Shown: in pieces, positions 1 through 64,000 of the stretch
Layout: every line of letters begins with the position of its first letter
Position numbering within the stretch: position 1 is the stretch's first letter
Assembly: GCF_000425105.1 (NCBI RefSeq)
Contig: NZ_AULD01000005.1
Span: forward strand, 558,001-622,000
Direction of reading: 5' to 3'
DNA length: 64,000 nt
DNA from: Agrococcus lahaulensis DSM 17612
GTDB taxonomy: Bacteria; Actinomycetota; Actinomycetes; Actinomycetales; Microbacteriaceae
Notes under the pieces: model-generated
What the model saw: only the letters and a program-made list of their open reading frames with translations
The model's database searches: none
What the model was told of the DNA's origin: nothing
Program-made: the position numbers and the translations under genes

Positions 1-2
1 AG

Positions 3-628
<626 letters not shown>

Positions 629-632
<4 letters not shown>

Positions 633-1438
633 GCGAACCCGTCGTCGAGATCGCCGACGCCTCCTTCGGCTACGGGGGAGCGCCGGTGCTCTCGGGCGTC
701 TCGTTCGAGGTGCGCGCGGGCGAGGCGGTCGCGCTCATCGGGCCGAACGGCGCGGGCAAGTCGACCCTGCTCGCGGGGCTGCTCGGGCTCGCGCAGCACG
801 AGGCGCGCGTGTTCCGCGTGCCGGCCGCGCGCGGCGAGATCGGCACGCTCCCGCAGTCGAGCGAGATCGACCCGGCGTTCCCCGTCACGCTCGAGCAGGT
901 CGTCGCGATGGGCCGCACGCCGCGGCTCGGCCTCAAGTGGCCCGGCAGGGCCGACAGGCGCATCGTCGCCGAGGCGATCGAGGCGGTCGGGCTCACCGAG
1001 CACCGCGGCACGCGCTTCGGCGACCTCTCGGGCGGCCAGCGCCAGCGCGCGCTCCTCGCGCGCGCCCTCGCGGGCGAGCCGCGCCTGCTGCTGCTCGACG
1101 AGCCGTTCAACGGCCTCGACCACGGCTCGCGCGACGCGCTGCTCGAGACGGTGCGGCGCCTCAAGGCGCAGGGCGTCGCCCTCCTCATCACGACGCACGA
1201 CCTCGACCTCGCGCGCGCGGTGTGCGATCGCACCCTGCTCGTCAACGGGCGGCAGATCGCCTTCGACGAGACCGGATGCGTCCTCACGCTCGAGCGCGTC
1301 GAGGCCGCGTTCGCGAGCCACGTGATGGAGATCGACGGGCACACGCTCGCGACGACCGAGCACCACGCCGCCGCGCACGGCGCGCACCACCACCACGTGC
1401 TGCAGGACGACGGCGCCGCGGGCGCCGAGCACCGATGA
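629..1438 (+). CDS. znuC: Zinc ABC transporter ATP-binding protein
   Basis: A 269-residue ABC ATPase that powers metal import on the cytoplasmic face. Walker A GPNGAGKST lies at residues 38-46, the signature LSGGQRQR near 133-140 and Walker B LLLLDEP near 153-160. The last 25 residues form a His-rich tail (HHAAAHGAHHHH) that probably binds metal and is longer than in a minimal ATPase. The ATG is placed by the 4-base overlap with znuA; the open frame continues upstream, but only as an overlap with znuA. The next permease starts inside the stop codon (ATGA at 1435), so translation is coupled. Confidence 0.92.
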
Positions 1439-2331
1439 CGCCGACCGCGGCGCTCATCGACCCGTTCACGCCGTTCTCCGTGCCCTTCATGGGGCGACCG
1501 CTGCTGCTGCTCGTCGCGCTCGCGATCGCGGCGGGCACGGTCGGCGTGCTCGTGAACCTCCGGCGGCTCGAGTTCTCGACCGACGGCCTCACGCACGCGG
1601 TCTTCCCCGGCCTCGTGGTCGGCGCGACTCTCGGCGGCGCGGCGGGGCTCATGCCGGGCGCGATCGGCGCGGCCGTCGTCGCGGCGGTCGTGCTCGCGCT
1701 CATCTCGCGCCGCGGGCAGCCGCGCGACACGGCGGTCGCGATCGTGCTCACCTCCTTCTTCTCCCTCGGCGTCGTGCTCGTCTCGGGATCCGGGGGAGCG
1801 ACGGGCAGCCTCTCCGACTTCTTCTTCGGCCGGCTGCTCACGATCACGTGGGCTGACCTCGGCCTCTCCCTCGCGCTCATCGGCGTCGCGGTGCTGCTCG
1901 TCGTCCTGACCGCGAGGCCGCAGCTCTACGCCGCGTTCGACCCCGCGGGTGCGCGCCGCGCGGGGCTCCCGGTGCTCGTGCTCGAGGTCGTCGGCACGGT
2001 CGCGGTCGCGCTCGTCGTGGTCGCCGCATCCGCCTCGGTCGGCACGCTGCTCGCCCTCGCCGTCGTCATCGTGCCGACGGCGGCGGCGCGCGCCCTCACG
2101 CGCTCGCTCGCGGCAGCGGCCGTCGTCGCGATCGCGTTCGGCGCCGCCACGGGCTGGCTGGGCCTCTGGGCGGTCGTGCAGCTCGCGGTGCTCGGTGTGG
2201 ATGTGGCGCCCGGCGCGACCGTGGCCCTCACGATGATCGTCGGCTACCTCGCTGCGCTCGCGATCGGGCACCTGCGGGGCACATCGACTCGGCACTCGGC
2301 GATCGCGAGCTCGGCGGGAGCGGCGTCGTGA
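1435..2331 (+). CDS. znuB: Zinc/manganese ABC transporter permease, ABC-3 family
   Basis: A 298-residue polytopic membrane protein of the ABC-3 metal permease family, with about eight hydrophobic helices. Family features include LEFSTDGLTHAVFPG near residues 43-57, where the usual SHAVLPG-type coupling segment sits, and long Leu/Val/Ala helices to the C terminus. It starts in a 4-base overlap with the ATPase and ends in a GTGA overlap with a second permease. It would form the membrane channel with that second permease and ZnuC. Confidence 0.9.
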   Translation: MTPTAALIDPFTPFSVPFMGRPLLLLVALAIAAGTVGVLVNLRRLEFSTDGLTHAVFPGLVVGATLGGAAGLMPGAIGAAVVAAVVLALISRRGQPRDTAVAIVLTSFFSLGVVLVSGSGGATGSLSDFFFGRLLTITWADLGLSLALIGVAVLLVVLTARPQLYAAFDPAGARRAGLPVLVLEVVGTVAVALVVVAASASVGTLLALAVVIVPTAAARALTRSLAAAAVVAIAFGAATGWLGLWAVVQLAVLGVDVAPGATVALTMIVGYLAALAIGHLRGTSTRHSAIASSAGAAS

Positions 2332-3164
2332 CGCTCGACTTCTTCTCCCGCGCGCTCCTCGAGGTGACGCTCGCCGGCGCCCTCGCTGGCCTCGTCGGCG
2401 TGCTCGTCGTGCTGCGCGAGCGCGCCTTCTTCACGATGTCGCTCACGCACGCGACCTTCCCCGGCGCGGTCGCCGCGGCGATGCTCGGCGTCTCGATCCC
2501 GCTCGGCGCGGCGGTCGCGGCGGTCGCGCTCGTCGCGATCGCGGTCGGCATCGGCCGCATCCGCTCGCAGGGCCCCGCCGTCGCGTCGGGCATCATGCTC
2601 ACCGCGGGCTTCGCGCTCGGTGCCCTCCTGCAGTCGCTCAGCCCGCTCGCGATCGACGTCGAGTCGTTCCTCATCGGCCAGGTGCTCGCCGTCACCGGCG
2701 CCGACATCGCGCTCACCGCGGTGCTGCTCGCGGTCGCGATCGTCGTGTGGGCCATCGCTGGCCCGCACCTCGTCTTCTCGAGCGCCGACGAGGGCGGCTA
2801 CCGCCGCGCAGGCATGCGCCCCTGGATCCCCGAGGCGGTCGCGCTCGCCCTCATCGCGGCGACCGTCGTCGCGATCATGCCGGTCGTCGGCGCGATCCTC
2901 GGCGTCGCCCTCATCGTCGCGCCCGCCGCGGCCGCCCGGCTCGTCGTGCGCGACTGGCGCGCGATGCTCGTCGTCGCGCCGCTCATCGCGATCGCCTCCG
3001 GCGTGCTCGGCCTCGTGGCGTCGCGCTGGCTCGAGCTCGCCGCGGGCGGCGCGATCGCGCTCGTGGCCGCCGCCTTCTACGGCCTCGCCTGGCTCTGGGC
3101 CGAGGCCGCCCGCCGCCCGCGTGGCACGATCGAGACGAGGACACCGTGGAGGACGACACCGTGA
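2328..3164 (+). CDS. Second zinc ABC transporter permease, ABC-3 family
   Basis: A 278-residue paralogue of the preceding permease, with the corresponding segment FFTMSLTHATFPG near residues 35-47 and seven to nine hydrophobic helices. It starts with GTG overlapping the previous stop. Two different ABC-3 permeases in one operon suggest a heterodimeric channel, which is common in actinobacterial znu/troCD-type systems. The last 20 residues are basic and cytoplasmic. Its stop overlaps the GTG of the Fur-type regulator. Confidence 0.88.
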   Translation: MTLDFFSRALLEVTLAGALAGLVGVLVVLRERAFFTMSLTHATFPGAVAAAMLGVSIPLGAAVAAVALVAIAVGIGRIRSQGPAVASGIMLTAGFALGALLQSLSPLAIDVESFLIGQVLAVTGADIALTAVLLAVAIVVWAIAGPHLVFSSADEGGYRRAGMRPWIPEAVALALIAATVVAIMPVVGAILGVALIVAPAAAARLVVRDWRAMLVVAPLIAIASGVLGLVASRWLELAAGGAIALVAAAFYGLAWLWAEAARRPRGTIETRTPWRTTP

Positions 3165-3580
3165 CCGCCCCCGCTCCCCGCCGCAGCACGAAGCAGCGCG
3201 AGGCCGTGCGCGAGGCGCTCGAGGCGAGCGACGAGTTCGTCTCGGCGCAGGCGCTGCACCAGTCGATGCGCGCCGAGGGCTCGACGGTCGGGCTCGCGAC
3301 GGTCTACCGGGCGCTCGCGGCGCTCGCGGAGGACGGCGAGGCGGATGCGCTGCAGTCGGCGGGCGAGCTGCTCTACCGCGCGTGCACCAAGACCCATCAC
3401 CACCACCTCATCTGCCGCTCGTGCGGCCGCACCGTCGAGCTCGAGGCGGCCGCCGTCGAGCGCTGGGCTGGCCAGGTCGCCGCCGCGCACGGCTTCGTCG
3501 AGCCCGACCACGTCGTCGACATCTTCGGCCTGTGCGCGGAGTGCGCCGCCGAGCGCGACGCGCGACGCTCCGCCGGCTGA
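3161..3580 (+). CDS. zur: Fur-family zinc uptake regulator (Zur-like)
   Basis: A 139-residue Fur-family repressor: N-terminal winged helix (residues 1-80, with TVGLATVYRALAAL as recognition region) and a metal-binding dimerisation domain. THHHHLICRSCG supplies His ligands plus the first CxxC, and GLCAECA supplies the second, together the structural Zn(Cys)4 site. GTG 3161 has a strong GGAGGA at 3148-3153; an in-frame GTG at 3146 is possible but less well spaced. Position at the end of a zinc importer operon argues for Zur rather than Fur or PerR. I found no convincing Zur box in the window; the operon promoter lies outside. Confidence 0.88.
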   Translation: MTAPAPRRSTKQREAVREALEASDEFVSAQALHQSMRAEGSTVGLATVYRALAALAEDGEADALQSAGELLYRACTKTHHHHLICRSCGRTVELEAAAVERWAGQVAAAHGFVEPDHVVDIFGLCAECAAERDARRSAG

Positions 3581-3661
3581 TCCGTCCCCAGGTCACTCCT
3601 GCCCATCGCGCTCGAGCGCTTCCGATGTGAGACTGTCTCGACGAGACCGAGGGGAGCCCCA

Positions 3662-4843
3662 GTGACCGCTCAGCCCAGTGCTTTCCGATCCAGTGCCTTC
3701 GGTGCGCGCCGACCGAGCCCCGACCAGCAGCCGACGCTCCTGCAGCAGATCCAGCAGCGCGAGCAGCAGCACGCGCAGTCGCAGGATCCGCCGGTCGATC
3801 GCGGCCAGGCCGAGCCCGGCCCCTACGACCAGCCGCTCGCGCAGGCATCCATGCCCTACGGCTCGGGCGCCGGGGGTCGACCGGCTGCCGGCGCGGTCGA
3901 GAATCCCTACCGCGAGCAGCCCAGCTCGCCGTCGCCGTGGCCCGAGCGGCCTGCGGCAGCGCTCCAGGCGCGTCGCATCTTCGGCATCCAGCCGGTGCTG
4001 TTCGTCGGCATCTGCCTGCTCGCGATCGTCACGCTCGTGACGGTCGTGCTCATCTTCGTCGGCGACTTCGAGAGCCAGGCGTCGCGCGTCGTGTGGACGG
4101 TCGTCGTCTTCCTCGCGTTCACGGGTCTCCTCGCGCTCGACCTCGTGCTCGCGCGGCGCTCGTCGACGCCGCTCATCATCGGCGTCGCGGCGAACATCTA
4201 CCTGCTCGCGGTGCTCATGATCTCGATCTGGATGCGCGGCACGGGAGGCGACCCGTGGGACGACGACTGGCTCTTCGGCGAGCTCTTCGGCATCACGCTG
4301 CTGACGATCCTCGTCGTGCGCGCTGCCGCGGCCGGCGCGTGGGGCCTCATCTCGCTCGGCGAGCGCGGCCGGGCGGAGATGGCGCGCATCATCGGGCTCG
4401 TCGCGGCGGCGCTGCTTGGGCTCGTCGGCATCCTGCTGACGCTCCACTTCGCGATCGAGGCCTTCGGCTTCGAGGTGACCGAGTGGTACTGGCGCGCGAC
4501 GGTCGCGGCGATCGTCGTCACGGCGCTCGCCGCGTCGGTGACGGTGCTGCTCTTCTGGAACCGCCGCAACATCGACTGGCAGGAGGCCGAGGCGCGCGGC
4601 GAGCACCAGCGGCGCGCGGTGCCTCAGCAGCTCGGCGGCGCCGCGAACCCGACCGCGATGCACCCCGGCGCGGCCGCCGCGCCGCCGATGCCGCAGCCGA
4701 TGCCGCAACCGATGCACCAGCCGGGCGCGCAGCCGACTCCCCGGCCGGCGCCGGGCGGCATGCTGCCGTGGCCGACCTACGCCGACGGCACGCCGCTCCC
4801 GATGGGCCCCGACGGCCAACCGGTCTTCCCGCCGCAGCGCTGA
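3662..4843 (+). CDS. Hypothetical multi-pass membrane protein with Gln-rich N terminus
   Basis: A 393-residue protein I cannot assign to a named family. Residues 1-95 are polar and rich in Gln, Pro and Ser. About six transmembrane helices follow between roughly 110 and 300, and the C-terminal ~90 residues are Pro/Met/Gln-rich with MPQP repeats. Such flanking low-complexity arms are typical of actinobacterial envelope or division-associated membrane proteins, but no function follows from that. The GTG start has a GAGGGGAG Shine-Dalgarno at 3649-3656. It stands alone between zur and the ribosomal-protein operon. Confidence 0.8.
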
Positions 4844-4863
4844 CGACGGGATCTGGATCGGTA

Positions 4864-4893
4864 TTGCCGCGAGCGGGCGGCATCGCGTACGAT
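4864..4893 (+). promoter_or_regulatory. Promoter of rpmB-rpmG-rpsN
   Basis: TTGCCG at 4864-4869 and TACGAT at 4888-4893 are separated by 18 bases, a good sigma-70-type match. Transcription would start near 4900, leaving a leader of about 120 bases. No Zur-type palindrome overlaps it. Confidence 0.55.
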
Positions 4894-4983
4894 TGACCCT
4901 TGGCGCGGTTTCGGCCGCGCAGCGCACGTCGCCTCCAAACCCCACCAGGCTCGGCTTCGGCGTGTGCAGGCAAGTGATCTTGG

Positions 4984-5001
4984 GCAGGCCTTCGGGTCTG
5001 C
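4984..5001 (+). promoter_or_regulatory. UUCG hairpin in the rpmB leader
   Basis: GCAGGCC-TTCG-GGTCTGC forms a 7-bp stem with one G-U pair and a C(UUCG)G tetraloop, 20 bases before the rpmB start. It could be an autoregulatory or mRNA-stabilising element. Confidence 0.4.
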
Positions 5002-5021
5002 GGTACCCAATTGGAGGCACC

Positions 5022-5258
5022 ATGGCAGCCGTATGCCAGGTGACCGGAGCCATCCCCGGCTTCGGGCACAACATCTCGCACTCGCACCGGCGCACGAAGC
5101 GTCGCTTCGACCCGAACGTGCAGCGCAAGACCTACTTCGTCCCGTCGCTCAAGCGCAACGTGACGCTCAACGTCTCGGCCAAGGGCATGAAGGTCATCGA
5201 CGCCCGTGGCATCGAGGCCGTCGTCCGTGACATGCAGGCTCGGGGGGTGAAGCTCTGA
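5022..5258 (+). CDS. rpmB: 50S ribosomal protein L28, zinc-ribbon-less form
   Basis: A 78-residue L28 ([35 protein letters not shown]). It has a single Cys, so the two CxxC pairs of the zinc-binding form are missing (C-minus type). ATG 5022 follows TTGGAGG at 5011-5017, which sets the start. Its TGA overlaps the ATG of rpmG by one base. C-minus L28 is known in actinobacteria to replace the zinc-binding form during zinc limitation, or to be the sole copy; the window cannot tell which. Confidence 0.95.
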
Positions 5259-5428
5259 TGGCGAAGAAGGCGCAGGACGTCCGTCCGATCATCAAGCTCC
5301 GCTCGACCGCGGGCACCGGCTACACGTATGTGACGAAGAAGAACCGTCGCAACAACCCTGACCGACTTGTGCTGAAGAAGTACGACCCCATCGTGCGTCA
5401 GCACGTCGAGTTCCGAGAGGAGCGATAA
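5258..5428 (+). CDS. rpmG: 50S ribosomal protein L33, zinc-ribbon-less form
   Basis: A 56-residue L33 of the large ribosomal subunit ([28 protein letters not shown]). It has no cysteines, so it lacks the four-Cys zinc ribbon. It is fused translationally to rpmB through TGATG and lies directly against rpsN without a gap, so all three are co-expressed. Confidence 0.95.
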
Positions 5429-5734
5429 ATGGCCAAGAAGAGCATGATCGCCAAGAACGAGCAGCGGAAGGCCATCGTCGCCCGCTACGCCGAGAAGCGC
5501 GCAGCCCTCAAGAAGGCGCTCGTCGACCCGAAGAGCACCGACGAGGAGCGCGAGGCCGCCCGCATCGGCCTGCAGAAGCTGCCCCGCAACGCCTCGCCCG
5601 TCCGCGTCCGCAACCGCGACGCGATCGACGGCCGCCCCCGCGGCCACGTCGGCGACTACGGCATCTCGCGCGTCCGCTTCCGCGACATGGCGCACCGAGG
5701 CGAGCTGCCCGGCGTGACCAAGTCGAGCTGGTAA
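5429..5734 (+). CDS. rpsN: 30S ribosomal protein S14, zinc-independent long form
   Basis: A 101-residue S14 of the long, cysteine-free type; the zinc-binding form is about 61 residues with CxxC pairs. [14 protein letters not shown] at the N terminus, [14 protein letters not shown] in the middle and [18 protein letters not shown] at the C terminus are typical. It begins right after the rpmG stop and ends at a strong terminator. With L28 and L33 it completes a fully zinc-free trio. Confidence 0.95.
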
Positions 5735-5752
5735 GCACCCGCTCCACGCATC

Positions 5753-5787
5753 ACGATGGCCCCGACCCCAGCGGTCGGGGCCATCGT
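5753..5787 (+). terminator. Terminator after rpsN
   Basis: A perfect 15-bp stem (ACGATGGCCCCGACC with its complement) closes a 5-base loop 18 bases after the rpsN stop. There is no T-run, as is usual in very GC-rich actinobacteria. It also faces the end of the convergent HNH gene. Confidence 0.8.
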
Positions 5788-5828
5788 CGTCTCCGGATGC
5801 GGTCACACGGCCGCGACGGCGCACTCGG

Positions 5829-7382
5829 TCAGGCGGGCGCGGTCTCGAGGTCGCAGGTGCAGTCCTTGAGGTGCGCCCATGGTGGGTCGCTCGCGGTGCA
5901 CTTGGCGGGTTGGTCGCTCGAGAGCTCCCAGATGTCGACGCCGCGGTCGACGAACCCCGGCCCGGCGGGCTCGGGCTCGTCGAGGTAGATCTTGCCCGTC
6001 GGGCTGGTCCATTCGAGGACGCCCTGGTCGAGCTGCCGGACGGTCCAGGCGGTGGCGTGCTTCATGAGGTGATGCCGTCGGCACAGGTGCGCGAGGTTCG
6101 AGAGCGTCGTGGGGCCGCCGTCGGCGTGGGCGATGGTGTGGTCGGCGTCGGCTCTGGAGACGCGGTTGGTGCAGCCGGGCCAGCGGCAGCGGCCGTCGCG
6201 GCGCTGCAGCCAGCGCCGCATGGCCCGGTTGGGCTTGTACGTGTCGACCGCGACCGGGACGCCGGTGACGGGGTGGAGGAACAGCCGCTCCCACGTGATC
6301 GTCTCGGCCGCGAGCGCCCGGACGGTGGCCGCGTCGACGAGCGCTCCGCCCTCGAGCGCGCCGGAGAACCGCAGCTGCGGCTCGTCCTCGTCGTCGCTCG
6401 GCTTGAGCAGCTCGGTGGCGGGGATGGTGATCGTGATGGTGGCGGCGATCGGGTTGATGCCGTGCAGGTCCTGCGGCGTCTGCCCGGTGAGCAGCGTCTC
6501 CATGAGCGCGTCGAAGCGGTACTGGTCGAAGGTGCGGGGGTCGTCCTTCGGCTTGGCTCGGGCGGCGTCGGTGGCGCGGTTGAACGCGCCGTGGATCGTG
6601 GCTGACGGTCCGGCCATGGAGAGCACCGTGATGCCGTCGTCGTGGTCGTCGAGCCAGGCGCGGCGCTGCTCGACCGCCCGGTCGTGGCGGCGCTGGAGTG
6701 GCTCGGTCATCGCCCGGTCCACGATCCGGCGGGCACGCGAGCGCAGCTGCGACGGCGTGACCCGCTCGGCGATCTCGACCAGTTCCGCCTCCACGCGGGC
6801 CCGGTCGTCGGGGTCGACGGACGGATCGGTGCGGAGCGCCTCCGTCGCCTGCTCGATCGCGCGCAGGTGGGTGCCCGTGATCCGGCCCGCCTTGTGGGAG
6901 GCGTGCGCGGCGGGGAGGTCGGTGACGGTCAGCCATGCGCCGGTGAGCTTCCGCTCCATGGCGCGGTCGGACAACCGGAGCTCAGCGGCGAGGTTGGAGG
7001 CGGTCTCCTTGACCGCCATCCCGGTGTCACCGCCCGCGTCGCGCAGCCGTTGCAGCTCTGCTGCGAGCACTTCGCGCTCCTCGGCGTCGAGGCGCGCTCG
7101 GCGCTGCTCGATGGCCCGCATCCGGCCGGCGACCGCATCGAGGGCGCGCACGTGCTCCGAACGGGCATCGATCGTGCCGGGCAGCGGCGGCACCTGCATG
7201 CGGCCGGCGATGACCTCCTCGACCTCCGCGTCGCTCAGGCGCGCGAGCCGCTCGGACCAGTCCCGGTCGTAGGCGGCGAGCTCCTCCTCGAGCTCCTCGG
7301 CGGTGCGGCCGTGCGGGTCGATCGCGCCCGCCCGGATCGACGCGATGTACTCCTCCGCATCGACGCCCCACCACTCATCCAT
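5829..7382 (-). CDS. DUF222 / HNH endonuclease-domain protein (13E12 repeat family)
   Basis: A 517-residue protein with an N-terminal acidic, helical DUF222 region (about residues 20-380) and a C-terminal HNH nuclease domain (about 395-440). In the latter, CRWPGCTN, ADADHTIAHADGG and HLCRRHHLMKH supply the Cys/His and catalytic residues. The family is highly multiplied in actinobacteria; its in vivo role is unknown and it is sometimes grouped with mobile-element nucleases. ATG 7382 is chosen because MDEWWG begins the conserved part. The upstream open frame is an overlap artefact with the amylase gene. Convergent with rpsN. Confidence 0.88.
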   Translation of the reverse strand: MDEWWGVDAEEYIASIRAGAIDPHGRTAEELEEELAAYDRDWSERLARLSDAEVEEVIAGRMQVPPLPGTIDARSEHVRALDAVAGRMRAIEQRRARLDAEEREVLAAELQRLRDAGGDTGMAVKETASNLAAELRLSDRAMERKLTGAWLTVTDLPAAHASHKAGRITGTHLRAIEQATEALRTDPSVDPDDRARVEAELVEIAERVTPSQLRSRARRIVDRAMTEPLQRRHDRAVEQRRAWLDDHDDGITVLSMAGPSATIHGAFNRATDAARAKPKDDPRTFDQYRFDALMETLLTGQTPQDLHGINPIAATITITIPATELLKPSDDEDEPQLRFSGALEGGALVDAATVRALAAETITWERLFLHPVTGVPVAVDTYKPNRAMRRWLQRRDGRCRWPGCTNRVSRADADHTIAHADGGPTTLSNLAHLCRRHHLMKHATAWTVRQLDQGVLEWTSPTGKIYLDEPEPAGPGFVDRGVDIWELSSDQPAKCTASDPPWAHLKDCTCDLETAPA

Positions 7383-7456
7383 GCGGGCATTCCACCACGG
7401 GCCACTGACACGCGAACGCGTGGGAGAAGAGCCTGTGGAGAACGCGTTTCGCCCGG

Positions 7457-9139
7457 TCAGGCCCGGGTGATCACCGCATCCGCCGGTGACACCGTGAGCC
7501 ACCGCCAGCCGTAGGGCTCGAGCTCGAGCTCGAGCGTGCCGTCGATCGTGATCGACCGCTCGTCGAAGCGGTCGGTGAGGGTGACGGGCCCGTCGTCGGT
7601 CGTCACCGAGAGCCGCACCGCCTCGCGGCCGTCGCCGAGGTTGTGGAGCGCGAGCATCGTCCAGTCGTCGCCGCGCGCGACGTGCCCGAGCACCGCGCGC
7701 TGCCGCACGCCGAGCACCTCGAGCGTCGACCACGCGAGCTGCGGGGCGTCGCGGTACAGCGTGGCGAGCCGGCGCACGTGGTGCCAGAGCGAGTCCGGAT
7801 CGCGCCGCTGGTCGGCGACGTTCACCCGTTCGGGCCCGAACGGGCCCTCGACGACGGGGCGCGTCAGGCTGGAAGCCGGCGCGCTCGAGAAGCCGCCGCC
7901 CGGCCCGGGCTCCCACTGCATCGGCGTGCGCACGGCGTAGCGGCCGGGCACCGAGAGCTCCTCGCCCATCCCGATCTCCTCGCCGTAGAAGAGCACGGGG
8001 CAGCCGGGGAGCGAGAACATGAGCGTGTAGACGAGCCGCACCGCGCGCTCGTCGCCGAGCATCGTCGGCAGCCGGCGCCGGATCCCGCGACCGTAGACGC
8101 GCATCCCCTCGTCGGGCGCGAACGCCTCGAAGACCTCCTCGAGCTCGTCGGGCTCGAGCTTGTCGAGCGTGAGCTCGTCGTGGTTGCGCACGAAGTTCGC
8201 CCACTGGCTCGCATCCGGCAGCTCGGGCCGCTCGCGCAGCGCCTGGGCGAGCGGCGTGGCGTCGCGCCGCGCGAGCGAGAGGTAGAGCCGCTGCATCGAG
8301 ACGAAGTCGAACTGCAGCTGCAGGCCCGCGGACTTGCCGTCGGCGTGGAACCACTCGAGCTGCTGCTCGTGCGTGAGGTTGACCTCGCCGAGCAGCGCGA
8401 CCTCGCCGTTCCGGCGCGACGCGAAGCGCTGCAGCCGCCGCAGGTGCTCGGCGCCGTCGTAGTCGGTGCCAGCGGGCTGCGTGCCGTGCTGGTCGGCATC
8501 GCTGAACAGGAACGGCACCGCGTCGACGCGGAACCCCGAGACGCCGAGCTCGAGCCAGAGCCCGAGGTTGCGCTCGATCTGCTCGCGGACGGCCGGATGC
8601 GCGATGTTGAGATCCGGCTGATGGGCGCGGAAGTGGTGCAGGTAGTACTGGCCCGTCTGCTCGTCGAGCGTCCACGTCGAGTCCTCCTCGCCGGGGAAGA
8701 CGGGCGGATCCGGGTTCGCGGGCGGCTCGTCGCGCCACACGTACCAGTCGCGGTGCGGCGACTCGCGCGAAGCGCGCGACGAGCGGAACCACGGGTGCTC
8801 GGCCGAGGTGTGGTTCATGACGAAGTCGATGATCACGCGCATGCCCTGCGACCGCGCCACGCGGATGACCTCGACGAGGTCGCCGAGGGTGCCGAGCCGC
8901 GGGTCGACGGCGAAGAAGTCGGTGATGTCGTAGCCGTCGTCGCGATCGGCGGTGGGGAAGAACGGCATGAGCCAGAGGCACGTCACCCCGAGGTCGGCGA
9001 GGTCGTGGATGCGCGACACGAGTCCCTGCAGATCTCCCGCGCCGTCGCCGTCGGAGTCCTGGAAGACCTGCACGTCGAGGCAGTAGATGACGGTGTTCCG
9101 CCACCAGTGGTCGGCGTAGTCGATCGGGTGCGGGCTCAC
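7457..9139 (-). CDS. GH13 alpha-glucosidase / trehalose-synthase-like enzyme
   Basis: A 560-residue GH13 retaining glycosidase acting on alpha-glucosides in the cytoplasm (no signal peptide). The (beta/alpha)8 motifs are all present: DFVMNHTS at 105-112, GFRVDAVPF with nucleophile Asp206, LLGEVNL with acid/base Glu252, and FVRNHDE with Asp321, followed by a short beta domain. It most resembles the trehalose synthase/maltose glucosyltransferase branch (subfamily 16-like), but subfamily choice is tentative. The GTG start overlaps the stop of the LLM oxidoreductase (GTGA), so the two are co-transcribed. Confidence 0.85.
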   Translation of the reverse strand: MSPHPIDYADHWWRNTVIYCLDVQVFQDSDGDGAGDLQGLVSRIHDLADLGVTCLWLMPFFPTADRDDGYDITDFFAVDPRLGTLGDLVEVIRVARSQGMRVIIDFVMNHTSAEHPWFRSSRASRESPHRDWYVWRDEPPANPDPPVFPGEEDSTWTLDEQTGQYYLHHFRAHQPDLNIAHPAVREQIERNLGLWLELGVSGFRVDAVPFLFSDADQHGTQPAGTDYDGAEHLRRLQRFASRRNGEVALLGEVNLTHEQQLEWFHADGKSAGLQLQFDFVSMQRLYLSLARRDATPLAQALRERPELPDASQWANFVRNHDELTLDKLEPDELEEVFEAFAPDEGMRVYGRGIRRRLPTMLGDERAVRLVYTLMFSLPGCPVLFYGEEIGMGEELSVPGRYAVRTPMQWEPGPGGGFSSAPASSLTRPVVEGPFGPERVNVADQRRDPDSLWHHVRRLATLYRDAPQLAWSTLEVLGVRQRAVLGHVARGDDWTMLALHNLGDGREAVRLSVTTDDGPVTLTDRFDERSITIDGTLELELEPYGWRWLTVSPADAVITRA

Positions 9140-10116
9140 GCGCCGGCCCGTCCCGGACCGGCACCGAAGGCAGGCAGCACGCGCTCGCCGAACGCGTCGA
9201 TGAACGCCGACTGCTCCTTGCCCACGTGGTGCAGGTAGACGCGGTCGAAGCCGAGCTCCAGGATCTCGGCGATCCGCGCCTCGTGCACGGACAGGTCGCT
9301 CGAGACCGTCACCGCCTGCCGGATCTCGTCATCGGTCGCGCCCGCCGCGGCGCGCTCGAGCTCCTCAGCCGTCGCGAGGTCCCACGACTCCGGCGCGCCG
9401 ATCGTGCCGGTCGCCCACTGGTCGCGCGCGATCGCCATCGCCTCGTCCTCGTCGGGCGCCCACGACAGGTGCAGCTGCGCCGCCGCCTCGCCGCGACCGC
9501 CCGCGTCTCGGTAGCGCGCGAGGATGTCGCGCAGGGTCGGCACGTCCGAGGCGACCGTGATGAGGCCATCCGCCCACCGCGCGTGCGAGGCCGCCGACTC
9601 GGCGGTGACGGCCGCGCCGAAGAGCGGCGGCGGTTCGGCGGGGCGCGACCACACGCGCGCGCGATCGACCACGATCTCGCCCGAGTGCGTCACCTCCTCG
9701 CCCACGAGCAGCCGCCGCATGACCTCGACCGACTCGTCGAGGCGCCGCACGCGCGTCGCCTTGTCGGGCCACGGTTCGCCCGTGATGTGCTCGTTCATGT
9801 TCTGGCCCGAGCCGAGCGCCGCCCAGCAGCGGCCCGGGAACATCTCCTCGAGCGTCGCGATCGCCTGCGCGACGATCGCGGGGTGCATGCGCTGGCCCGG
9901 CGCGGTCACGAGTCCGAGCGAGAACGACGTGGTCGCGAGCGCGGCGCCGAGCCACGCCCACGAGAAGCCGCTCTCGGCCTGCCGGGTGCTCCAAGGCGTG
10001 TGGTGGTCGGAGCACATCGCCGCCTGGAAGCCGGCCTGCTCGGCATGGTGCACGTGGTCGAGCAGCGCCGAGGGGGCGATCTGCTCGTGCGAGGCGTGGA
10101 ACCCGATGAGCGTCAT
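9136..10116 (-). CDS. LLM-class (F420-dependent type) oxidoreductase
   Basis: A 326-residue luciferase-like TIM-barrel oxidoreductase of the TIGR03557/03885 type, expected to use F420 or FMN. Seen: GFHASHEQ at the N terminus, MCSDHHTPW near 40, ALGSGQNMNEHITG near 100, and a C-terminal LGFDRVYLHHVGK. Start ATG 10116 is chosen because the family begins at MTLIGFHASHEQ; in-frame GTG 10125 and TTG 10152 lie upstream. It overlaps the GH13 gene by 4 bases. Substrate unknown. A second member of the superfamily, an FGD, lies at 22809. Confidence 0.85.
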   Translation of the reverse strand: MTLIGFHASHEQIAPSALLDHVHHAEQAGFQAAMCSDHHTPWSTRQAESGFSWAWLGAALATTSFSLGLVTAPGQRMHPAIVAQAIATLEEMFPGRCWAALGSGQNMNEHITGEPWPDKATRVRRLDESVEVMRRLLVGEEVTHSGEIVVDRARVWSRPAEPPPLFGAAVTAESAASHARWADGLITVASDVPTLRDILARYRDAGGRGEAAAQLHLSWAPDEDEAMAIARDQWATGTIGAPESWDLATAEELERAAAGATDDEIRQAVTVSSDLSVHEARIAEILELGFDRVYLHHVGKEQSAFIDAFGERVLPAFGAGPGRAGA

Positions 10117-10211
10117 GGCCTCCACGGAACCGGCCCCGACGCATCCGGTCAATCGGCGTTCGTCCAGGTGGGCGTGGAAACGGGGCGACGGATGCGTCGA
10201 AGGGCGCCCGG

Positions 10212-10913
10212 ATGGAGTGGAATGGGTCGGTGCGACGCTTCCGACGACTGCTGCTGCCCATCGACGCGCTCGGGCCGGCCGACACGACCGCGCGCGTGGT
10301 GCAGCTCATGGCGGGGCTCGCGCTCTACGGACTCTCGCTCGCGATGCTCGTGCGCGCCGACCTCGGCGTCGGCCCGTGGGACGTCTTCGCGCTCGGCATC
10401 GCGAACCACTTGCCGATGACGTACGGCACCGCGACGGTCGTCGTCTCGTGCCTCGTGCTGCTCCTCTGGATCCCGCTGCGGCAGCGCCCCGGCATCGGCA
10501 CGCTGCTCAACGGCTTCCTCGTCGGGCCGGCTGCCGACCTCGGGCTGTGGCTCATCCCCGAGACGAGCGAGCTGTGGCAGCAGGTGCTGCTGCTCGTGGG
10601 CTCGATCGTGCTGCTCGCCTTCGCGACCGGCGTCTACATTGCCCCCACCCTCGGGCCTGGCCCGCGCGACGGCCTCATGACGGGGCTCGTCCGCATCACC
10701 GGCTGGCGCATCTGGATCATCCGCACCCTCATCGAGGGCACGGCGCTGCTCGTCGGCTGGCTGCTCGGCGGCCCGGTCGGCATCGGCACCGTCATCTTCG
10801 CGTTCGGCGTCGGGCCGCTCATCGGCCTCTTCCTGCCCTTCTTCGAGCGGCGCCGGGCGGGGAAGGCCTCGCGCCTGCGAGCCGCGCGCCTGGCCGCGTC
10901 GACCGAGGAGTGA
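10212..10913 (+). CDS. YczE/YitT-like integral membrane protein
   Basis: A 233-residue membrane protein with five to six helices. Family-type motifs are LYGLSLAMLVRADLGVGPWDVF near residues 38-59 and LGPGPRDGLMTGL near 148-160, the pattern of the YczE/YyaS/YxkO family of unknown transport or regulatory function. The C terminus is basic and cytoplasmic. ATG 10212 follows a weak upstream region; no better start is visible. Divergent from the LLM oxidoreductase. Confidence 0.8.
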   Translation: MEWNGSVRRFRRLLLPIDALGPADTTARVVQLMAGLALYGLSLAMLVRADLGVGPWDVFALGIANHLPMTYGTATVVVSCLVLLLWIPLRQRPGIGTLLNGFLVGPAADLGLWLIPETSELWQQVLLLVGSIVLLAFATGVYIAPTLGPGPRDGLMTGLVRITGWRIWIIRTLIEGTALLVGWLLGGPVGIGTVIFAFGVGPLIGLFLPFFERRRAGKASRLRAARLAASTEE

Positions 10914-11108
10914 CGCCCGACGCATCCGGTTTTGTCCCCCGAACGCGTTCGCAGACTGCGAAAATCCGCGGAAAGCGCGGCGTGTCGGGGTGTTCCTGCC
11001 GCGGATCCGGGGGCGCGGGTCTACGTTCGGGGTTGGTCGGAGCCCCTGGGGGCCCCGGCGGATGCCCGCCTCCCTGCGGGCCCGACATGCCACATCCAGG
11101 AGGACACC
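10914..11108. other. Intergenic leader upstream of the HU gene
   Basis: 195 bases without a gene. A TACGTT hexamer at 11022-11027 could be the -10 box, but no clear -35 accompanies it. A GC-rich stretch at 11040-11090 can fold. AGGAGG at 11098-11103 is a strong Shine-Dalgarno for HU. Confidence 0.4.
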
Positions 11109-11393
11109 ATGGCTGAGACCATCAACAAGACCACCCTCGCTTCGAAGATCGCCGCGACGACCGACCTCTCGCAGGCCAAGGTCAGCGCCGTCCTCGACGC
11201 GCTCTTCGACGAGGTCTCGGCGGCCGTCAAGGCCGGCGACAAGGTCTCGATCCCCGGCTTCTTCAGCGCCGAGCGCACCGAGACGGCCGCCCGCACGGGC
11301 CGCAACCCGCAGACGGGCGAGGAGATCCAGATCGCCGCGGGCCACCGCGTCAAGCTGACCGCCGGCTCGAAGCTCAAGGCTGCCGTCAAGTAG
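11109..11393 (+). CDS. hup: HU-family DNA-binding protein
   Basis: A 94-residue histone-like protein that bends DNA as a dimer in the nucleoid. It has the expected MAETINKTTLASKIA start, the VSIPGFFSAERTE saddle and the GRNPQTGEEIQIAAGHRVK DNA-binding arm. There is no long Lys/Ala-rich tail of the HupB type, so it is the short HU form. ATG is set by AGGAGG five bases upstream. Monocistronic, ending at a strong hairpin terminator. Confidence 0.95.
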   Translation: MAETINKTTLASKIAATTDLSQAKVSAVLDALFDEVSAAVKAGDKVSIPGFFSAERTETAARTGRNPQTGEEIQIAAGHRVKLTAGSKLKAAVK

Positions 11394-11412
11394 CTCGCAC
11401 CGCACACAGCAC

Positions 11413-11448
11413 CGGGAGGGGCGTCGCCGAGAGGCGGCGCCCCTCCCG
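11413..11448 (+). terminator. Terminator after HU
   Basis: A 16-bp stem (CGGGAGGGGCGTCGCC with one G-U pair) and a GAGA loop, 20 bases after the HU stop. Typical T-less GC-rich terminator. Confidence 0.8.
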
Positions 11449-11459
11449 CGTCCCAGCCG

Positions 11460-11465
11460 TACAGT
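11460..11465 (+). promoter_or_regulatory. Leaderless -10 box of the channel-like gene
   Basis: TACAGT sits 7 bases before GTG 11473, so transcription would begin at the start codon itself. No Shine-Dalgarno is present. Confidence 0.55.
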
Positions 11466-11472
11466 GGTGCCC

Positions 11473-12228
11473 GTGAGCGCATCCGAGGGGGGTCGTCGCG
11501 GCGCGCCGCTCGACGCGGGCGACGATCGGGGCGACGCCCCCGCGGCTCGCGCCGAGGCCGCCGAGCTGCTCGCCGCCAGGCTCGACCGCCCGATGGGATT
11601 CCTCGGCGTCGTGTTCCTGTTCGTCGTGCTCGGGCAGCTGCTCGTGACGGAGCCCGGCTGGACCCGCATCCTCGCGATCGCCGGCTGGGTGCTGTGGGGG
11701 ATCTTCGTCGCCGAGTTCCTGCTGCGGGCGTACGTCGGCGGCTTCGGCGCCGCGTTCTGGCGCCGCAACTGGTGGCAGCTCATCTTCCTCGCCATCCCCT
11801 TCCTGCGGTTCTTCCGCGCGCTGCAGGCCGTCCGGCTCCTCCGGCTGACGCGCCTCGCGCGGGTCGGCGGGATCCTCTCCGCCGGCGTCCGCGGCTCCCG
11901 CTCCGCGGGCCGGCTGCTCTCGAGCCGGATCGGCTGGCTGGTCGCGGTCACGCTCGTCGTCATCCTCGCCGCCAGCCAGCTGCTCTACGCGATGGAGTCG
12001 CACTCCGACTTCACGACGGCCCTGTACGAAGCCGCGATGGCCACGATCACCGGCGCGGGGATCACCGCGGACGACCCGTTCGCGAAGGTCGTGCAGCTCG
12101 TGCTCGCCGTCTACTCGGTCGGCGTGTTCGCGGCCGTGGCGGGCTCGCTCGGCGCCTTCTTCCTCCGCCGGCAGGAGGAGCCGGTCGCGCCGCGCGGCGA
12201 AGGCGGTCCGGACGAGGCTCGCCCATAG
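11473..12228 (+). CDS. Voltage-gated-channel-like membrane protein with degenerate pore
   Basis: A 251-residue ion-transport-family protein. After a 40-residue charged N terminus come S1-S3-like helices and an S4-like segment near 115-140 with Arg spaced every three to four residues (RFFRALQAVRLLRLTRLAR). S5, a pore-loop region (about 195-212) and S6 follow. Where a K+ channel shows TVGYGD, this protein has ATITGAGI, so selectivity cannot be assumed. Three in-frame GTGs occur (11464, 11467, 11473); the last is favoured by the -10 spacing. It could be a cation channel or a non-conducting sensor. Confidence 0.7.
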   Translation: MSASEGGRRGAPLDAGDDRGDAPAARAEAAELLAARLDRPMGFLGVVFLFVVLGQLLVTEPGWTRILAIAGWVLWGIFVAEFLLRAYVGGFGAAFWRRNWWQLIFLAIPFLRFFRALQAVRLLRLTRLARVGGILSAGVRGSRSAGRLLSSRIGWLVAVTLVVILAASQLLYAMESHSDFTTALYEAAMATITGAGITADDPFAKVVQLVLAVYSVGVFAAVAGSLGAFFLRRQEEPVAPRGEGGPDEARP

Positions 12229-12238
12229 CGTCGGTCAC

Positions 12239-12244
12239 TACCCT
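12239..12244 (+). promoter_or_regulatory. Leaderless -10 box of the CopD-CtaG gene
   Basis: TACCCT lies 6 bases before GTG 12251 with no Shine-Dalgarno, the same arrangement as many genes here. Confidence 0.55.
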
Positions 12245-12250
12245 GGACGG

Positions 12251-14257
12251 GTGCAGCGCCTCCGTCTCCTCGCCCCGGCGCTCGCGATCCTCGCGGGCCT
12301 CGCCGCGCTCTGGGCGGCGCTCGAGTTCGGCGGCGGCGCCGACCCGCTCGCGATCGAGGATCCCGGTCCGCTCGTGCGCTACGGCCTGCCGATCGTCACG
12401 ATGGTCCGCAACCTCGCGATCGCCGCGTCGTTCGGCGGCCTCGTGCTCGCGTGCTTCGCGCTCGTGCCCGGCAGCCGCGACTGGAACCGCTCGCTCGACC
12501 TCGCCGCCCTCTCGGCGGGCGTCGCGACGGTGCTGCAGGCGTTCGTCGGATTCTGGACGTTCCGCCAGCTCGTCTCGAACCCCGTCACCGCCGACGACGA
12601 GTTCGGCAACCTCCTGCAGCTGTTCTTCGTCGAGATCGAGACCGGCCGGCTGCAGCTCGGCACGATGCTCTCGCTCGCGGTGCTCACCGTCGTGCTGCTC
12701 GTCGTGCGCGGCTCGACCGCCGTCGCGTTCGCCGTCGTCGGCTGGGCCGTGCCGTTCTGGCTCATCGCCTCGGGCGGCCACGCGGGCGGCACCGCCAACC
12801 ACGCGCTCGCCGTCTCCTCGCTCCTGCTGCACCTGATCTTCGTCTCGATCTGGCTCGGCGGGCTCATCCACCTCGCGGTGCTCGTGCGCGGCCGCGACGA
12901 CGAGAGCCGTGACGACGCATCCGCACCCCGGAACAGCGCCTACGGCGACGTGCTCCTGCGCTACTCGAGCCTCGCGCTCGTCAGCTTCGGCATCGTCGCC
13001 TTCACCGGCATCGTCTCGTCGTGGGTGCGCATGGAGGGCGACTGGTCCAGCGAGTACGGCATCCTCTCGATCGCGAAGGCCGTGCTGCTCGTCGTGCTCG
13101 GCGCCTTCGGCGCGTGGCAGCGGATGCGCATCCTCACGCCCGCGCGCGAGTCGCGCTCCCTTCGACAGGCTCAGGGACTCCGCGTGACCGGCAGGGCGGT
13201 CGCGCTCATCCTGGGCCTCGAGCTCGTCGTGATGGGCGTCACGGCCGGCGTCGCCGCGGGCCTCGCGCGCACGGCGACGCCCGTGCCCGAGGTGCCGCCG
13301 GGCGCCGAGGCGAGCCCCGCCGAGATCCTCACGCAGCAGCCGCTGCCGCCCGAGTTCTCGCCCATCCGGCTGCTCACCGAGTGGCGCATCGATCCCCTCT
13401 GGACGGTCATCTGCGCGCTGCTCGCGTTCTTCTACGTCGCGGGCGTCGTGCGGCTCGCGCGCCGCGGCGACCGCTGGTCGGGCGGTCGCACGTTCGCGTG
13501 GCTCGCGGGCATCGCGCTCCTGTGGTGGTGCACGAACGGTGCGCTCAACGCCTACCAGGAGTACCAGTTCTCGCTCCACATGCTCGTCCACATGCTCATC
13601 GGCATGGCGGTGCCGGTGCTGCTCGTGCCGGGCGCGCCCATCACGCTCGCGATGCGCGCGATCGCCAAGCGCCGCGACGGCTCGATGGGCGGCCGCGAGT
13701 GGATCCTCGCGATCGTGCACTCCCGCTACCTGCAGGTCATCGGCCACCCGGTGGTCGCCGCGGTCATCTTCGTCGCGAGCCTGTGGATCTTCTACTTCAC
13801 GCCGATCTTCGAGTGGTCGATGCGCGACCACCTCGGGCACGTGTGGATGGTGCTGCACTTCCTCGGCGCCGGCTACCTCTTCGTGCAGGCGATCATCGGC
13901 GTCGACCCGGGGCCGGCTCGGCCGCCCTACCCGCTGCGGCTCACGCTCCTGCTCGGCACGATGGTCTTCCACGCCTTCTTCGGGCTCTCGATCATGATGA
14001 CCGACGCGCTCATGCTCGCCGACTGGTTCGGCGCGATGGGCACCGGCATCGACGCGCTCGAGGATCAGCGGGTCGGCGGCGGCATCGCCTGGTCGGTCGG
14101 CGAGGTGCCGACCGTGATCATGGCGATCATCACGACGATCAAGTGGTCGCGCAGCGACCGCAAGGAGCAGCGGCGCACCGATCGCGCCGCTGCTCGAGAC
14201 GGCGATGCCGAGCTCGGCGCCTACAACGCCATGCTCGAGAGGATGGGGAAGCGATGA
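12251..14257 (+). CDS. CopD / cytochrome c oxidase assembly (CtaG) fusion protein
   Basis: A 668-residue polytopic membrane protein. The N-terminal half is CopD-like (copper resistance, with a His-containing GGHAGGTANHAL near 175-187). The C-terminal half is caa3_CtaG, with YQEYQFSLHMLVHMLIGM near 437-454 and AKRRDGSMGGREW near 475. It is thought to deliver copper during cytochrome oxidase assembly at the membrane. The fusion is standard in Actinobacteria. Around residues 303-309 the code contains a copy of a dispersed repeat (13157-13177) encoding SLRQAQG. The stop overlaps the next gene (ATGA at 14254). Confidence 0.9.
   Translation: MQRLRLLAPALAILAGLAALWAALEFGGGADPLAIEDPGPLVRYGLPIVTMVRNLAIAASFGGLVLACFALVPGSRDWNRSLDLAALSAGVATVLQAFVGFWTFRQLVSNPVTADDEFGNLLQLFFVEIETGRLQLGTMLSLAVLTVVLLVVRGSTAVAFAVVGWAVPFWLIASGGHAGGTANHALAVSSLLLHLIFVSIWLGGLIHLAVLVRGRDDESRDDASAPRNSAYGDVLLRYSSLALVSFGIVAFTGIVSSWVRMEGDWSSEYGILSIAKAVLLVVLGAFGAWQRMRILTPARESRSLRQAQGLRVTGRAVALILGLELVVMGVTAGVAAGLARTATPVPEVPPGAEASPAEILTQQPLPPEFSPIRLLTEWRIDPLWTVICALLAFFYVAGVVRLARRGDRWSGGRTFAWLAGIALLWWCTNGALNAYQEYQFSLHMLVHMLIGMAVPVLLVPGAPITLAMRAIAKRRDGSMGGREWILAIVHSRYLQVIGHPVVAAVIFVASLWIFYFTPIFEWSMRDHLGHVWMVLHFLGAGYLFVQAIIGVDPGPARPPYPLRLTLLLGTMVFHAFFGLSIMMTDALMLADWFGAMGTGIDALEDQRVGGGIAWSVGEVPTVIMAIITTIKWSRSDRKEQRRTDRAAARDGDAELGAYNAMLERMGKR
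13157..13177 (+). repeat. Dispersed CCCTTCGACAGGCTCAGGGA-type repeat inside a gene
   Basis: A 21-base element with TCCCT/AGGGA ends that can form a small hairpin. It lies in frame inside the CopD-CtaG gene in the linker between helices, encoding SLRQAQG. Near-identical elements are known as dispersed repeats in Micrococcales; I recognise the word but cannot count copies here. Confidence 0.55.
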
Positions 14258-15042
14258 ACGACCGATCGACCGACACCGCGCCGGCGCAGCAGCCCGAGCA
14301 GCGCCTGCCGGAGGAGCTCGCGGCGCTCGCGCGCGGCCGCGAGCTGCGCATCACGATCGTGCGGCACGCCGAGACCGAGCACAACATCAACCACCTCATG
14401 CAGGGCTGGTCGGACTCGCCGATCACCGCGCTCGGCTCGCGCCAGATCGAGGCCGTCGCGCGGCACCTCGCGAGCGAGCGCTTCGACCTGTTCTTCTCCT
14501 CCGACCTGCAGCGCACTCGCACGACCGCCGAGGGCATCCGCGCCGCGCTCGACCCCGCGCCCGAGATCGAGTTCACCGAGCTGCTGCGCGAGTGGAACTT
14601 CGGCGGCCACGAGGAGCGCAAGGCCTCGGACGTCTGGCGCGAGGTCATCGTCGAGCACGGCTTCGAGGTCGATCGCGAGCTGAGCGCGCTCGGCGCGATC
14701 GCCGACCAGGTCGGCTGGCGCGGGCTCTTCGACACGATCGCGCAGCTCGACTCGAGCGGTCAGGCCGAGCAGGCCGCCGCGACCGTCCTGCGTGCCGACA
14801 GCGCCCTCGAGCACATGATCCGCGCCGCGGCCGAGGTGCCGGGCGAGGGCACCGTGCACGTGCTCGTCGTCTCGCACGGCGGCTTCATCACGTCGCTCCT
14901 GCGGCAGCTCGTGCCCGAGCTCACGCCCGACGTCATCCTGCCGAACTGCTCGATGACGACCGTCTCGCTCCCCGCCGGCACGACGGTGTGGCAGCTCGAC
15001 CGGCTCGGCGAGGTCGCGCCGGTGACCCCGGTGGTCGAGTAG
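14254..15042 (+). CDS. Histidine phosphatase family protein
   Basis: A 262-residue phosphoglycerate-mutase-like phosphatase. The catalytic ITIVRHAETEHN motif (Arg37-His38) lies near the N terminus, DLFFSSDLQRTRTTAEG follows near 80-95, and the second His is in VVSHGGF near 209. It removes phosphate from small metabolites or proteins via a phosphohistidine; substrate unknown. The ATG overlaps the CtaG stop, with GGGGA upstream. The last residues VVE and the stop TAG come from the first copy of the GGTCGAGTAG repeat. Confidence 0.88.
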   Translation: MNDRSTDTAPAQQPEQRLPEELAALARGRELRITIVRHAETEHNINHLMQGWSDSPITALGSRQIEAVARHLASERFDLFFSSDLQRTRTTAEGIRAALDPAPEIEFTELLREWNFGGHEERKASDVWREVIVEHGFEVDRELSALGAIADQVGWRGLFDTIAQLDSSGQAEQAAATVLRADSALEHMIRAAAEVPGEGTVHVLVVSHGGFITSLLRQLVPELTPDVILPNCSMTTVSLPAGTTVWQLDRLGEVAPVTPVVE

Positions 15043-15163
15043 CGGCCGCCCCCCTCCGCTGGTCGAGTGGCGGCCGCCCCCTCCGGTGGTCGAGTAGCGG
15101 CCGAAGGCCGCGTATCGAGACCAGTCGACCCCGTCTCGATACGGCCCTGCGGGCCTACTCGAC
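15033..15163. repeat. REPIN-like palindromic repeat cluster
   Basis: GGTCGAGT(A/G)G units recur at about 15034, 15061 and 15088. The last starts a 75-base doublet (15089-15163): GTCGAGTAG...CGTATCGAGAC and its inverted partner GTCTCGATACG...CTACTCGAC around an 11-base centre, each arm with its own GGCC hairpin. It lies between convergent genes and probably acts as terminator or REPIN. A close copy is at 40645-40720. Confidence 0.75.
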
Positions 15164-15201
15164 GAGCGGGGGAGCGGCCCTACTCGACGAACGGAGGGGG
15201 G

Positions 15202-15687
15202 TCAGTCCCGCGACGGCAGGTGCACCGCGATCTCGTAGCGCGCCCGCGGGTCGGCGTCGTCCGAGTGCTCGCCCGAGAGGCCGAGCTTCTCGTAGAAGTG
15301 CCTCGCGACGTCGAGCGACTGCCACTCGAGCACTCGGATCTTCGTCTGCTGCTCCGCCCAGTCGCGCACGGCCTCGAACAGGGCCGTCCCCGCGCCGTGA
15401 CCCCGCGCATCCGGTGACACCCACAGGTCGTGCATGCGCGCGATCGACCAGTCGCGGTGCGGAGCGGGGCCGTAGTCCTGCGCGGCGGCGTAGCCGACGA
15501 CGCGACCGCCGAGCTCGGCGACGACGATGTGGTGCGCGGGGTTCTCGACGAGCGCGACGAGGCGCTCGCGGTAGCGGTCGACCTTCTCGTCCTCCTCGTC
15601 GACCGAGCGGTGCGCGGCGAACATCGGCAGCAGCGCCTCGGCGTCGGCCGTCGTCGCCCGCCGGATCGTGATCGCGCCCTCGCTCAT
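15202..15687 (-). CDS. GNAT family N-acetyltransferase
   Basis: A 161-residue acetyl-CoA-dependent acetyltransferase. The acetyl-CoA loop is SPDARGHGAGTALFEAV near residues 98-114, preceded by the HDLWV beta strand, and LDVARHFYEKLGL near the C terminus is the usual last motif. Substrate unknown. ATG 15687 has a -10 box 6 bases upstream and no Shine-Dalgarno. Convergent with the phosphatase across the repeat cluster and divergent from the thioesterase. Confidence 0.88.
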   Translation of the reverse strand: MSEGAITIRRATTADAEALLPMFAAHRSVDEEDEKVDRYRERLVALVENPAHHIVVAELGGRVVGYAAAQDYGPAPHRDWSIARMHDLWVSPDARGHGAGTALFEAVRDWAEQQTKIRVLEWQSLDVARHFYEKLGLSGEHSDDADPRARYEIAVHLPSRD

Positions 15688-15693
15688 GGCGCC

Positions 15694-15699
15694 AGCGTA
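15694..15699 (-). promoter_or_regulatory. Leaderless -10 box of the GNAT gene
   Basis: On the minus strand TACGCT is followed by 6 bases and ATG 15687. Confidence 0.55.
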
Positions 15700-15772
15700 G
15701 CCGGGCGCGCTCGATGGAGGATCCCACAGGCGGCGGCGGATGCGCGGCTCGGGTCGGGCAGGATGGCTCCTC

Positions 15773-16348
15773 GTGAACATGTGGTTGCAGTGGTTGCTCG
15801 CGATGGACCTCAAGAGCCGGGGGAAGCCGCAGCTCGGCATCGGCGACGTCGCGAAGACGACGTTCCGGGTGCTGCCGACGGACATCGACCTGCTCGGGCA
15901 CATGAACAACGGCCGCTACCCCTCCTACATGGACCTCGCGCGCGTCGACATGACGAACCGCACGGGCATGTCGGCGGCGCTCGGCAAGGCCGGCATCTAC
16001 GCCGTCGTCGGGCAGTCGTCGATGGTCTACCGCCGCTCGCTCGACCTGTGGCAGCGCTTCGACATCGAGACGGCCGTGCTCGGCGGCGACGAGCGCGCGA
16101 TCTACCTCGTGCAGCGATTCGTCGTCGACGGCGAGGTGTACGCGCGCGGCATCGTGCAGGGCCGCTTCATCGAGCGGGGCGTCGGCACGGCGAAGATCGC
16201 CCGCGTGGTCGAGGTGCTCGAGGCCGCCGGCATCGCCGTCGAGCTGCCGGCGCTGCCCGAGCAGGTCGCGGAGTGGGCGCGGCTGAACGCGCTGCCGCCG
16301 TCGCGCGCGAGCCACCCCTCCGACTGGGCGGGCCGCGTCCCGCGCTGA
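15773..16348 (+). CDS. Acyl-CoA thioesterase (4HBT hotdog family)
   Basis: A 191-residue hotdog-fold thioesterase. TDIDLLGHMNNGRYPSYMDL near residues 40-59 is the FcoT/4HBT-like catalytic helix region with conserved Asn/Gly/His. It probably hydrolyses acyl-CoA or acyl-ACP thioesters. GTG 15773 is preferred over the in-frame ATG 15740 because CAGGAT stands 8 bases upstream as a leaderless -10 box; this remains uncertain. Convergent with the desaturase-like gene, stops 7 bases apart. Confidence 0.8.
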   Translation: MNMWLQWLLAMDLKSRGKPQLGIGDVAKTTFRVLPTDIDLLGHMNNGRYPSYMDLARVDMTNRTGMSAALGKAGIYAVVGQSSMVYRRSLDLWQRFDIETAVLGGDERAIYLVQRFVVDGEVYARGIVQGRFIERGVGTAKIARVVEVLEAAGIAVELPALPEQVAEWARLNALPPSRASHPSDWAGRVPR

Positions 16349-16355
16349 CGAGCGG

Positions 16356-17939
16356 CTACGGCCGCAGCAGCTCGAGCGCCGCGTGCGCCGCGTTGTGGCC
16401 GCCGATGCCCGAGACGGCGCCGCCGCGGCGCGCGCCCGAGCCGGCCATGAGGATCCGCGAGTGCGGCGTCGCGACGCCCCACGCCTCGGCGACCGACGTC
16501 GGCTCGTGGTCGAGCCACGGCCACGACAGCTGCCCGTGGAAGATGTGGCCGCCCGGCATCGCGAGCGACGCCTCGATGTCGCGCGTCGTCCGCGTCTCGA
16601 TCGCGGGGCCGCCTCGCCCCTCGACGAGCAGCGGCTCGATCGGCTCGGCGAGCACCGAGTCGAGCGACGCGATCACCGCGCGCTCGAGCTCGCCCCGCAT
16701 CCGCTCGTTGTTCTCCTCGGTCAGCAGCCGGTCGGGCGTGTGCAGCCCGAAGACGGTGAGGGTGTGGGCGCCGGATGCGCGCAGGTCGTCACCGAGGATC
16801 GTCGGGTCGGTGAGGGAGTGGCAGTAGATCTCGCACGGCAGCGGCTCGGGGATGGCGCCGCCCGCCGCGGCGGCGTAGGCGCGCTCGAGCTGCGAGTAGG
16901 TCTCGTTGATGTGGAAGGTGCCGCCGAACGCCGCCTCGGGCGCGATGTCGTCGCGCAGCCGCGGCAGCCGCGAGAGCAGCATGTTCACCTTCACCTGCGC
17001 GCCCTCGGGTCGCGGCACCGAGGGGCCGGGAGGCTCGAGCAGCCCCGCGAGCACGTGCGGCGCGACGGCGGAGAGCACGAGGTCGAACTCCGCGGTGAGC
17101 TCGGTGCCGATCGGCACGCCGGGCGAGTCGGTCGGCAGGCCGCCGACCTGCTCGCTCCACGTCACCTCTCCGTCGGGCGTGACGCGCGTGACGGTGACGC
17201 CGGTGAGGATCGTCGCCCCCGCCTGGCGGGCCGCGAGCTCGAGCTCGCCCGAGACCCGGCCCATGCCGCCGATCGGCACGTCCCAGTCGCCCGTCCCGCC
17301 GCCGATCACGTGGTACAGCAGGCAGCGGTTCTGCTCGAGCCCCGGGTCGGCGAGCGAGGCGAAGGTGCCGATGAGGGCGTCGGTCGCGATCACGCCGCGC
17401 GCGACATCGCTGCGCACGGCGCGCTCGATCGCGTCGGCGATGGGCGCGTCGACGATCTCGGACCACGCGGATGCGTCCCCGGCGGCCGCGCGCGCGGCCT
17501 CCTTCGTCGGGAGCGGCTCGGTGAGGGTCGGGAAGAGCGCGGCCGCGAGGCGCGTCGTGCGGTCGTAGAACGCGGCGAACCCGTCGGCGTCGTCGGCGGC
17601 GCCGATGGCCGCGAACGACGCGCGCGTCGCCGCCTCGTCGCCCGCGTCGATGAGGAGCCCGCGGTCGCCGCCCGGCACGGGCGTGTAGGAGGAGTAGCGG
17701 CGGCGCGCGAGCCGCACGTCGAGCCCGAGGTCGTCGATGATCTGCCGCGGCATGAGGCTCACGAGGTAGCTGTAGCGCGACAGGCGGGCGTCGAGCCCCT
17801 CGAACGCCTGCGCCGAGACCGCGGCGCCGCCGACGTGCGGCAGGCGCTCGAGCACCGTGACGTCGACGCCCGCGCGCGCGAGGTAGGCGGCGGCGGTGAG
17901 CCCGTTGTGGCCCCCGCCGATGATGGCGACTCGCGACAT
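16356..17939 (-). CDS. NAD(P)/FAD-dependent oxidoreductase, phytoene-desaturase-like (PYROXD2 type)
   Basis: A 527-residue flavoprotein. The Rossmann dinucleotide motif IIGGGHNGLTAAAYLARAG begins at residue 6, with LERLPHVGGAA next, and the C terminus has the family GSGARRGGAVSGIGG with FAD contacts. The resemblance is to the PYROXD2/CrtI-like amine-oxidase superfamily; with no carotenoid genes nearby, carotenoid desaturation should not be assumed. ATG 17939 is set by GAGGAGG upstream. Divergent from putA. Confidence 0.82.
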   Translation of the reverse strand: MSRVAIIGGGHNGLTAAAYLARAGVDVTVLERLPHVGGAAVSAQAFEGLDARLSRYSYLVSLMPRQIIDDLGLDVRLARRRYSSYTPVPGGDRGLLIDAGDEAATRASFAAIGAADDADGFAAFYDRTTRLAAALFPTLTEPLPTKEAARAAAGDASAWSEIVDAPIADAIERAVRSDVARGVIATDALIGTFASLADPGLEQNRCLLYHVIGGGTGDWDVPIGGMGRVSGELELAARQAGATILTGVTVTRVTPDGEVTWSEQVGGLPTDSPGVPIGTELTAEFDLVLSAVAPHVLAGLLEPPGPSVPRPEGAQVKVNMLLSRLPRLRDDIAPEAAFGGTFHINETYSQLERAYAAAAGGAIPEPLPCEIYCHSLTDPTILGDDLRASGAHTLTVFGLHTPDRLLTEENNERMRGELERAVIASLDSVLAEPIEPLLVEGRGGPAIETRTTRDIEASLAMPGGHIFHGQLSWPWLDHEPTSVAEAWGVATPHSRILMAGSGARRGGAVSGIGGHNAAHAALELLRP

Positions 17940-18042
17940 GCTCGTCCTCCTCGACTCGAGCGGGCCGGTCGAGGGGGTCGGCGCCGGCCCGCGAGCGCCC
18001 GGCGCCGCGACCCGGCCCGGGTCGCCCCAGGGCCCACCCCCA

Positions 18043-18048
18043 TACGAT
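18043..18048 (+). promoter_or_regulatory. Leaderless -10 box of putA
   Basis: TACGAT lies 7 bases before ATG 18056 and no Shine-Dalgarno precedes the start. Confidence 0.55.
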
Positions 18049-18055
18049 ATGCGGC

Positions 18056-21000
18056 ATGACCGACCAGTCCAGGGACGACGACTTCGACGCCCTCATCGCG
18101 GAGGGCATCGAGCTCGCCGACGCCGAGCGGACCCGGGCGGAGCCGGTCGAGGTCGTCGCCGAGCAGGACGCCGAGGACGATCCCGACGAGCCGCTCGCGC
18201 CGCTCGGCGGTCGCTTCGGGCTGAGCGGCCCGGCGTTCGAGGTCGACGACGCGACGTTCGCCGCGGCAGCGAGCGCCGCCCCACCCGCTCCGGCGCGCGA
18301 GCGCGCCGTCCCCGCGGAGCCGGACCCCGCTCCCGCCGCCGATGCGCCGGCCTCCGGCTGGTCGCTCGCGCAGGAGCGCGAGGAGGAGCCGACCGTTCAG
18401 ATGGACGCCGCCGAGCTGCAGGCAGAGCTCGACGCCGCCTCGCACGTGCCGGTGCCGCGCGATGCCCGACCGGTCGAGCCGACGGATGCGTCGACGGACG
18501 ACGCCGAGGACGCCTCGGCGGCCGCCGCTGCCGAGGCGCTCGAGCCGGTCGACGCGGAGCAGCCGGCCGACGATCCCTTCGCCGCGCGGACGCCGTCGCG
18601 GCGCGAGCTGCGCGAGCAGGCCGCCCAGGCGGGGGCCGTGGAGGACGTGGAGCCCGAGATCCTCGACGAGCAGCACGGCGACGTGCACGAGCCGCTGCAG
18701 GGCGATGCCCCCGAGCCCGCGGATCCGATGCTCCCCGGCGCCGCGCTCGCGAACCCGGTGGTCTCGAACCCGGCGGCCTCGAACCCCGTGGTGACGAACC
18801 CCGTGCTGCCGGAGCAGGACCAGCCGCGCATCGGCGGCCTCGCCGCCGCGGTCTCCGCCCGGGCGGCCGCGAAGGCCGAGGCCGAGCGCCGAGCCCGCGA
18901 GGGCTCGAGCGAGGAGCCGCCGCCCGCGGCCGCGGCGCCGAGCGCCTCGGAGGCTGCGCCGCCGAGCGCGCCCGCGGCGCCGGTCGAGCGCATCGTCGCC
19001 GCTGCCGCGGCCGCGACGCCCACGGCGGTCGCTCCCGCCGCCGCCGCGCCGATCGCCGCCGCGATCGCGGCCCCCGTCGCGCCGACCGAGCCGCCCGCCG
19101 CCGCTCCGCCGGCGCAGCCCGTCGAGCCCGAGCCGGCGCCCGAGCCGGCGCCCGCCTCGCCCGCCATCGTCCGCGAGCCGGAGCCCACCGCGGTCGCGAA
19201 CCCCGCGGCGCCCGAGCCGCCGCTCCCGCCCGCCCTCGTCGAGCTCACCGACGCGACGAGCGACGACCCCTTCGCGCTCGCCGCGATCGAGCGCGTGCGC
19301 GGCTGGCTCGACCGGCCGGCGAGCGACAAGCAGGACAAGTCGGCCGAGCGCCTCGCGGGACTCCTGCAGGACCCCGCGGGCCTCGACTTCGCGCTCGGCT
19401 TCGTCGACAAGGTCATCCGCCCCGAGGACCCGAAGGTGAGCGCCCGCAACCTCGAGGCGCTCAGCCGCGAGATCCCGGGCTTCCTCGACTGGTACCTCAA
19501 GCTCGGCATCACCGCGGGCGGCGGATTCGGCATCGTCGTGCCGAAGCTCATCATCCCGGTCGTGAAGCGCGCGATGCGCGACATGGTCTCGCACCTCGTG
19601 ATCGACGCATCCCCCTCGAAGCTCGCGAAGCCGCTCGCGAAGCTCCGCGAGGACGGCACGCGCGTCAACGTCAACCTGCTCGGCGAGGCGGTGCTCGGGG
19701 AGGAGGAGGCCGCGAGCCGCCTCGAGGGCACGACGGCGCTGCTGCGCCGCGACGACGTCGACTACGTCTCGATCAAGGTGTCGGCGATCGCGCCGCAGCG
19801 GCAGCCGTGGGCGTTCGACGAGACGGTCGAGCTCGTCGTCGAGCGGCTGCTGCCGCTCTACCGCCTCGCCGCGGAGTCGACGCCGCCGAAGTTCATCAAC
19901 CTCGACATGGAGGAGTACCGCGACCTCGACCTCACGATCGCGGTCTTCGAGCGCCTCCTCTCGCGGCCCGAGCTGCGCGGGCTCGAAGCCGGCATCGTGC
20001 TGCAGGCCTACCTGCCCGACGCGCTCGGGGCCTACCGCCGCCTCGCCGCGTTCGCGAAGGAGCGACGCGCGAGCGGCGGCGCCGGCATCAAGGTGCGGCT
20101 CGTGAAGGGTGCGAATCTCGCGATGGAGCGCGTCGACGCCGCGATGCACGGCTGGCCGCTCGCCGTCGTCGGCTCGAAGGCCGCGAGCGACGCGAACTTC
20201 AAGCGCGTGCTGCGCGAGGCGCTGCTGCCCGACAACGCCTTCGCCGTGCGCCTCGGCGTCGCGAGCCACAACCTCTTCGACCTCGCCTACGCCGCCGAGC
20301 TCGCCCGCCACCACGGCACGCACCAGCGCGTCGACGCCGAGATGCTGCTCGGCATGGCGGCCGAGCACCGCGACGCCGTGCGCGAGGTCTTCCCGAACCT
20401 CGTGCTCTACACGCCCGTCGTGCGACCCGACCAGTTCGACGCCGCCGTCGCCTACCTCATCCGCCGGCTCGAGGAGAACGCGGCGGGCGAGAACTTCATG
20501 TCGAGCATGCTCGACCTCGCCGAGCCGGCCGTCTTCCAGCGGGAGCGCGACCGCTTCCTCGAGTCGATCGAGCTGCTGCGCGCCGACGACGCTGCGGGTG
20601 AGCCGCGACCGAACCGCACCCAGGACCGACTGGGCGATCTCGCGGTCTCGGTGACGCATCCGGAGGGCTTCGCCAACGAGCCCGACACCGACCCGTCGCT
20701 CGCGGCCAACCGCGACTGGGCGAGGCAGCTCGTGCAGCGCGCCGGCGAGACCCAGCTGGGCCTCCGCACGCTCGAGATGAACCGCATCGACGACTGGCCG
20801 ACGCTCGAGCGGCGCATCGACCGGGCGGCGCAGGCGGCGGGCGGATGGGCGGGGCTCGGTGCCGCGCGGAGGGCCGAGATCCTCCGCGACGCGGCCACGG
20901 CGCTCGGCGTCTACCGCGGCCGGCTCATCGAGATCATGATGGCCGAGACGGGCAAGACGATCGGCGAGGCCGACCCCGAGGTGTCGGAGGCGATCGACTT

Positions 21001-22777
21001 CGCCCGCTACTACGCCGAGCAGGCGATCGAGCTCGAGCGCGTCGAGGGGGCGGTCCCGCGGCCCGTCGCGCTCACGGTCGTCACGCCGCCGTGGAACTTC
21101 CCCGTCGCGATCCCGTGCGGCGGCGTGACGGCGGCGCTCGCGACGGGCTCGGCGGTCATCCTCAAGCCCGCCCCGCAAGCGCGGCGCTCGGCGGCCGTGC
21201 TCGTCGAGGCGCTCTGGGAGGCGGGCGTGCCGCGCGACGTGCTGCTGCTGTGCGACGCCGAGGAGGGCGAGCTCTCGCAGCGCCTCGTCGCGCACCCGGC
21301 GGTCGGCCGCGTCATCCTCACCGGCTCGACCGAGACGGCGGAGCGATTCACGTCGTGGCGCCCCGACCTGCCGCTGCTCGCCGAGACGAGCGGCAAGAAC
21401 GCGATCGTCGTCACCCCCTCGGCCGACTTCGACCTCGCCGTGGCCGACATCGTGCGGAGCGCCTTCCTGCACGCGGGGCAGAAGTGCTCGGCCGCCTCGG
21501 TCGCGATCCTCGTCGACACGGTCGGCGACAGTGAGCGCTTCCGGCGCCAGCTCGTCGATGCCGCGCGGGCGCTCCGGGTCGGCTCGCCGCTCGACGCGCG
21601 CACCCACGTCGGCCCGCTCATCGAGCCGGCGCAGGGAAGGCTGCTGCGCGCGCTCACGACGCTCGAGGACGAGGAGGAGTGGCTGCTCGAGCCGAGGCGG
21701 CTGGATGCGTCGGGCCGGCTCTGGTCGCCCGGCATCCGCGACGCCGTGCTCCCCGGCACCTTCTCGCACGTCACCGAGCTCTTCGGTCCGCACCTCACGC
21801 TCATCGAGGTCGACTCGCTCGAGGAGGCGATCGAGGTGCAGAACGCGACCGAGTTCGGCCTCACCGCCGGCATCCACTCGCTCGACCCGGAGGAGGTCGC
21901 CCACTGGCTCGACGGGGTAGAGGCGGGCAACCTCTACGTCAATCGGAGCATCACGGGCGCGATCGTGCGGCGCCAGCCCTTCGGCGGCTGGAAGCGCTCG
22001 CAGGTCGGGCCCGGCGCGAAGGCCGGCGGCCCGAACTACCTCGCGACGCTCGTCGACTGGGAGCCGGTGCACGCCGAGCCGAAGGCGTCGGTGCAGCTCA
22101 AGGGGCTCGACAAGCGCGTCGCCGAGGTCATCGAGGCGGCGACGCCCGCGCTCGACTTCGTCGAGTTCGACGCCGTGCGCGCCGGCGCCAAGAGCGACCA
22201 GGCGCGCTGGAAGGCGGAGTTCGGCGTTTCGAAGGACGTCTCCGGGCTGGCCGTCCCTCCCTTGTGCGTCGAGCGCAACATCCTCCGCTACCGGCCCGCC
22301 GAGGTGCTCCTCCGCGTCGCCGAGGACGGCCGCGTCGTCGACCTCGTGCGGTTGCTCGCAGCCGCGGCGCGCGCCCGCTCGGCCGTGCGCATCTCGTCGG
22401 CGGTCGAGGTGCCGCCCGGCGTCGTGAAGCTCGCGCGGCGGCCGCTGCCGCCGCTGCGCCTGCTCGAGGTCACCGAGGAGTCCGACGCCGAGTTCCACGC
22501 GCGGCTGCGCTCGCGCGAGGCGCTCGCTCCGGTCGAGCGCGACGACGTGCTCGGCCTCGAGCGTCCCTCGGAGCCCGTGCGACGCATCCGCCTCGTCGGG
22601 AGCGACCCCGGCGTGCGGGAGGCGCTCGCGGGCGACGTCTCAGTCGCCGTCTACGACGGACCCGTGACGCGCGAGGGGCGCGTCGAGCTGCTGCCGTTCC
22701 TGCGCGAGCAAGCGGTGTCGATCACGGCGCACCGCTTCGGCACGCCCGACCGCGCGATGCTCGAGCTGCCCGTCTGA
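18056..22777 (+). CDS. putA: Bifunctional proline dehydrogenase / glutamate-semialdehyde dehydrogenase with long disordered N-terminal tail
   Basis: A 1573-residue enzyme oxidising proline to glutamate in two steps. Residues 1 to about 395 are Ala/Pro/Glu-rich, low in complexity and unrelated to PutA, with NPVVSNPAASNPVVTNPV repeats near 232-249. The FAD-dependent PRODH barrel follows (YVSIKVSAI near 570, FINLDMEEYRDL near 613, VRLVKGANL near 680). The NAD-dependent P5C dehydrogenase comes next (PPWNFPVAIP near 1013, LAETSGKNAI near 1110, catalytic Cys in GQKCSAASV near 1143), then a C-terminal domain. Normal actinobacterial PutA is about 1150-1200 residues; the excess is the tail. Confidence 0.93.
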   Translation: MTDQSRDDDFDALIAEGIELADAERTRAEPVEVVAEQDAEDDPDEPLAPLGGRFGLSGPAFEVDDATFAAAASAAPPAPARERAVPAEPDPAPAADAPASGWSLAQEREEEPTVQMDAAELQAELDAASHVPVPRDARPVEPTDASTDDAEDASAAAAAEALEPVDAEQPADDPFAARTPSRRELREQAAQAGAVEDVEPEILDEQHGDVHEPLQGDAPEPADPMLPGAALANPVVSNPAASNPVVTNPVLPEQDQPRIGGLAAAVSARAAAKAEAERRAREGSSEEPPPAAAAPSASEAAPPSAPAAPVERIVAAAAAATPTAVAPAAAAPIAAAIAAPVAPTEPPAAAPPAQPVEPEPAPEPAPASPAIVREPEPTAVANPAAPEPPLPPALVELTDATSDDPFALAAIERVRGWLDRPASDKQDKSAERLAGLLQDPAGLDFALGFVDKVIRPEDPKVSARNLEALSREIPGFLDWYLKLGITAGGGFGIVVPKLIIPVVKRAMRDMVSHLVIDASPSKLAKPLAKLREDGTRVNVNLLGEAVLGEEEAASRLEGTTALLRRDDVDYVSIKVSAIAPQRQPWAFDETVELVVERLLPLYRLAAESTPPKFINLDMEEYRDLDLTIAVFERLLSRPELRGLEAGIVLQAYLPDALGAYRRLAAFAKERRASGGAGIKVRLVKGANLAMERVDAAMHGWPLAVVGSKAASDANFKRVLREALLPDNAFAVRLGVASHNLFDLAYAAELARHHGTHQRVDAEMLLGMAAEHRDAVREVFPNLVLYTPVVRPDQFDAAVAYLIRRLEENAAGENFMSSMLDLAEPAVFQRERDRFLESIELLRADDAAGEPRPNRTQDRLGDLAVSVTHPEGFANEPDTDPSLAANRDWARQLVQRAGETQLGLRTLEMNRIDDWPTLERRIDRAAQAAGGWAGLGAARRAEILRDAATALGVYRGRLIEIMMAETGKTIGEADPEVSEAIDFARYYAEQAIELERVEGAVPRPVALTVVTPPWNFPVAIPCGGVTAALATGSAVILKPAPQARRSAAVLVEALWEAGVPRDVLLLCDAEEGELSQRLVAHPAVGRVILTGSTETAERFTSWRPDLPLLAETSGKNAIVVTPSADFDLAVADIVRSAFLHAGQKCSAASVAILVDTVGDSERFRRQLVDAARALRVGSPLDARTHVGPLIEPAQGRLLRALTTLEDEEEWLLEPRRLDASGRLWSPGIRDAVLPGTFSHVTELFGPHLTLIEVDSLEEAIEVQNATEFGLTAGIHSLDPEEVAHWLDGVEAGNLYVNRSITGAIVRRQPFGGWKRSQVGPGAKAGGPNYLATLVDWEPVHAEPKASVQLKGLDKRVAEVIEAATPALDFVEFDAVRAGAKSDQARWKAEFGVSKDVSGLAVPPLCVERNILRYRPAEVLLRVAEDGRVVDLVRLLAAAARARSAVRISSAVEVPPGVVKLARRPLPPLRLLEVTEESDAEFHARLRSREALAPVERDDVLGLERPSEPVRRIRLVGSDPGVREALAGDVSVAVYDGPVTREGRVELLPFLREQAVSITAHRFGTPDRAMLELPV

Positions 22778-22808
22778 GACCGCCCCGAAGGCTGGTTGAC
22801 TGACTCCC

Positions 22809-23816
22809 ATGCGGTACGGATACAAGGCCAGCGCCGAGCAGTTCTCGCCCGCCGAGCTGCTCGACCTCGTCGCGCTCGCCGAGCGGGTCGGGCTCGACAG
22901 CGCGTTCATCAGCGATCACCTGCAGCCGTGGCGGCACGAGGGCGGGCACGCGCCGAACGCGGTCGCGTGGCTCGGGATGGCGCTCGAGCGCACCGAGCGC
23001 GTCGTGCTGGGCACCTCGGTGCTCACGCCGACGCTGCGCTACCACCCGGCGGTCGTCGCGCAGCAGTTCGCGACGCTCGGGCAGGTGCACCCCGGCCGGC
23101 TCATCCTCGGCGTCGGCACCGGCGAGGCGCTCAACGAGCAGGCGATCGGCGTCGAGTATCCCGAGCTCAAGGAGCGGTTCGCGCGGCTGCGCGAGGCCGT
23201 GCGGCTCATCAAGCGGCTCTGGACCGACGAGCGCGTCGACTTCGAGGGCGACTACTACTCGCTCAACGGGGCGACGATCTACGACCGGCCGGATCCTGCC
23301 GACCCGGGCTCGCGCATCCCCATCTACGTCGCCGGCGGCGGTCCCGCGACGACGCGCTACGCCGCGCGGTTCGCCGACGGCCACATCTGCACCTCGGGCA
23401 AGGGCGACAAGTACTACCGCGACACGATCGTCGCGTCGCTCGAGGAGGGGCTCGCGCAGGCCGAGCGCGACTCGTCCGAGGTCGACCGGATGATCGAGAT
23501 CAAGGTCTCCTACGACCGCGACCCGGACGCGGCGCTCGAGAACACCCGCTTCTGGGCGGCGCTCTCGCTGACGCAGGAGCAGAAGCACGACGTGCACGAC
23601 CCGCTCGAGATGCAGCGGCTCGCCGACGAGCTGCCGATCGAGCAGGTCGCGAAGCGCTGGATCGTGGGGTCGGATGCGGCTCGGGTTGCGGGCGAGATCG
23701 CGCACTACGCGGAGCTCGGCTTCACCCACCTCGTCTTCCACGGGCCCGGCCACGACCAGCGGCGCTTCCTCGAGCAGTTCGCCGAGGACGTGCTGCCGCT
23801 GCTGCCGGCGCGCTGA
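22809..23816 (+). CDS. fgd: F420-dependent glucose-6-phosphate dehydrogenase
   Basis: A 335-residue LLM-fold enzyme that oxidises glucose-6-phosphate to 6-phosphogluconolactone while reducing cofactor F420. It follows the mycobacterial Fgd1 pattern almost throughout: [10 protein letters not shown]-like start ([10 protein letters not shown]), [17 protein letters not shown] near residues 37-53, [24 protein letters not shown] near 107-116, TSGKGDKYY and [12 protein letters not shown] at the end. It implies F420 in this organism. The ATG is set by homology; no clear Shine-Dalgarno. Follows putA by 31 bases. Confidence 0.9.
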
Positions 23817-23856
23817 CCAACGGCGCCGGCCCGGCCTGGCCGCCCGTCGCCCGGAA

Positions 23857-23924
23857 CGACTCGACCCCTTCTTGCCCACTCGACCCGTTGCAACGGGTCG
23901 AGTGGCGCGGAAGGGGTCGAGTCG
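23857..23924. terminator. Nested 68-bp palindrome between convergent genes
   Basis: The inner 28 bases (23877-23904) are a perfect palindrome, CACTCGACCCGTTG and its complement. Outside a 5/5 internal loop, 23857-23871 and 23910-23924 pair perfectly over 15 bp. It lies between fgd and the convergent ABC permease and probably terminates both. Confidence 0.75.
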
Positions 23925-24012
23925 CTGTGGCGAGCCGGTCGAGTCGGCGCGAACGGGTCGAGTCGGATGCAGCGGGTCGGGTCGGACGGAGCGGGTCGGG
24001 TCGGGTCGGGGC
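23925..24012. repeat. Degenerate half-site array next to the palindrome
   Basis: Several spaced copies of (C)GGGTCGAGTCGG or CGGGTCGGGTCGG follow the palindrome. These are single arms of the same sequence and merge into GGGTCGGGTCGG at 23993-24012. Confidence 0.6.
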
Positions 24013-24022
24013 GGGGCGGTCG

Positions 24023-25330
24023 CTACGCGGCCGCGGTCTCCGTCGCGACGCGCTTCACGAGCGGGAGCGCCGCCGCCGTCGCGCCGAGCGTCACGGCGAC
24101 CGCGCCGACCGCCATGAGCGCCCACGTGATGACCGAGCCGGCGCTCGACCACCAGAGCATGAACGACGGCAGGATGAGCAGCAGCGCGACCGCGGCCGCA
24201 CCGCCGACGCCCACGACGAGCGGGAGCGCGACCTGGCGCACGAGCGCCGCGCGCATGACGGGCAGCTCGACGCCCATGCGGTGCATCGCCTGGTGCTCCC
24301 GGCGCTGGTCGAGCACCTTCGCCGACTGCGCGATGCCCGCGAGCACGGCGCCGAGCACGCCGGCGATCGCGATCGTGAGCGCGGCGCCGGTCGCCATGTC
24401 GACGGCGAGCGCGTCGCCGGGCGCCGCCGCCGCGGGCGCGAGCGACGCGAAGCCGCCGGCCATGACCGCGACTGACATCGCGCCGACGATGTTGAACGCC
24501 CCGCGCGGGTCGTCGATCACGCGCCGGGCGGCGAGCAGCGTCGCGGGGCTCCGCGCATCCTTCGCGACGAGCCACGCGATGCCCTGGATCATGAGCGGGC
24601 CGATGAGCGAGTAGGCGAGCACGACGACCGAGATGAGGGCGATCGAGACCGACAGCTCCGCCGGGACGAGGTCGAGCACGACGACGGCGACGTACGCGCC
24701 GGCCGCGATCGCGAAGCCGAGGATCCGCCACAGCGAGAGCCGCTTCGGGCTCACGCGCTGCGCGACGCCGAGCGGCGTGACGTGCACGCGCCGCAGCGAG
24801 GCGAGCGCGGCGCCGAGCGCGGTCAGGAGCACCGCGCCGGCGGCGGCGAGCCACACCCACGCGGGCGGCAGCAGCTCGGCGACGGTGAACGGCAGCCCCT
24901 GGAACTCGATGCGGGCGATCCCCGGTGTCACCGCGAGCGCGAGCATCGCGCCGACGACGACCCCGACGAGCGCCTGGGCGACCGCGTCGAGCACCGCCAT
25001 CGCCGACACCTGGCCGCGCGTCGCGCCCGCGAGCCGCAGGGCAGCGAGCCGGTCGTCGCGGCGCGCGATCGCGAGCCGCACCGCGGCCTGCGCGAGCGTC
25101 CACACCGCGGGCAGCAGCAGGGCCGCCGCGACGAACGAGAGCGTGAGCACGAGCTGGCCGTCGAGCGGGTCGACGCGGCCCTCCTCGAGCCGCATGCGGA
25201 AGGCGTTGACACCGCCGAGCACCGCGAGGAGCGCGGCGGTCGCGAAGGCGAACGCGATCGCGCTCAGCACGTCGGTCGCGCGAGGGCCGGTGGCACGTGC
25301 GAGCCGCGCCCAGAGCTTGAGGGTGATCAT
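24023..25330 (-). CDS. ABC transporter permease, FtsX/MacB type
   Basis: A 435-residue membrane protein with about nine to ten hydrophobic helices and the FtsX-like layout: an N-terminal helix (LSAIAFAFATAALLAVLGG), a group of three helices, then repeats. RDDRLAALRLAGATRGQVSAM near residues 84-104 is the typical FtsX coupling segment. It pairs with the ATPase whose stop overlaps its ATG (25327-25330). Such pairs expel peptides or lipophilic compounds, or transduce signals; substrate unknown. Confidence 0.85.
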   Translation of the reverse strand: MITLKLWARLARATGPRATDVLSAIAFAFATAALLAVLGGVNAFRMRLEEGRVDPLDGQLVLTLSFVAAALLLPAVWTLAQAAVRLAIARRDDRLAALRLAGATRGQVSAMAVLDAVAQALVGVVVGAMLALAVTPGIARIEFQGLPFTVAELLPPAWVWLAAAGAVLLTALGAALASLRRVHVTPLGVAQRVSPKRLSLWRILGFAIAAGAYVAVVVLDLVPAELSVSIALISVVVLAYSLIGPLMIQGIAWLVAKDARSPATLLAARRVIDDPRGAFNIVGAMSVAVMAGGFASLAPAAAAPGDALAVDMATGAALTIAIAGVLGAVLAGIAQSAKVLDQRREHQAMHRMGVELPVMRAALVRQVALPLVVGVGGAAAVALLLILPSFMLWWSSAGSVITWALMAVGAVAVTLGATAAALPLVKRVATETAAA

Positions 25331-26229
25331 CGCGAGGCCTCGATCCACGACTGCTGCTCGGCGTCGCGCACGGGGTTCGGCACGTGCGCCTCGGCGCGCG
25401 CGGCGCCGTAGGAGGGGTGCTGCGGCTGCGGCAGCGGCACGGGGGCGGATGCGGTGCCGGGCATCCCGTACATCGACCCGGCACCCGACGGCGCTCCCTG
25501 CACGGCCGCCGGGACGGCATCCGCTCGCGCGTCCGAGCGGCGCTCGTCGCTCACGATGCGGCCGTCCTGCAGCCGCACGACGCGCGAGCACATCGCCGCG
25601 ACCTCGGGGTCGTGCGTGACGACGACGAGCGAGGCGCCGTGGCCGAGCGTCGCGCCGATGAGCAGGCTCATGACGGCGTCGCCCGTGGAGCGGTCGAGCG
25701 CGCCGGTCGGCTCGTCGGCGAAGACGATGCCGGGCGAGCCGACGAGCGCGCGGGCGATCGCGACGCGCTGCGCCTGGCCGCCCGAGAGCTCGCCCGGACG
25801 GCGGCCGAGCATCTCGCCGAGGCCGAGCCGGTGCAGCAGCGTGCCGGCCGCAGCCTCGGCGCCCGTGCGAGCCGTGCCGCCGAGCATGAGCGGCAGCGCG
25901 ACGTTCTCGATCGCGGGCAGCTCGGGCAGCAGCTGCCCCGACTGGAAGACGAAGCCGAAGTCGCTGCGGCGCAGCTTCGTGCGCTCTCCGTCGCGCATCG
26001 ACGCGAGGTCGCGGCCGCGCCAGGCGACGCGGCCCGAGGCGGGCGCGACGATGCCGGCGAGCACGTGCAGGAGGGTCGACTTGCCGGAGCCCGAGGGCCC
26101 CATGATCGCGACCGCCTCGGGCCCGTCGGCGCCGATCGTGAGCGAGACGTCGGCGAGCGCGGGCGCCGCCGCGTTGCCCTGTCCGTAGGTGTGGGTGAGC
26201 CCGATGGCTTCGAGTCGGTTCGTGTGCAT
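25327..26229 (-). CDS. ABC transporter ATP-binding protein, LolD/MacB type
   Basis: A 300-residue ATPase. Walker A GPSGSGKST near residue 43, signature LSGGQAQRVAIARAL near 148 and Walker B IVFADEPTGALD near 170 are intact. An extra C-terminal stretch of about 65 residues rich in Pro, Gly and Ala has no family counterpart. ATG 26229 (MHTNRLEAIGLTHTYG) is chosen as the first start before the conserved part. It drives the adjacent FtsX-type permease. Confidence 0.9.
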   Translation of the reverse strand: MHTNRLEAIGLTHTYGQGNAAAPALADVSLTIGADGPEAVAIMGPSGSGKSTLLHVLAGIVAPASGRVAWRGRDLASMRDGERTKLRRSDFGFVFQSGQLLPELPAIENVALPLMLGGTARTGAEAAAGTLLHRLGLGEMLGRRPGELSGGQAQRVAIARALVGSPGIVFADEPTGALDRSTGDAVMSLLIGATLGHGASLVVVTHDPEVAAMCSRVVRLQDGRIVSDERRSDARADAVPAAVQGAPSGAGSMYGMPGTASAPVPLPQPQHPSYGAARAEAHVPNPVRDAEQQSWIEASR

Positions 26230-26335
26230 GGATTCATCGGAGCACCGGCTACCCGGCCCGAGCCAGCGCGACCGGCGCCTTTGCATCGGCCGGGGGACGA
26301 GGATCATCCCGGCGGATGAGCCGGGTCGCCTTCCG

Positions 26336-26341
26336 TAGGCT
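26336..26341 (+). promoter_or_regulatory. Leaderless -10 box of the CPBP gene
   Basis: TAGGCT, 6 bases, then GTG 26348; no Shine-Dalgarno. Confidence 0.6.
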
Positions 26342-26347
26342 GATGCG

Positions 26348-27223
26348 GTGACGACCGATCGAGCGACGCCCGCCGCACGGCCCGCCCGACCGACGGTCGC
26401 GGCGGAGGGCACGACGACGCATCCGCTCGCCATGATCCCCGCCGCGCTCGTCACGAGCGCCGCGGTGCTGCTCTTCTGGGCGCTGAGCGACTGGGGCTAC
26501 CTGCCGCTCGTGCTCGGCGTCGCGGGCGGCATCGTCACCGATCGGGCCGGCCTCTCGCGCAAGCTCGGGCAGGACCTCGCGATCATCGCGATCGCGCTCA
26601 CGTGGATCAGCTTCATCTCGCTGCACGCCGACCTCTCGGACGCGGGCATCGCGCGCTTCGCGATCGCGCTCGGCGGCGCGGTGCTCATCCCGTACTCGAT
26701 CTCGCGCTGGCTCTACCGCGACCACGCGGTGCGCTTCCCGTGGGCCGGCGGCCGCTGGACGCGCCGCATGTGGACGTACATCGTCGTCGTCGTGCTCGCC
26801 GCCTACCTGATCCTGCCCTTCTACTTCCTCACCTCGGGCGTCTACCGCAACTGGCCCGCCGTCGAGGACTGGAACACGATCGCGCGGCTCTTCATGGGCG
26901 TGAACGCCGTGGGCCTGTGGGACGAGCTGTTCTTCATCTGCACCGTCTACACGCTGCTGATGCGTCACTTCCGGCCGTGGCTCGCGAACGTCCTGCAGGC
27001 GGGGATCTTCGTCTCGTTCCTGTGGGAGCTCGGCTACCAGTCGTGGGGGCCGCTCCTGACGATCCCGTTCGCGCTCGTGCAGGGCCTGATCTTCTCGTGG
27101 ACGAAGAACCTCCTCTACGTCGTCACGGTGCACCTGCTGTTCGACGCGGTCGTCTTCCTCGTGATCGTGCACGCGCACCACCCGGAGGCGCTGCCGATCT
27201 TCCCGCTCGTGCACGGGTTCTGA
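26348..27223 (+). CDS. CPBP (Abi)-family intramembrane protease-like protein
   Basis: A 291-residue protein with about eight transmembrane helices. LWDELFFICTVYTLLMRHF near residues 197-215 matches the CPBP EExxxR box, although the first Glu is Asp. VTVHLLFDAVVF near 261-272 is the His-containing third motif. The family includes prenyl-processing proteases and bacteriocin-immunity proteins. The altered glutamate pair leaves activity in doubt. Confidence 0.7.
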   Translation: MTTDRATPAARPARPTVAAEGTTTHPLAMIPAALVTSAAVLLFWALSDWGYLPLVLGVAGGIVTDRAGLSRKLGQDLAIIAIALTWISFISLHADLSDAGIARFAIALGGAVLIPYSISRWLYRDHAVRFPWAGGRWTRRMWTYIVVVVLAAYLILPFYFLTSGVYRNWPAVEDWNTIARLFMGVNAVGLWDELFFICTVYTLLMRHFRPWLANVLQAGIFVSFLWELGYQSWGPLLTIPFALVQGLIFSWTKNLLYVVTVHLLFDAVVFLVIVHAHHPEALPIFPLVHGF

Positions 27224-27255
27224 CGATTCCTCTGGCGCGGGCGGATGCGTCGGCG

Positions 27256-27261
27256 TAGCCT
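27256..27261 (+). promoter_or_regulatory. Leaderless -10 box of the VOC gene
   Basis: TAGCCT lies 7 bases before ATG 27269. Confidence 0.58.
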
Positions 27262-27268
27262 CGCGCGC

Positions 27269-27637
27269 ATGGCCATCGCAAGCTGTCCCACGCTCGTCAT
27301 CGACTGCCCGGATGCGCGGGCGCTCGCGGAGTTCTACGGGCGGATGCTCGACTGGGAGGTCTCGGAGGCCTCCGACGGCGACGACGACTGGGTCGAGATC
27401 AAGGCCGACTACGGCCAGATGCTCTGCTTCCAGCAGGTCGAGCAGTACGCGGCGCCCGACTGGCCGGGGCAGGAGCACCCGCAGCAGATGCACCTCGATG
27501 TGAGCGTCGCCGACCTCGACGAGGCGGAGGCGGCGGTCGTTGAGCTGGGTGCGACTCGGCACGAGCACCAGCCGGGCAAGACCTTCCGCGTCATGCTCGA
27601 CCCGGCCGGGCACCCGTTCTGCCTCTGCGTCGAGTAG
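27269..27637 (+). CDS. VOC (glyoxalase-fold) family protein
   Basis: A 122-residue single-module glyoxalase/bleomycin-resistance fold protein: PTLVIDCPDARALAEFYGRML at the N terminus, HLDVSVADLDEAEAAVVELGA in the second half and DPAGHPFCLCVE at the end. Metal ligands would come from His74-type and the C-terminal Glu. Function unknown. ATG 27269 is fixed by the -10 spacing and homology. Its final codons, GTCGAGTAG, again equal the core of the dispersed repeat. Confidence 0.85.
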   Translation: MAIASCPTLVIDCPDARALAEFYGRMLDWEVSEASDGDDDWVEIKADYGQMLCFQQVEQYAAPDWPGQEHPQQMHLDVSVADLDEAEAAVVELGATRHEHQPGKTFRVMLDPAGHPFCLCVE

Positions 27638-27640
27638 TCG

Positions 27641-28345
27641 CTAGCGGTCGCGGGCGGGCAGCGCCACCGCCGCCTGCACGCCGACCCGGGTGAAGCCGAG
27701 CCGCTCGGCGAGCCGCAGCGATGCGGTGTGCCCGACTCGGCATCGCCACTGGGGCACGAGTCCCGCATCGAGCGCCGCGCCGACGACCGCGGCCGCCGCG
27801 GAGGCCGCGACACCGCGCCCGCGCTGCGCCCCGGCCGCGACGACTCCGATGTGCGCGAGCCGCGACCGCCACGGCTCGAACCCCGCGATCGCGACCGCCC
27901 GCCCGCCGATGCGCACCGCCCATAGCCGCTCCATGGGCTCGACGCCCGCTTCCTCCCACTCGTCCTCGGCGACGACCTCGCGGACGAGTCGCACGTCGCG
28001 ATCGTCCGCCGCGACGACGGGATGCGCCGGGGCCGGAGGACGCGCGCCGGCGACGAGCAGGTGCGCGGACCCGAGCGGCCTCGAGCCCGGGAGCGCCGCG
28101 GAGACCGCGGCGGCATCGAGCAGCGTCGCTCGATCTCTTCCCGCGAGCGCGTCGAGGGCTGCCGAGGGCGCCGCCACGACCATCGCGTCGCCCAGCTCGA
28201 CGACGATCACCGCGGCGAGGTCGTCGCGGGGCACGAGCGTCGTCCCATCGCGGTCGAACGCGCCGAACGCGGTGCCGAGCGCCTCCGCCCACGCGGCCGC
28301 CAGCGACGCGCGGTGCGGGTGCGACGCATCCGACATCTCCGTCAT
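27641..28345 (-). CDS. GNAT family N-acetyltransferase
   Basis: A 234-residue protein with its GNAT domain in the C-terminal half. GVVAAGAQRGRGVAASAAAAV near residues 170-190 is the acetyl-CoA loop, and VGHTASLRLAERLGFTRVG near 206-224 the closing motif. The N-terminal 100 residues are variable, as in DUF4081-like or FR47 fusions. ATG 28345 is used; ATG 28336 (MSDASH) is the alternative. Convergent with the VOC gene, 3 bases apart. Confidence 0.8.
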   Translation of the reverse strand: MTEMSDASHPHRASLAAAWAEALGTAFGAFDRDGTTLVPRDDLAAVIVVELGDAMVVAAPSAALDALAGRDRATLLDAAAVSAALPGSRPLGSAHLLVAGARPPAPAHPVVAADDRDVRLVREVVAEDEWEEAGVEPMERLWAVRIGGRAVAIAGFEPWRSRLAHIGVVAAGAQRGRGVAASAAAAVVGAALDAGLVPQWRCRVGHTASLRLAERLGFTRVGVQAAVALPARDR

Positions 28346-28396
28346 CCGCTCCAGTCTCGCCCGCCCCGGTCGGCCGTGCGAGAGGCTCGCCCGGCC

Positions 28397-28402
28397 TAGG
28401 CT
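28397..28402 (+). promoter_or_regulatory. Leaderless -10 box of the nucleoside hydrolase gene
   Basis: TAGGCT, 6 bases, then GTG 28409. Confidence 0.6.
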
Positions 28403-28408
28403 CGATGG

Positions 28409-29356
28409 GTGACCACCGTGCTCCTCGACGTCGACACCGGCATCGACGACGCCCTCTGCATCCTCACCGCCGCGCTCTCGAACGAGATCGACCTCGTCGG
28501 CTGCTCGGTCGTGTGGGGCAACGTCGACGTCGACCAGGGCGCCCGCAACACCTCCGAGGTGCTGCGGCTCGCGGGGCACGGCGACGTGCCGGTCGCGGTC
28601 GGTGCCGCGGGGCCGCGGGACGGCTCGCGCGCCGCCTTCTCGCCCGAGGTGCACGGCGACGACGGGCTGGGCGGATGCGCCGACACGACCTACGTGGCGG
28701 ACCTCGCGCCCGAGAGCGCGGTCGAGCTCATCCTGCGGCTCAGCCGCGAGCACGCCGGGAGCCTCGAGATCGTCACGGTCGGGCCGCTCACGAACCTCGC
28801 GGCCGCGCTCGACGCCGATCCGGAGCTGCCGCAGCGCATCCGCCAGGTCACGATCATGGGCGGCGCGGCGCTCGCGCCCGGCAACGTCTCCGAGACCGCC
28901 GAGGCCAACATCTGGCACGACCCGGACGCCGCACAGGTCGTCTTCGACGCGCCGTGGGAGCTGACGATGGTCGGGCTCGACGTGACGATGACGTCGCTCA
29001 TCACCGACGCGCACCGCGAGCGGCTCCGCGCGGGCGGCGAGATCGGCCGCTTCTGCGACCGCATCCTCGACTTCTACCTCGACTACTACGAGGGCTACAC
29101 GGGCGAGCGCGCGTCGGGCAACCACGACGCGCTCGCGCTCGCGGTCGCGACCGGGCTCGTGCGCACGACCCTCTCGCCGATCGTCGACGTCACGGTCGAC
29201 TGCTCCGACGGACCCGCGCGCGGCCGCACCGTCACGCAGCTCGAGGGCAAGTGGGGCGAGTGGCCCGAGCCCGAGGGCGCTCGCCACCGCGTCGTGATGG
29301 AGGTCGAGCCGGGGTTCGAGGAGCGCATGATCGACCTGCTCGCAGCCGCGCCGTAG
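28409..29356 (+). CDS. Nucleoside hydrolase (IunH family)
   Basis: A 315-residue Ca2+-dependent N-ribohydrolase that splits nucleosides into base and ribose. The DVDTGIDDA motif at residues 7-15 binds Ca2+, VGPLTNLAAAL near 122-132, MGGAALAPGNVS near 149-160 and NIWHDPDAA near 167-175 are family landmarks. Base preference cannot be read from sequence. The ribose released could feed the ribokinase encoded at 59227. Convergent with the aminotransferase. Confidence 0.92.
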   Translation: MTTVLLDVDTGIDDALCILTAALSNEIDLVGCSVVWGNVDVDQGARNTSEVLRLAGHGDVPVAVGAAGPRDGSRAAFSPEVHGDDGLGGCADTTYVADLAPESAVELILRLSREHAGSLEIVTVGPLTNLAAALDADPELPQRIRQVTIMGGAALAPGNVSETAEANIWHDPDAAQVVFDAPWELTMVGLDVTMTSLITDAHRERLRAGGEIGRFCDRILDFYLDYYEGYTGERASGNHDALALAVATGLVRTTLSPIVDVTVDCSDGPARGRTVTQLEGKWGEWPEPEGARHRVVMEVEPGFEERMIDLLAAAP

Positions 29357-29389
29357 CCGCTCTCGCAGCCTCCCCGGGGGAAGGACCGG

Positions 29390-30577
29390 TCAGGCGATCG
29401 CGCCCATCCGCCGGACCGCCTCCTCGATGACGTCGGGGCGCGTGCCGAGGTTGAAGCGCACGTGGTTCGCGCCGCCGGTGCCGAACGCCTCGCCGGCGCT
29501 CAGCCCGACGCGCGCCTGCTCGAGGAAGGCCTTCGCCGGCCCGCTCGAGAGCCCGATGTAGCCGGGGTCGGGGCGCGCCGCCGGGTCGGCGACCCGCGAC
29601 TCGCGGCAGTCGAGCCACGCGAGGAAGGTCGCCTCGCCCGGCCGCCAGCGGATCGATGGCGCGTGCTCGGCGAGCAGCCGCCCGAGCAGCGCGCGGTTCT
29701 CGCGCAGGCCCGCGAGCACCTCGTCGAGCCACGCGCCGCTCTCGGCGAAGGCCGCGACGTGCGCGATCGACGCGAGGTGGGAGGGGCCGTGGCTCACGAC
29801 CTCGGCGATCGAGGCGAGATCGCCCGCCGTCTCCTCGCCGCCGACGATGAGCGCGGTGCGGAGCCCCGCGAGGTTGAAGGCCTTCGACGCGCTCGTGAGC
29901 GAGAAGCCGCGCGGGTCCACCGTCCAGTAGGGCGTGAGGGGCGCGTCGAAGAGCAGCGGCGCGTGGATCTCGTCGGAGACCACGCGCACGCCGTGCCGAT
30001 CGGCGATCGCCGCGACCCGCTCGAGCTCGTCGCGCGAGTGGACCGTGCCGGTCGGGTTCTGCGGGTTGCACAGCAGCAGCACCGCGCGGGCTCGCGCGTC
30101 GGGGGCGGCGCCGCCCACGCGCTCGCACACGGCCTCGAGCGCGTCGAGGTCGAGCCGCAGGTCGTCGCCGAGCGGCGCCTCGACGACCTGCCGCTCGGCG
30201 TGCACCGAGTAGGCGTGAAACGGCGGGTAGACCGGGCTGTTGACGATCACCGAGCCGCCCGGGGGCGTGAGCTGCCGGATGAGCTCGAACGCGCCCATCA
30301 TGACGTCGCTCACGAGCGCGGTGCGGTCGACGACCGCCTCGGCGCCCCAGCGCTCCGCCGCGAAGCCCGCGAACGCATCCGCGTACCCCGTGCCGTGGAG
30401 GTATCCGGTGTCGCCCCGCAGCATCGCGTCGTGGACGGCGCGGATGATCGGCTCGGCCGGCACGACGTCCATCTCGGCGACCCACATGGGCAGCACGTCG
30501 GGCTCGAAGAAGCGCCACTTGATGCTCGTGCGCTCGCGCAGGCGGTCGAGGGGCACGAGCTCGAAGGGGTTCACCAC
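29390..30577 (-). CDS. MalY/PatB-type PLP aminotransferase (cystathionine beta-lyase-like)
   Basis: A 395-residue fold-type I PLP enzyme. IKWRFFEPDVLPMWVAEMD near residues 19-37 is diagnostic of the MalY/PatB subgroup, LCNPQNPTG is the substrate loop and SLTSASKAFNLAGLRTA near 225-241 holds the PLP-binding Lys. It likely cleaves cystathionine or cysteine-S-conjugates, or acts as an aminotransferase. Start: tandem GTG at 30577 with a -10 box 6 bases upstream. Confidence 0.88.
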   Translation of the reverse strand: MVNPFELVPLDRLRERTSIKWRFFEPDVLPMWVAEMDVVPAEPIIRAVHDAMLRGDTGYLHGTGYADAFAGFAAERWGAEAVVDRTALVSDVMMGAFELIRQLTPPGGSVIVNSPVYPPFHAYSVHAERQVVEAPLGDDLRLDLDALEAVCERVGGAAPDARARAVLLLCNPQNPTGTVHSRDELERVAAIADRHGVRVVSDEIHAPLLFDAPLTPYWTVDPRGFSLTSASKAFNLAGLRTALIVGGEETAGDLASIAEVVSHGPSHLASIAHVAAFAESGAWLDEVLAGLRENRALLGRLLAEHAPSIRWRPGEATFLAWLDCRESRVADPAARPDPGYIGLSSGPAKAFLEQARVGLSAGEAFGTGGANHVRFNLGTRPDVIEEAVRRMGAIA

Positions 30578-30583
30578 GACCCC

Positions 30584-30589
30584 ATCCTG
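30584..30589 (-). promoter_or_regulatory. Leaderless -10 box of the MalY-type gene
   Basis: On the minus strand CAGGAT is followed by 6 bases and GTG 30577. Confidence 0.5.
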
Positions 30590-30604
30590 ATGGATGCGCC
30601 CGAT

Positions 30605-31102
30605 TCAGGCGACCTGCTCGAGCAGCCCCGTGTCGACGTCGTAGAGGAAGCCGCCGACCTCGGCGCGGTCGCCGATGAGCGGGTGCGAGCGCACGCGGTG
30701 CACGTCCTCGATGATCGAGAGCCGCTGCTGCTCGATCGCGCCGAGGTCGAGCCACGACGCGTCGACGCCCGCGGCCTCCGAGATGTCCATGAGCAGCTCG
30801 CGCTCCGACTTCGACGCCATCGCGCAGCGCGTGTGCTGCACGAGCAGCACGCGGTTCACGCCGAGGAGGTTGACGCCGAGCACGAGCGCGACGAGCGTGC
30901 GCTCGGTCGCGCGGCCGCCCGGGTTGCGCAGGATCTTCGCGTCGCCCGGCACGAGCCCGATCATGCCGAGCGGGTCGATGCGCGAGTCCATGCACGTGAC
31001 CATCGCGACACCCGCCTTCGCGACGCCGTCGAAGCCCTGGAGGTTGAAGTTGGAGGCGAACTCGCGGTTGTGCGCGAGGAGGTCGTCGAAGGCGTTGCTC
31101 AT
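30605..31102 (-). CDS. Beta-carbonic anhydrase
   Basis: A 165-residue beta-class carbonic anhydrase, interconverting CO2 and bicarbonate in the cytoplasm. The zinc site is complete: Cys37 and Asp39-Arg41 in CMDSR, His90 and Cys93 in QHTRC. LRNPGGRATE near 58-67 is the conserved loop. It is shorter than typical 200-residue beta-CAs and fits the small type II-like actinobacterial group. Divergent from mazG. Confidence 0.92.
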   Translation of the reverse strand: MSNAFDDLLAHNREFASNFNLQGFDGVAKAGVAMVTCMDSRIDPLGMIGLVPGDAKILRNPGGRATERTLVALVLGVNLLGVNRVLLVQHTRCAMASKSERELLMDISEAAGVDASWLDLGAIEQQRLSIIEDVHRVRSHPLIGDRAEVGGFLYDVDTGLLEQVA

Positions 31103-31109
31103 GGGTATG

Positions 31110-31115
31110 AATCTA
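31110..31115 (-). promoter_or_regulatory. Leaderless -10 box of the carbonic anhydrase gene
   Basis: Minus strand TAGATT, 7 bases, then ATG 31102. Confidence 0.55.
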
Positions 31116-31131
31116 GTGCGAGCATGACCCC

Positions 31132-31482
31132 ATGGAGATCCGCGCGCTCGCTCAGCAGATCGACGCGATCTCGCGCCGCTACGCCGAGGTGTACGGCTTC
31201 GAGCGCGACGCCGACTGGCTCGTGCTCAAGCTGCAGGAAGAGGTCGGCGAGCTCGTGCAGGCGTGGCTCGCGAAGACGGGCCGGCAGCGCGACAAGGGCC
31301 ACAGCCCCGAGGAGATCGACCGCCGCTTCGCGCTCGAGCTCGCGGATGCGGTGGGCATGCTGCTCGCGCTCGCCGAGGCCACGGGCGTCGACATCGAGCG
31401 GGCGATCGACGACAAGTGGCTCGTCTGGGACCGGCGCGTCTCGCAGCGCGCCGGCGAGGCGGACGCGCCCGAGCGCGACTGA
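31132..31482 (+). CDS. MazG-family nucleotide pyrophosphohydrolase
   Basis: A 116-residue all-alpha NTP-PPase domain protein. KLQEEVGELVQAWL near residues 31-44 and ELADAVGMLLALAEATGVD near 68-86 supply the Mg2+-binding acidic residues (EExxE...ExxD). It probably hydrolyses non-canonical NTPs, or phosphoribosyl-ATP-like substrates. ATG 31132 is the only sensible start; no Shine-Dalgarno is evident. Confidence 0.85.
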   Translation: MEIRALAQQIDAISRRYAEVYGFERDADWLVLKLQEEVGELVQAWLAKTGRQRDKGHSPEEIDRRFALELADAVGMLLALAEATGVDIERAIDDKWLVWDRRVSQRAGEADAPERD

Positions 31483-31560
31483 ACGAGCGCGACGGAGCGC
31501 GCGCTGCCCCGTCGCCCACGGCATCCGACGACCATGGTGCCGCCGTCGAGGTCGCCCCGA

Positions 31561-31566
31561 TAGCCT
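31561..31566 (+). promoter_or_regulatory. Leaderless -10 box of the flavin monooxygenase gene
   Basis: TAGCCT, 6 bases, then ATG 31573. Confidence 0.6.
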
Positions 31567-31572
31567 GCCGCC

Positions 31573-32889
31573 ATGACGCAGACCGCCATCATCGTCGGTG
31601 CCGGACTCGGCGGCCTCGCGGCCGCGCGTGCGCTCGAGAGCGCCGGTTGGCACGTGCGGGTGCTCGAGGCCGCGCCCGAGGTGCGGGCCATGGGCGCGGG
31701 CATCAGCATCACGAGCAACGGGCTCGAGGCGCTCGATGAGCTCGGGGTGGGGGATGCGGTGCGCGAGCGGGCGGTCAAGGCACGACCCGAGGGTGTCTTC
31801 ACCGACCAGGGCTCGCGCCTGCAGCAGGGCTTCGCGCACGAGTCGAGCGCCGTGCACGCGATCCACCGCGGCACGCTGCTCGAGATCCTGCGCGACGGTC
31901 GGGAGGTCGAGACGGGCATGCGCGTCGTCGGCGCCGCCGACGGGTCGAGCGGCCGCCCGAGCGTCACGATCGAGCACGGCGCCGCCGACCCCGACTCGCG
32001 CGACGCGCGCGCCGAGCGGCAGGCGCGCGCCGACCGCTCGCTCGGCATCAAGGTGGGCCGTCGGCTGCAGCGGGCGCTCGAGCCGGGCGACGAGCCGATC
32101 GACCGCCGCGCCGAGCGGCGCGCGACGAAGCGGCAGGTGCGGTCCGCCGCCGAGAGCCGCTTCGAGACGCTCGAGGCCGACCTCATCGTCGGGGCCGACG
32201 GCATCGACTCCGCGGTGCGGAAGGCGCTCTGGCCGAAGGCCGCGACCGACTACTCCGGCGCGACCTGCTGGTACGGGGTGCTGCAAGCGGAGTCCGACTC
32301 GCCCTCGGGCGCCCGCCAGTACCTCGGGCGCGGCGCCGAGTTCGGGATGGTGCCGATCGACGGCGGCCGCGTCTACTGGTGGGGCATGGCGCACGCCCGG
32401 ATGGGCCGGCGCGCGCCCGACGAGCTCGAGGCCGCGCGCGAGCGCTTCGACACCTGGGCGCCCGAGGTGCGCGACCACATCGCCGCGACGCCGCAGGCGT
32501 CGATCACGCGCCGCGACCTGCACTGGCTCGCGACGCCGCTGAAGTCGTTCCACCGCCCGGGGGTCGTGCTGCTCGGCGACGCGGCGCACGCGATGCTCCC
32601 GACCCTCGGGCAAGGCGGCAACCTGACGCTCGAGGACGCCGCGACCCTCGGCATCCTGCTCGCCGACCACCCGCTCGAGCAGGCCCTCCGCGCCTACGAC
32701 AGCGAGCGCATCCGCCGCACCGATCGCTTCAAGCAGCTCTCGCACCGGCTCGCCCACACGACGACCGAGACGCGCAGCCCGGTGCTCGTCGCGGCCCGCA
32801 ACGGCGCCTACAACCTCATGCCCGCGATGCTCGCCGAGATCGCCGGCGACTGGATGCTGCACTGGCGCAGCCCGCGCGCGAAGCGCTGA
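31573..32889 (+). CDS. FAD-dependent class A monooxygenase with charged insert
   Basis: A 438-residue flavoprotein hydroxylase. VGAGLGGLAAARAL at 8-21 binds FAD, LIVGADGIDSAVR near 204-216 is the DG motif and LLGDAAHAMLPTLGQGGN near 334-351 the second FAD motif. Between residues about 135 and 196 lies an extra Arg/Asp/Ala-rich stretch (DSRDARAERQARADRS) absent from ordinary family members of about 380 residues. The flanking motifs are intact, so it is an in-frame insertion rather than a frameshift. Substrate unknown, probably aromatic. Confidence 0.87.
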   Translation: MTQTAIIVGAGLGGLAAARALESAGWHVRVLEAAPEVRAMGAGISITSNGLEALDELGVGDAVRERAVKARPEGVFTDQGSRLQQGFAHESSAVHAIHRGTLLEILRDGREVETGMRVVGAADGSSGRPSVTIEHGAADPDSRDARAERQARADRSLGIKVGRRLQRALEPGDEPIDRRAERRATKRQVRSAAESRFETLEADLIVGADGIDSAVRKALWPKAATDYSGATCWYGVLQAESDSPSGARQYLGRGAEFGMVPIDGGRVYWWGMAHARMGRRAPDELEAARERFDTWAPEVRDHIAATPQASITRRDLHWLATPLKSFHRPGVVLLGDAAHAMLPTLGQGGNLTLEDAATLGILLADHPLEQALRAYDSERIRRTDRFKQLSHRLAHTTTETRSPVLVAARNGAYNLMPAMLAEIAGDWMLHWRSPRAKR

Positions 32890-32939
32890 CGCGGGACGCG
32901 TCCGGCGACACGCCCGAGGGCGACATGGGTAGTTCTCCC

Positions 32940-32945
32940 CATAGT
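32940..32945 (+). promoter_or_regulatory. Possible -10 box of the candidate RNA gene
   Basis: CATAGT lies 31 bases before the first long stem. No good -35 is visible, so the call is weak. Confidence 0.3.
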
Positions 32946-32951
32946 CCTCTC

Positions 32952-33233
32952 CCAGGTACGGGCGCTACCGTTTGGCGTAGCCCGGCTGGGGCCCCGCAAG
33001 GGGAAATCGGGCTACGAGACAGGGATCCGGCGCATCGCGCCGGAGTGCAAGGGCCTCAGGGACGGGGCGTTGCACGACTCGGCGAGAGCCGGTCGTCCAC
33101 ATCACAGAGCGGGGCTCGACTGGGGTCGGGCCCCCTCTCTCGTTCTCGGGCTCATCGCAGTTTGCAGCCGTTCCCGACGCCCGGGACGGGCGTCGGCGCT
33201 GGGGTCGCGGCGACGACCCGAAAGGGTCGTCGC
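32952..33233 (+). ncRNA. Candidate structured non-coding RNA, about 280 nt
   Basis: The 345 bases between the monooxygenase and NUDIX genes hold no credible ORF but a chain of stems: 32977-32984/33008-33015 (8 bp) enclosing CCCC-GCAA-GGGG; 33027-33043 (7 bp, 3-base loop); 33045-33050/33070-33075 (6 bp); 33075-33095 (CGAC/GTCG and CGGC-GAGA-GCCG); 33111-33134 (10 bp); 33175-33195 (8 bp); and a terminal 33210-33233. Three GNRA loops appear only when read on the plus strand, which sets the strand. It is not RNase P, tmRNA or SRP RNA by their conserved cores; a 6S/Ms1-like RNA is possible. The 5' end is a guess. Confidence 0.5.
33210..33233. terminator. Bidirectional terminator hairpin
   Basis: A perfect 10-bp stem GCGACGACCC with a GAAA loop. 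It ends the candidate RNA on the plus strand and lies directly after the NUDIX stop on the minus strand. Confidence 0.75.
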
Positions 33234-33234
33234 T

Positions 33235-33648
33235 CTAGAGCTCCACCGCGCGTTCAGCGAGCAGCATCGGGAAGATGAGCTCGCGGTTGAGCGGCGCCTC
33301 CGCCTCGTCGTCGATGCCGATCGCCGGGTCGATCCACCGCACCGCCTCGATCTCGGCGCGCGCGTGCGGCTCGATCGCGTCGCGGGTGCGGAACACGCTC
33401 GCTCGCAGCGCGAACCCCGCCTCGTTCGCGGCGCGCGTCTCGAACTCGCCCATCGGCTCGATGCGGTCGAGGCCGATCTCGACGCCGAGCTCCTCGAGCA
33501 CCTCGCGCACGCCGCACTCCGCCGCGCTCTCGCCGGGCTCGGGCTTGCCGCCCGGCAGCATCCACGCGGAGGTGCCCCGCTTCCGCACCGTCAGCACCGC
33601 GCCGTCGGCGCGCTCGAAGCAGATCGCCGAGACCGTGATGACGCCCAT
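33235..33648 (-). CDS. NUDIX hydrolase
   Basis: A 137-residue NUDIX protein cleaving nucleoside-diphosphate-X compounds. The box GGKPEPGESAAECGVREV continues LEELGV (about residues 33-56), matching Gx5Ex7REUxEExGU with all catalytic glutamates. The N terminus (ITVSAICFERADGAVLTVRKR) resembles MutT-like housecleaning enzymes; substrate open. ATG 33648 has a leaderless -10 box. Confidence 0.92.
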   Translation of the reverse strand: MGVITVSAICFERADGAVLTVRKRGTSAWMLPGGKPEPGESAAECGVREVLEELGVEIGLDRIEPMGEFETRAANEAGFALRASVFRTRDAIEPHARAEIEAVRWIDPAIGIDDEAEAPLNRELIFPMLLAERAVEL

Positions 33649-33654
33649 GCGACC

Positions 33655-33660
33655 AGGCTA
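33655..33660 (-). promoter_or_regulatory. Leaderless -10 box of the NUDIX gene
   Basis: Minus strand TAGCCT, 6 bases, then ATG 33648. Confidence 0.6.
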
Positions 33661-33670
33661 GGCGGCTCGG

Positions 33671-34153
33671 CTACGGGCGGCGGTAGGCGCTGCCGTCAGC
33701 CTCGCGCTCGAGGAGGCGGGCGTCGACGAGGTCGCGGCGCAGCGTCGCGGGGTCGTCGGTGATCGCGGCGAGCCGCTCGGTCACCGCCGCCTCGGAGGCG
33801 CCGTCCCCGGCGGGCAGCGCGCGGTCGATCGCCCACGCGAGCAGCGCCGCGCGATCGCCGGGGCGCTTCGGCCACACCGCGATGCGACCCTCGCGCACGA
33901 ACCGGTCGATCCCGCTCGCCGCGGGGCGATGGCCGAGCAGCGGCGTGAACGGATCGGCGGGCTCGACGGCGCCGTCGACGACGGTGACGAGCCCTGCGCG
34001 CTCGAGGGCCCGGACCTCGCGCTGCGCCCGCGCCGTGAGCGCCGAGACCTGCACGGGGGAGCGGTTCGCCGCCCCGAGCACGATGCGAGCCCACGCGAGC
34101 CGTCGGCCCTCATCGGCGAGCGTCGCGGCGATCGGCCTCCACGCATCTGTCAT
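33671..34153 (-). CDS. DUF2087 domain protein
   Basis: A 160-residue protein with an N-terminal helix-turn-helix-like region (LTARAQREVRALERAGLV near residues 39-56) and a C-terminal DUF2087 domain (GIDRFVREGRIAVWPKRPGDR near 82-102, TLRRDLVDARLLEREADGSAYRR at the end). DUF2087 often sits with ArsR/MarR-like wHTH regulators, so a transcription-regulator role is plausible but unproven. ATG 34153 follows a -10-like CAGCAT by 6 bases. Confidence 0.8.
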   Translation of the reverse strand: MTDAWRPIAATLADEGRRLAWARIVLGAANRSPVQVSALTARAQREVRALERAGLVTVVDGAVEPADPFTPLLGHRPAASGIDRFVREGRIAVWPKRPGDRAALLAWAIDRALPAGDGASEAAVTERLAAITDDPATLRRDLVDARLLEREADGSAYRRP

Positions 34154-34159
34154 GTCCTC

Positions 34160-34165
34160 ATGCTG
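34160..34165 (-). promoter_or_regulatory. Leaderless -10 box of the DUF2087 gene
   Basis: Minus strand CAGCAT, 6 bases, then ATG 34153. The spacer GAGGAC also resembles a Shine-Dalgarno, so this one is ambiguous. Confidence 0.4.
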
Positions 34166-34270
34166 GCAGGGGACTTCTCCCCATCGCATCTTCAGCGTCG
34201 CGCTCCTACGGTGGAGGCGTCGGCACCGATCGGGGCCGGCGGTCGAAGACTTCGAGGGAGTGATCATCGC

Positions 34271-34558
34271 ATGAGCGATTTCGGCGCATCGTATGCAGAG
34301 ATGGAGTCCGTGGCGGGCAAGCTCGACACGGGCAAGGAGGACATCTCGGGTGTCCTGAAGGACCTGAAGGGCCAGGTCGACACCCTGCTGGGTGAGGACT
34401 TCAAGACGCAGCACGCGTCGGGCAAGTTCGGTGAGGGCTACGAGGAGCTCACGTCGGGTCTCGAGAAGGCGATCGAGGGCATCTCCGAGATGGGCGAGGC
34501 GCTGCGCGGCATGATGCAGGCGATCCAGTCGCTCGACGAGCAGCTCGCCGGCAGCTGA
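34271..34558 (+). CDS. WXG100-like small helical protein, first gene of the cassette
   Basis: A 95-residue acidic protein with two predicted helices and a central turn: GASYAEMESVAGKLDTGKED then LGEDFKTQHASGKFGEGYEE and LQSLDEQ-like ends. Length and helix-turn-helix layout are those of WXG100 (EsxA/EsxB) proteins. The Trp-X-Gly turn is missing; the region reads EDFKTQHASGKF. It would be secreted as a dimer by a type VII system if the family assignment holds. ATG 34271 follows GAGGGAG at 34253-34259. A strong terminator follows, so expression may exceed that of the genes downstream. Confidence 0.7.
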   Translation: MSDFGASYAEMESVAGKLDTGKEDISGVLKDLKGQVDTLLGEDFKTQHASGKFGEGYEELTSGLEKAIEGISEMGEALRGMMQAIQSLDEQLAGS

Positions 34559-34570
34559 TCGTGCCGCTGT

Positions 34571-34602
34571 AGCCGGCGGGCGCGCTGCTGCGCCCGCCGG
34601 CT
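34571..34602 (+). terminator. Terminator after the WXG100-like gene
   Basis: A perfect 13-bp stem AGCCGGCGGGCGC and its complement with loop GCTGCT, 13 bases after the stop. It separates the small protein from the operon behind it and may allow partial read-through. Confidence 0.75.
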
Positions 34603-34640
34603 CTTCGCATCCCATCCCAATCCGACTCGGAAGGATCACC

Positions 34641-34946
34641 GTGGACGTCATGCTCGACCTCGAGCGCCTCAAGCAGGCTCGCACGAGCCTCGGCAGCGCT
34701 GTCGAGAGCTTCAAGGGCGCGAGCTCGTTCAACAACGACCTCGAGCGCGCCGTCGCCGAGCCGGACGACCGGAGCTCACTCCGTCGCAAGGTGAGCGACT
34801 TCGAGTCCGACTGGAACGGTCGCCGCGGCGACCTCACCGAGATGCTCGAGGAGATCCACAAGGGCATCGACACCATCATCACCGAGTGGGATCGGTGGGA
34901 CACCGAGACCGCCGCAGAGCTCGAGCCGACGGGAACCGTCCGATGA
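34641..34946 (+). CDS. WXG100-like protein with W-X-G turn
   Basis: A 101-residue, mostly helical protein. A D-W-N-G-R-R segment near residues 57-62 sits in the middle between two helices, as the WXG turn of ESX substrates does. Conserved acidic residues follow in the second helix. It starts with GTG after AAGGA (ATG 34650 is an in-frame alternative) and overlaps the next gene by 4 bases. It probably partners the LXG-like protein behind it. Confidence 0.65.
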   Translation: MDVMLDLERLKQARTSLGSAVESFKGASSFNNDLERAVAEPDDRSSLRRKVSDFESDWNGRRGDLTEMLEEIHKGIDTIITEWDRWDTETAAELEPTGTVR

Positions 34947-36232
34947 CCTACCGCTCACCGACGGCCGGCTACGCGCTGCGCCCGCTCGCGGGCAACCCCG
35001 ACAAGATCGAGACCGACGCCGCGAGCTTCATCCGCCTCGCCGACGACCTCGACGCGCTCTCGAGCGAGCTGCAGGCGATCGGCACCTCCGACGTGCACAG
35101 GTCGAAGGGCACGGATGCGCTCGCCGAGCTCGCGCTCAAGGCCAAGCCCGAGGTCGACAAGGCTGAGCAGCGCTACCGCTCCACCGCCGAGGTGCTGCAG
35201 GCGTACGCCCCGCAGCTGCGCAAGGCGAAGGACTGGATCGACGATCACCAGGAGTCGATCGAGCAGGCCGAGCGGGATTGGGAGGCCGCCGTCGAGGCGG
35301 CGGAGGACGCGCGCCGTGAGCAGCGCAGCCTCACGCGGGTGATGCCCTGGGAGGACGACCCGACCGACGCCGAGCTCACCGCCGCCCAGGGCGCGGTGTC
35401 GAGCGCCGAGGGTGCCGAGTCGACGGCCAAGGGGATCCGCGACGAGCGCTGGGAGTCGTTCGAGACCGTCTTCTCCACCTGGTCGGACGCCTACGACGAC
35501 GCGGTCGCCGGCGTCGACGGCGCGATCGAGGCGGCGGGCAACAACGACGGCTTCTGGGAGGGCCTCGCCGACTTCCTCGACATCCTCGGCTGGGTCGTGA
35601 CGGGGCTCGCGATCATCGCGCTGTTCGTCTCGGGGCCGATCGGCCTCGCGCTCATGGCGCTCGTGGTCGTCGGATCGCTCGTGCTGCTCGCGGGCAAGAT
35701 CGCGCAGTACGCGACGGGCCGCACGACCTGGCAGGACGTCGCGCTCGCCGGCTTCGCGCTCGTCACGCTCGGCGCGGGCGGCGCGATCGCTCGGGTCGCG
35801 AGCAAGGGCGCGCCGACGCTCAGCGGCGCGATCGGCGCCACTCGCGCCGCGGCGCGACCGGCGATCCGCTCGGGCATGCCCGGCCCGACCCTCAACCCGT
35901 TCACGTGGCACCGGCCGCTCTCGAACCGCGTGAGCGCGTGGGGGCAGGCACGCGCCGCGACGCCGCGGCCCGGCATGATCGTCAACGGCTTCGACTCGAT
36001 CCGCTTCGGCGGCACCGAGACGGGGCGCACGCTGCAGTTCCTCAACACCGCTCGCAGCAACCTCCGCCAGTACCCTGGCGTCGTGAACGGCATCGACGAC
36101 ATGATCGCGCGAGCGACGCCGAGCGTCGCCTCGCAGATCGGGCAGTTCTCGCTCTGGAGCGTCGGCACCGGGCTCGACCTCGGCGACAAGTTCGGCCTCG
36201 TGCCGAAGTCGGACCCGCTCGTGCGCCTGTGA
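34943..36232 (+). CDS. Putative type VII-secreted LXG-like protein with central membrane helices
   Basis: A 429-residue protein. Residues 1-110 resemble the putative T7SS-secretion domain (AGNPDKIETDAASFIRLADD then helical Ala/Glu-rich repeats), 110-205 are coiled coil, and two to three hydrophobic helices span about 215-285 (GWVVTGLAIIALFVSGPIG, ALMALVVVGSLVLLAGKI). The C-terminal 140 residues (WHRPLSNRVSAWGQ, RFGGTETGRTLQFLN) match no toxin I know. It is co-translated with its neighbours on both sides. It could be a polymorphic effector whose immunity gene follows. Confidence 0.6.
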   Translation: MTYRSPTAGYALRPLAGNPDKIETDAASFIRLADDLDALSSELQAIGTSDVHRSKGTDALAELALKAKPEVDKAEQRYRSTAEVLQAYAPQLRKAKDWIDDHQESIEQAERDWEAAVEAAEDARREQRSLTRVMPWEDDPTDAELTAAQGAVSSAEGAESTAKGIRDERWESFETVFSTWSDAYDDAVAGVDGAIEAAGNNDGFWEGLADFLDILGWVVTGLAIIALFVSGPIGLALMALVVVGSLVLLAGKIAQYATGRTTWQDVALAGFALVTLGAGGAIARVASKGAPTLSGAIGATRAAARPAIRSGMPGPTLNPFTWHRPLSNRVSAWGQARAATPRPGMIVNGFDSIRFGGTETGRTLQFLNTARSNLRQYPGVVNGIDDMIARATPSVASQIGQFSLWSVGTGLDLGDKFGLVPKSDPLVRL

Positions 36233-36720
36233 GCATCGCGATCGCTCCCGCGCGAGCCCGGTCCCCCTGGGAGCGCGCGTACCGCATCGCGACGGTCGCC
36301 GCCGCGGTGCAGTTCGGGTGGGTGTTCTTCATGGGGCTCCTCGCCGGCGGGCAGTTCCTCGCCGAGGAGTGGCCGCGATGGGACCCGCTCGCCGAGTGGC
36401 CGGTGCTCGCCGTGCCCGCGTGGCTCACGATCGCGATCGGCGCAGTCGCGGCAGCGGCGGCCATCGCGATGGCCGTGCGGCGCGAGGTGACGGATGAGGT
36501 GGGCGTGGCGTTCCAGGACCTCGCGACGGGCGTGCTCCTGCTCGGCCTGCTCCCGGTCGGGCTCGCTCGCGCGTACGCCGGAGTGGGCGTGCCGGACGGA
36601 GCGCTCGGATGGCACTGGATCGCGTCGCTCGTCTTCGTCGTGACGCTCCTCGCGCTCGTGGTCCGCGTCGTCCGCGCCTCGCGCGCGAGCCGCGCGCCTC
36701 GCGCCGGGCGGTCGTCGTGA
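36229..36720 (+). CDS. Small membrane protein of the cassette
   Basis: A 163-residue protein with four predicted transmembrane helices (RIATVAAAVQFGWVFFMGLL, WLTIAIGAVAAAAAIAMAV, LATGVLLLGLLPVGLARAY, IASLVFVVTLLALVVRVV) and a basic C terminus. GTG overlaps the stop of the LXG-like gene, the position where immunity genes usually sit. An immunity role for a membrane-acting effector is inference. Family not recognised. Confidence 0.6.
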   Translation: MSIAIAPARARSPWERAYRIATVAAAVQFGWVFFMGLLAGGQFLAEEWPRWDPLAEWPVLAVPAWLTIAIGAVAAAAAIAMAVRREVTDEVGVAFQDLATGVLLLGLLPVGLARAYAGVGVPDGALGWHWIASLVFVVTLLALVVRVVRASRASRAPRAGRSS

Positions 36721-37322
36721 GCGCGGCGTCGCTCCGCGAGGAGCTGACGCGCGAGTCGCCGCGAGGCTTCCGCATCGCGTTCCCGCCGGGCTGGCGGCAC
36801 TACCCGGTCGACGATCGCGGCCGCGCCGCGCTCCTGCGCGACATCGCCGAGCGCGCGAAGCTCGTCGGCCGACCCGATGTTGACGCGGCACTTCGCCGCA
36901 AAGCGCGAGAGCAGTTCGACGGGCTGCGCCAGAGCCGGGGCGTCGCGATGTACGTGCCTGGTGCCGAGGCGACAGCCGAGAGCGGCATGCCGATGTCGGT
37001 CGTCGCCTCTCGCTGGCTCGCCCCGGCGGGCACGCCGCTCGAGGCCGACGTGCGCGCGCGGGCGGGGGCCGAGGTCGTGCGCATCGACATGCCGCACGGC
37101 ACCGTCCTCCGGTGGGTCGTGGACCGCGACGGCGCATCCACTCGAGAGGGCGTGCTGACGCGCACGGTCTCGTACGTCCATCCGGAGCCGGGCGACGACG
37201 CGCGGCGCGGCATCCTGCTCACGGCGGGCATCCTGCACCTCGGCACCGACGAGACCGATCGCATGGCCGATGCGCTCGTCGAGCTCGCCGACGCGATCGT
37301 GGAGACGTTCCGGTGGAGCTGA
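36717..37322 (+). CDS. Hypothetical cytoplasmic protein of the cassette
   Basis: A 201-residue soluble protein of unknown family. It begins LREELTRESPRGFRIAFPPG and ends with a helix, LGTDETDRMADALVELADAIVETF. The mix of strands and terminal helix could suit a secretion chaperone or immunity protein, but nothing in the sequence proves it. GTG 36717 overlaps the previous stop (GTGA), and the next gene starts 10 bases inside its end. Confidence 0.6.
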   Translation: MSAASLREELTRESPRGFRIAFPPGWRHYPVDDRGRAALLRDIAERAKLVGRPDVDAALRRKAREQFDGLRQSRGVAMYVPGAEATAESGMPMSVVASRWLAPAGTPLEADVRARAGAEVVRIDMPHGTVLRWVVDRDGASTREGVLTRTVSYVHPEPGDDARRGILLTAGILHLGTDETDRMADALVELADAIVETFRWS

Positions 37323-37903
37323 GCGACCCGGTCGCGCACTTCGACGCCGACCCGGATGTGTGGGTGCCGGTGCCGCTCGGATTCCCAAGCGAGCGCTGGC
37401 CGACGCCGCAGGCGTGGGCGGCGCGAGCGGCGGCCGATCTCGCGCCGTTCTGGCGACTCGACGACCTGCAGCGCGCCGACCTCGAGCACATGGCGCTCGT
37501 CATCGCGTCGAGCCCGACTCCGCTGCCCGGGCCGGTCGCGAGGTTCTGGCACCTGCCGCTCGAGCCGGGCGTCTCGCGCGTCGTGCACGCCTACGCCGAG
37601 CCGTTCGAGCCCGACTGGCGCGAGCGCATCGAGGAGTGGGCGACGGACGGCTACGAGGGGGCGCTCTTCCAGCGGGCCGAGCCGCGCGCATCCGAGGTGT
37701 TCGGCACGCTCGTGTGCACGAGCGCGCTGTGGCCCATCCCCGGCGAGCCCGGCGCCGCGGCTGCGGTGCTGCGCGTGATCGGCGCGCTCGACGACATGAT
37801 CGTCGTGATCGAGGTGCTCGACGCCGACCTCTCCGTCGCCGCGCGGCTGCTCGAGCCCGCGGTCGGCCTCGCCGAGTCGCTGCGGCTCGGACCCGCCGCA
37901 TGA
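37313..37903 (+). CDS. Hypothetical protein, last gene of the cassette
   Basis: A 196-residue soluble protein of unknown family, with DPDVWVPVPLGFPSERWPTPQAWAA near the N terminus and a C-terminal VLRVIGALDDMIVVIEVLDAD. GTG 37313 follows GGAGA with 7 bases spacing and overlaps the previous gene by 10 bases. It ends the operon; the convergent lrp gene stops 28 bases on. Confidence 0.6.
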   Translation: MELSDPVAHFDADPDVWVPVPLGFPSERWPTPQAWAARAAADLAPFWRLDDLQRADLEHMALVIASSPTPLPGPVARFWHLPLEPGVSRVVHAYAEPFEPDWRERIEEWATDGYEGALFQRAEPRASEVFGTLVCTSALWPIPGEPGAAAAVLRVIGALDDMIVVIEVLDADLSVAARLLEPAVGLAESLRLGPAA

Positions 37904-37931
37904 CGGCGGCGGTCGCGGCGCTCGCCGCAGC

Positions 37932-38369
37932 TCAGCCCGCCGTGCGCGTGATGAGCTTCGAGAGCACGATCGCCGAGCGCGTGTGGTCGACGGTCGCGGC
38001 CGCCCGCACCTTCTCGAGCGCGTCCTCGAGCGCGATGACGTCGCGCGCCCGCATGATGACGATCGCGTCGGCCTCGCCCGTCACGGTGCCGGCCTCGACG
38101 ATCTCTGGCACTCCGGCGAGGATGCGCTTGAGGTCGGTGGGGGAGACGGTGCCGCGACAGAACAGCTCGACGTACGCCTCCGTGGCGAGGCCCTCGACCG
38201 CGGGATCGACCTGCACGGTGAAGCCGCGGATCACTCCGTCGGCGACGAGCCGGTCGATCCGCCGCTTCACGGCAGAGGCGGAGAGGCCGACCTCGGCACC
38301 GATGTCCGCGTAGCCGGCTCGCGCATTGAGTCGCAAGCGGTCGATGATGCCGTGGTCGATTCGATCCAT
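37932..38369 (-). CDS. Lrp/AsnC family transcriptional regulator
   Basis: A 145-residue Lrp-type regulator. The N-terminal HTH (DRIDHGIIDRLRLNARAGYADIGAEVGLSASAVKRRIDRL) covers residues 2-42 and the RAM ligand domain the rest, ending in TRSAIVLSKLITR. It lies head-to-head with the guanidino hydrolase and ornithine aminotransferase genes. Two identical-pattern 17-bp sites lie between, one overlapping its own promoter. Control by arginine or ornithine is the likely job. ATG 38369 follows TAGATT by 7 bases. Confidence 0.9.
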   Translation of the reverse strand: MDRIDHGIIDRLRLNARAGYADIGAEVGLSASAVKRRIDRLVADGVIRGFTVQVDPAVEGLATEAYVELFCRGTVSPTDLKRILAGVPEIVEAGTVTGEADAIVIMRARDVIALEDALEKVRAAATVDHTRSAIVLSKLITRTAG

Positions 38370-38371
38370 AC

Positions 38372-38388
38372 GCACGAATCTACAGTGC
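38372..38388. promoter_or_regulatory. Lrp operator 1
   Basis: GCACGAATCTACAGTGC, a GCAC-N9-GTGC palindrome. It contains the minus-strand -10 box TAGATT of lrp (38377-38382), pointing to autorepression. Confidence 0.6.
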
Positions 38389-38402
38389 CGACCGGCTGAC
38401 TT

Positions 38403-38419
38403 GCACGAAACTAGCGTGC
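38403..38419. promoter_or_regulatory. Lrp operator 2
   Basis: GCACGAAACTAGCGTGC, the same GCACGAAWCTA core, starting 31 bases (about three helical turns) after operator 1 and about 58 bases before the ddaH-like start. Confidence 0.6.
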
Positions 38420-38448
38420 AGACCGGCGCATTTGCGTCGATCCGTTGC

Positions 38449-38454
38449 GACCCT
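38449..38454 (+). promoter_or_regulatory. Leaderless -10 box of the guanidino-hydrolase gene
   Basis: GACCCT, 6 bases, then ATG 38461. Weaker match than others. Confidence 0.4.
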
Positions 38455-38460
38455 GGATGC

Positions 38461-39351
38461 ATGCAGCAGACGACCGACGCGCGCCCCGAGACCGCGAACC
38501 CCCAAACCGCGAGCACGCAGACCGCGACCGCGCCGCTCGGCCCCGACGCCCGAGCGGCCGTGCACAAGACCGTGCTCATGTGCCGCCCCGACCACTTCAC
38601 CGTGAGCTACCGCATCAACCCGTGGATGAACCCCGAGCTCCCGACGAGCACGCCGCTCGCGGTCGAGCAGTGGCAGTCGCTCCACGACGCCTACCGCTCG
38701 CTCGGCTACGACGTCGAGCTCATCGAGCCCATCCCCGGCCTCAACGACATGGTCTACGCCGCGAACGGCGGCTTCACGCTCGATGGGCACGCCTACGGCG
38801 CGAAGTTCACCTACGAGGAGCGCGTGCCCGAGGGCCCCGCCTACATGTCGTGGTTCGAGGCGAACGGCTTCGAGGTGCACGAGCCGCGCGCGATCAACGA
38901 GGGCGAGGGCGACTTCCTGCTCTCGAACGGCGCGATCCTCGCCGGCCACGGCTTCCGCACGACCCTCGAGTCGCACGACGAGCTGCGCAGCATCTTCGAT
39001 CGCGAGGTCGTGAGCCTGCGCCTCGTCGACCCGTCGTTCTACCACCTCGACACCGCCGTCGCGATCCTCGACGAGTCGAACATCGCCTACCTCCCGAAGG
39101 CGTTCGACGACGCGAGCCGCGCGGAGCTCGAGCGCCGCTACCCCGACGCGATCCTCGTCGACGACCAGGACGCATCCGTGCTCGGCCTCAACTCCTTCGG
39201 CGACGGCCGCACGATGCTCATCGCCGAGCGCGCCACGGGCTTCGAGCGCCAGCTGCGCGAGCGCGGCTACGAGACCGTGGGGCTCGACCTGAGCGAGCTG
39301 CTGCTGGGCGGCGGCGGCATCAAGTGCTGCACGCTCGAGCTGCGACGATGA
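38461..39351 (+). CDS. DDAH-like guanidino hydrolase (arginine/dimethylarginine hydrolase superfamily)
   Basis: A 296-residue beta/alpha-propeller enzyme of the guanidino-group-modifying family. GLNDMVYAANGGF near residues 94-106, EGEGDF near 148-153, His195 in FYHLDTA and Cys289 or 290 in GGIKCCTLE supply the binding and catalytic residues. Annotated relatives are called dimethylargininase. Because it is translationally linked to ornithine aminotransferase and no ornithine carbamoyltransferase is near, direct arginine-to-ornithine hydrolysis (arginine dihydrolase type) is an alternative. The first 35 residues are Thr/Ala-rich. Confidence 0.85.
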   Translation: MQQTTDARPETANPQTASTQTATAPLGPDARAAVHKTVLMCRPDHFTVSYRINPWMNPELPTSTPLAVEQWQSLHDAYRSLGYDVELIEPIPGLNDMVYAANGGFTLDGHAYGAKFTYEERVPEGPAYMSWFEANGFEVHEPRAINEGEGDFLLSNGAILAGHGFRTTLESHDELRSIFDREVVSLRLVDPSFYHLDTAVAILDESNIAYLPKAFDDASRAELERRYPDAILVDDQDASVLGLNSFGDGRTMLIAERATGFERQLRERGYETVGLDLSELLLGGGGIKCCTLELRR

Positions 39352-39365
39352 CGGGGAAGGCGACC

Positions 39366-40628
39366 ATGATCCAGTCGACGGATGCGGTGCGCACCGACGC
39401 CGTGAGCCCGGCCACGCGCGAGGCGATCGAGCAGGTCGAGGCGCACGCCGCCCACAACTACCACCCCCTGCCCGTCGTCGTGACGGACGCGGAGGGCGCG
39501 TGGGTCACCGACGTCGACGGCCGGCGCTACCTCGACTGCCTCGCCGCCTACTCCGCGGTGAACTTCGGGCACGGGAACCCGCGGCTCCTCGCCGTCGCGC
39601 ACGCGCAGCTCGACCGCGTCACCCTCACGAGCCGCGCCTTCCACTCCGCGGCGCTCGGCCCCTTCGTCGAGGCGCTCGCCGCGCTCGCAGGCAAGGACAC
39701 GGTGCTGCCCATGAACACGGGCGCCGAGGCGGTCGAGTCGGCGATCAAGGTCGCGCGCCGCTGGGCCTACGAGGTGAAGGGCGTGCCCGCGGGCGAGGCC
39801 GAGATCATCGTGATGGAGGGCAACTTCCACGGCCGGACGACCACGATCGTCTCCTTCTCGGACGACCCGGATGCGACGTCGGGCTACGCGCCCTTCACGC
39901 CCGGCTTCGTGCGCGTGCCGTTCGGCGACGCCGCAGCGCTCGAGGCGGCGATCACGCCGCGCACCGCTGCGGTGCTGCTCGAGCCCATCCAGGGCGAGGC
40001 GGGCATCAAGATGCCGCCGGCGGGCTACCTGCAGCACGTGCGCGAGGTCACCTCGCGCGAGCGCGTGCTGCTCATCGCCGACGAGATCCAGTCGGGGCTC
40101 GGCCGCACCGGCGCGACCTTCCAGTGCGACAACGAGGGCGTCGTGCCCGACGTGTACCTGCTCGGCAAGGCGCTCGGCGGCGGCGTCGTGCCGGTCTCGG
40201 CGGTCGTCGCCGACGCCGACGTGCTCGGCGTGCTGACGCCCGGCTCGCACGGCTCGACGTTCGGCGGCAATCCGCTCGCGGCGGCGGTCGGGCTCGAGGT
40301 CGTGCGGATGCTCTCCGAGGGTCACATGCAGGCTCGCGCCCGCGAGCTCGGCGAGCGACTGCACGCGGGCCTCGCGGAGCTCGTCGGCCACGGGGTCACC
40401 GAGGTGCGCGGCGTGGGGCTGTGGGCGGGGATCGACATCGATCCCGCCGTCGGCACCGCCCGCGACGTGTGCGTGCGGCTGCTCGAGCGCGGCGTGCTCG
40501 CGAAGGACACGCACGGGCAGACCGTGCGGCTGGCGCCGCCGATCGTCATCGAGGAGTCGGACCTCGAGCTGCTGCTCGGCGCGTTCCGCGAGGCCGTCAG
40601 CGCACCGCCCTCCCCGATCGTCGAGTAG
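39366..40628 (+). CDS. rocD: Ornithine aminotransferase
   Basis: A 420-residue class III PLP aminotransferase converting ornithine and 2-oxoglutarate to glutamate semialdehyde and glutamate. Seen: FGHGNPRL, PMNTGAEAVESAIK near residues 116-129, EPIQGEAGI near 206-214, LLIADEIQSGLGRTG near 235-249 and PLP-Lys268 in LLGKALGGG. ATG 39366 has GGGGAAGG five bases upstream; ATG 39348 overlapping the previous stop is the alternative. The last residues IVE and stop TAG come from the repeat that follows. The product feeds into glutamate, as does PutA. Confidence 0.92.
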   Translation: MIQSTDAVRTDAVSPATREAIEQVEAHAAHNYHPLPVVVTDAEGAWVTDVDGRRYLDCLAAYSAVNFGHGNPRLLAVAHAQLDRVTLTSRAFHSAALGPFVEALAALAGKDTVLPMNTGAEAVESAIKVARRWAYEVKGVPAGEAEIIVMEGNFHGRTTTIVSFSDDPDATSGYAPFTPGFVRVPFGDAAALEAAITPRTAAVLLEPIQGEAGIKMPPAGYLQHVREVTSRERVLLIADEIQSGLGRTGATFQCDNEGVVPDVYLLGKALGGGVVPVSAVVADADVLGVLTPGSHGSTFGGNPLAAAVGLEVVRMLSEGHMQARARELGERLHAGLAELVGHGVTEVRGVGLWAGIDIDPAVGTARDVCVRLLERGVLAKDTHGQTVRLAPPIVIEESDLELLLGAFREAVSAPPSPIVE

Positions 40629-40720
40629 GGCCGCTCCTCCGTTCGTCGAGTAGGGCCGCAGGCCCGTATCGAGACGCCGCCGGTCCGGTCTCGATACGCC
40701 GCCTGCGGCGGCTACTCGAC
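40619..40720. repeat. REPIN-like palindromic doublet after rocD
   Basis: GTCGAGTAGGGCCG occurs at 40620 and 40645; the second begins a 76-base doublet ending at 40720 in GGCTACTCGAC. CGTATCGAGAC and GTCTCGATACG pair across the centre and each arm has a GGCC/GCCGC hairpin. It has the same architecture as 15089-15163 with different GC inserts. It lies between convergent genes. Confidence 0.75.
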
Positions 40721-40808
40721 CAGCGGAGGTTGCGGCGGCTGCTCGACCAGCGGAAATTGCGGCGGCTGCTCGCCCAGCGGAGGTTGCGGCGGCTACGCGA
40801 CCAGCGGG
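40710..40808. repeat. 27-bp tandem repeat, 3.7 copies
   Basis: Units start at 40710, 40737, 40764 and 40791 with consensus GGCTRCTCGACCAGCGGAGG followed by TTGCGGC. The first unit overlaps the right end of the REPIN-like doublet, so the array looks like repeated duplication of that end. Confidence 0.8.
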
Positions 40809-40817
40809 TCGTGGCGC

Positions 40818-41333
40818 CTACGGCTCCGGCGTCGCGCCCATCGGGTCGGCGGCCTCCGCGGCGCCGTCCGCGTCGGTCGGCTCGATGCGCTCGCCCGCCC
40901 CCTCAGCCGCGTCGTCGAACGCCGACGTGCCGTCGGAGAGCGTCTCGGCGATGATGCCGAAGTAGTTGCCGTCGGGGTCGCGGAGGTAGGCCACCCGGCC
41001 GACGCCGCGCAGGTCCTCTGCTGGCACCGCCTCGCTCCCGCCGAGCTCGACCGCGCGCGCGACCGCCGCATCCGCGTCGTCGACGCCGATCACGACGTTG
41101 CAGCCGTTGACGGGGGCGTCGGCAGCGGGCGCCGGACCCTCGCGCAGCGCGAGGCCGCCGTTGATGCCCATGCCCGGCGCATCCATCTGGATCGAGCCAT
41201 CGCCGGTCTCGATCGTCCAGTACGGCACGTCGCCGAACTGCTCGAAGCGCCACGCGAAGAGGCCGCTGTAGAAGTCGATGAGCCGCTGGGGCTCGGAAGC
41301 GTAGATCTCGAAGTGCACGACGAGGCTGCTCAT
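40818..41333 (-). CDS. VOC (glyoxalase-fold) family protein
   Basis: A 171-residue protein of two half-modules: VHFEIYASEPQRLIDFYSGLF at 5-25 and GVDDADAAVARAVELGG with LRDPDGNYFGII near 118-129. The C-terminal 35 residues are acidic and disordered. Related proteins are annotated as glyoxalase-like or 27 kDa antigen Cfp30B-like. Function unknown. ATG 41333 has a leaderless -10 box. Confidence 0.85.
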   Translation of the reverse strand: MSSLVVHFEIYASEPQRLIDFYSGLFAWRFEQFGDVPYWTIETGDGSIQMDAPGMGINGGLALREGPAPAADAPVNGCNVVIGVDDADAAVARAVELGGSEAVPAEDLRGVGRVAYLRDPDGNYFGIIAETLSDGTSAFDDAAEGAGERIEPTDADGAAEAADPMGATPEP

Positions 41334-41339
41334 GCCGCG

Positions 41340-41345
41340 ACGCTA
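41340..41345 (-). promoter_or_regulatory. Leaderless -10 box of the VOC gene
   Basis: Minus strand TAGCGT, 6 bases, then ATG 41333. Confidence 0.55.
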
Positions 41346-41429
41346 CGCGGTCAGCGCCGCTCGCACCAGGGCTCCGGCCGCCCAGCGCACGCGACGCCGG
41401 GTCTGCCTGCACTCATAGCGGAAGGGGAG

Positions 41430-41435
41430 TATGGT
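41430..41435 (+). promoter_or_regulatory. Leaderless -10 box of the DUF2993-like gene
   Basis: TATGGT, 6 bases, then GTG 41442. Confidence 0.55.
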
Positions 41436-41441
41436 CGCGGG

Positions 41442-42281
41442 GTGGCTGAAAGCATCCTCCTCGGGCACGCACCCAGGCCGACCGACGGCGCCCAGCTCGC
41501 GAAGCGCATCCGCACCGTCGTGATCGCCGCGGAACCCGCCGGCATCGCCTGCACATCGATCATCGACGCCGAGCTCGACGGCGCCGACATCGCGAGGCTC
41601 CACCTCGACCTCACCGGCTTCATCCTCGCCGGAGAGGTCGACCGCGACCGCGCACGGCTCGAGCCGCAAGGCGCGTCCGTGCGCTGGGAGTCGGCCGTGC
41701 TGCGCGACCTGCGCGTGCACGCCGCACCCATGCACGTCTCCGGCGCCGACGTGACGCTCGAGGCGCAGCTCACCGACGTGCCGTTCACCTGGATCGAGAC
41801 CGACCACGGCGAGCTCGCCGTCGACCTCGCGCGCCTGACCGCCGATCGCCCGCTGCACGGGCACGCGATGGTGTCGGTGCCGAAGGCGCAGATCGGCAAG
41901 GCGGTGCTCGGCCTCGCCGAGTCGGCGCTGCTCGACCACGGCGTCTCGGTCTCCAAGCTTGAGCTCGACGTCGAGTCGACCGGACCGCGCGACCTGCGCA
42001 TCGCGGTCGACGCGAAGGTGCGCAAGGGGCTGCTCGGCGCCTCGGTGCGCGGCACCGCGAGCGCGTCGATCGACGACCGCATGGGCGTGACGCTCTCGGA
42101 CATCCAGGTCGACAGCGGCAACCCGCTCGTCTCGGCGATGCTCGGTGCGATGCGGGGCAAGATCGAGCGCTACGAGGGCCGCCGCATCGACCTCGCCTCC
42201 GAGCTGCCGACGGGCATAAGCCTCGCCGACGTGCAGGTGCGCGTGACCGACGCGGTCACGATCGAGGCGCGGCTGGTCTAG
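41442..42281 (+). CDS. DUF2993/LmeA-like lipid-binding domain protein
   Basis: A 279-residue protein made of alternating beta strands, with DVTLEAQLTDVPFTW, VSVPKAQIGKAVLG and GISLADVQVRVTDAVTIEARLV at the C terminus. This pattern recalls DUF2993 (mycobacterial LmeA), which binds phospholipid and takes part in lipoglycan maturation. There is no signal peptide or lipobox, unlike LmeA, so a cytoplasmic role or a different family is possible. GTG 42281-side convergence: its stop is 41 bases from that of the phosphoesterase. Confidence 0.6.
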   Translation: MAESILLGHAPRPTDGAQLAKRIRTVVIAAEPAGIACTSIIDAELDGADIARLHLDLTGFILAGEVDRDRARLEPQGASVRWESAVLRDLRVHAAPMHVSGADVTLEAQLTDVPFTWIETDHGELAVDLARLTADRPLHGHAMVSVPKAQIGKAVLGLAESALLDHGVSVSKLELDVESTGPRDLRIAVDAKVRKGLLGASVRGTASASIDDRMGVTLSDIQVDSGNPLVSAMLGAMRGKIERYEGRRIDLASELPTGISLADVQVRVTDAVTIEARLV

Positions 42282-42321
42282 CTCCGCTTCGACACGCTGG
42301 GCGCCTGCGGCGCGCAGCGGC

Positions 42322-43212
42322 TCAGCCGGCGGGCGTGAGCGCGAGCCGCAGCCCCGACGCCTCGAGGCGGCGGCGGGACTCCTCGGCGTCGATCCAGTCG
42401 AGGTGCGGGAAGGCGCCGAGCGGCACGACCGAGTGCAGCACTGTCGCCGGGTAGACGTGCACGAGGTTGAACGCCCGGGCGCCGTCGCGGCCGCGCGTGC
42501 CGCCGACCGGCACGTTGAGGTCCTGCGTGTAGCAGGTGGCGGAGGCGACCGACACGGGGATGCCGCCGAACGTCGCGGTCGACGAGTAGTGGAGGTGGCC
42601 GGCGAGGATCGAGCGCACGTCGGTGCCGACGAGCGCCTCCTGCAAGTTCCGCTGGTCGCGCAGCTCGACGCTCGCCGCGAGCTCGAGCACGCTCGGCACC
42701 GGCGGGTGGTGCATCGCGAGGATCGTGCCGTCCGGGGCGGGCTCCGCGAGCACGGCGCGCAGCCACTCGAGCTGCGCGTCGCCGACCTCGCCGTGGTGGT
42801 GCCCGGGCACGGTCGAGTCGAGCGTCACGATCCGCAGGCCGCCGACGTGCGTGACGGCGTCGATCGGCGCGTCCGAGGGGGCCTCGCCGAGCAGCTCGGT
42901 GCGGAACGCGCGTCGCTCGTCGTGGTTGCCCATCACCCACACGACCTGGGCGCCGAGGTCCTCCGCGACCGGGTCGACGATCCGGCGGAGGCGACGGTAC
43001 GCATCCGCCTCGCCGCGGTCGGCGAGGTCGCCGGTGAAGACGATCGCCTCGGGCCGCGCGCCCGACGCCTCGAACTCGTCGAAGAGGCGGCGGAGGTGGT
43101 CCTCGCTCGCGACGCGGTCGTAGAGGCGGCCGCCGCCGGCGAGGAGGTGGGTGTCGGAGATGTGGAGGAGGAAGTGGTCCGGCCGGGGGTGCTCGGCGGA
43201 TCGGGTCGTCAC
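42322..43212 (-). CDS. Calcineurin-like metallophosphoesterase (CpdA type)
   Basis: A 296-residue metallophosphoesterase with all five blocks: [33 protein letters not shown] and AGHLHYSS. This arrangement is that of class III cyclic-nucleotide phosphodiesterases (CpdA, Rv0805) and glycerophosphodiesterases. Substrate unknown. GTG 43212 is favoured by AGGA seven bases upstream; the frame continues further upstream without a better start. Confidence 0.88.
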
Positions 43213-43387
43213 GATTCGTCCTGTTCCAAGGTGTCGGCTCTTCGTCGAACTTGCTCGGAGGCTAGTCCAGCGCACGCTCCCGAACGCGACGTGAACGCGG
43301 CGTGTATGGAAGCACAACGCGGGACCGTGCCACCGGATTCCGGCGAAGTAGCATGGATGGTCGGAGACGGAAGGAGCGGCGCACCCA

Positions 43388-45067
43388 GTGGCAGACGAGC
43401 AGCAGCGGAAGGTCGACGACCCGGACAGCGTCTTCACGCCCGCCCGGCCCGTCTCCCGCATCCGCGTCTCGGCGGCCCCCGAGCTCGTGGTCCTGCCGTC
43501 CGGCGGCCGCTTCGACCGCTTCGACCGGGACGACGTCGTGCTGCAGAAGGGCCGCTACGCGCTGCTGAGCGGCCACATGACGCCACACGAGTCGATGGTC
43601 GAGGACCTCCTCGCGCTGCGCGACGCGCTCGACGCCGCCGACATCCCGTGCCTGCTCGTGCGCGACGACGACGGGCGGCCGATCGTCGCGGTCGACAAGG
43701 CGCTGCGCAAGGAGCTCGCGGCCGCGCTCGCCGAGGCGTTCGCCGACGAGCCCTTCTACGCCGAGGCGATCGCCCCCGAGAAGGCGCTCGGCGCCGGTGC
43801 GGTGCTGCTCGCCGACGGCCGCCTCGCGGGGCACCGCAAGGCCGGCGCGATGCGCGTCTACCGGCCGCGCGTCGCTCCCGCAGGCCGGCTGCGCTACGGC
43901 CGCGAGACGGCGGTGCAGCTCGAGCTGTGGCGCTTCGGCGACGAGACGCTCAAGGCGCCGCTGCCCAACGCGCTCATGCGCGCGACGATGCCGCGGAGCG
44001 AGGCGGTCGTCGACACGGTGCTGCGCTACGGCCGCGAGTGGCAGACGATCCGCGACATGTGGGAGCCGCTCGCGAGCGACGTCTCGTTCGACATCGACAT
44101 GGTCTTCTCGTGGGTCGACGGCTCGAGCGACGAGTTCCAGCGCGAGCGCGCGAAGCGCATGCAGGCGTACGTCGTGGGCGAGGGCGACGACTCGGAGGCG
44201 CGCTTCCGGCAGATCGACGAGCTCAAGTACGCGCTGCGCTCGGTGCACATGCACGCGCCGTGGGTGCGCCGCATCTTCATCGCGACCGACTCGCCGGCGC
44301 CCGAGTGGCTCGCCGACCACCCGAAGGTGACGATCGTGCGCGCCGAGGAGATGTTCGCCGACCCCTCGGTGCTGCCGACCCACAACTCGCACGCCGTCGA
44401 GGCGCAGCTGCACCGCATCGAGGGCCTCAGCGAGCACTTCCTCTACTCGAACGACGACATGTTCTTCGGGCGACCGCTCAAGCCGGATGTGTTCTTCTCA
44501 CCGGGCGGGATCACGAAGTTCGTCGAGGCCACGACCCGCATCGGCATGGGCGAGACGCACGCGAAGCGCTCGGGGCACGACAACGCCGCGCGCACGAACC
44601 GCCGCCTGCTGCGCGAGCGGTTCGGCGCCATCACGACGCGCCACCTCGAGCACTGCGCGGCGCCGCTGCGGCGGAGCGTCATGGCCGAGCTCGAGGCGGA
44701 GTTCCCCGAGGACTTCCGCCGCACGGCTGCCGCGCGCTTCCGCTCGGCGACCGACATCTCGGTCACGAACTCGCTGTACCACTACTACGCGCTCATGACC
44801 GGGCGAGCGGTGCAGCAGCGCGACGCGAAGGTGCAGTACATCGAGACGACGCTGAAGAAGGCGCTGCCGGCGATGGCTCGCCTGCTGAAGAAGCGCGACC
44901 AGGACATGTTCTGCCTCAACGACGGCTCGTTCCCCGAGATCTCGGTCGAGGAGCGCACCGCGGCGGTGCGCGGCTTCCTCGAGGCGTACTTCCCGATCCC
45001 CGCACCGTGGGAGCGGCAGGCGACGACCGCCGCGGGAGTGGACGCCGCGGTGACCGCGTCGCGCTGA
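43388..45067 (+). CDS. Stealth family capsular polysaccharide phosphotransferase
   Basis: A 559-residue cytoplasmic enzyme of the Stealth family, which transfers sugar-phosphates (hexose-1-phosphate) in capsule or teichoic-acid-like polymers. CR1 [12 protein letters not shown] near 234-245, CR2 [17 protein letters not shown] then IFIATD near 277-300, CR3 with [12 protein letters not shown] near 355-366 and a CR4-like [10 protein letters not shown] near 514-523 are all visible. The N-terminal 200 residues are a variable domain. It is an orphan: no glycosyltransferase or export genes adjoin. GTG follows GGAAGGAG at some distance. Confidence 0.88.
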
Positions 45068-45090
45068 GCGGTCGGATCGACGCGGAAGCG

Positions 45091-45110
45091 TCGGATGTTC
45101 GACACCCCGA
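45091..45110. promoter_or_regulatory. Palindromic operator upstream of the FGGY kinase
   Basis: TCGGATGTTCGACACCCCGA carries the left half TCGGATGT of the 19-bp palindrome found perfectly at 62571. A further half-like AACATCGGAT lies at 45152-45161, nearer the gene. Confidence 0.5.
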
Positions 45111-45198
45111 AGCGGCGGTCCAGGCGGACACTCCGCGGGTTGGCTCGCCAGAACATCGGATCTCTGCCACGCTAGGCGGTGGATCGAAGGAGTTCCCG

Positions 45199-46671
45199 AT
45201 GCGTCAAGCGGTCATCGGCGTCGACGTCGGCACGTCGAGCACGAAGGGCGTCCTGGTGAGCCTGGACGGCTCCGTGCTCGCGAGCGCGATGCGCGAGCAC
45301 GCGGTGGATCGTCCGGCCCCGGGCCACGTCGAGATGGATCCCGAGCGCTGGTGGCTCGAGCTCGTCGAGATCGTCGCCGAGCTGCTCGGGAGCGGGCGCG
45401 TGGACGTCGTGGCGGTCGGTGTGAGCGGCATGGGTCCCTGCGTCGTGCTGCTCGACGCGGACGGCGCGCCGGTGCGGCCCGCGATCCTCTACGGCGTCGA
45501 CACTCGAGCCGGTGAGCAGATCGCGCGGCTGAACGCCGAGCTCGGGGAGCGGCCGATCGTCGAGCGCGGAGGCACCCCGCTCACCTCGCAGGCCGCGGGG
45601 CCGAAGATCGCCTGGGTGCGCGAGCACGAGCCGGAGGCCTTCGCCCGAGCGCGATCCTTCGCGATGCCGGCATCGTTCCTCGCGCACCGCCTGACGGGCG
45701 AGCTGCTGCTGGACCACCACTCCGCGAGCCAGTCGTGGCCGCTCTACGACCTCGACGGCAGCCGCTGGCACGAGCCGTGGTGGGACGCCATCGCGCCGGG
45801 CATCGAGCGGCCGCGGCTCGGGCTGCCGAGCGACCCCGCGGGCACCGTCACCGCCGACGCCGCGCGCCTCACCGGGCTCCCCGAGGGCATCCCGGTCGCG
45901 CTCGGCACGATCGATGCCTGGACGGAGGCAGTGAGCGCCGGCGCGACGGGCAGCGGCGATCTCATGCTCATGTACGGCACGACCATGTTCCTCATCACGA
46001 CGACGGACGACCGGCCCGCCGCACCCGGGATGTGGACCACGCGCGGCGTCGCAGCCGGCTCGTACTCGCTCGCCGGCGGCATGGCGACTTCCGGCGCCAT
46101 CACGACGTGGCTGCGCGACCTGCTCCCGGGCGCCGACTACGCGACCCTCAGCCGGCTCGCGGAGGAGAGCGGACCGGGCGCGCGCGGCCTCCTGATGCTG
46201 CCGTACTTCGCCGGCGAGCGGACGCCCATCCAGGATCCGGACGCGCGTGGCGTGCTCGTCGGCATGACGCTCGGCACCACGGCGGGTGACCTCTACCGCG
46301 CGGCGCTCGAGGCGACCGCGTTCGGCGTGCGCCACAACGTCGAGGTGATGCGGGATGCCGGCACTCGGATCGACCGTGTCGTCGCGGTCGGTGGCGGCAC
46401 GACAGGCGGACTCTGGACGCGCATCGTCTCGGACGTCACCGGGCTGCCGCAAGCGGTGCCGAGCGTGACGGTGGGCGCGAGCTTCGGTGCCGCGTTCCTC
46501 GCGGCCGGGCTCGTCGGCGATCCCGACATCGCCGATTGGAACCCGCCGGCGGTCATCGTCGAGCCCGATCACGCGCGGCGCGCGCTCTACGACGAGCGCT
46601 ACCGCCACTACCGCGACCTCTATCCGGCCACTCGCGAGATCGCGCACGCGCTCGCGGCCGGCAGCCGCTGA
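45199..46671 (+). CDS. FGGY-family carbohydrate kinase (first of two)
   Basis: A 490-residue sugar kinase of the actin-like ATPase fold. VIGVDVGTSSTKGVLVSLDG near 5-24 is the phosphate-1 motif, MYGTTMFL near 258 lies in the second domain, and VAVGGGTTGGLWTRIVSDVTG near 395-415 is the adenosine motif. It is nearest to xylulokinase/gluconokinase-like members. ATG has GAAGGAG six bases upstream. It precedes the isomerase-like gene by 21 bases and the importer genes, so the substrate is likely the imported sugar after isomerisation. Confidence 0.88.
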   Translation: MRQAVIGVDVGTSSTKGVLVSLDGSVLASAMREHAVDRPAPGHVEMDPERWWLELVEIVAELLGSGRVDVVAVGVSGMGPCVVLLDADGAPVRPAILYGVDTRAGEQIARLNAELGERPIVERGGTPLTSQAAGPKIAWVREHEPEAFARARSFAMPASFLAHRLTGELLLDHHSASQSWPLYDLDGSRWHEPWWDAIAPGIERPRLGLPSDPAGTVTADAARLTGLPEGIPVALGTIDAWTEAVSAGATGSGDLMLMYGTTMFLITTTDDRPAAPGMWTTRGVAAGSYSLAGGMATSGAITTWLRDLLPGADYATLSRLAEESGPGARGLLMLPYFAGERTPIQDPDARGVLVGMTLGTTAGDLYRAALEATAFGVRHNVEVMRDAGTRIDRVVAVGGGTTGGLWTRIVSDVTGLPQAVPSVTVGASFGAAFLAAGLVGDPDIADWNPPAVIVEPDHARRALYDERYRHYRDLYPATREIAHALAAGSR

Positions 46672-46692
46672 CCACCTATCAGGAGGAGCACC

Positions 46693-48330
46693 ATGACGAC
46701 CGCCTATGCCATCCCCGACCGCCGCGCGTGGCCCGAGGCCGCGCCGAAGACCGTCTACGCCGTCGCGTCCGGCGACCTCCGGCTCGCCGCGAACACGACG
46801 TGCTGGCCGGCGCAGCAGGCCTTCGAGGCACAGGTGCGCGCGGCCCTCGAGTCGCACGGATGGGCGATGCAGCGCGCGCACGACGTGGATCCGGAGACGG
46901 GGCATGGCTTCATCGACTCGCAGGCTCGCGGCATCGAGGTCTTCCGCTCGGTGCCGCGGGAGGCACCCGTCGTCGTCGTCGACGCCGTCTGGCAGTACAG
47001 CCACCACGTGCTCGCCGGCCTGCGCGCCCACCGCGGGCCGATCCTGATCGTCGCCAACTGGGCGGGGGAGTTCCCGGGTCTCGTCGGCCTCCTCAACCTC
47101 ACGGCGAGCCTGACGAAGGCGGGCATCGAGCACTCGATCCTGTGGAGCGAGGACTTCACCGACGAGTGGGCGCTCGGCAAGCTCGCCGAGTGGCTCGAGA
47201 CCGGCGCGATCGAGCACGATACGTCGCACGTGCGACCGCTCGGCGCCCTGCCCGACGGACCGGAGGCCGAGCTCGGCTCGGCCCTCGCCCAGCAGCTGCG
47301 CGACGACCACGCGGTCATCGGCATCTTCGACGAGGGCTGCATGGGCATGTACAACGCCATCATCGACGACGAGATGCTCAACGCCACGGGGATCTACAAG
47401 GAGCGGCTCTCGCAGAGCGCACTGCTCGCCGAGATGGATCGCGTGCCCGCGAGTGAGGCCGAGGCGGCGCTCGCGTGGCTCGAGGATGCAGGGCTGCGCT
47501 TCCACTGGGGCACGGACGAGGCGACCGAGCTCACGCGAGCCCAGGTGCTGAGCCAGATGCGGATGTACGTCGCCGCGCTGCGCATCGGCGACGACTTCGG
47601 CGTCGACGCCATCGGCATCCAGTACCAGCAGGGGCTCAAGGACCAGTGCGCCGCCTCCGATCTCGCCGAGGGCCTGCTCAACAACGTCGAGCGCCCGCCG
47701 GTGCGCTCGCGCGACGGCGCTCGTGAGCTGTGGCCCGGTGCTCCGCTGCCCCACTTCAACGAGGTCGATGAGGGGGTCGCGGTCGACGCGCTCGTGACGA
47801 ATCGCGTCTGGACCGCGATGGGCTTCGACCCCGCCACGACGCTCCACGACATCCGCTGGGGCGAGGAGTACGACGGCGACTTCGTCTGGGTCTTCGAGAT
47901 CTCGGGCTCGGTGCCGGCGAGCCACAACGGCGGCTACGACAAGTCGTACTCGATGCGCCAGGTCCCCATGTTCTTCCCGAAGGGCGGCGGCACGCTCGCG
48001 GGCGTCTCGAAGCCGGGTGAGATCGTCTGGTCGCGCGTGTTCGTGATGGACGGCGCCCTGCACGCCGACATCGGCCGCGCGCACGTCGTCGAACTGCCGG
48101 AGGAGGAGACGCGGCGCCGGCTCGAGTCCACTGACCCGCAGTGGCCGATCATGCACGCCGTGCTGCACGGCGTGAGCCGCGACCAGCTCATGGCACGCCA
48201 CAAGTCCAACCACGTGCAGGTCGCCTACGCGCCCGACGCCGAGGCCGCCGACCGGGCGCTCACCGCGAAGGCGGCGATGCTCTCCGGGATGGGCATCCAG
48301 GTCCACCTCTGTGGCGACATCGCTCTCTGA
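46693..48330 (+). CDS. L-fucose/L-arabinose-isomerase-like protein
   Basis: A 545-residue protein with the FucI/AraA-type layout: N-terminal alpha/beta domains (VVVVDAVWQYSHHVLAGL, ILIVANWAGEFPGLVG), a middle region with FDEGCMGMYNAIIDDEMLNA near 213-232, and a C-terminal beta domain (SGSVPASHNGGYDKSYS, GEIVWSRVFV). The Glu/Asp residues of EGCMGM and IDDE could be metal ligands. I place it in the superfamily with moderate confidence; no exact subfamily is recognised. Shine-Dalgarno AGGAGGAG. Linkage to a kinase and an importer supports ketose-aldose isomerisation. Confidence 0.65.
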   Translation: MTTAYAIPDRRAWPEAAPKTVYAVASGDLRLAANTTCWPAQQAFEAQVRAALESHGWAMQRAHDVDPETGHGFIDSQARGIEVFRSVPREAPVVVVDAVWQYSHHVLAGLRAHRGPILIVANWAGEFPGLVGLLNLTASLTKAGIEHSILWSEDFTDEWALGKLAEWLETGAIEHDTSHVRPLGALPDGPEAELGSALAQQLRDDHAVIGIFDEGCMGMYNAIIDDEMLNATGIYKERLSQSALLAEMDRVPASEAEAALAWLEDAGLRFHWGTDEATELTRAQVLSQMRMYVAALRIGDDFGVDAIGIQYQQGLKDQCAASDLAEGLLNNVERPPVRSRDGARELWPGAPLPHFNEVDEGVAVDALVTNRVWTAMGFDPATTLHDIRWGEEYDGDFVWVFEISGSVPASHNGGYDKSYSMRQVPMFFPKGGGTLAGVSKPGEIVWSRVFVMDGALHADIGRAHVVELPEEETRRRLESTDPQWPIMHAVLHGVSRDQLMARHKSNHVQVAYAPDAEAADRALTAKAAMLSGMGIQVHLCGDIAL

Positions 48331-48644
48331 GCGTGGGGCGGTCGGATGTCTGATGGCGCGCGGTCCCAGGCATCCGACCCGCCCGGCTCGGGGCTCGTCC
48401 CTGTCCGCCCGGGCGTCTCCGCCGTCCCGCAACGCTTCCCGCCTCGCGACGACGCGCAACAATGCAGGACGCGCGCCGTCCGGCGAAATGGTTATCCGCT
48501 CGTGACCTTGCGGGGTCGCGGCGGGCCCGCCGGGTAGGTACATTCAGATACAACTTGCGACGGCGCATCCGATGTGGGCATCATAGGTCGGATCTTTCCG
48601 ACGCAAGTCGGCGACGACTATCCCTTCAACGAAGCAGGTTCGAC
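48331..48644. other. 314-base regulatory gap before the RbsABC-type importer
   Basis: No gene is seen. TTGCGA (48555-48560), 18 bases and CATCAT (48579-48584) form a plausible promoter. ATCCGA (48567-48572) and TCGGAT (48588-48593) flank the -10 box as inverted half-sites. More halves occur at 48342-48349 (TCGGATGT) and 48371-48377 (CATCCGA). The word matches the 62571 operator, so the importer probably belongs to the same regulon. Confidence 0.5.
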
Positions 48645-50162
48645 GTGACAGCAGCCCTCCTCGAGGTCGAGGGGATCAGCAAGAGCTTCCCGGGCGTCCG
48701 GGCGCTCCACGAGGTGCAGTTCACCCTGCACTCCGGCGAGGTGCTCGTGCTCGTCGGCGAGAACGGAGCGGGCAAGTCGACGCTGATGAAGATCCTCTCC
48801 GGGATCTACCAGCGTGACACGGGGTCGATCCGCGTCGACGGGCAGGAGGTCGAGATCACGACGCCCGCGCGGGCGCAGGAGCTCGGGATCAGCATCATCC
48901 ACCAGGAGATGAACCTGATGCCCGACCTGACGGTCGCGCAGAACATCTTCATCGGGCGGGAGCCTCGCAAGGGGCCCTTCCTCGACGAGCGAGGCCTGAA
49001 CCGCAAGGCGCAGCAGCTCCTCGACGACCTCGGGGTCAAGCTCGATGCGAGGGCCCTCGTGGGCGACCTCACCGTCGCGAAGCAGCAGATGGTCGAGATC
49101 GCGAAGGCGCTCTCGTTCAACGCACGCGTGCTCATCATGGACGAGCCGACGTCCGCGCTCACCGACACCGAGGTCGAGACGCTCATCGGGCTGATCGAGA
49201 GCCTGCGGGCCAAGGGCACCGGGATCATCTACATCTCGCACCGCATGGAGGAGCTCAAGCGCCTCGCCGACCGCGTCACGGTGCTCCGCGACGGCGAGTA
49301 CATCGGCACGCTCGAGCGCGACGAGATCCATGTCCCCACGATCATCGAGATGATGGTCGGTCGCGCCATCGACGAGGGCGCTCGGCCGCGCGCGAGCGAG
49401 CACGCCCGCGATGACGTCGTGCTGCGCGTGAGCGGGCTCTCGACCCGAGACCTCCTGCGCGACGTGAGCTTCGAGCTGCACCGCGGCGAGATCCTCGGCT
49501 TCGCGGGGCTGATGGGCGCTGGGCGCACGGAGAGCGCCCGCGCGATCATCGGTGCCGACCCCCGCACGGCCGGCACCATCGAGGTGCACGGCAAGCCCGT
49601 GACCATCCGGCAGCCGGCCGACGCCGTGAGGGCGGGCATCGGCTACCTCTCCGAGGATCGGAAGCGCCTCGGGCTCATGCTCGAGCAGAGCGTGACCTTC
49701 AACACCGCGCTCGCCTCGATCGATCGCTTCACGGGACCGCTCGGCTTCGTGCAGCAGGCGAAGGCCCGGCGCGTGGCGCAGCAGTACGTCGAGGACCTGC
49801 GCACCAAGACGCCCTCGACCGAGCAGCTCGTCAAGCTGCTCTCGGGCGGCAACCAGCAGAAGGTCGTCATCGCGAAGTGGCTCGCGCGCGACAGCGACAT
49901 CCTGATCTTCGACGAGCCGACACGAGGCATCGACGTCGGCGCGAAGGAGGAGATCTACCGCCTGCTGCAGCGATTGGCGGACGAGGGCAAGTCGATCATC
50001 GTCATCTCGAGCGAGCTGCCCGAGGTGCTGCGGCTCGCGCACCGCATCGTCGTGATGGCCAACGGCCGGGTGACCGGCACGCTCGCCAACGAGGACGCGA
50101 CCCAGCAGAAGATCATGGACTACGCGACGAACCTGGTCGCGGACGAACAGGGAGCAGCATGA
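48645..50162 (+). CDS. Sugar ABC transporter ATP-binding protein, RbsA type
   Basis: A 505-residue double ATPase. The first half has GENGAGKST near 38-46, the second LSGGNQQKVVIAKWLARD near 395-412 and IFDEPTRGIDVG near 417-428. This is the CUT2 (RbsA/MglA/XylG) family that energises uptake of ribose, xylose, fucose or related monosaccharides. The first-half Walker B reads LIMDEPTSALTDTE. GTG 48645 precedes the conserved ALLEVEGISKSFPG. It overlaps the permease gene by 4 bases. Confidence 0.93.
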   Translation: MTAALLEVEGISKSFPGVRALHEVQFTLHSGEVLVLVGENGAGKSTLMKILSGIYQRDTGSIRVDGQEVEITTPARAQELGISIIHQEMNLMPDLTVAQNIFIGREPRKGPFLDERGLNRKAQQLLDDLGVKLDARALVGDLTVAKQQMVEIAKALSFNARVLIMDEPTSALTDTEVETLIGLIESLRAKGTGIIYISHRMEELKRLADRVTVLRDGEYIGTLERDEIHVPTIIEMMVGRAIDEGARPRASEHARDDVVLRVSGLSTRDLLRDVSFELHRGEILGFAGLMGAGRTESARAIIGADPRTAGTIEVHGKPVTIRQPADAVRAGIGYLSEDRKRLGLMLEQSVTFNTALASIDRFTGPLGFVQQAKARRVAQQYVEDLRTKTPSTEQLVKLLSGGNQQKVVIAKWLARDSDILIFDEPTRGIDVGAKEEIYRLLQRLADEGKSIIVISSELPEVLRLAHRIVVMANGRVTGTLANEDATQQKIMDYATNLVADEQGAA

Positions 50163-51181
50163 GCGACACCATCCAGCAGACGCCTGCGCCGGCACCCTCC
50201 GACGAGGCCGTCGCGAGGGAGCGCGGCAAGCGCGCCGACATCTGGCGCAAGGGCCTGCAGCAGGGCCTCGCCTTCGGCACGCTCATCGTGCTGCTCGTCT
50301 TCTTCTCGATCGCGAGCAGCAACTTCTTCACCTGGTCGAACATCTCGGGCATCCTGCTCGCGACGGCCGTCATCGGCATCCTCGCCCTCGGCACGACGTT
50401 CGTCATCACGACGGGCGGCATCGACCTGTCGATCGGCACGGGCATGACGCTCGCCTCGGTGATGACCGGCATCTTCGCGGTCAACCTCGGCATGCCGCTC
50501 GTCGTCGGCGTGCTCGCGGGCATCGCGACGGGCGCGCTCATGGGCCTCATCAACGGCGTCAACGTCGCCTTCCTGCGCCTGCCGCCGTTCATCGCGACGC
50601 TCGCGATGATGATGGTCGCGCAGGGTCTCGCGCTCGTGATCTCGGGCGTCCGCCCCATCTACTTCTCGAGCGTCCCGGGGTTCAAGGGCATCGCGACGGG
50701 CACGCTCGTCCCGGGTCTCCCGAATGCCGTGCTCATCATGTTCGCGCTCGCGGCGATCGCCTACGTCATGCTCGCGAAGACGTCCTTCGGCCGCTACACG
50801 GTGGCGATCGGCTCGAACGAGGAGGCGACGCGGCTCTCCGGCGTCAACACGCGCCGCTGGCTCGTCACCGTCTACACCGTCGCGGGCGTCTTCACGGGCA
50901 TCGCGGGGGTCGTCATGGCCGCTCGCCTCGACTCGGCGCAGCCCCAGCTCGGCGTCGGCTACGAGCTCCAGGCCATCGCCGCAGTCATCATCGGCGGCAC
51001 CTCGCTGCTCGGTGGCCGCGGCTCCATCGTCGGCACCCTGATCGGCGCGCTCATCATGAGCGTGCTCATCAACGGCCTGCGCATCATGTCGATCCAGACC
51101 GAGTGGCAGAACGTCGTCGTCGGCGTCGTGATCGCCATCGCCGTGTTCGCCGACACCCTGCGCAACCGCAAGGGCGTCTGA
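50159..51181 (+). CDS. Sugar ABC transporter permease, RbsC type
   Basis: A 340-residue CUT2 permease with eight to ten transmembrane helices after a 35-residue polar N terminus. TTGGIDLSIGTGMTLASV near 81-98 is the family hallmark, with LPPFIATLAMMMVAQGLALV and the C-terminal GGTSLLGGRGSIVGTLIGA. ATG overlaps the ATPase stop. It forms the homodimeric membrane channel. Confidence 0.93.
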   Translation: MSDTIQQTPAPAPSDEAVARERGKRADIWRKGLQQGLAFGTLIVLLVFFSIASSNFFTWSNISGILLATAVIGILALGTTFVITTGGIDLSIGTGMTLASVMTGIFAVNLGMPLVVGVLAGIATGALMGLINGVNVAFLRLPPFIATLAMMMVAQGLALVISGVRPIYFSSVPGFKGIATGTLVPGLPNAVLIMFALAAIAYVMLAKTSFGRYTVAIGSNEEATRLSGVNTRRWLVTVYTVAGVFTGIAGVVMAARLDSAQPQLGVGYELQAIAAVIIGGTSLLGGRGSIVGTLIGALIMSVLINGLRIMSIQTEWQNVVVGVVIAIAVFADTLRNRKGV

Positions 51182-51187
51182 GAAGCC

Positions 51188-51240
51188 TGCGCGCGACGGC
51201 CCCGTGCCGACCGTCGCGCGCTGCCGGAGCGCTCCGGCAC
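51188..51240 (+). promoter_or_regulatory. Intercistronic hairpins between permease and binding-protein genes
   Basis: GCGCGACGG (51191-51199) pairs with CCGTCGCGC (51211-51219). Right behind it TGCCGGAGCGCTCCGGCA (51222-51239) is a perfect 18-bp palindrome. They may stabilise or partly terminate the transcript to set binding-protein levels. Confidence 0.5.
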
Positions 51241-51320
51241 CTCCTCGCCCGCGAGGGCGACAGCGGCACAGCACCAAGGAGAGAGTCGGGCCACCGGCTC
51301 CGAGAGACAACGGAGTTTCC

Positions 51321-52325
51321 ATGAAGTTCAGCAAGAGGACGGCGCTCTTCGCCGGAACCGCGGCGTTCGCGCTCGCGCTCGTCGGCTGCTCCAGCGGCGG
51401 CTCGGCGCCGGCCGCCTCGGAGGGCGGCACCGGTGCAGAGGGCAGCGGTGAGGGCCTGCAGATCGCGCTGGTGTCGAAGGGCTTCCAGCACCAGTTCTGG
51501 CAGGCGGTGCGGACGGGTGCGGAGGAGGCCGCCGCGGAGCACGGCGTCGAGGTGACCTTCGAGGGCCCCGCCGCCGAGACGGAGATCGACGCGCAGCTGC
51601 AGATGCTGCAGGCGGCGATCGACCGCGGACCCGACGCGATCGGCTACGCCGCGCTCGACCCGCAGGCGTGCATCCCGCTGTACGAGACGGCGGAGTCGGC
51701 GGGCATCCCGATCGTGGAGTTCGACGCGCCGTGCGACAGCGACTACAGCCAGAACCTCGCGGCGACCGACTCGATCGCGGCGGGCGCGCTCGCGGCCGAG
51801 CACATGGCCGAGCTCATCGGCGGCGAGGGCCAGATCGGCATCGTGGGTCACAGCCAGATCAACTCGACCGGTGTCGAGCGCCGCGACGGCTTCGTGCAGT
51901 ACATCGAGGAGAACCACCCGGACATCGAGATCGTCGACATCCAGTACGGGGACGGCGACCACCTGCGCTCGGCCGACATCGCCAAGGCGATGATCGCCGC
52001 GCACCCCGACCTCGTGGGGCTCTACGGCACCAACGAGGGCTCGGCGATCGGCATCGTGAACGCAGTGAGCGAGCTCGGCCTCCCGAACGGCGAGATCACG
52101 GTCATCGGCTTCGACTCCGGCGCCGCGCAGATCGAGGCCATCCGCAGCGGCGCGATGGCGGGCGCGATCACGCAGGACCCGATCGGCATCGGCCGCACGG
52201 TGGTCGAGAACGCGATCGCCGCGATCAACGGCGAGGAGCTCGACGACTTCACCGACACCGGCTCGTACTGGTACGACGCCGAGAACATCGACGACCCGGA
52301 CATCGCCGCGGTCCTCTACGAGTGA
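51321..52325 (+). CDS. Sugar ABC transporter substrate-binding lipoprotein, RbsB type
   Basis: A 334-residue periplasmic-binding-protein-like lipoprotein. The signal peptide (MKFSKRTALFAGTAAFALALVGC) ends in lipobox LVGC with Cys23, then a Ser/Gly/Ala linker. The type I binding fold follows (QIALVSKGFQHQFWQAVRTG, GYAALDPQACIPLYE, GLYGTNEGSAIG, VIGFDSGAAQIEAI). It delivers a pentose or similar sugar to the permease. GGAG six bases before ATG. Terminator 18 bases after the stop. Confidence 0.92.
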   Translation: MKFSKRTALFAGTAAFALALVGCSSGGSAPAASEGGTGAEGSGEGLQIALVSKGFQHQFWQAVRTGAEEAAAEHGVEVTFEGPAAETEIDAQLQMLQAAIDRGPDAIGYAALDPQACIPLYETAESAGIPIVEFDAPCDSDYSQNLAATDSIAAGALAAEHMAELIGGEGQIGIVGHSQINSTGVERRDGFVQYIEENHPDIEIVDIQYGDGDHLRSADIAKAMIAAHPDLVGLYGTNEGSAIGIVNAVSELGLPNGEITVIGFDSGAAQIEAIRSGAMAGAITQDPIGIGRTVVENAIAAINGEELDDFTDTGSYWYDAENIDDPDIAAVLYE

Positions 52326-52342
52326 TCCGCTGAGCCAGCGGC

Positions 52343-52374
52343 AGCGCCCCCGGTCCTCGCGGACCGGGGGCGCT
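52343..52374. terminator. Terminator after the RbsB-type gene
   Basis: A perfect 14-bp stem AGCGCCCCCGGTCC and complement with loop TCGC, between convergent operons. It probably works in both directions. Confidence 0.8.
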
Positions 52375-52376
52375 CG

Positions 52377-53324
52377 CTATGCCGACAGGGCGAGCAGCGC
52401 GCGCGGGTGGTCGACGAGCATGCGCTCCACGACCTCGTCGCCCACCCGCTCGCGCAAGCGCGGCAGGTAGCGGTCGCCGAGGTAGGCGAGCCCCGGCATG
52501 CCGCCGTACGCGACGTAGCGGGAGGCGCGCGCGACGTCGCCGCCGAGCGCGATGCGGTCGTGGCCGCGATCGACGACCGCGGCCGTGAGCTCGAGCAGCT
52601 CGTGGTCGCTGTGCTCCCGCCACCGGGCCATGCCGTCGTAGCCGAGCGTCACGCCGCGCTCGATGAGCGAGGCGTGGAAGCCCGGGTCGAGCAGCCGGTC
52701 GGCGTGCGCGAGCAGCACCCGCTCGGCGCGGACGCCCGCGCGCTCGAGCTCGTCGAGCACCTCGTGCGCGGCGGTGCCGTGCTCGAGGTGTACGACGAGG
52801 GCCGCGCCGGTCGCGGCGTGCGCGATGGCGGCGGCCTCGAGCGTCGCGCGCTCGAAGGCCGAGATCGACCAGTAGCCGATGCCGGTCTTGACGACGCCCG
52901 CCCGCACCGGCGCGCCGTCGTGCCGCGCGGCGGGAGCGCCCGGCTCGTCGCGCACCGGCATCCCGTCGCGCAGGTCCGCGAGGAAGCGCTCCGCGCGCGC
53001 CCCGACGTCGAGATCCCGCAGCGGGTGCCCCTCGGGGTAGTGGGCCTCGCGGTGGATCCCCGTGCTCGCGACGACCGCGAGCCCCGTGGCGGCGCTGATG
53101 GCGGCGACGTCCTGGGGCCGCCTGCCGAGCCCGATGGGCGTCGCGTCGAGCATCGCCGCGAAGCCGCTGCCGCGCAGGGCTCGCGCCTCCGCCTCCGACC
53201 GCTCCCGGTCGTCGAGCTCGTCGCCGGGCAGGAGGGGCGAGACCTGGAAGAGGTGCTCGTGCGCGTCGACCGCCCCGAGCGATGCGGCGTCGACGTCGCC
53301 CAGCACCGTGCGGACGCACGCCAT
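52377..53324 (-). CDS. Phosphotriesterase-family lactonase-like hydrolase
   Basis: A 315-residue amidohydrolase-superfamily TIM barrel. VDAHEHLF near residues 20-27 is the HxH, GVVKTGIGYW near 128-137 carries the carbamylated Lys, the next His ligands are in VVHLEHG and LAHADRL, and the last Asp in ALGGDVARASR. Characterised cog1735 relatives in sugar operons hydrolyse phosphorylated sugar lactones; that is the best guess here. It is last in a six-gene operon, its ATG overlapping the previous stop by one base. Confidence 0.82.
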   Translation of the reverse strand: MACVRTVLGDVDAASLGAVDAHEHLFQVSPLLPGDELDDRERSEAEARALRGSGFAAMLDATPIGLGRRPQDVAAISAATGLAVVASTGIHREAHYPEGHPLRDLDVGARAERFLADLRDGMPVRDEPGAPAARHDGAPVRAGVVKTGIGYWSISAFERATLEAAAIAHAATGAALVVHLEHGTAAHEVLDELERAGVRAERVLLAHADRLLDPGFHASLIERGVTLGYDGMARWREHSDHELLELTAAVVDRGHDRIALGGDVARASRYVAYGGMPGLAYLGDRYLPRLRERVGDEVVERMLVDHPRALLALSA

Positions 53325-54232
53325 CAGCGGAACGGGGTCGCGGCGTCCGCGAGGCGCTCGACGAGCGTTGGCGCCAGCTCGAGCTCGAAGACCTCCGCGA
53401 TCACCTGCGTCCAGCCGTGGATGAAGTAGCGCCAGCCGTCGACGACCACGAGGTCGCGCTCGGTCGCTTGCGCCTCGGCCTGACGGAGGAACTCGAGCGA
53501 GCCGCGATAGTTGAACTCCCACGCGATCGCGCGCTCCGGGAAGGGCGTGCCGTCAGGCAGCGGGGAGCCGGGACGATCCTTGCCGAGGCCGGAGGCGTTG
53601 ACGACGAGACTGCCCGCGGGCGCGTCGGCGAGCGCCGCGCGCGTGGCCTCTGGGCCCGCCTCGACGAGGTGGAGCAGCTCCGGCGGCGTGCCGCGGCGGG
53701 CGTGGACGTCGGCGAGGTGCGCGAGCCGCACTCGGCTCGTGTCGGTGACGACGATGCGGCGGGGCGCGTCCTCCCGCTCGGCGAGGCGCCACGTCAGCGC
53801 GAGCCCGGCGCCACCGGCGCCGAGCACGACGGCGTCCCGCGCCCCGCCGAACGACTGCGGCCCGACGATCTCGTCGAGCGCGAGCCCTGCGGTGAGCGGA
53901 TCCTTCGCATGGCCGAGCAGCCGATCGCCGCGCTTGGCGATGCTCGAGACCTCGCCGCAGGCCCGCGCGAATTCGTCGAGCTCGTCGAAGAGGTCGCTCG
54001 CCGCGTCGTAGAGCGCCATCTTGTGGGTCGTCACGAGCGCGCCGCGGTGGTCGGGGTCGTCGCGGATGGCCTCGACGAGCTCGCGGTACTGCGCGGGCGT
54101 CGCGTCGAGCGGCAGGTCGTGCCCCTCGAGGCGGCGCGTCGGGAGGGCGAGGATCTCGGCCCACACCGGGAAGATGCGCATGATCGACGACGCGCCGGTG
54201 GAGACGCCGACGAAGCCCATCCGGCCGCTCAT
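53324..54232 (-). CDS. Shikimate-dehydrogenase-like (AroE-fold) oxidoreductase
   Basis: A 302-residue protein with the AroE two-domain layout. ALVTTHKMALYDAA near 64-77 holds the catalytic-type Lys, HAKDPLTAG near 108-116 the paired Asp, and VVLGAGGAGLALTWRL near 133-148 the nucleotide-binding Gly motif. The N-terminal substrate region reads GVSTGASSIMRIFPVW instead of the shikimate SPxxHSxSP motif. So the substrate is unlikely to be shikimate; a sugar-derived keto/hydroxy acid is more likely in this operon. Starts overlap neighbours on both sides. Confidence 0.75.
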   Translation of the reverse strand: MSGRMGFVGVSTGASSIMRIFPVWAEILALPTRRLEGHDLPLDATPAQYRELVEAIRDDPDHRGALVTTHKMALYDAASDLFDELDEFARACGEVSSIAKRGDRLLGHAKDPLTAGLALDEIVGPQSFGGARDAVVLGAGGAGLALTWRLAEREDAPRRIVVTDTSRVRLAHLADVHARRGTPPELLHLVEAGPEATRAALADAPAGSLVVNASGLGKDRPGSPLPDGTPFPERAIAWEFNYRGSLEFLRQAEAQATERDLVVVDGWRYFIHGWTQVIAEVFELELAPTLVERLADAATPFR

Positions 54233-54882
54233 GCGGCCCTCGCCGTCCGCAGCGCCTCGGCGTAGCGCACCGCGCGCGCCTCGATCGCGTCCCAGTCACC
54301 GGCCTCGAGCGCCGCGCGGGGCAGCAGGTCGCCGCCCGCGCCGACCGCGATGGCGCCGGCGCCGAGGAAGTCGGCGAGGTTCTCGGCCGTGACGCCGCCG
54401 GTCGGCATGAGCACGGCGTCGGGGAAGGGCTCGCGCAGCGCCTTGACGAGCGCCGGCCCGCCGAGCGAGGCGGGGAAGACCTTCACGACGTCGGCGCCGA
54501 GGGCCATCGCCTCCATGACCTCGCTCGGCGTCATCGCGCCGGTCATGGTCGTGAGCCCGGTCGCGAGCATCGCGCGCGCCAGCTCGGGGAGCGTGCCGGG
54601 CGAGACCAGGAAGGCGGCGCCCGCGGCGGCGGAGGCCTCCGCCTGGGCCGCGGTCGTCACGGTGCCCGCTCCGACGAGCGCGTCGGGGTGGCGGTGCCGC
54701 AGCTCCGCGATCGCCTCGAGCGCGCCGGGGGTCGAGAACGTCACCTCGATGCCCGTGACGCCGCCGCGCACGAGCGCGTCGCCGGCCGCGACGGCGGCCT
54801 CGGGGCTCGGCGCGCGGACGACGGCGAGCACGCCGGTCTCCCTCACGCGCTGCAGCGCGCCTGCTGCGAGTCGGTCGGTCAC
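54229..54882 (-). CDS. KDPG/KHG-type aldolase
   Basis: A 217-residue class I aldolase splitting 2-keto-3-deoxy-(phospho)sugar acids to pyruvate and an aldehyde. VLAVVRAPS near the N terminus, TGIEVTFSTPGALEAI with the proton-relay Glu, GAGTVTT, and Schiff-base Lys134 in GADVVKVFPAS match the Eda pattern. PTGGVTAENLADFLGAGAIAVG closes the barrel. GTG 54882 has GGAAGGAG five bases upstream and overlaps the dehydrogenase stop. Confidence 0.92.
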   Translation of the reverse strand: MTDRLAAGALQRVRETGVLAVVRAPSPEAAVAAGDALVRGGVTGIEVTFSTPGALEAIAELRHRHPDALVGAGTVTTAAQAEASAAAGAAFLVSPGTLPELARAMLATGLTTMTGAMTPSEVMEAMALGADVVKVFPASLGGPALVKALREPFPDAVLMPTGGVTAENLADFLGAGAIAVGAGGDLLPRAALEAGDWDAIEARAVRYAEALRTARAA

Positions 54883-55868
54883 TGCGGCTCCTTCCCGTGG
54901 CCCTCGGCCGGGCTGTCGATGCGGTTGACGGCGTGGGGCGCCGAGCGCCCCTCGAGCACGGCGAGCGCGTTCGCGACGGCCATCGACCCCATCGCGTCGA
55001 CCGCCTCGACCGTCTGCGCGCCGAGGTGCGGCGTCACGGTCACCCGGTCGGCGAGGTCGTCGGCGAGGAGCGGTGAGGCGCTGGCCGCCGTGTCGCCCGA
55101 GAGCGTATCGGCCGCGAACGCGGCGACCCGGCCGTCGCGGATCGCCGCCGCGAGCGCCGCCTCGTCGACGAGGTCGGCGCGGGCGGTGTTGACGAGCACG
55201 ATCGGCCGCTCGAGGCGATCGAGCCATGCGGCGTCGACGAGCACCTGCCCGCCGGGCGCGTGCAGGGAGACGAGGTCGCAGCGCTCGGCCATGGCGCGGA
55301 ACTCGACCGGCTCGGCCCCCGCCGACCGCACGTCCGGTGCGTCGAGCAAGGGATCGGCGGCGAGGATGCGGGGGCCGAAGCCCTGCAGGCGAGCGGCGAC
55401 GCCGCGGCCGATGCGCCCGAACCCCACGATGCCGACGGCGAGAGCGCCGAGCTGGCGGCCGCGCAGCGCGCTCCAATCGCCGGCGCGCACGCGCCGGTCG
55501 CCGGCGGCGACCGAGCGCAGCGCGGCGAGCATGAGCGCGACGGCGTGGTCGGCGACGGCGTCGGCGTTCGCGCCGGGTGTGTTGGCGACCACGATGCCGC
55601 GCGCGGTCGCGGCCGCGACGTCGACCGCCTCGACGCCGACGCCGTAGCGGGCGATGACCCGCAGTCGCGGTGCCGCGTCGAGGTGGGCCGCGGTCACCGG
55701 CCCGGTGCCGGCGATCCAGGCGTCGGCCTCGCCGAGCGCGTCGCGGAGGCCCTCGACCGGGTGGTCGCTCGCGCCCCGCACGACGCGGTGACCGGCGGCC
55801 TCGAGCTCGGCGACGAGATCGCGGTCGCCGGCGCCGAACGAGCGGCTCGTGGCGAGGATCGAGGCCAT
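54879..55868 (-). CDS. D-isomer 2-hydroxyacid dehydrogenase family protein
   Basis: A 329-residue NAD(P)-dependent dehydrogenase. VGIVGFGRIGRGVAARLQGFG near 149-169 is the Rossmann motif, LVNTARADLVDE near 232-243 holds the catalytic Arg and TPHLGAQTVEAVD the His. In place of the usual DVFxxEP Glu segment it reads DTLSGDTAASASP, an apparent Glu-to-Asp change. It resembles PGDH/phosphonate or hydroxypyruvate-type dehydrogenases; substrate unknown. Part of the same operon, overlapping the kinase stop by one base. Confidence 0.85.
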   Translation of the reverse strand: MASILATSRSFGAGDRDLVAELEAAGHRVVRGASDHPVEGLRDALGEADAWIAGTGPVTAAHLDAAPRLRVIARYGVGVEAVDVAAATARGIVVANTPGANADAVADHAVALMLAALRSVAAGDRRVRAGDWSALRGRQLGALAVGIVGFGRIGRGVAARLQGFGPRILAADPLLDAPDVRSAGAEPVEFRAMAERCDLVSLHAPGGQVLVDAAWLDRLERPIVLVNTARADLVDEAALAAAIRDGRVAAFAADTLSGDTAASASPLLADDLADRVTVTPHLGAQTVEAVDAMGSMAVANALAVLEGRSAPHAVNRIDSPAEGHGKEPQ

Positions 55869-57364
55869 CAGCTCGCGCCGCCCGCGAACCACGGCGCGAG
55901 CGCGGCGTAGGCCTCGTCGAACCGCGCGAGCCGCTCCCGGTACGTCTCGTGGCGGGCGGGATCCGGGGAGAACTCCGCCGTGACCTCCGAGAGGCAGCGA
56001 GCGGCGTCGAAGGAGTCGACGAGGCCGAGGCCGACGGCGCCCACCACGGCCGCCCCGAGGCTGTTCGCCTCCTCGACGACCGAACGGCGGCGCACGGGCA
56101 CGCCCCACGCATCCGCCATGATCTGCAGCCACGCGTCGCTCGCCGCGCCCCCGCCGACCGCGTCGACGCGATCGATCGTCGCGCCCGACTCCCGGAATGC
56201 GTCGATGCAGAGCGCGAGGTTGAAGGCGACGCCCTCCAGCACGGCGCGCACGAGGTGCGGCCGGGCGTGGTGGCGACCGATGCCGACGAACGCGCCGCGG
56301 GCGGCGGGATCCCAGCGCGGCGCGCGTTCGCCGAGGAGGTAGGGCAGGAAGTAGAGGCCGCCGGTCTCGGCGTCGTCGGTGTCGGCCTCGGCGACGAGCG
56401 CTGCGAGCGACGCCCCGTCCGGGTCTGGCGCGAGCACCTCGTGGATCCAGCTCACGGATGCTCCCGCGGCCTGCATCGTGGCCGTCGGCACGTAGCGGCC
56501 AGGCACGACGTGGTCGAACGTGAACGTGCGCATGCTCGCGTCGAGCACCGGTGCCCGGCTCGCGAACGAGATCCACGACGACGTGCCGAGGCACGCGTAT
56601 GCGCCGTCCTCGGGCGCGACGATGCCGGCGCCGACCGCGGCGATCGGCCCGTCGCCGCCGCCCATCACGACGCGGGTGCCCTCGAGCAGCCCCGTCGCGG
56701 CGGCGGCTTCGGCGGTGATCGTGCCGACGACCTCCGTCGACGACACGATCTCGGGGAAGATCGCCGGATCGAGCTGTGCCGCCTCGAGCACCGCTCGCGA
56801 CCACGTGCCGGCGCGCTGGTCGAACGCGTTGGTGGCGGATGCGTCGCTCGGCTCGGTCGCGAGACGGCCGGTGAGGCGGTGCACGACGAAGTCCTTCGCG
56901 ACGCAGAACCAGCGCGTCCGCGCGAAGACCTCAGGCTCGTGGTCGCGCACCCACATGACCTTGGCGATCGAGTACGTCGGGTTGAGGCGGTGGCCGAGGA
57001 GCTCGTAGGCCTCCCGCTCGCCGAGCCGTTCGACGAGCTGCTCCGCCTGCCGCTGCGCGCGCGTGTCGGCCCAGATGATCGCGTCGCGCACCGGCTCGAA
57101 GCTCGCGTCCAGCAGCACCGCGCCCATCATCTGCCCGCTGATCACGACGCCGCGCACGTCGGCGGGAGCGGTGGCCGTCTGCGCGAGCAGCGCGCGCGTC
57201 GCCTCCACCACTGCGCGATGCCAGTCGCGCGGGTCCTGCTCGGCGACGCCGCCGTCGGCGAAGCGGGCGGGGTACGAGACGGTGACGGCCGCGCGGAGGC
57301 GCCCGTCGTCATCGTGCAGCGAGGCCTTGTCGCCGGTCGTGCCGAGGTCGTGCGCGATGAGCAT
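55868..57364 (-). CDS. FGGY-family carbohydrate kinase (second)
   Basis: A 498-residue sugar kinase, xylulokinase/ribulokinase-like. LIAHDLGTTGDKASLHDDDG at 2-21 is the phosphate motif, VVISGQMMGAVLLD near 80-93 and YACLGTSSWISF near 260-271 mark the core, and VDAVGGGAASDAWLQIMADAWG near 393-414 is the adenosine region. It shares only family-level features with the kinase at 45199, so it probably has a different substrate. One base separates it from the cupin gene upstream. Confidence 0.88.
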   Translation of the reverse strand: MLIAHDLGTTGDKASLHDDDGRLRAAVTVSYPARFADGGVAEQDPRDWHRAVVEATRALLAQTATAPADVRGVVISGQMMGAVLLDASFEPVRDAIIWADTRAQRQAEQLVERLGEREAYELLGHRLNPTYSIAKVMWVRDHEPEVFARTRWFCVAKDFVVHRLTGRLATEPSDASATNAFDQRAGTWSRAVLEAAQLDPAIFPEIVSSTEVVGTITAEAAAATGLLEGTRVVMGGGDGPIAAVGAGIVAPEDGAYACLGTSSWISFASRAPVLDASMRTFTFDHVVPGRYVPTATMQAAGASVSWIHEVLAPDPDGASLAALVAEADTDDAETGGLYFLPYLLGERAPRWDPAARGAFVGIGRHHARPHLVRAVLEGVAFNLALCIDAFRESGATIDRVDAVGGGAASDAWLQIMADAWGVPVRRRSVVEEANSLGAAVVGAVGLGLVDSFDAARCLSEVTAEFSPDPARHETYRERLARFDEAYAALAPWFAGGAS

Positions 57365-57365
57365 G

Positions 57366-57941
57366 TCAGGCGGTGTACGGGCGGCGCTCGACGCGGCCGT
57401 CGATGCGGTGGATGCGGTGCCCCATGCCGTGCTCGAGCACCCAGCCGTAGTCGTGGCCGGCACCGCCGGGGTAGACGGCGAGGAAGCTGTAGGGCTCGTC
57501 GCCCACGTTGACGGAGCGGTGCGCCCAGCCCGGCGGGATGTAGCCGATCGTGCCGGGCGTCATGTCGAGCCACTCGGTGCGCTCGCCGTCGAACATGAGC
57601 AGCCCGCCGGTGCCGTGGAGCGCGAGGTAGATCTCGCCCTGGTGATCGGGGTGCTGATGGCCCTTCGTCATCCAGCACTCGCCGCCCGTCGTGCCGGGCT
57701 CGATCGTCGTGATCGACTGCGGCAGCTCGCGCTCGACCTCGGGCACCGGGGACGACTGCACGCGGTAGACGACCGGGTCGCCGTCGGCGACGGCGGCGCG
57801 CCAGGCATCGGTGTCGGCGAAGAGCCCCTCGAGGTCGCTCATGCGCCGCTCGAGGGTCGGCCCCTCGGGGCTCAGGGTCGCGGCGCCGGCGTCGAAGCGG
57901 ATCGCGAAGGGTGCGATGGGGGGCGTGGCGAAGTCGGGCAC
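57366..57941 (-). CDS. Cupin-type phosphoglucose-isomerase-family protein
   Basis: A 191-residue cupin of the archaeal-type glucose-6-phosphate isomerase family (PF06560-like). The metal site is in WMTKGHQHPDHQGEIYLALHG near residues 90-110 (His, His, Glu) and PPGWAHRSVN near 138-147 (His). It would interconvert a phosphorylated aldose and ketose; in this operon the substrate may differ from glucose-6-phosphate. GTG 57941 is set by GAGGAG five bases upstream. First gene of the operon running down to 52377. Confidence 0.85.
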   Translation of the reverse strand: MPDFATPPIAPFAIRFDAGAATLSPEGPTLERRMSDLEGLFADTDAWRAAVADGDPVVYRVQSSPVPEVERELPQSITTIEPGTTGGECWMTKGHQHPDHQGEIYLALHGTGGLLMFDGERTEWLDMTPGTIGYIPPGWAHRSVNVGDEPYSFLAVYPGGAGHDYGWVLEHGMGHRIHRIDGRVERRPYTA

Positions 57942-57981
57942 GGCATCTCCTCGGTCATGGCGCGCGTCGTCGCGCGCTCCG

Positions 57982-57987
57982 ACCCTA
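57982..57987 (-). promoter_or_regulatory. -10 box of the cupin-to-lactonase operon
   Basis: Minus strand TAGGGT, 40 bases before GTG 57941. TGGCGT at 58010-58005 could be the -35 with 17 bases between. The 16-bp operator fills the spacer. Confidence 0.4.
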
Positions 57988-58002
57988 CCTGTAATTACAG
58001 GT
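57987..58002. promoter_or_regulatory. HutC-type GntR operator, perfect palindrome
   Basis: ACCTGTAATTACAGGT is a perfect 16-bp palindrome of the GTNNNNAC/TGTAATTACA class bound by HutC-subfamily GntR regulators. It lies between gntR and the operon it should repress, in the core promoter. Confidence 0.7.
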
Positions 58003-58013
58003 TGACGCCACAG

Positions 58014-58823
58014 TCAGCGGGTGCGGAATGCGGGCCCGTGGGCGTCGTCGGCCGAGAGCCGGAACTCGAAGCGGGTCCGGTCGCCGCGATGCAGCGCCTC
58101 GAAGTGCTCGATCGGCTGGTCGGCATCGTCGAGCACGGTGCTGCGCAGCAGCAGCACGGGCTTGCCGGGCCCGATGCCGAGCAGCTGGCCCTCGCGCGCA
58201 TCCGTCACGGTCGCCTCGACCGACCGGACGCCGCGAGCGGCGCGCACGCCGTGCGCCCGCAGGTGCGCGTAGAGCGAGCCCTCCTCGAGCTCCGCGTCGA
58301 ACGCGAGCGCACCGATGCGCTCGGGCATCCACGTCGTCGAGAGCGACCAGCGCTCGTCGTCGACGAAGCGCAGCCGCTCGAGCACGACGATCGGCGTGCC
58401 CACGTCGCAGCCGAGCGCCGCCGCGACCCGATCGCCGGCCGGTTCGCGCTCGAGCCGCAGCACCTCGGAGCGCACGGTGCCACCGCGCGCGGCGACCTCC
58501 TCGTGGAGCCCCGCGAGCCCGCTCGCGAGCGTCTCCGCCGTCTTCTGCGGCGCGACGAACGTGCCCTTTCCCTTCACTCGCGTGATGATGCCGTCGTGCT
58601 CGAGCTGGCCGAGCGCCTGCCGGACGACGGTGCGGGAGACGCCGTACTGCTCGCACATGCGCAGCTCTCCGGGCAGCAGGTCGCCGGGGCTGAGGCCCTC
58701 GTCGGCGATCGTCGCGAGGATCTGGCGCCGCAGCTGGTCGTACATCGGGTCGGCGGAGAGCCGGTCGATGCGGATCGACGGCATCGACGCCGCGGCCCGG
58801 CCGCGTCGCGCCGGCTCGCCCAT
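58014..58823 (-). CDS. GntR family regulator, HutC subfamily (UTRA domain)
   Basis: A 269-residue repressor. The winged helix covers residues 22-92 (YDQLRRQILATIADEGLSPGD, SRTVVRQALGQLEHDGIITR, GKGTFVAPQ) and the UTRA effector domain about 110-265 (PIVVLERLRFVDDERWSLS, FEALHRGDRTRFEFRL). Effectors of this family are usually phosphorylated sugars. Its ATG overlaps the rbsD stop, so it is the last gene of rbsK-rbsD-gntR. The two operators at 57987 and 60232 are its likely targets. Confidence 0.92.
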   Translation of the reverse strand: MGEPARRGRAAASMPSIRIDRLSADPMYDQLRRQILATIADEGLSPGDLLPGELRMCEQYGVSRTVVRQALGQLEHDGIITRVKGKGTFVAPQKTAETLASGLAGLHEEVAARGGTVRSEVLRLEREPAGDRVAAALGCDVGTPIVVLERLRFVDDERWSLSTTWMPERIGALAFDAELEEGSLYAHLRAHGVRAARGVRSVEATVTDAREGQLLGIGPGKPVLLLRSTVLDDADQPIEHFEALHRGDRTRFEFRLSADDAHGPAFRTR

Positions 58824-59227
58824 CAGTAGTCGACGCCGGCGATGAGCGCGACGTTGGCGTAGGGCGTGTACTCGCCGCTCCGCACGAAGGCTCGCGCGCC
58901 GCGCGAGCGGCGCTTGTACTCCTCGTGCGGGATGAGCTCGACCTCGATGCCGAGCGGCTCGAGCCGCTCGCGCACCGCTGCGAGCACGTGCGGGCTCGCC
59001 TCGGCGACCTCGGCGGGCATGACGGCGCCCTCGACGACGATCTCCGCGAGCACCGTGTCGAGCACGTCGAGGAACGGCGGCTCGCCCTTGCGGTAGGCGA
59101 GGTCGACCCGCTCCGACCCGGGCGGGATCGGCAGCCCGGCGTCGGTGACGAAGAGCTCGTCGTAATGGCCCGTCTCGGAGATGATCCGGCTCAGCTGCGG
59201 GTGGATGGTGGTGGCGCTGCGGCGCAT
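58823..59227 (-). CDS. rbsD: RbsD/FucU family sugar mutarotase
   Basis: A 134-residue protein of the RbsD/FucU fold, interconverting pyranose and furanose or anomers so the kinase gets its preferred form. TIHPQLSRIISETGHYDELFVTDAGLPIP has the catalytic His near residue 20 and the Asp in DAGLPIP. VRSGEYTPYANVALIAGV at the end is the substrate loop. It is fused translationally with ribokinase and gntR by one-base overlaps. Confidence 0.93.
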   Translation of the reverse strand: MRRSATTIHPQLSRIISETGHYDELFVTDAGLPIPPGSERVDLAYRKGEPPFLDVLDTVLAEIVVEGAVMPAEVAEASPHVLAAVRERLEPLGIEVELIPHEEYKRRSRGARAFVRSGEYTPYANVALIAGVDY

Positions 59228-60189
59228 CAAGCGTCCTCTCGGATCCGCGAGGCGAGCAGGGCGTCGACCTCGGCTGCCGTCGGCAGGCTCGGGGAGGCGC
59301 CCCGCTTCGTGACAGCGAGGGCGCCGGCGGCGCCCGCGCGCTCGATCGCCGCGTCGCGCGACAGGCCCGCGGCGAGACCCGCGGCGAGGAAGCCGGCGAA
59401 CGCGTCGCCCGCCGCGGTCGTGTCGACGACCTCGACCGGGATGGCGGCGTGGTCGGTGATGCCTTCGGCGGTGACGAGCACGCTGCCCGCGCCGGCCATG
59501 GTGACGAGCGCGGCGCGCACGCCGCGCTCGACGAACCAACGGCCCGCGGCGACGGCGGCGTCGCGCGAGTCGACCTCGATGCCGGCCAGGAGGCTCGCCT
59601 CGGTCTCGTTGGGCGTCACGATGTCGACGAGCGGCCAGATCTCGTCGTCGAGCTCGTGGGCTGGCGCGGGGTCGAGGACCACCGCGATGCCTGCCTCGTG
59701 CGCGCGGCGGATGGCGTGCATCGTGAGGCGGAACGGGATCTCGAGCTGCGTGAGCATGACGCGGGATCGCGGGCCGAGGTCGTCGAAGGCGCGATCGATC
59801 TGCTCCTCGTCGAGGTGGGCGTTCGCGAGCGGCACCATGACGATGTCGTTCTCGCCGCTCGCGTCGACCCGGATGTGGGCGATGCCGGTCTGGCCCGGCA
59901 CCGTGCGGACGTGGCCGACGTCGACGCCTGCGTCGCGGAGCCCGTGGTAGACGAGGTCGCGGAAGAGGTCGTCGCCGACGCAGCCGACCATGCGAGCCGG
60001 TGCGCCTGCTCGGCCCGCAGCGACCGCCTGGTTCGCTCCCTTGCCGCCGAGCACGAGCGTGAACGCATCGCCGAGGAACGTCTCGCCGCGCTTCGGCAGC
60101 CTGCTCGAGAAGGTCGTCACGTCGGCGGTGATCGATCCCACGATCAGCACGCCGGGCTCGTCCGCGACGCGTCCCAGCCGTTCGGCCAC
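59227..60189 (-). CDS. rbsK: Ribokinase (PfkB family)
   Basis: A 320-residue PfkB-type sugar kinase phosphorylating ribose or a similar sugar at O5. FLGDAFTLVLGGKGANQAVAAGRAG near 38-62 is signature 1 and VVDTTAAGDAFAGFLAAGLAAG near 255-276 signature 2, with the catalytic Asp in GDAF. GTG 60189 has GGAGG four bases upstream. First gene of rbsK-rbsD-gntR, with an operator in its promoter region. Confidence 0.92.
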   Translation of the reverse strand: MAERLGRVADEPGVLIVGSITADVTTFSSRLPKRGETFLGDAFTLVLGGKGANQAVAAGRAGAPARMVGCVGDDLFRDLVYHGLRDAGVDVGHVRTVPGQTGIAHIRVDASGENDIVMVPLANAHLDEEQIDRAFDDLGPRSRVMLTQLEIPFRLTMHAIRRAHEAGIAVVLDPAPAHELDDEIWPLVDIVTPNETEASLLAGIEVDSRDAAVAAGRWFVERGVRAALVTMAGAGSVLVTAEGITDHAAIPVEVVDTTAAGDAFAGFLAAGLAAGLSRDAAIERAGAAGALAVTKRGASPSLPTAAEVDALLASRIREDA

Positions 60190-60216
60190 GGGTCCTCCGT
60201 TCCCGCGCGATCCTCG

Positions 60217-60246
60217 TTGACGTCCGCGCGCACCTGTCATTACATT
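60217..60246 (+). promoter_or_regulatory. Promoter of the FSA-type aldolase gene
   Basis: TTGACG (60217-60222), 18 bases, TACATT (60241-60246). A start site near 60253 leaves a short leader with GAGGAG before GTG 60301. Confidence 0.65.
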
Positions 60247-60247
60247 A
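60232..60247. promoter_or_regulatory. Second GntR operator, imperfect
   Basis: ACCTGTCATTACATTA matches the 57987 palindrome at 12 of 16 bases, with the core TGTMATTACA kept. It overlaps the -10 box of the aldolase promoter and lies between the divergent rbsK and aldolase genes. Confidence 0.55.
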
Positions 60248-60300
60248 GCCGCGTCCCCAGCGATCCCGCGGGGCGCCCGCATGCCCTGAGGAGCCGCGCC

Positions 60301-60954
60301 GTGATCGCACCCCGCCTGTACGTGGACTCAGCCGACCTCGCAGCGGTCTCCGCGCTCCTCGCCGACTCGCTCGTCCACGGCGTGACGACGAACCCGACGA
60401 TCCTCGAGCGCGCCGGTCGCACGGTCGCCGAGATCCCGGAGCTCTACGCCCGCTGGGTCGAGGAGGGCGCGCGCGAGGTGTTCTTCCAGGCGTGGGGCGC
60501 CGATGCGAGTGCACTCGAGGAGCGCGCTCGCGCCATCCTGGCGCTCGGCGACCGAGCGGTCGTGAAGGTGCCGGCGACTCGCGCCGGCTTCGGAGTCGCG
60601 GCTCGGCTCGCCCGCGAGGGCGCGCCGGTGCTGCTCACCGCCGTGTTCACACCCGCGCAGGCGCTCGCGGCCGCCTCGAGCGGCATCCGCTACCTCGCCG
60701 CCTACCTCGGGCGCATGCGCGACGCCGGCTTCGACGCGGTCTCGGACATCGCCCGCATGCAGGCGGCGTGCGGCGGCTCGGGCAGCGAGGTGCTCGCCGC
60801 GAGCCTCCGGAGCCCCGAGGACGTCGTCGAGCTCGCCGAGGCGCGCGTGCCGGCCTTCACGGCCGCGCCGGCCGTGCTCGAGGCGATGCTCGCGCACCCG
60901 GCGACCGTCGACGCGGCGGACGCGTTCGAGGCGTCGCCTTCGCTGCGAGCCTGA
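60301..60954 (+). CDS. Transaldolase / fructose-6-phosphate-aldolase-like enzyme
   Basis: A 217-residue class I aldolase of the small TalB-related FSA group. LYVDSADLAAVSALLADS and HGVTTNPTILERAG near residues 25-38 are family motifs, with Schiff-base Lys89 in AVVKVPATRAG. It would split or form phosphorylated ketoses. GTG is set by GAGGAG seven bases upstream. It is divergent from rbsK under the shared operator; its stop is 7 bases from that of the SDR gene. Confidence 0.88.
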   Translation: MIAPRLYVDSADLAAVSALLADSLVHGVTTNPTILERAGRTVAEIPELYARWVEEGAREVFFQAWGADASALEERARAILALGDRAVVKVPATRAGFGVAARLAREGAPVLLTAVFTPAQALAAASSGIRYLAAYLGRMRDAGFDAVSDIARMQAACGGSGSEVLAASLRSPEDVVELAEARVPAFTAAPAVLEAMLAHPATVDAADAFEASPSLRA

Positions 60955-60961
60955 CGCGCCG

Positions 60962-61702
60962 CTACTCCTTCCGCAGGCGCAGCTCCTGCATGCCGCCGTC
61001 GACCGCGAGCCCGACGCCGGTGGTCGAGCCGGCGCGCGGGCTGGCGAGGTATGCGACCGCGTGCGCGATCTCGTCGGGGGCGACGAGCCGCCCGTGCGGC
61101 TGCCGCGCCTCGAGCTGCGCCCGCTCGAGCGCCGGATCCGGTGCCGCGTCGAGCAACCGGCCCACCCACGGCGTGTCGGCGGTGCCGGGGCTGACCGCGT
61201 TGACGCGGATGCCCTCGCGCAGGTGGTCGGCGGCCATCGCGCGCGTGAGCGCCAGCACCGCGCCCTTCGACGCGGAGTAGAGCGCGCGCTGCGGCAGCCC
61301 GGCCGTCGCGGCGATCGAGGCGGTGTTGACGACCGCTGCGGCACTCGAACGCCGAAGCCAGGGCAGGGCGGCGCGGGTCACGCGCATGATGCCGACCACG
61401 TTGATGTCCCACACGCGGTGCCACTCGGCCTCGTCGTTGTCGTCGACCGCGCCAGCGGCGCCGATGCCGGCGTTGTTGACGAGCACGTCGATGCCCCCGA
61501 GCTCGCTCGCGACCCGCTCGATCGCCGCGCGCACCGAGGCGTCGTCGCTCACGTCGCACTCGACGCCGAGGTGGGCATCACCGGGGCGGAGATCGAGCAC
61601 CGCGACGCGCGCGCCGCGCGAGGCGAGCTCCGTCGCCACCGCTGCGCCGATCCCGCTGCCGCCGCCGGTCACGACCGCGACCAGTCCCTCGAACTCGTTC
61701 AT
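60962..61702 (-). CDS. Short-chain dehydrogenase/reductase
   Basis: A 246-residue NAD(P)-dependent SDR. VVTGGGSGIGAAVA at 10-23 is the cofactor motif, VLVNNAGIG near 83-91, Ser in NTASIA and Tyr-Lys in YSASK near 154-158 the catalytic residues. Together with the FAH-type hydrolase (overlapping ATGA) and the divergent fuconate-dehydratase-like gene, it fits 2-keto-3-deoxy-L-fuconate dehydrogenase. The assignment rests on context. Confidence 0.85.
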   Translation of the reverse strand: MNEFEGLVAVVTGGGSGIGAAVATELASRGARVAVLDLRPGDAHLGVECDVSDDASVRAAIERVASELGGIDVLVNNAGIGAAGAVDDNDEAEWHRVWDINVVGIMRVTRAALPWLRRSSAAAVVNTASIAATAGLPQRALYSASKGAVLALTRAMAADHLREGIRVNAVSPGTADTPWVGRLLDAAPDPALERAQLEARQPHGRLVAPDEIAHAVAYLASPRAGSTTGVGLAVDGGMQELRLRKE

Positions 61703-62544
61703 GCCGCTCCCTCGGCGACGATCCGGTGGCGCTGCGCGCCGATGCCATCGATCTCGATCTCCACGACGTCGCCGTCCGCGAGGTACGGGAACCGGCCCGA
61801 GAGCGCGACGCCCTCCGGGGTGCCCGTGAGCACGAGGTCGCCCGGGTCGAGCCGCATGTAGCGGCTGAGGTCCTGCACGATCGTCGCCACGTCGAAGATG
61901 AGGTCGGCCGTCGACGAGTCCTGACGAGGCTCGCCGTTCACGCGGCTCCGCAGCCGGAGCGCGCCGAGGTCGACCTCATCCGCCGTCACCAGCACGGGGC
62001 CGAGCGGTGTCGACCCGGGCGCGCACTTGCCCTTCGACCACTGCCCGCCCGACACCTCGAGCTGCCACGCGCGCTCCGAGAGGTCGTCGGCGACCGTGAC
62101 GCCCGCGACGCACTCGAGCGCCTCCTCGCGAGAGCCCAGGTTCCACGACGAGCGGCCGATCACGATCGCGAGCTCGACCTCCCAGTCGAGCTTCGCGGCG
62201 TGGGCCGGCAGCGGGACGTCGTCGTCGGGGCCCGCGACCGTGTTGGGGTGCTTGAGGAAGACGACAGGCTGCTCGGGCGGCGCGCTGCCCGACTCGGCGG
62301 CGTGGGCAGCGTAGTTCATGCCGATGCAGACGACCGCTCCCGGCCGCGCGATCGGGGCGCCGACGCGCAGGCCGCTGCGGTCGAGCTCGGGCAGCGCGGG
62401 CAGGGCCTCGCGCACTGCGTCGAGCCCGCGCTCGAGGAAGGCCGCGTCGATGTCGCGCGTCACGCTTCGCAAGTCGAGCGCGCGGTCGCCGTCGATCACC
62501 ACGGGGATCTCCTCGCCCACCGGTCCGAGCCGCGCCAATCGCAT
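61699..62544 (-). CDS. Fumarylacetoacetate hydrolase family protein (2,4-diketo-3-deoxy-sugar-acid hydrolase-like)
   Basis: A 281-residue FAH-fold hydrolase cleaving C-C bonds of diketo acids. VCIGMNYAAHAAESG near 83-97, VFLKHPNTVAG, and the metal ligands in KLDWEVELAIVIG near 125-137 are intact, with LTGTPEGVALS near 247-257. In the non-phosphorylating L-fucose pathway the family member splits 2,4-diketo-3-deoxy-L-fuconate to pyruvate and L-lactate. ATG 62544 is set by GAAGGAG upstream. Confidence 0.88.
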   Translation of the reverse strand: MRLARLGPVGEEIPVVIDGDRALDLRSVTRDIDAAFLERGLDAVREALPALPELDRSGLRVGAPIARPGAVVCIGMNYAAHAAESGSAPPEQPVVFLKHPNTVAGPDDDVPLPAHAAKLDWEVELAIVIGRSSWNLGSREEALECVAGVTVADDLSERAWQLEVSGGQWSKGKCAPGSTPLGPVLVTADEVDLGALRLRSRVNGEPRQDSSTADLIFDVATIVQDLSRYMRLDPGDLVLTGTPEGVALSGRFPYLADGDVVEIEIDGIGAQRHRIVAEGAA

Positions 62545-62570
62545 CCGTCGTCTCCTTCGCCTCATCGCCA

Positions 62571-62589
62571 TCGGATGTCGAACATCCGA
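62571..62589. promoter_or_regulatory. 19-bp perfect palindromic operator
   Basis: TCGGATGTCGAACATCCGA: 8-bp arms around CGA. It lies just past the likely start site of the FAH-SDR promoter (minus strand -10 TATAGT at 62607-62602). Arms recur upstream of the kinase and importer operons. The binding protein is not evident in the window. Confidence 0.65.
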
Positions 62590-62601
62590 ACTCTGAGCCC
62601 G

Positions 62602-62607
62602 ACTATA
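62602..62607 (-). promoter_or_regulatory. -10 box of the FAH-SDR operon
   Basis: Minus strand TATAGT, followed after 12 bases by the 19-bp operator. The -35 is weak. Confidence 0.5.
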
Positions 62608-62634
62608 CGGCCACGGGGGATGCCCGAGCGCGGC

Positions 62635-62661
62635 TTGCCGTCGAAACATCCGATCTATAGT
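62635..62661 (+). promoter_or_regulatory. Promoter of the fuconate-dehydratase-like gene
   Basis: TTGCCG (62635-62640), 15 bases, TATAGT (62656-62661). An operator half-site ACATCCGAT (62646-62654) lies in the spacer. GGAGGAG precedes ATG 62691 by five bases. Confidence 0.55.
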
Positions 62662-62690
62662 GTGCGAGTGTCCAGCACGGAGGAGCACCT

Positions 62691-63998
62691 ATGAGCACGA
62701 TCGTCAGCGTCGACGTCGCCGATGTCCGGTTCCCGACCTCGCAGAGCCTCGACGGCTCGGATGCGATGAACCCAGACCCCGACTACTCCGCGGCGTACCT
62801 CGTGGTGCGCACCGACGCGCTCGACGGGCTCGAGGGGCATGGCTTCGTCTTCACGATCGGGCGAGGCAACGACGTGCAGCTCGCCGCGATCGACGCGGTC
62901 GCCGAGCACGTGCGCGGACGCGAGCTCGAGCCGCTGCTCGACGACATGGGCGCCACCTCGGCGTGGCTCATCGGCGACTCGCAGCTGCGCTGGCTCGGTC
63001 CCGAGAAGGGCGTCATGCACATGGCGATCGGGGCGGTCCTCAACGCGCTGTGGGATCTCAAGGCCAAGCGCGCCGGGCTCCCGCTGTGGCAGCTGCTCGC
63101 GCGCATGTCGCCCGAGGAGCTCGTCGACCTCGTCGACTTCCGCTACCTGAGCGACGCGCTGACGCGCGACGAGGCGCTCGACATCCTGCGCGCCGCCGAG
63201 CCGGGCCGCGCCGAGCGCGAGGCCCAGCTGCTCGCGACCGGGTATCCCGCCTACACGACGACGCCGGGCTGGCTCGGCTACTCGGACGAGAAGCTCGCCC
63301 GGCTGTGCCGCGAGGCGATCGCCGACGGCTTCACCCAGATCAAGCTCAAGGTCGGCGCCGACCTCAAGGACGACATCCGCCGGTTCCGCATCGCGCGCGA
63401 GGTGTGCGGCCCCGACTTCCCGATCGCGATCGACGCGAACCAGCGCTGGGACGTGCAGTCGGCGATCGAGTGGGTGCAGGCGCTCGCGCCGTTCCGGCCC
63501 CACTGGGTCGAGGAGCCGACGAGCCCCGACGACGTGCTCGGCCACGCGGCGATCGCACGCGGCATCGCGCCCGTCCCGGTCGCGACCGGCGAGCACGTCC
63601 AGAACCGCATCGTCTTCAAGCAGCTGATGCAGGCCGACGCGCTGCGCTACGTGCAGATCGACGCCACGCGCGTCGGCGGCGTCAACGAGAACGTCGCGAT
63701 CCTGCTGCTCGCGGCGAAGTTCGGTCTGCCGGTGTGCCCGCACGCGGGCGGCGTCGGGCTGTGCGAAGCCGTGCAGCATCTCTCCATGTTCGACTTCGTC
63801 GCTGTCTCGGGCACGCGCGAAGGCAGGGTCATCGAGTTCGTCGACCACCTGCATGAGCACTTCGTCACCCCGACGGTCATCGAGAGCGGCTCCTACCTCG
63901 CACCCACCGCGGCCGGCGCCGGCACCGAGATGCTGCCGGAGTCGGTGCGCCACTACTCCTGGACCGGAGCGCACCGCGCGGTGCATGCGGCAGGCTAG
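62691..63998 (+). CDS. L-fuconate-dehydratase-like enolase-superfamily enzyme
   Basis: A 435-residue sugar-acid dehydratase, close in length to ENOSF1/Fuc[21 protein letters not shown] opens the capping domain. [10 protein letters not shown] near 220-229 holds the KxK base, [10 protein letters not shown] near 245-254 the first Asp ligand, [10 protein letters not shown] the Glu, [10 protein letters not shown] the next Glu, and [11 protein letters not shown] near 350-360 the His. It removes water from L-fuconate (or a stereo-relative) to the 2-keto-3-deoxy acid. Complete within the window; divergent from the FAH-SDR operon under a shared control region. Confidence 0.9.
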
Positions 63999-64000
63999 CG

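Follow-up and report, generated by a model that had tools for sequence, protein, structure and literature searches.

The 345-nt gap between a FAD-dependent monooxygenase gene and a convergent NUDIX hydrolase gene of Agrococcus lahaulensis DSM 17612 (Microbacteriaceae; genome size 2.68 Mb) very probably holds a previously undescribed small RNA gene, so far seen only in Agrococcus. The gene is assigned to 32976-33143 on the plus strand of the 64,000-nt stretch of DNA that was analysed (hereafter the window), and its predicted transcript is about 165 nt long. Comparison of related genomes shows a conserved place, paired substitutions, a fixed promoter architecture and an operator in common with WXG100 (esx-type) genes, and on this comparative evidence the RNA is real. 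The best overall explanation, to which we give about even credence, is a free-standing small RNA gene with a promoter of its own; it may descend from an esx transcription unit and, more tentatively, might act as a decoy.

Identity and distribution of the RNA

DNA comparison among 24 Agrococcus genomes split the gap in two: one part recurs in the same gap of relatives and the other is present in many copies per genome. The first part contains the RNA, which BLAST together with the operator placed in 15 of the 24 genomes (this locus, 12 aligned relatives and two more divergent sequences that were reached via the operator). Across these 15 genomes the RNAs average 74% identity overall, and both neighbours are kept at all 15 loci, namely the monooxygenase gene upstream (31573-32889, plus strand; Pfam FAD_binding_3) and the NUDIX gene convergent and downstream (33235-33648, minus strand; Pfam NUDIX). 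The RNA is missing from the other nine genomes, two of which are incomplete (78% and 86%), yet WXG100 genes score above cut-off in all 24. Where the RNA is missing, the monooxygenase and NUDIX genes are directly adjacent in six genomes and stand in another context in three.

We built a covariance model from these 15 sequences. It scores them at 105-183 bits (141 bits for the present one, itself part of the model), and it adds no strong case among the other nine genomes, with 24-37 bits in five and nothing at an E-value of 0.001 in four. Outside of Agrococcus, a scan of 349 family genomes with this model gave nothing above 30.3 bits. When an exact core pattern of the RNA was searched against a collection of 84,980 genomes, from which the window's own genome may be excluded, it returned eight records, all eight of them from Agrococcus, including A. 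pavilionensis, A. baldri and A. sediminis. Among 398 family genomes the core pattern matched seven Agrococcus genomes and one other (G097), in which the loop is longer and the match is taken as chance.

The first-pass annotation, made from the sequence alone, had seen no conserved core of RNase P, tmRNA or SRP RNA and had offered a new structured RNA family as one option. This option is supported by the conserved place, conserved promoter and paired substitutions. No Rfam family matched at its gathering score in the window. The best sub-threshold Rfam match was to ftsZ-DE (RF02985), which resembles the RNA in having two hairpins and aligned to 33075-33139 with an E-value of 0.025; its 23.8 bits stand against a cut-off of 72.2, and the loci of 14 relatives, searched in a set that also included two loci of another RNA, gave nothing at an E-value of 0.5 or below. 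A tmRNA or tRNA identity was rejected, ARAGORN having found none. Also rejected was a 3′ untranslated region of the monooxygenase mRNA, given the RNA's own promoter and the distance of about 0.6-0.9 kb between monooxygenase and RNA in five genomes (G017, G003, G012, G009 and G019). In the open-access literature we recognised no relevant report on RNAs of Agrococcus or of type VII systems.

Promoter, operator and a probable type VII secretion regulon

The RNA promoter consists of the palindrome ATGGGNAGTTCTCCCCAT followed 23 nt later by a TANNNT box, a spacing found at all 15 RNA loci. Here the operator is the 18-bp ATGGGTAGTTCTCCCCAT (32925-32942, plus strand), the -10-like box is TACCGT (32966-32971, plus strand), and transcription is predicted to start at about 32977-32979. 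A simple scan of 32850-33300 gave no sigma-70 consensus promoter. With about 31 nt between the centre of the operator and the TANNNT box downstream of it, an activator bound next to the -35 region would be its natural reading.

WXG100 genes are preceded by the same motif, again with a TANNNT box at a fixed distance. For example, a second copy in the window (34169-34184, plus strand), with TACGGT 22 nt downstream, precedes a WXG100 gene (34271-34558, plus strand; Pfam PF06013, E-value 4.5e-10), so that this neighbour is under the same operator. In its exact form the operator has 43 sites in 23 of the 24 Agrococcus genomes, two of them in this genome, as compared to none for a reversed-pattern control. 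Fifteen of these sites precede the RNA, and WXG100 or WXG100_2 genes follow 19 of the remaining 28. Among 199 family genomes the exact form has 47 sites (two for the reversed control), spread over 24 genomes from 12 of the 85 genera; most genera (73 of 85) thus lack the exact form, and the exact pattern undercounts operators, since variants were seen in EccC-like gene clusters. WXG100 genes lie downstream of 17 of 40 operator sites in other genera, and 32 of the 68 non-RNA sites are not before a WXG100 gene. Gene classes at the sites were sorted by eye, after a duplicate site (L067, a copy of L045) had been dropped from the counts. Pfam runs on the gene groups at an E-value of 0.01 or below gave WXG100 in 14 and 17 ORFs and WXG100_2 in 10 and 14, some of these under the curated cut-off, and ten single proteins at operator sites were run as well.

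A TANNNT box lies 22-23 nt past the operator at 59 of 83 distinct sites, which are partly homologous to one another and are therefore not independent cases; no other offset occurs at more than three sites, and 24 sites lack the spacing. By group, it is found at 15 of 15 RNA sites, 22 of 28 other Agrococcus sites and 22 of 40 sites in other genera. Relaxed operators with the same 22-nt spacing also occur within EccC-like gene clusters in four of five genomes read, this one included, where they stand before WXG100 genes among other places. EccC-like proteins score in all 24 Agrococcus genomes and above the family cut-off in three; the weak scores are not proof, since nine of 14 control genomes also score, none of them above cut-off.

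Since WXG100 genes share this palindrome and its spacing, membership of the RNA in a type VII secretion regulon is very probable, and we are highly confident that it is expressed together with the WXG100 genes. We found no report of a palindromic operator before WXG100 genes in the open-access literature, and the palindromic motif given in the accessible part of one report, TAC-N6-GTA, is unlike the Agrococcus operator (PMC3388012). The data presented herein describe a palindromic operator that is found upstream of WXG100 genes in Microbacteriaceae and is strictly spaced from the promoter, and they provide type VII secretion beyond mycobacteria with a candidate RNA component.

A regulator of the operator was not found. 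One possible candidate is a DUF2087 protein whose gene (33674-34153, minus strand) is divergent from the WXG100 gene, with the second operator in between. This gene was also found in the loci of three of 12 RNA-bearing relatives and six of the nine genomes without the RNA; against the candidate, it is not near the RNA in the other nine of the 12 relatives. Downstream of that operator, 34271-36232 encodes the WXG100 protein, then a 101-aa protein and a protein of about 430 aa with a hydrophobic stretch, an arrangement that resembles a small operon for type VII substrates and is separate from the EccC-like gene, found on contig C4.

Conserved structure of the RNA

All of the stems listed in the first-pass annotation are present in the sequence. 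It had joined them into one RNA spanning 32890-33234, of which a structured RNA at about 32976-33143 survives. The fold of 32976-33143 is better than that of shuffled sequences, with z-scores of -4.59 on the plus strand and -4.89 on the minus strand, so that fold energy gives no strand preference. The plus strand, earlier argued from three GNRA loops, is upheld by the promoter, by the order of the stems and by conservation; a GAAA loop, presumably one of the three, belongs to the neighbouring repeat.

At its 5′ end the RNA carries a nearly invariant stem-loop, P1/P2 (32976-33016, plus strand), in which P1 pairs 32976-32985 with 33007-33016 and P2 is CCCC-GCAA-GGGG at 32992-33003. Here 25 of 32 occupied columns are invariant among the 15 sequences and none of the modelled pairs shows changes on both sides; with so little variation, P1/P2 are putative helices. 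Only the pair flanking the modelled P1 on its outside changes in a paired way, being A-U in ten sequences, G-C in three, C-G in one and an A.G mismatch in one. This invariance beyond what pairing would require suggests a sequence-specific role.

The remaining stems, all on the plus strand, vary in a paired manner. Changes on both sides affect four of six pairs in the P3 hairpin (33026-33044), four of six in the P5 hairpin (33076-33094) and two of six in the P4 hairpin (33045-33075), where they were counted on ten sequences since the other five (the G000 group: G000, G010, G015, G017 and G003) are gapped. The GC-rich 10-bp terminator-like stem, GGGGCTCGAC-TGGG-GTCGGGCCCC at 33111-33134, is paired in 100% of its cells and has such changes in two of ten pairs; its T run is weak, and the scan of 32850-33300 gave no consensus terminator. 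As an aside, CGACC-N3-6-GGTCG hairpins are over-represented in the window (12 found as compared to 3.0 expected), and they are perhaps the usual terminator type here.

In total, 12 of the 37 named pairs have changes on both sides as compared to 5.4 in shuffles, and none of 500 shuffles reached 12; standard pairs fill 97.6% of the cells of these pairs as compared to 92.5% in shuffles, tests that are inflated by the relatedness of the sequences. Slid versions of the structure have only 0-5 such pairs, a comparison that is biased towards the named structure because it was derived from these same sequences. The pairs were counted on a MAFFT alignment made without structure, and the model-fitted alignment gave the same 12. 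RNAalifold by itself returned a partly different set of helices; the named structure follows single-sequence folds, which are not all alike. The paired substitutions imply selection on structure. The first-pass annotation had named stems without paired substitutions in relatives as the result that would speak against an RNA; such substitutions were found for P3, P4, P5 and the terminator stem, and the comparison was uninformative for P1/P2. A linker around GACAGGG is also conserved, with six of 11 columns invariant. A kissing interaction between CAUG loops was considered but abandoned, as the G000 group lacks CAUG in P4.

A dispersed repeat in the same gap

The many-copy part of the gap is a copy of a dispersed Agrococcus repeat of about 80 nt (33174-33253, plus strand) that does not belong to the RNA. 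It consists of hairpin A (33174-33196), a short linker, hairpin B (33210-33233) with a GNRA-type loop, and a AGCTCCANCGC end, and its 3′ part lies in the stop region of the NUDIX gene. The last two stems of the first-pass annotation, at 33175-33195 and 33210-33233, are therefore those of the repeat. Accordingly, the transcript of about 280 nt that it predicted is too long, and its terminator at 33210-33233 is not that of the RNA, which has its own terminator-like stem upstream.

By pattern, the repeat occurs in 19 of the 24 genomes, with ten copies here, of which one is in the window, and up to 21 elsewhere; a backwards control gave at most one per strand in any genome and five in all across the 24. 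The two closest relatives, G010 and G015, have no copy in this gap. Among 26 aligned copies, two partial copies in L006 having been dropped beforehand, 12 of 21 pairs have changes on both sides; one pair, for example, is G-C in 13 copies and C-G in 13. For 15 of 24 copies, a mechanically called ORF of at least 100 aa on the opposite strand stops no more than about 25 nt from the right end, like the NUDIX gene.

REP/BIME repeats are dispersed and palindromic, are often found at gene 3′ ends and are sometimes in tandem. The Agrococcus repeat resembles them on each of these points; it was seen often at gene 3′ ends and sometimes in tandem (with a 79-nt period in G003), and further loci are L034:3681-3918 and L021:989-1558. 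It differs from them in lacking an associated Y1/RAYT transposase domain, there being no Y1 transposase domain at an E-value of 0.001 or below in any of the 24 genomes.

Likeness to esx genes

Among 22 weaker matches of the covariance model, classed by their position against WXG100 gene matches, 13 lie at WXG100 gene 3′ ends or terminators, six correspond to the terminator of the RNA itself, read on the opposite strand, and three lie elsewhere. We also searched a terminator-free profile of the 3′ half against 757 kb (197 loci, with the RNA masked). Its best match, at 13.2 bits, was a WXG100 3′ coding end in sense orientation, as compared to 11.7 bits for the next non-esx match and 11.1 bits for a backwards control. 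It is the P4 segment, as it occurs in relatives, that shows this likeness. Five of the eight distinct matches of at least 8 bits were to esx genes, in which this set is enriched because the loci were largely chosen around operators. In a 246-kb set, the top eight matches of this profile and the top nine of the whole terminator-free profile were esx by position; these matches are singly weak (E-values of 0.013-0.86) and count as about one, since esx genes are homologous to each other. Furthermore, 27 of 30 columns match between the esx end and the divergent G019 RNA.

When the RNAs were scanned pairwise against 1588 DNA chunks, the esx end came out best for only two of the 15 (G019 and G009), some unrelated place scored equally or higher for the other 13, and two unrelated places exceeded it when scores were summed over all 15. 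For the whole terminator-free profile on the 757 kb, the top score, 10.7 bits, went to a hairpin resembling P1 in another genus (L107), and esx came second at 8.8 bits. The likeness of the terminators carries little weight, given how common CGACC..GGTCG hairpins are in the window. Leaders of esx genes often have a hairpin near the place of P1, singly not significant (z-scores of -2.3 to +0.1). The case for esx is lifted by its being the sole gene family that was expected beforehand from the operator.

Weighing these comparisons, we consider the chances evenly balanced that the RNA arose from an esx transcription unit. It would then have retained the operator and promoter, a hairpin in leader position, an esx-like terminator and, as P4, a sense piece of the 3′ coding end, and would have lost the reading frame. 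A more specific scenario, in which the RNA was born from a duplicated esx gene whose coding part shrank, and is made exactly when esx mRNAs are so as to tune them by mimicry, is rather unlikely.

Possible modes of action

The RNA is presumably made together with WXG100 proteins. It might act in trans as a regulatory RNA within the regulon, in the simplest case by competing as a decoy with esx mRNAs for some factor, a proposal that we make tentatively and would not call likely. Such a factor could be a nuclease, an RNA-binding protein or the regulator itself, and it would be engaged through the invariant 5′ stem-loop and P4. A decoy for a factor that binds esx mRNA would make use of the shared parts in the simplest way. 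With an esx origin, the RNA may be an instance of a protein gene turned into a regulatory RNA for the system to which that gene belonged. Antisense pairing by way of the P4 likeness is impossible, since P4 has the same sense as the esx mRNA.

Pairing through other routes is a plausible rival, at a probability well short of even. The RNA would be an ordinary trans-acting antisense RNA of the regulon, its P4 or P5 loops or the GACAGGG linker would pair with mRNAs elsewhere, and its likeness to esx would be chance. This reading accounts equally for the conservation and promoter evidence, it would make use of the conserved linker, and it suits the mixed outcome of the esx controls. However, the RNA and the adjacent WXG100 leader gave no pairing signal in the seven of 15 genomes compared (z-scores of -1.66 to +0.31, from energies that contain no accessibility term), and the G000 group has a different P4 loop.

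A decaying, functionless esx pseudogene would account for the esx-like parts as well. We consider such a relic improbable, since the palindrome, the -10 box and the 5′ stem-loop persist among RNAs that have diverged in overall sequence, and the paired substitutions indicate that structure is under selection.

Still less probable is a 6S/Ms1-type RNA that binds protein and acts on RNA polymerase, which was the first-pass annotation's other option. RNAs of the 6S type form a long rod with a central bulge, and Ms1 is about 300 nt long in mycobacteria. In Streptomyces, as described in the available part of the source, Ms1 is a 6S-like RNA of about 230 nt that is flanked by HAD hydrolase and oxidoreductase genes and binds the RNA polymerase core (PMC9130861). 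By that partial description the Agrococcus RNA resembles Ms1 in being an intergenic noncoding RNA of Actinobacteria with a conserved place, and differs in its separate hairpins, its length of about 165 nt and its FAD monooxygenase and NUDIX neighbours (PMC9130861). The highly conserved stem-loop would fit a protein-binding RNA, but no 6S-type Rfam family matched, the several hairpins (P1-P5 and the terminator) do not make a rod, the synteny differs and the RNA has been found only in Agrococcus. No HAD hydrolase is among its neighbours; on one side, the FAD monooxygenase could be called an oxidoreductase.

We likewise give very little weight to an mRNA for a small protein, such as MDEVMHGISVLSYFARWVRP in G014: ATG frames of at least 12 codons, preceded by an SD-like GAGGGAG, are closed inside only four of the 15 RNAs (G014, G001 and G002, with 16-27 codons, and G004, with 15), but the other 11 keep neither frame nor stop, several running to the RNA end, the G000 group has an ATG frame of at least 12 codons only in G015 and G003, both open, no reading frame is kept and the stems covary.

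For the preferred reading, a regulatory RNA within a type VII regulon, the nearest functional parallel is Mcr7 of Mycobacterium tuberculosis, which the available part of the report describes as a noncoding RNA of the PhoP regulon, a regulon that also controls the type VII system ESX-1 (PMC4038636). According to the same partial source, Mcr7 acts on the Tat system (PMC4038636). The two RNAs are likened by description only; bacterium and regulator differ, and the Agrococcus RNA may itself be related to esx.

A second RNA under the same operator

In two Agrococcus genomes the operator and its -10 box, with the usual spacing, stand directly before another structured RNA, which is about 95 nt long and unrelated to the first (L060:1501-1640 in G018 and L168:106-245 in G023). 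A third genome, G002, has a 24-nt match only. Both of these two genomes among the 24 lack the first RNA, and the presence of another RNA under the same promoter where the first is absent suggests that a place for an RNA may be reserved in the regulon.
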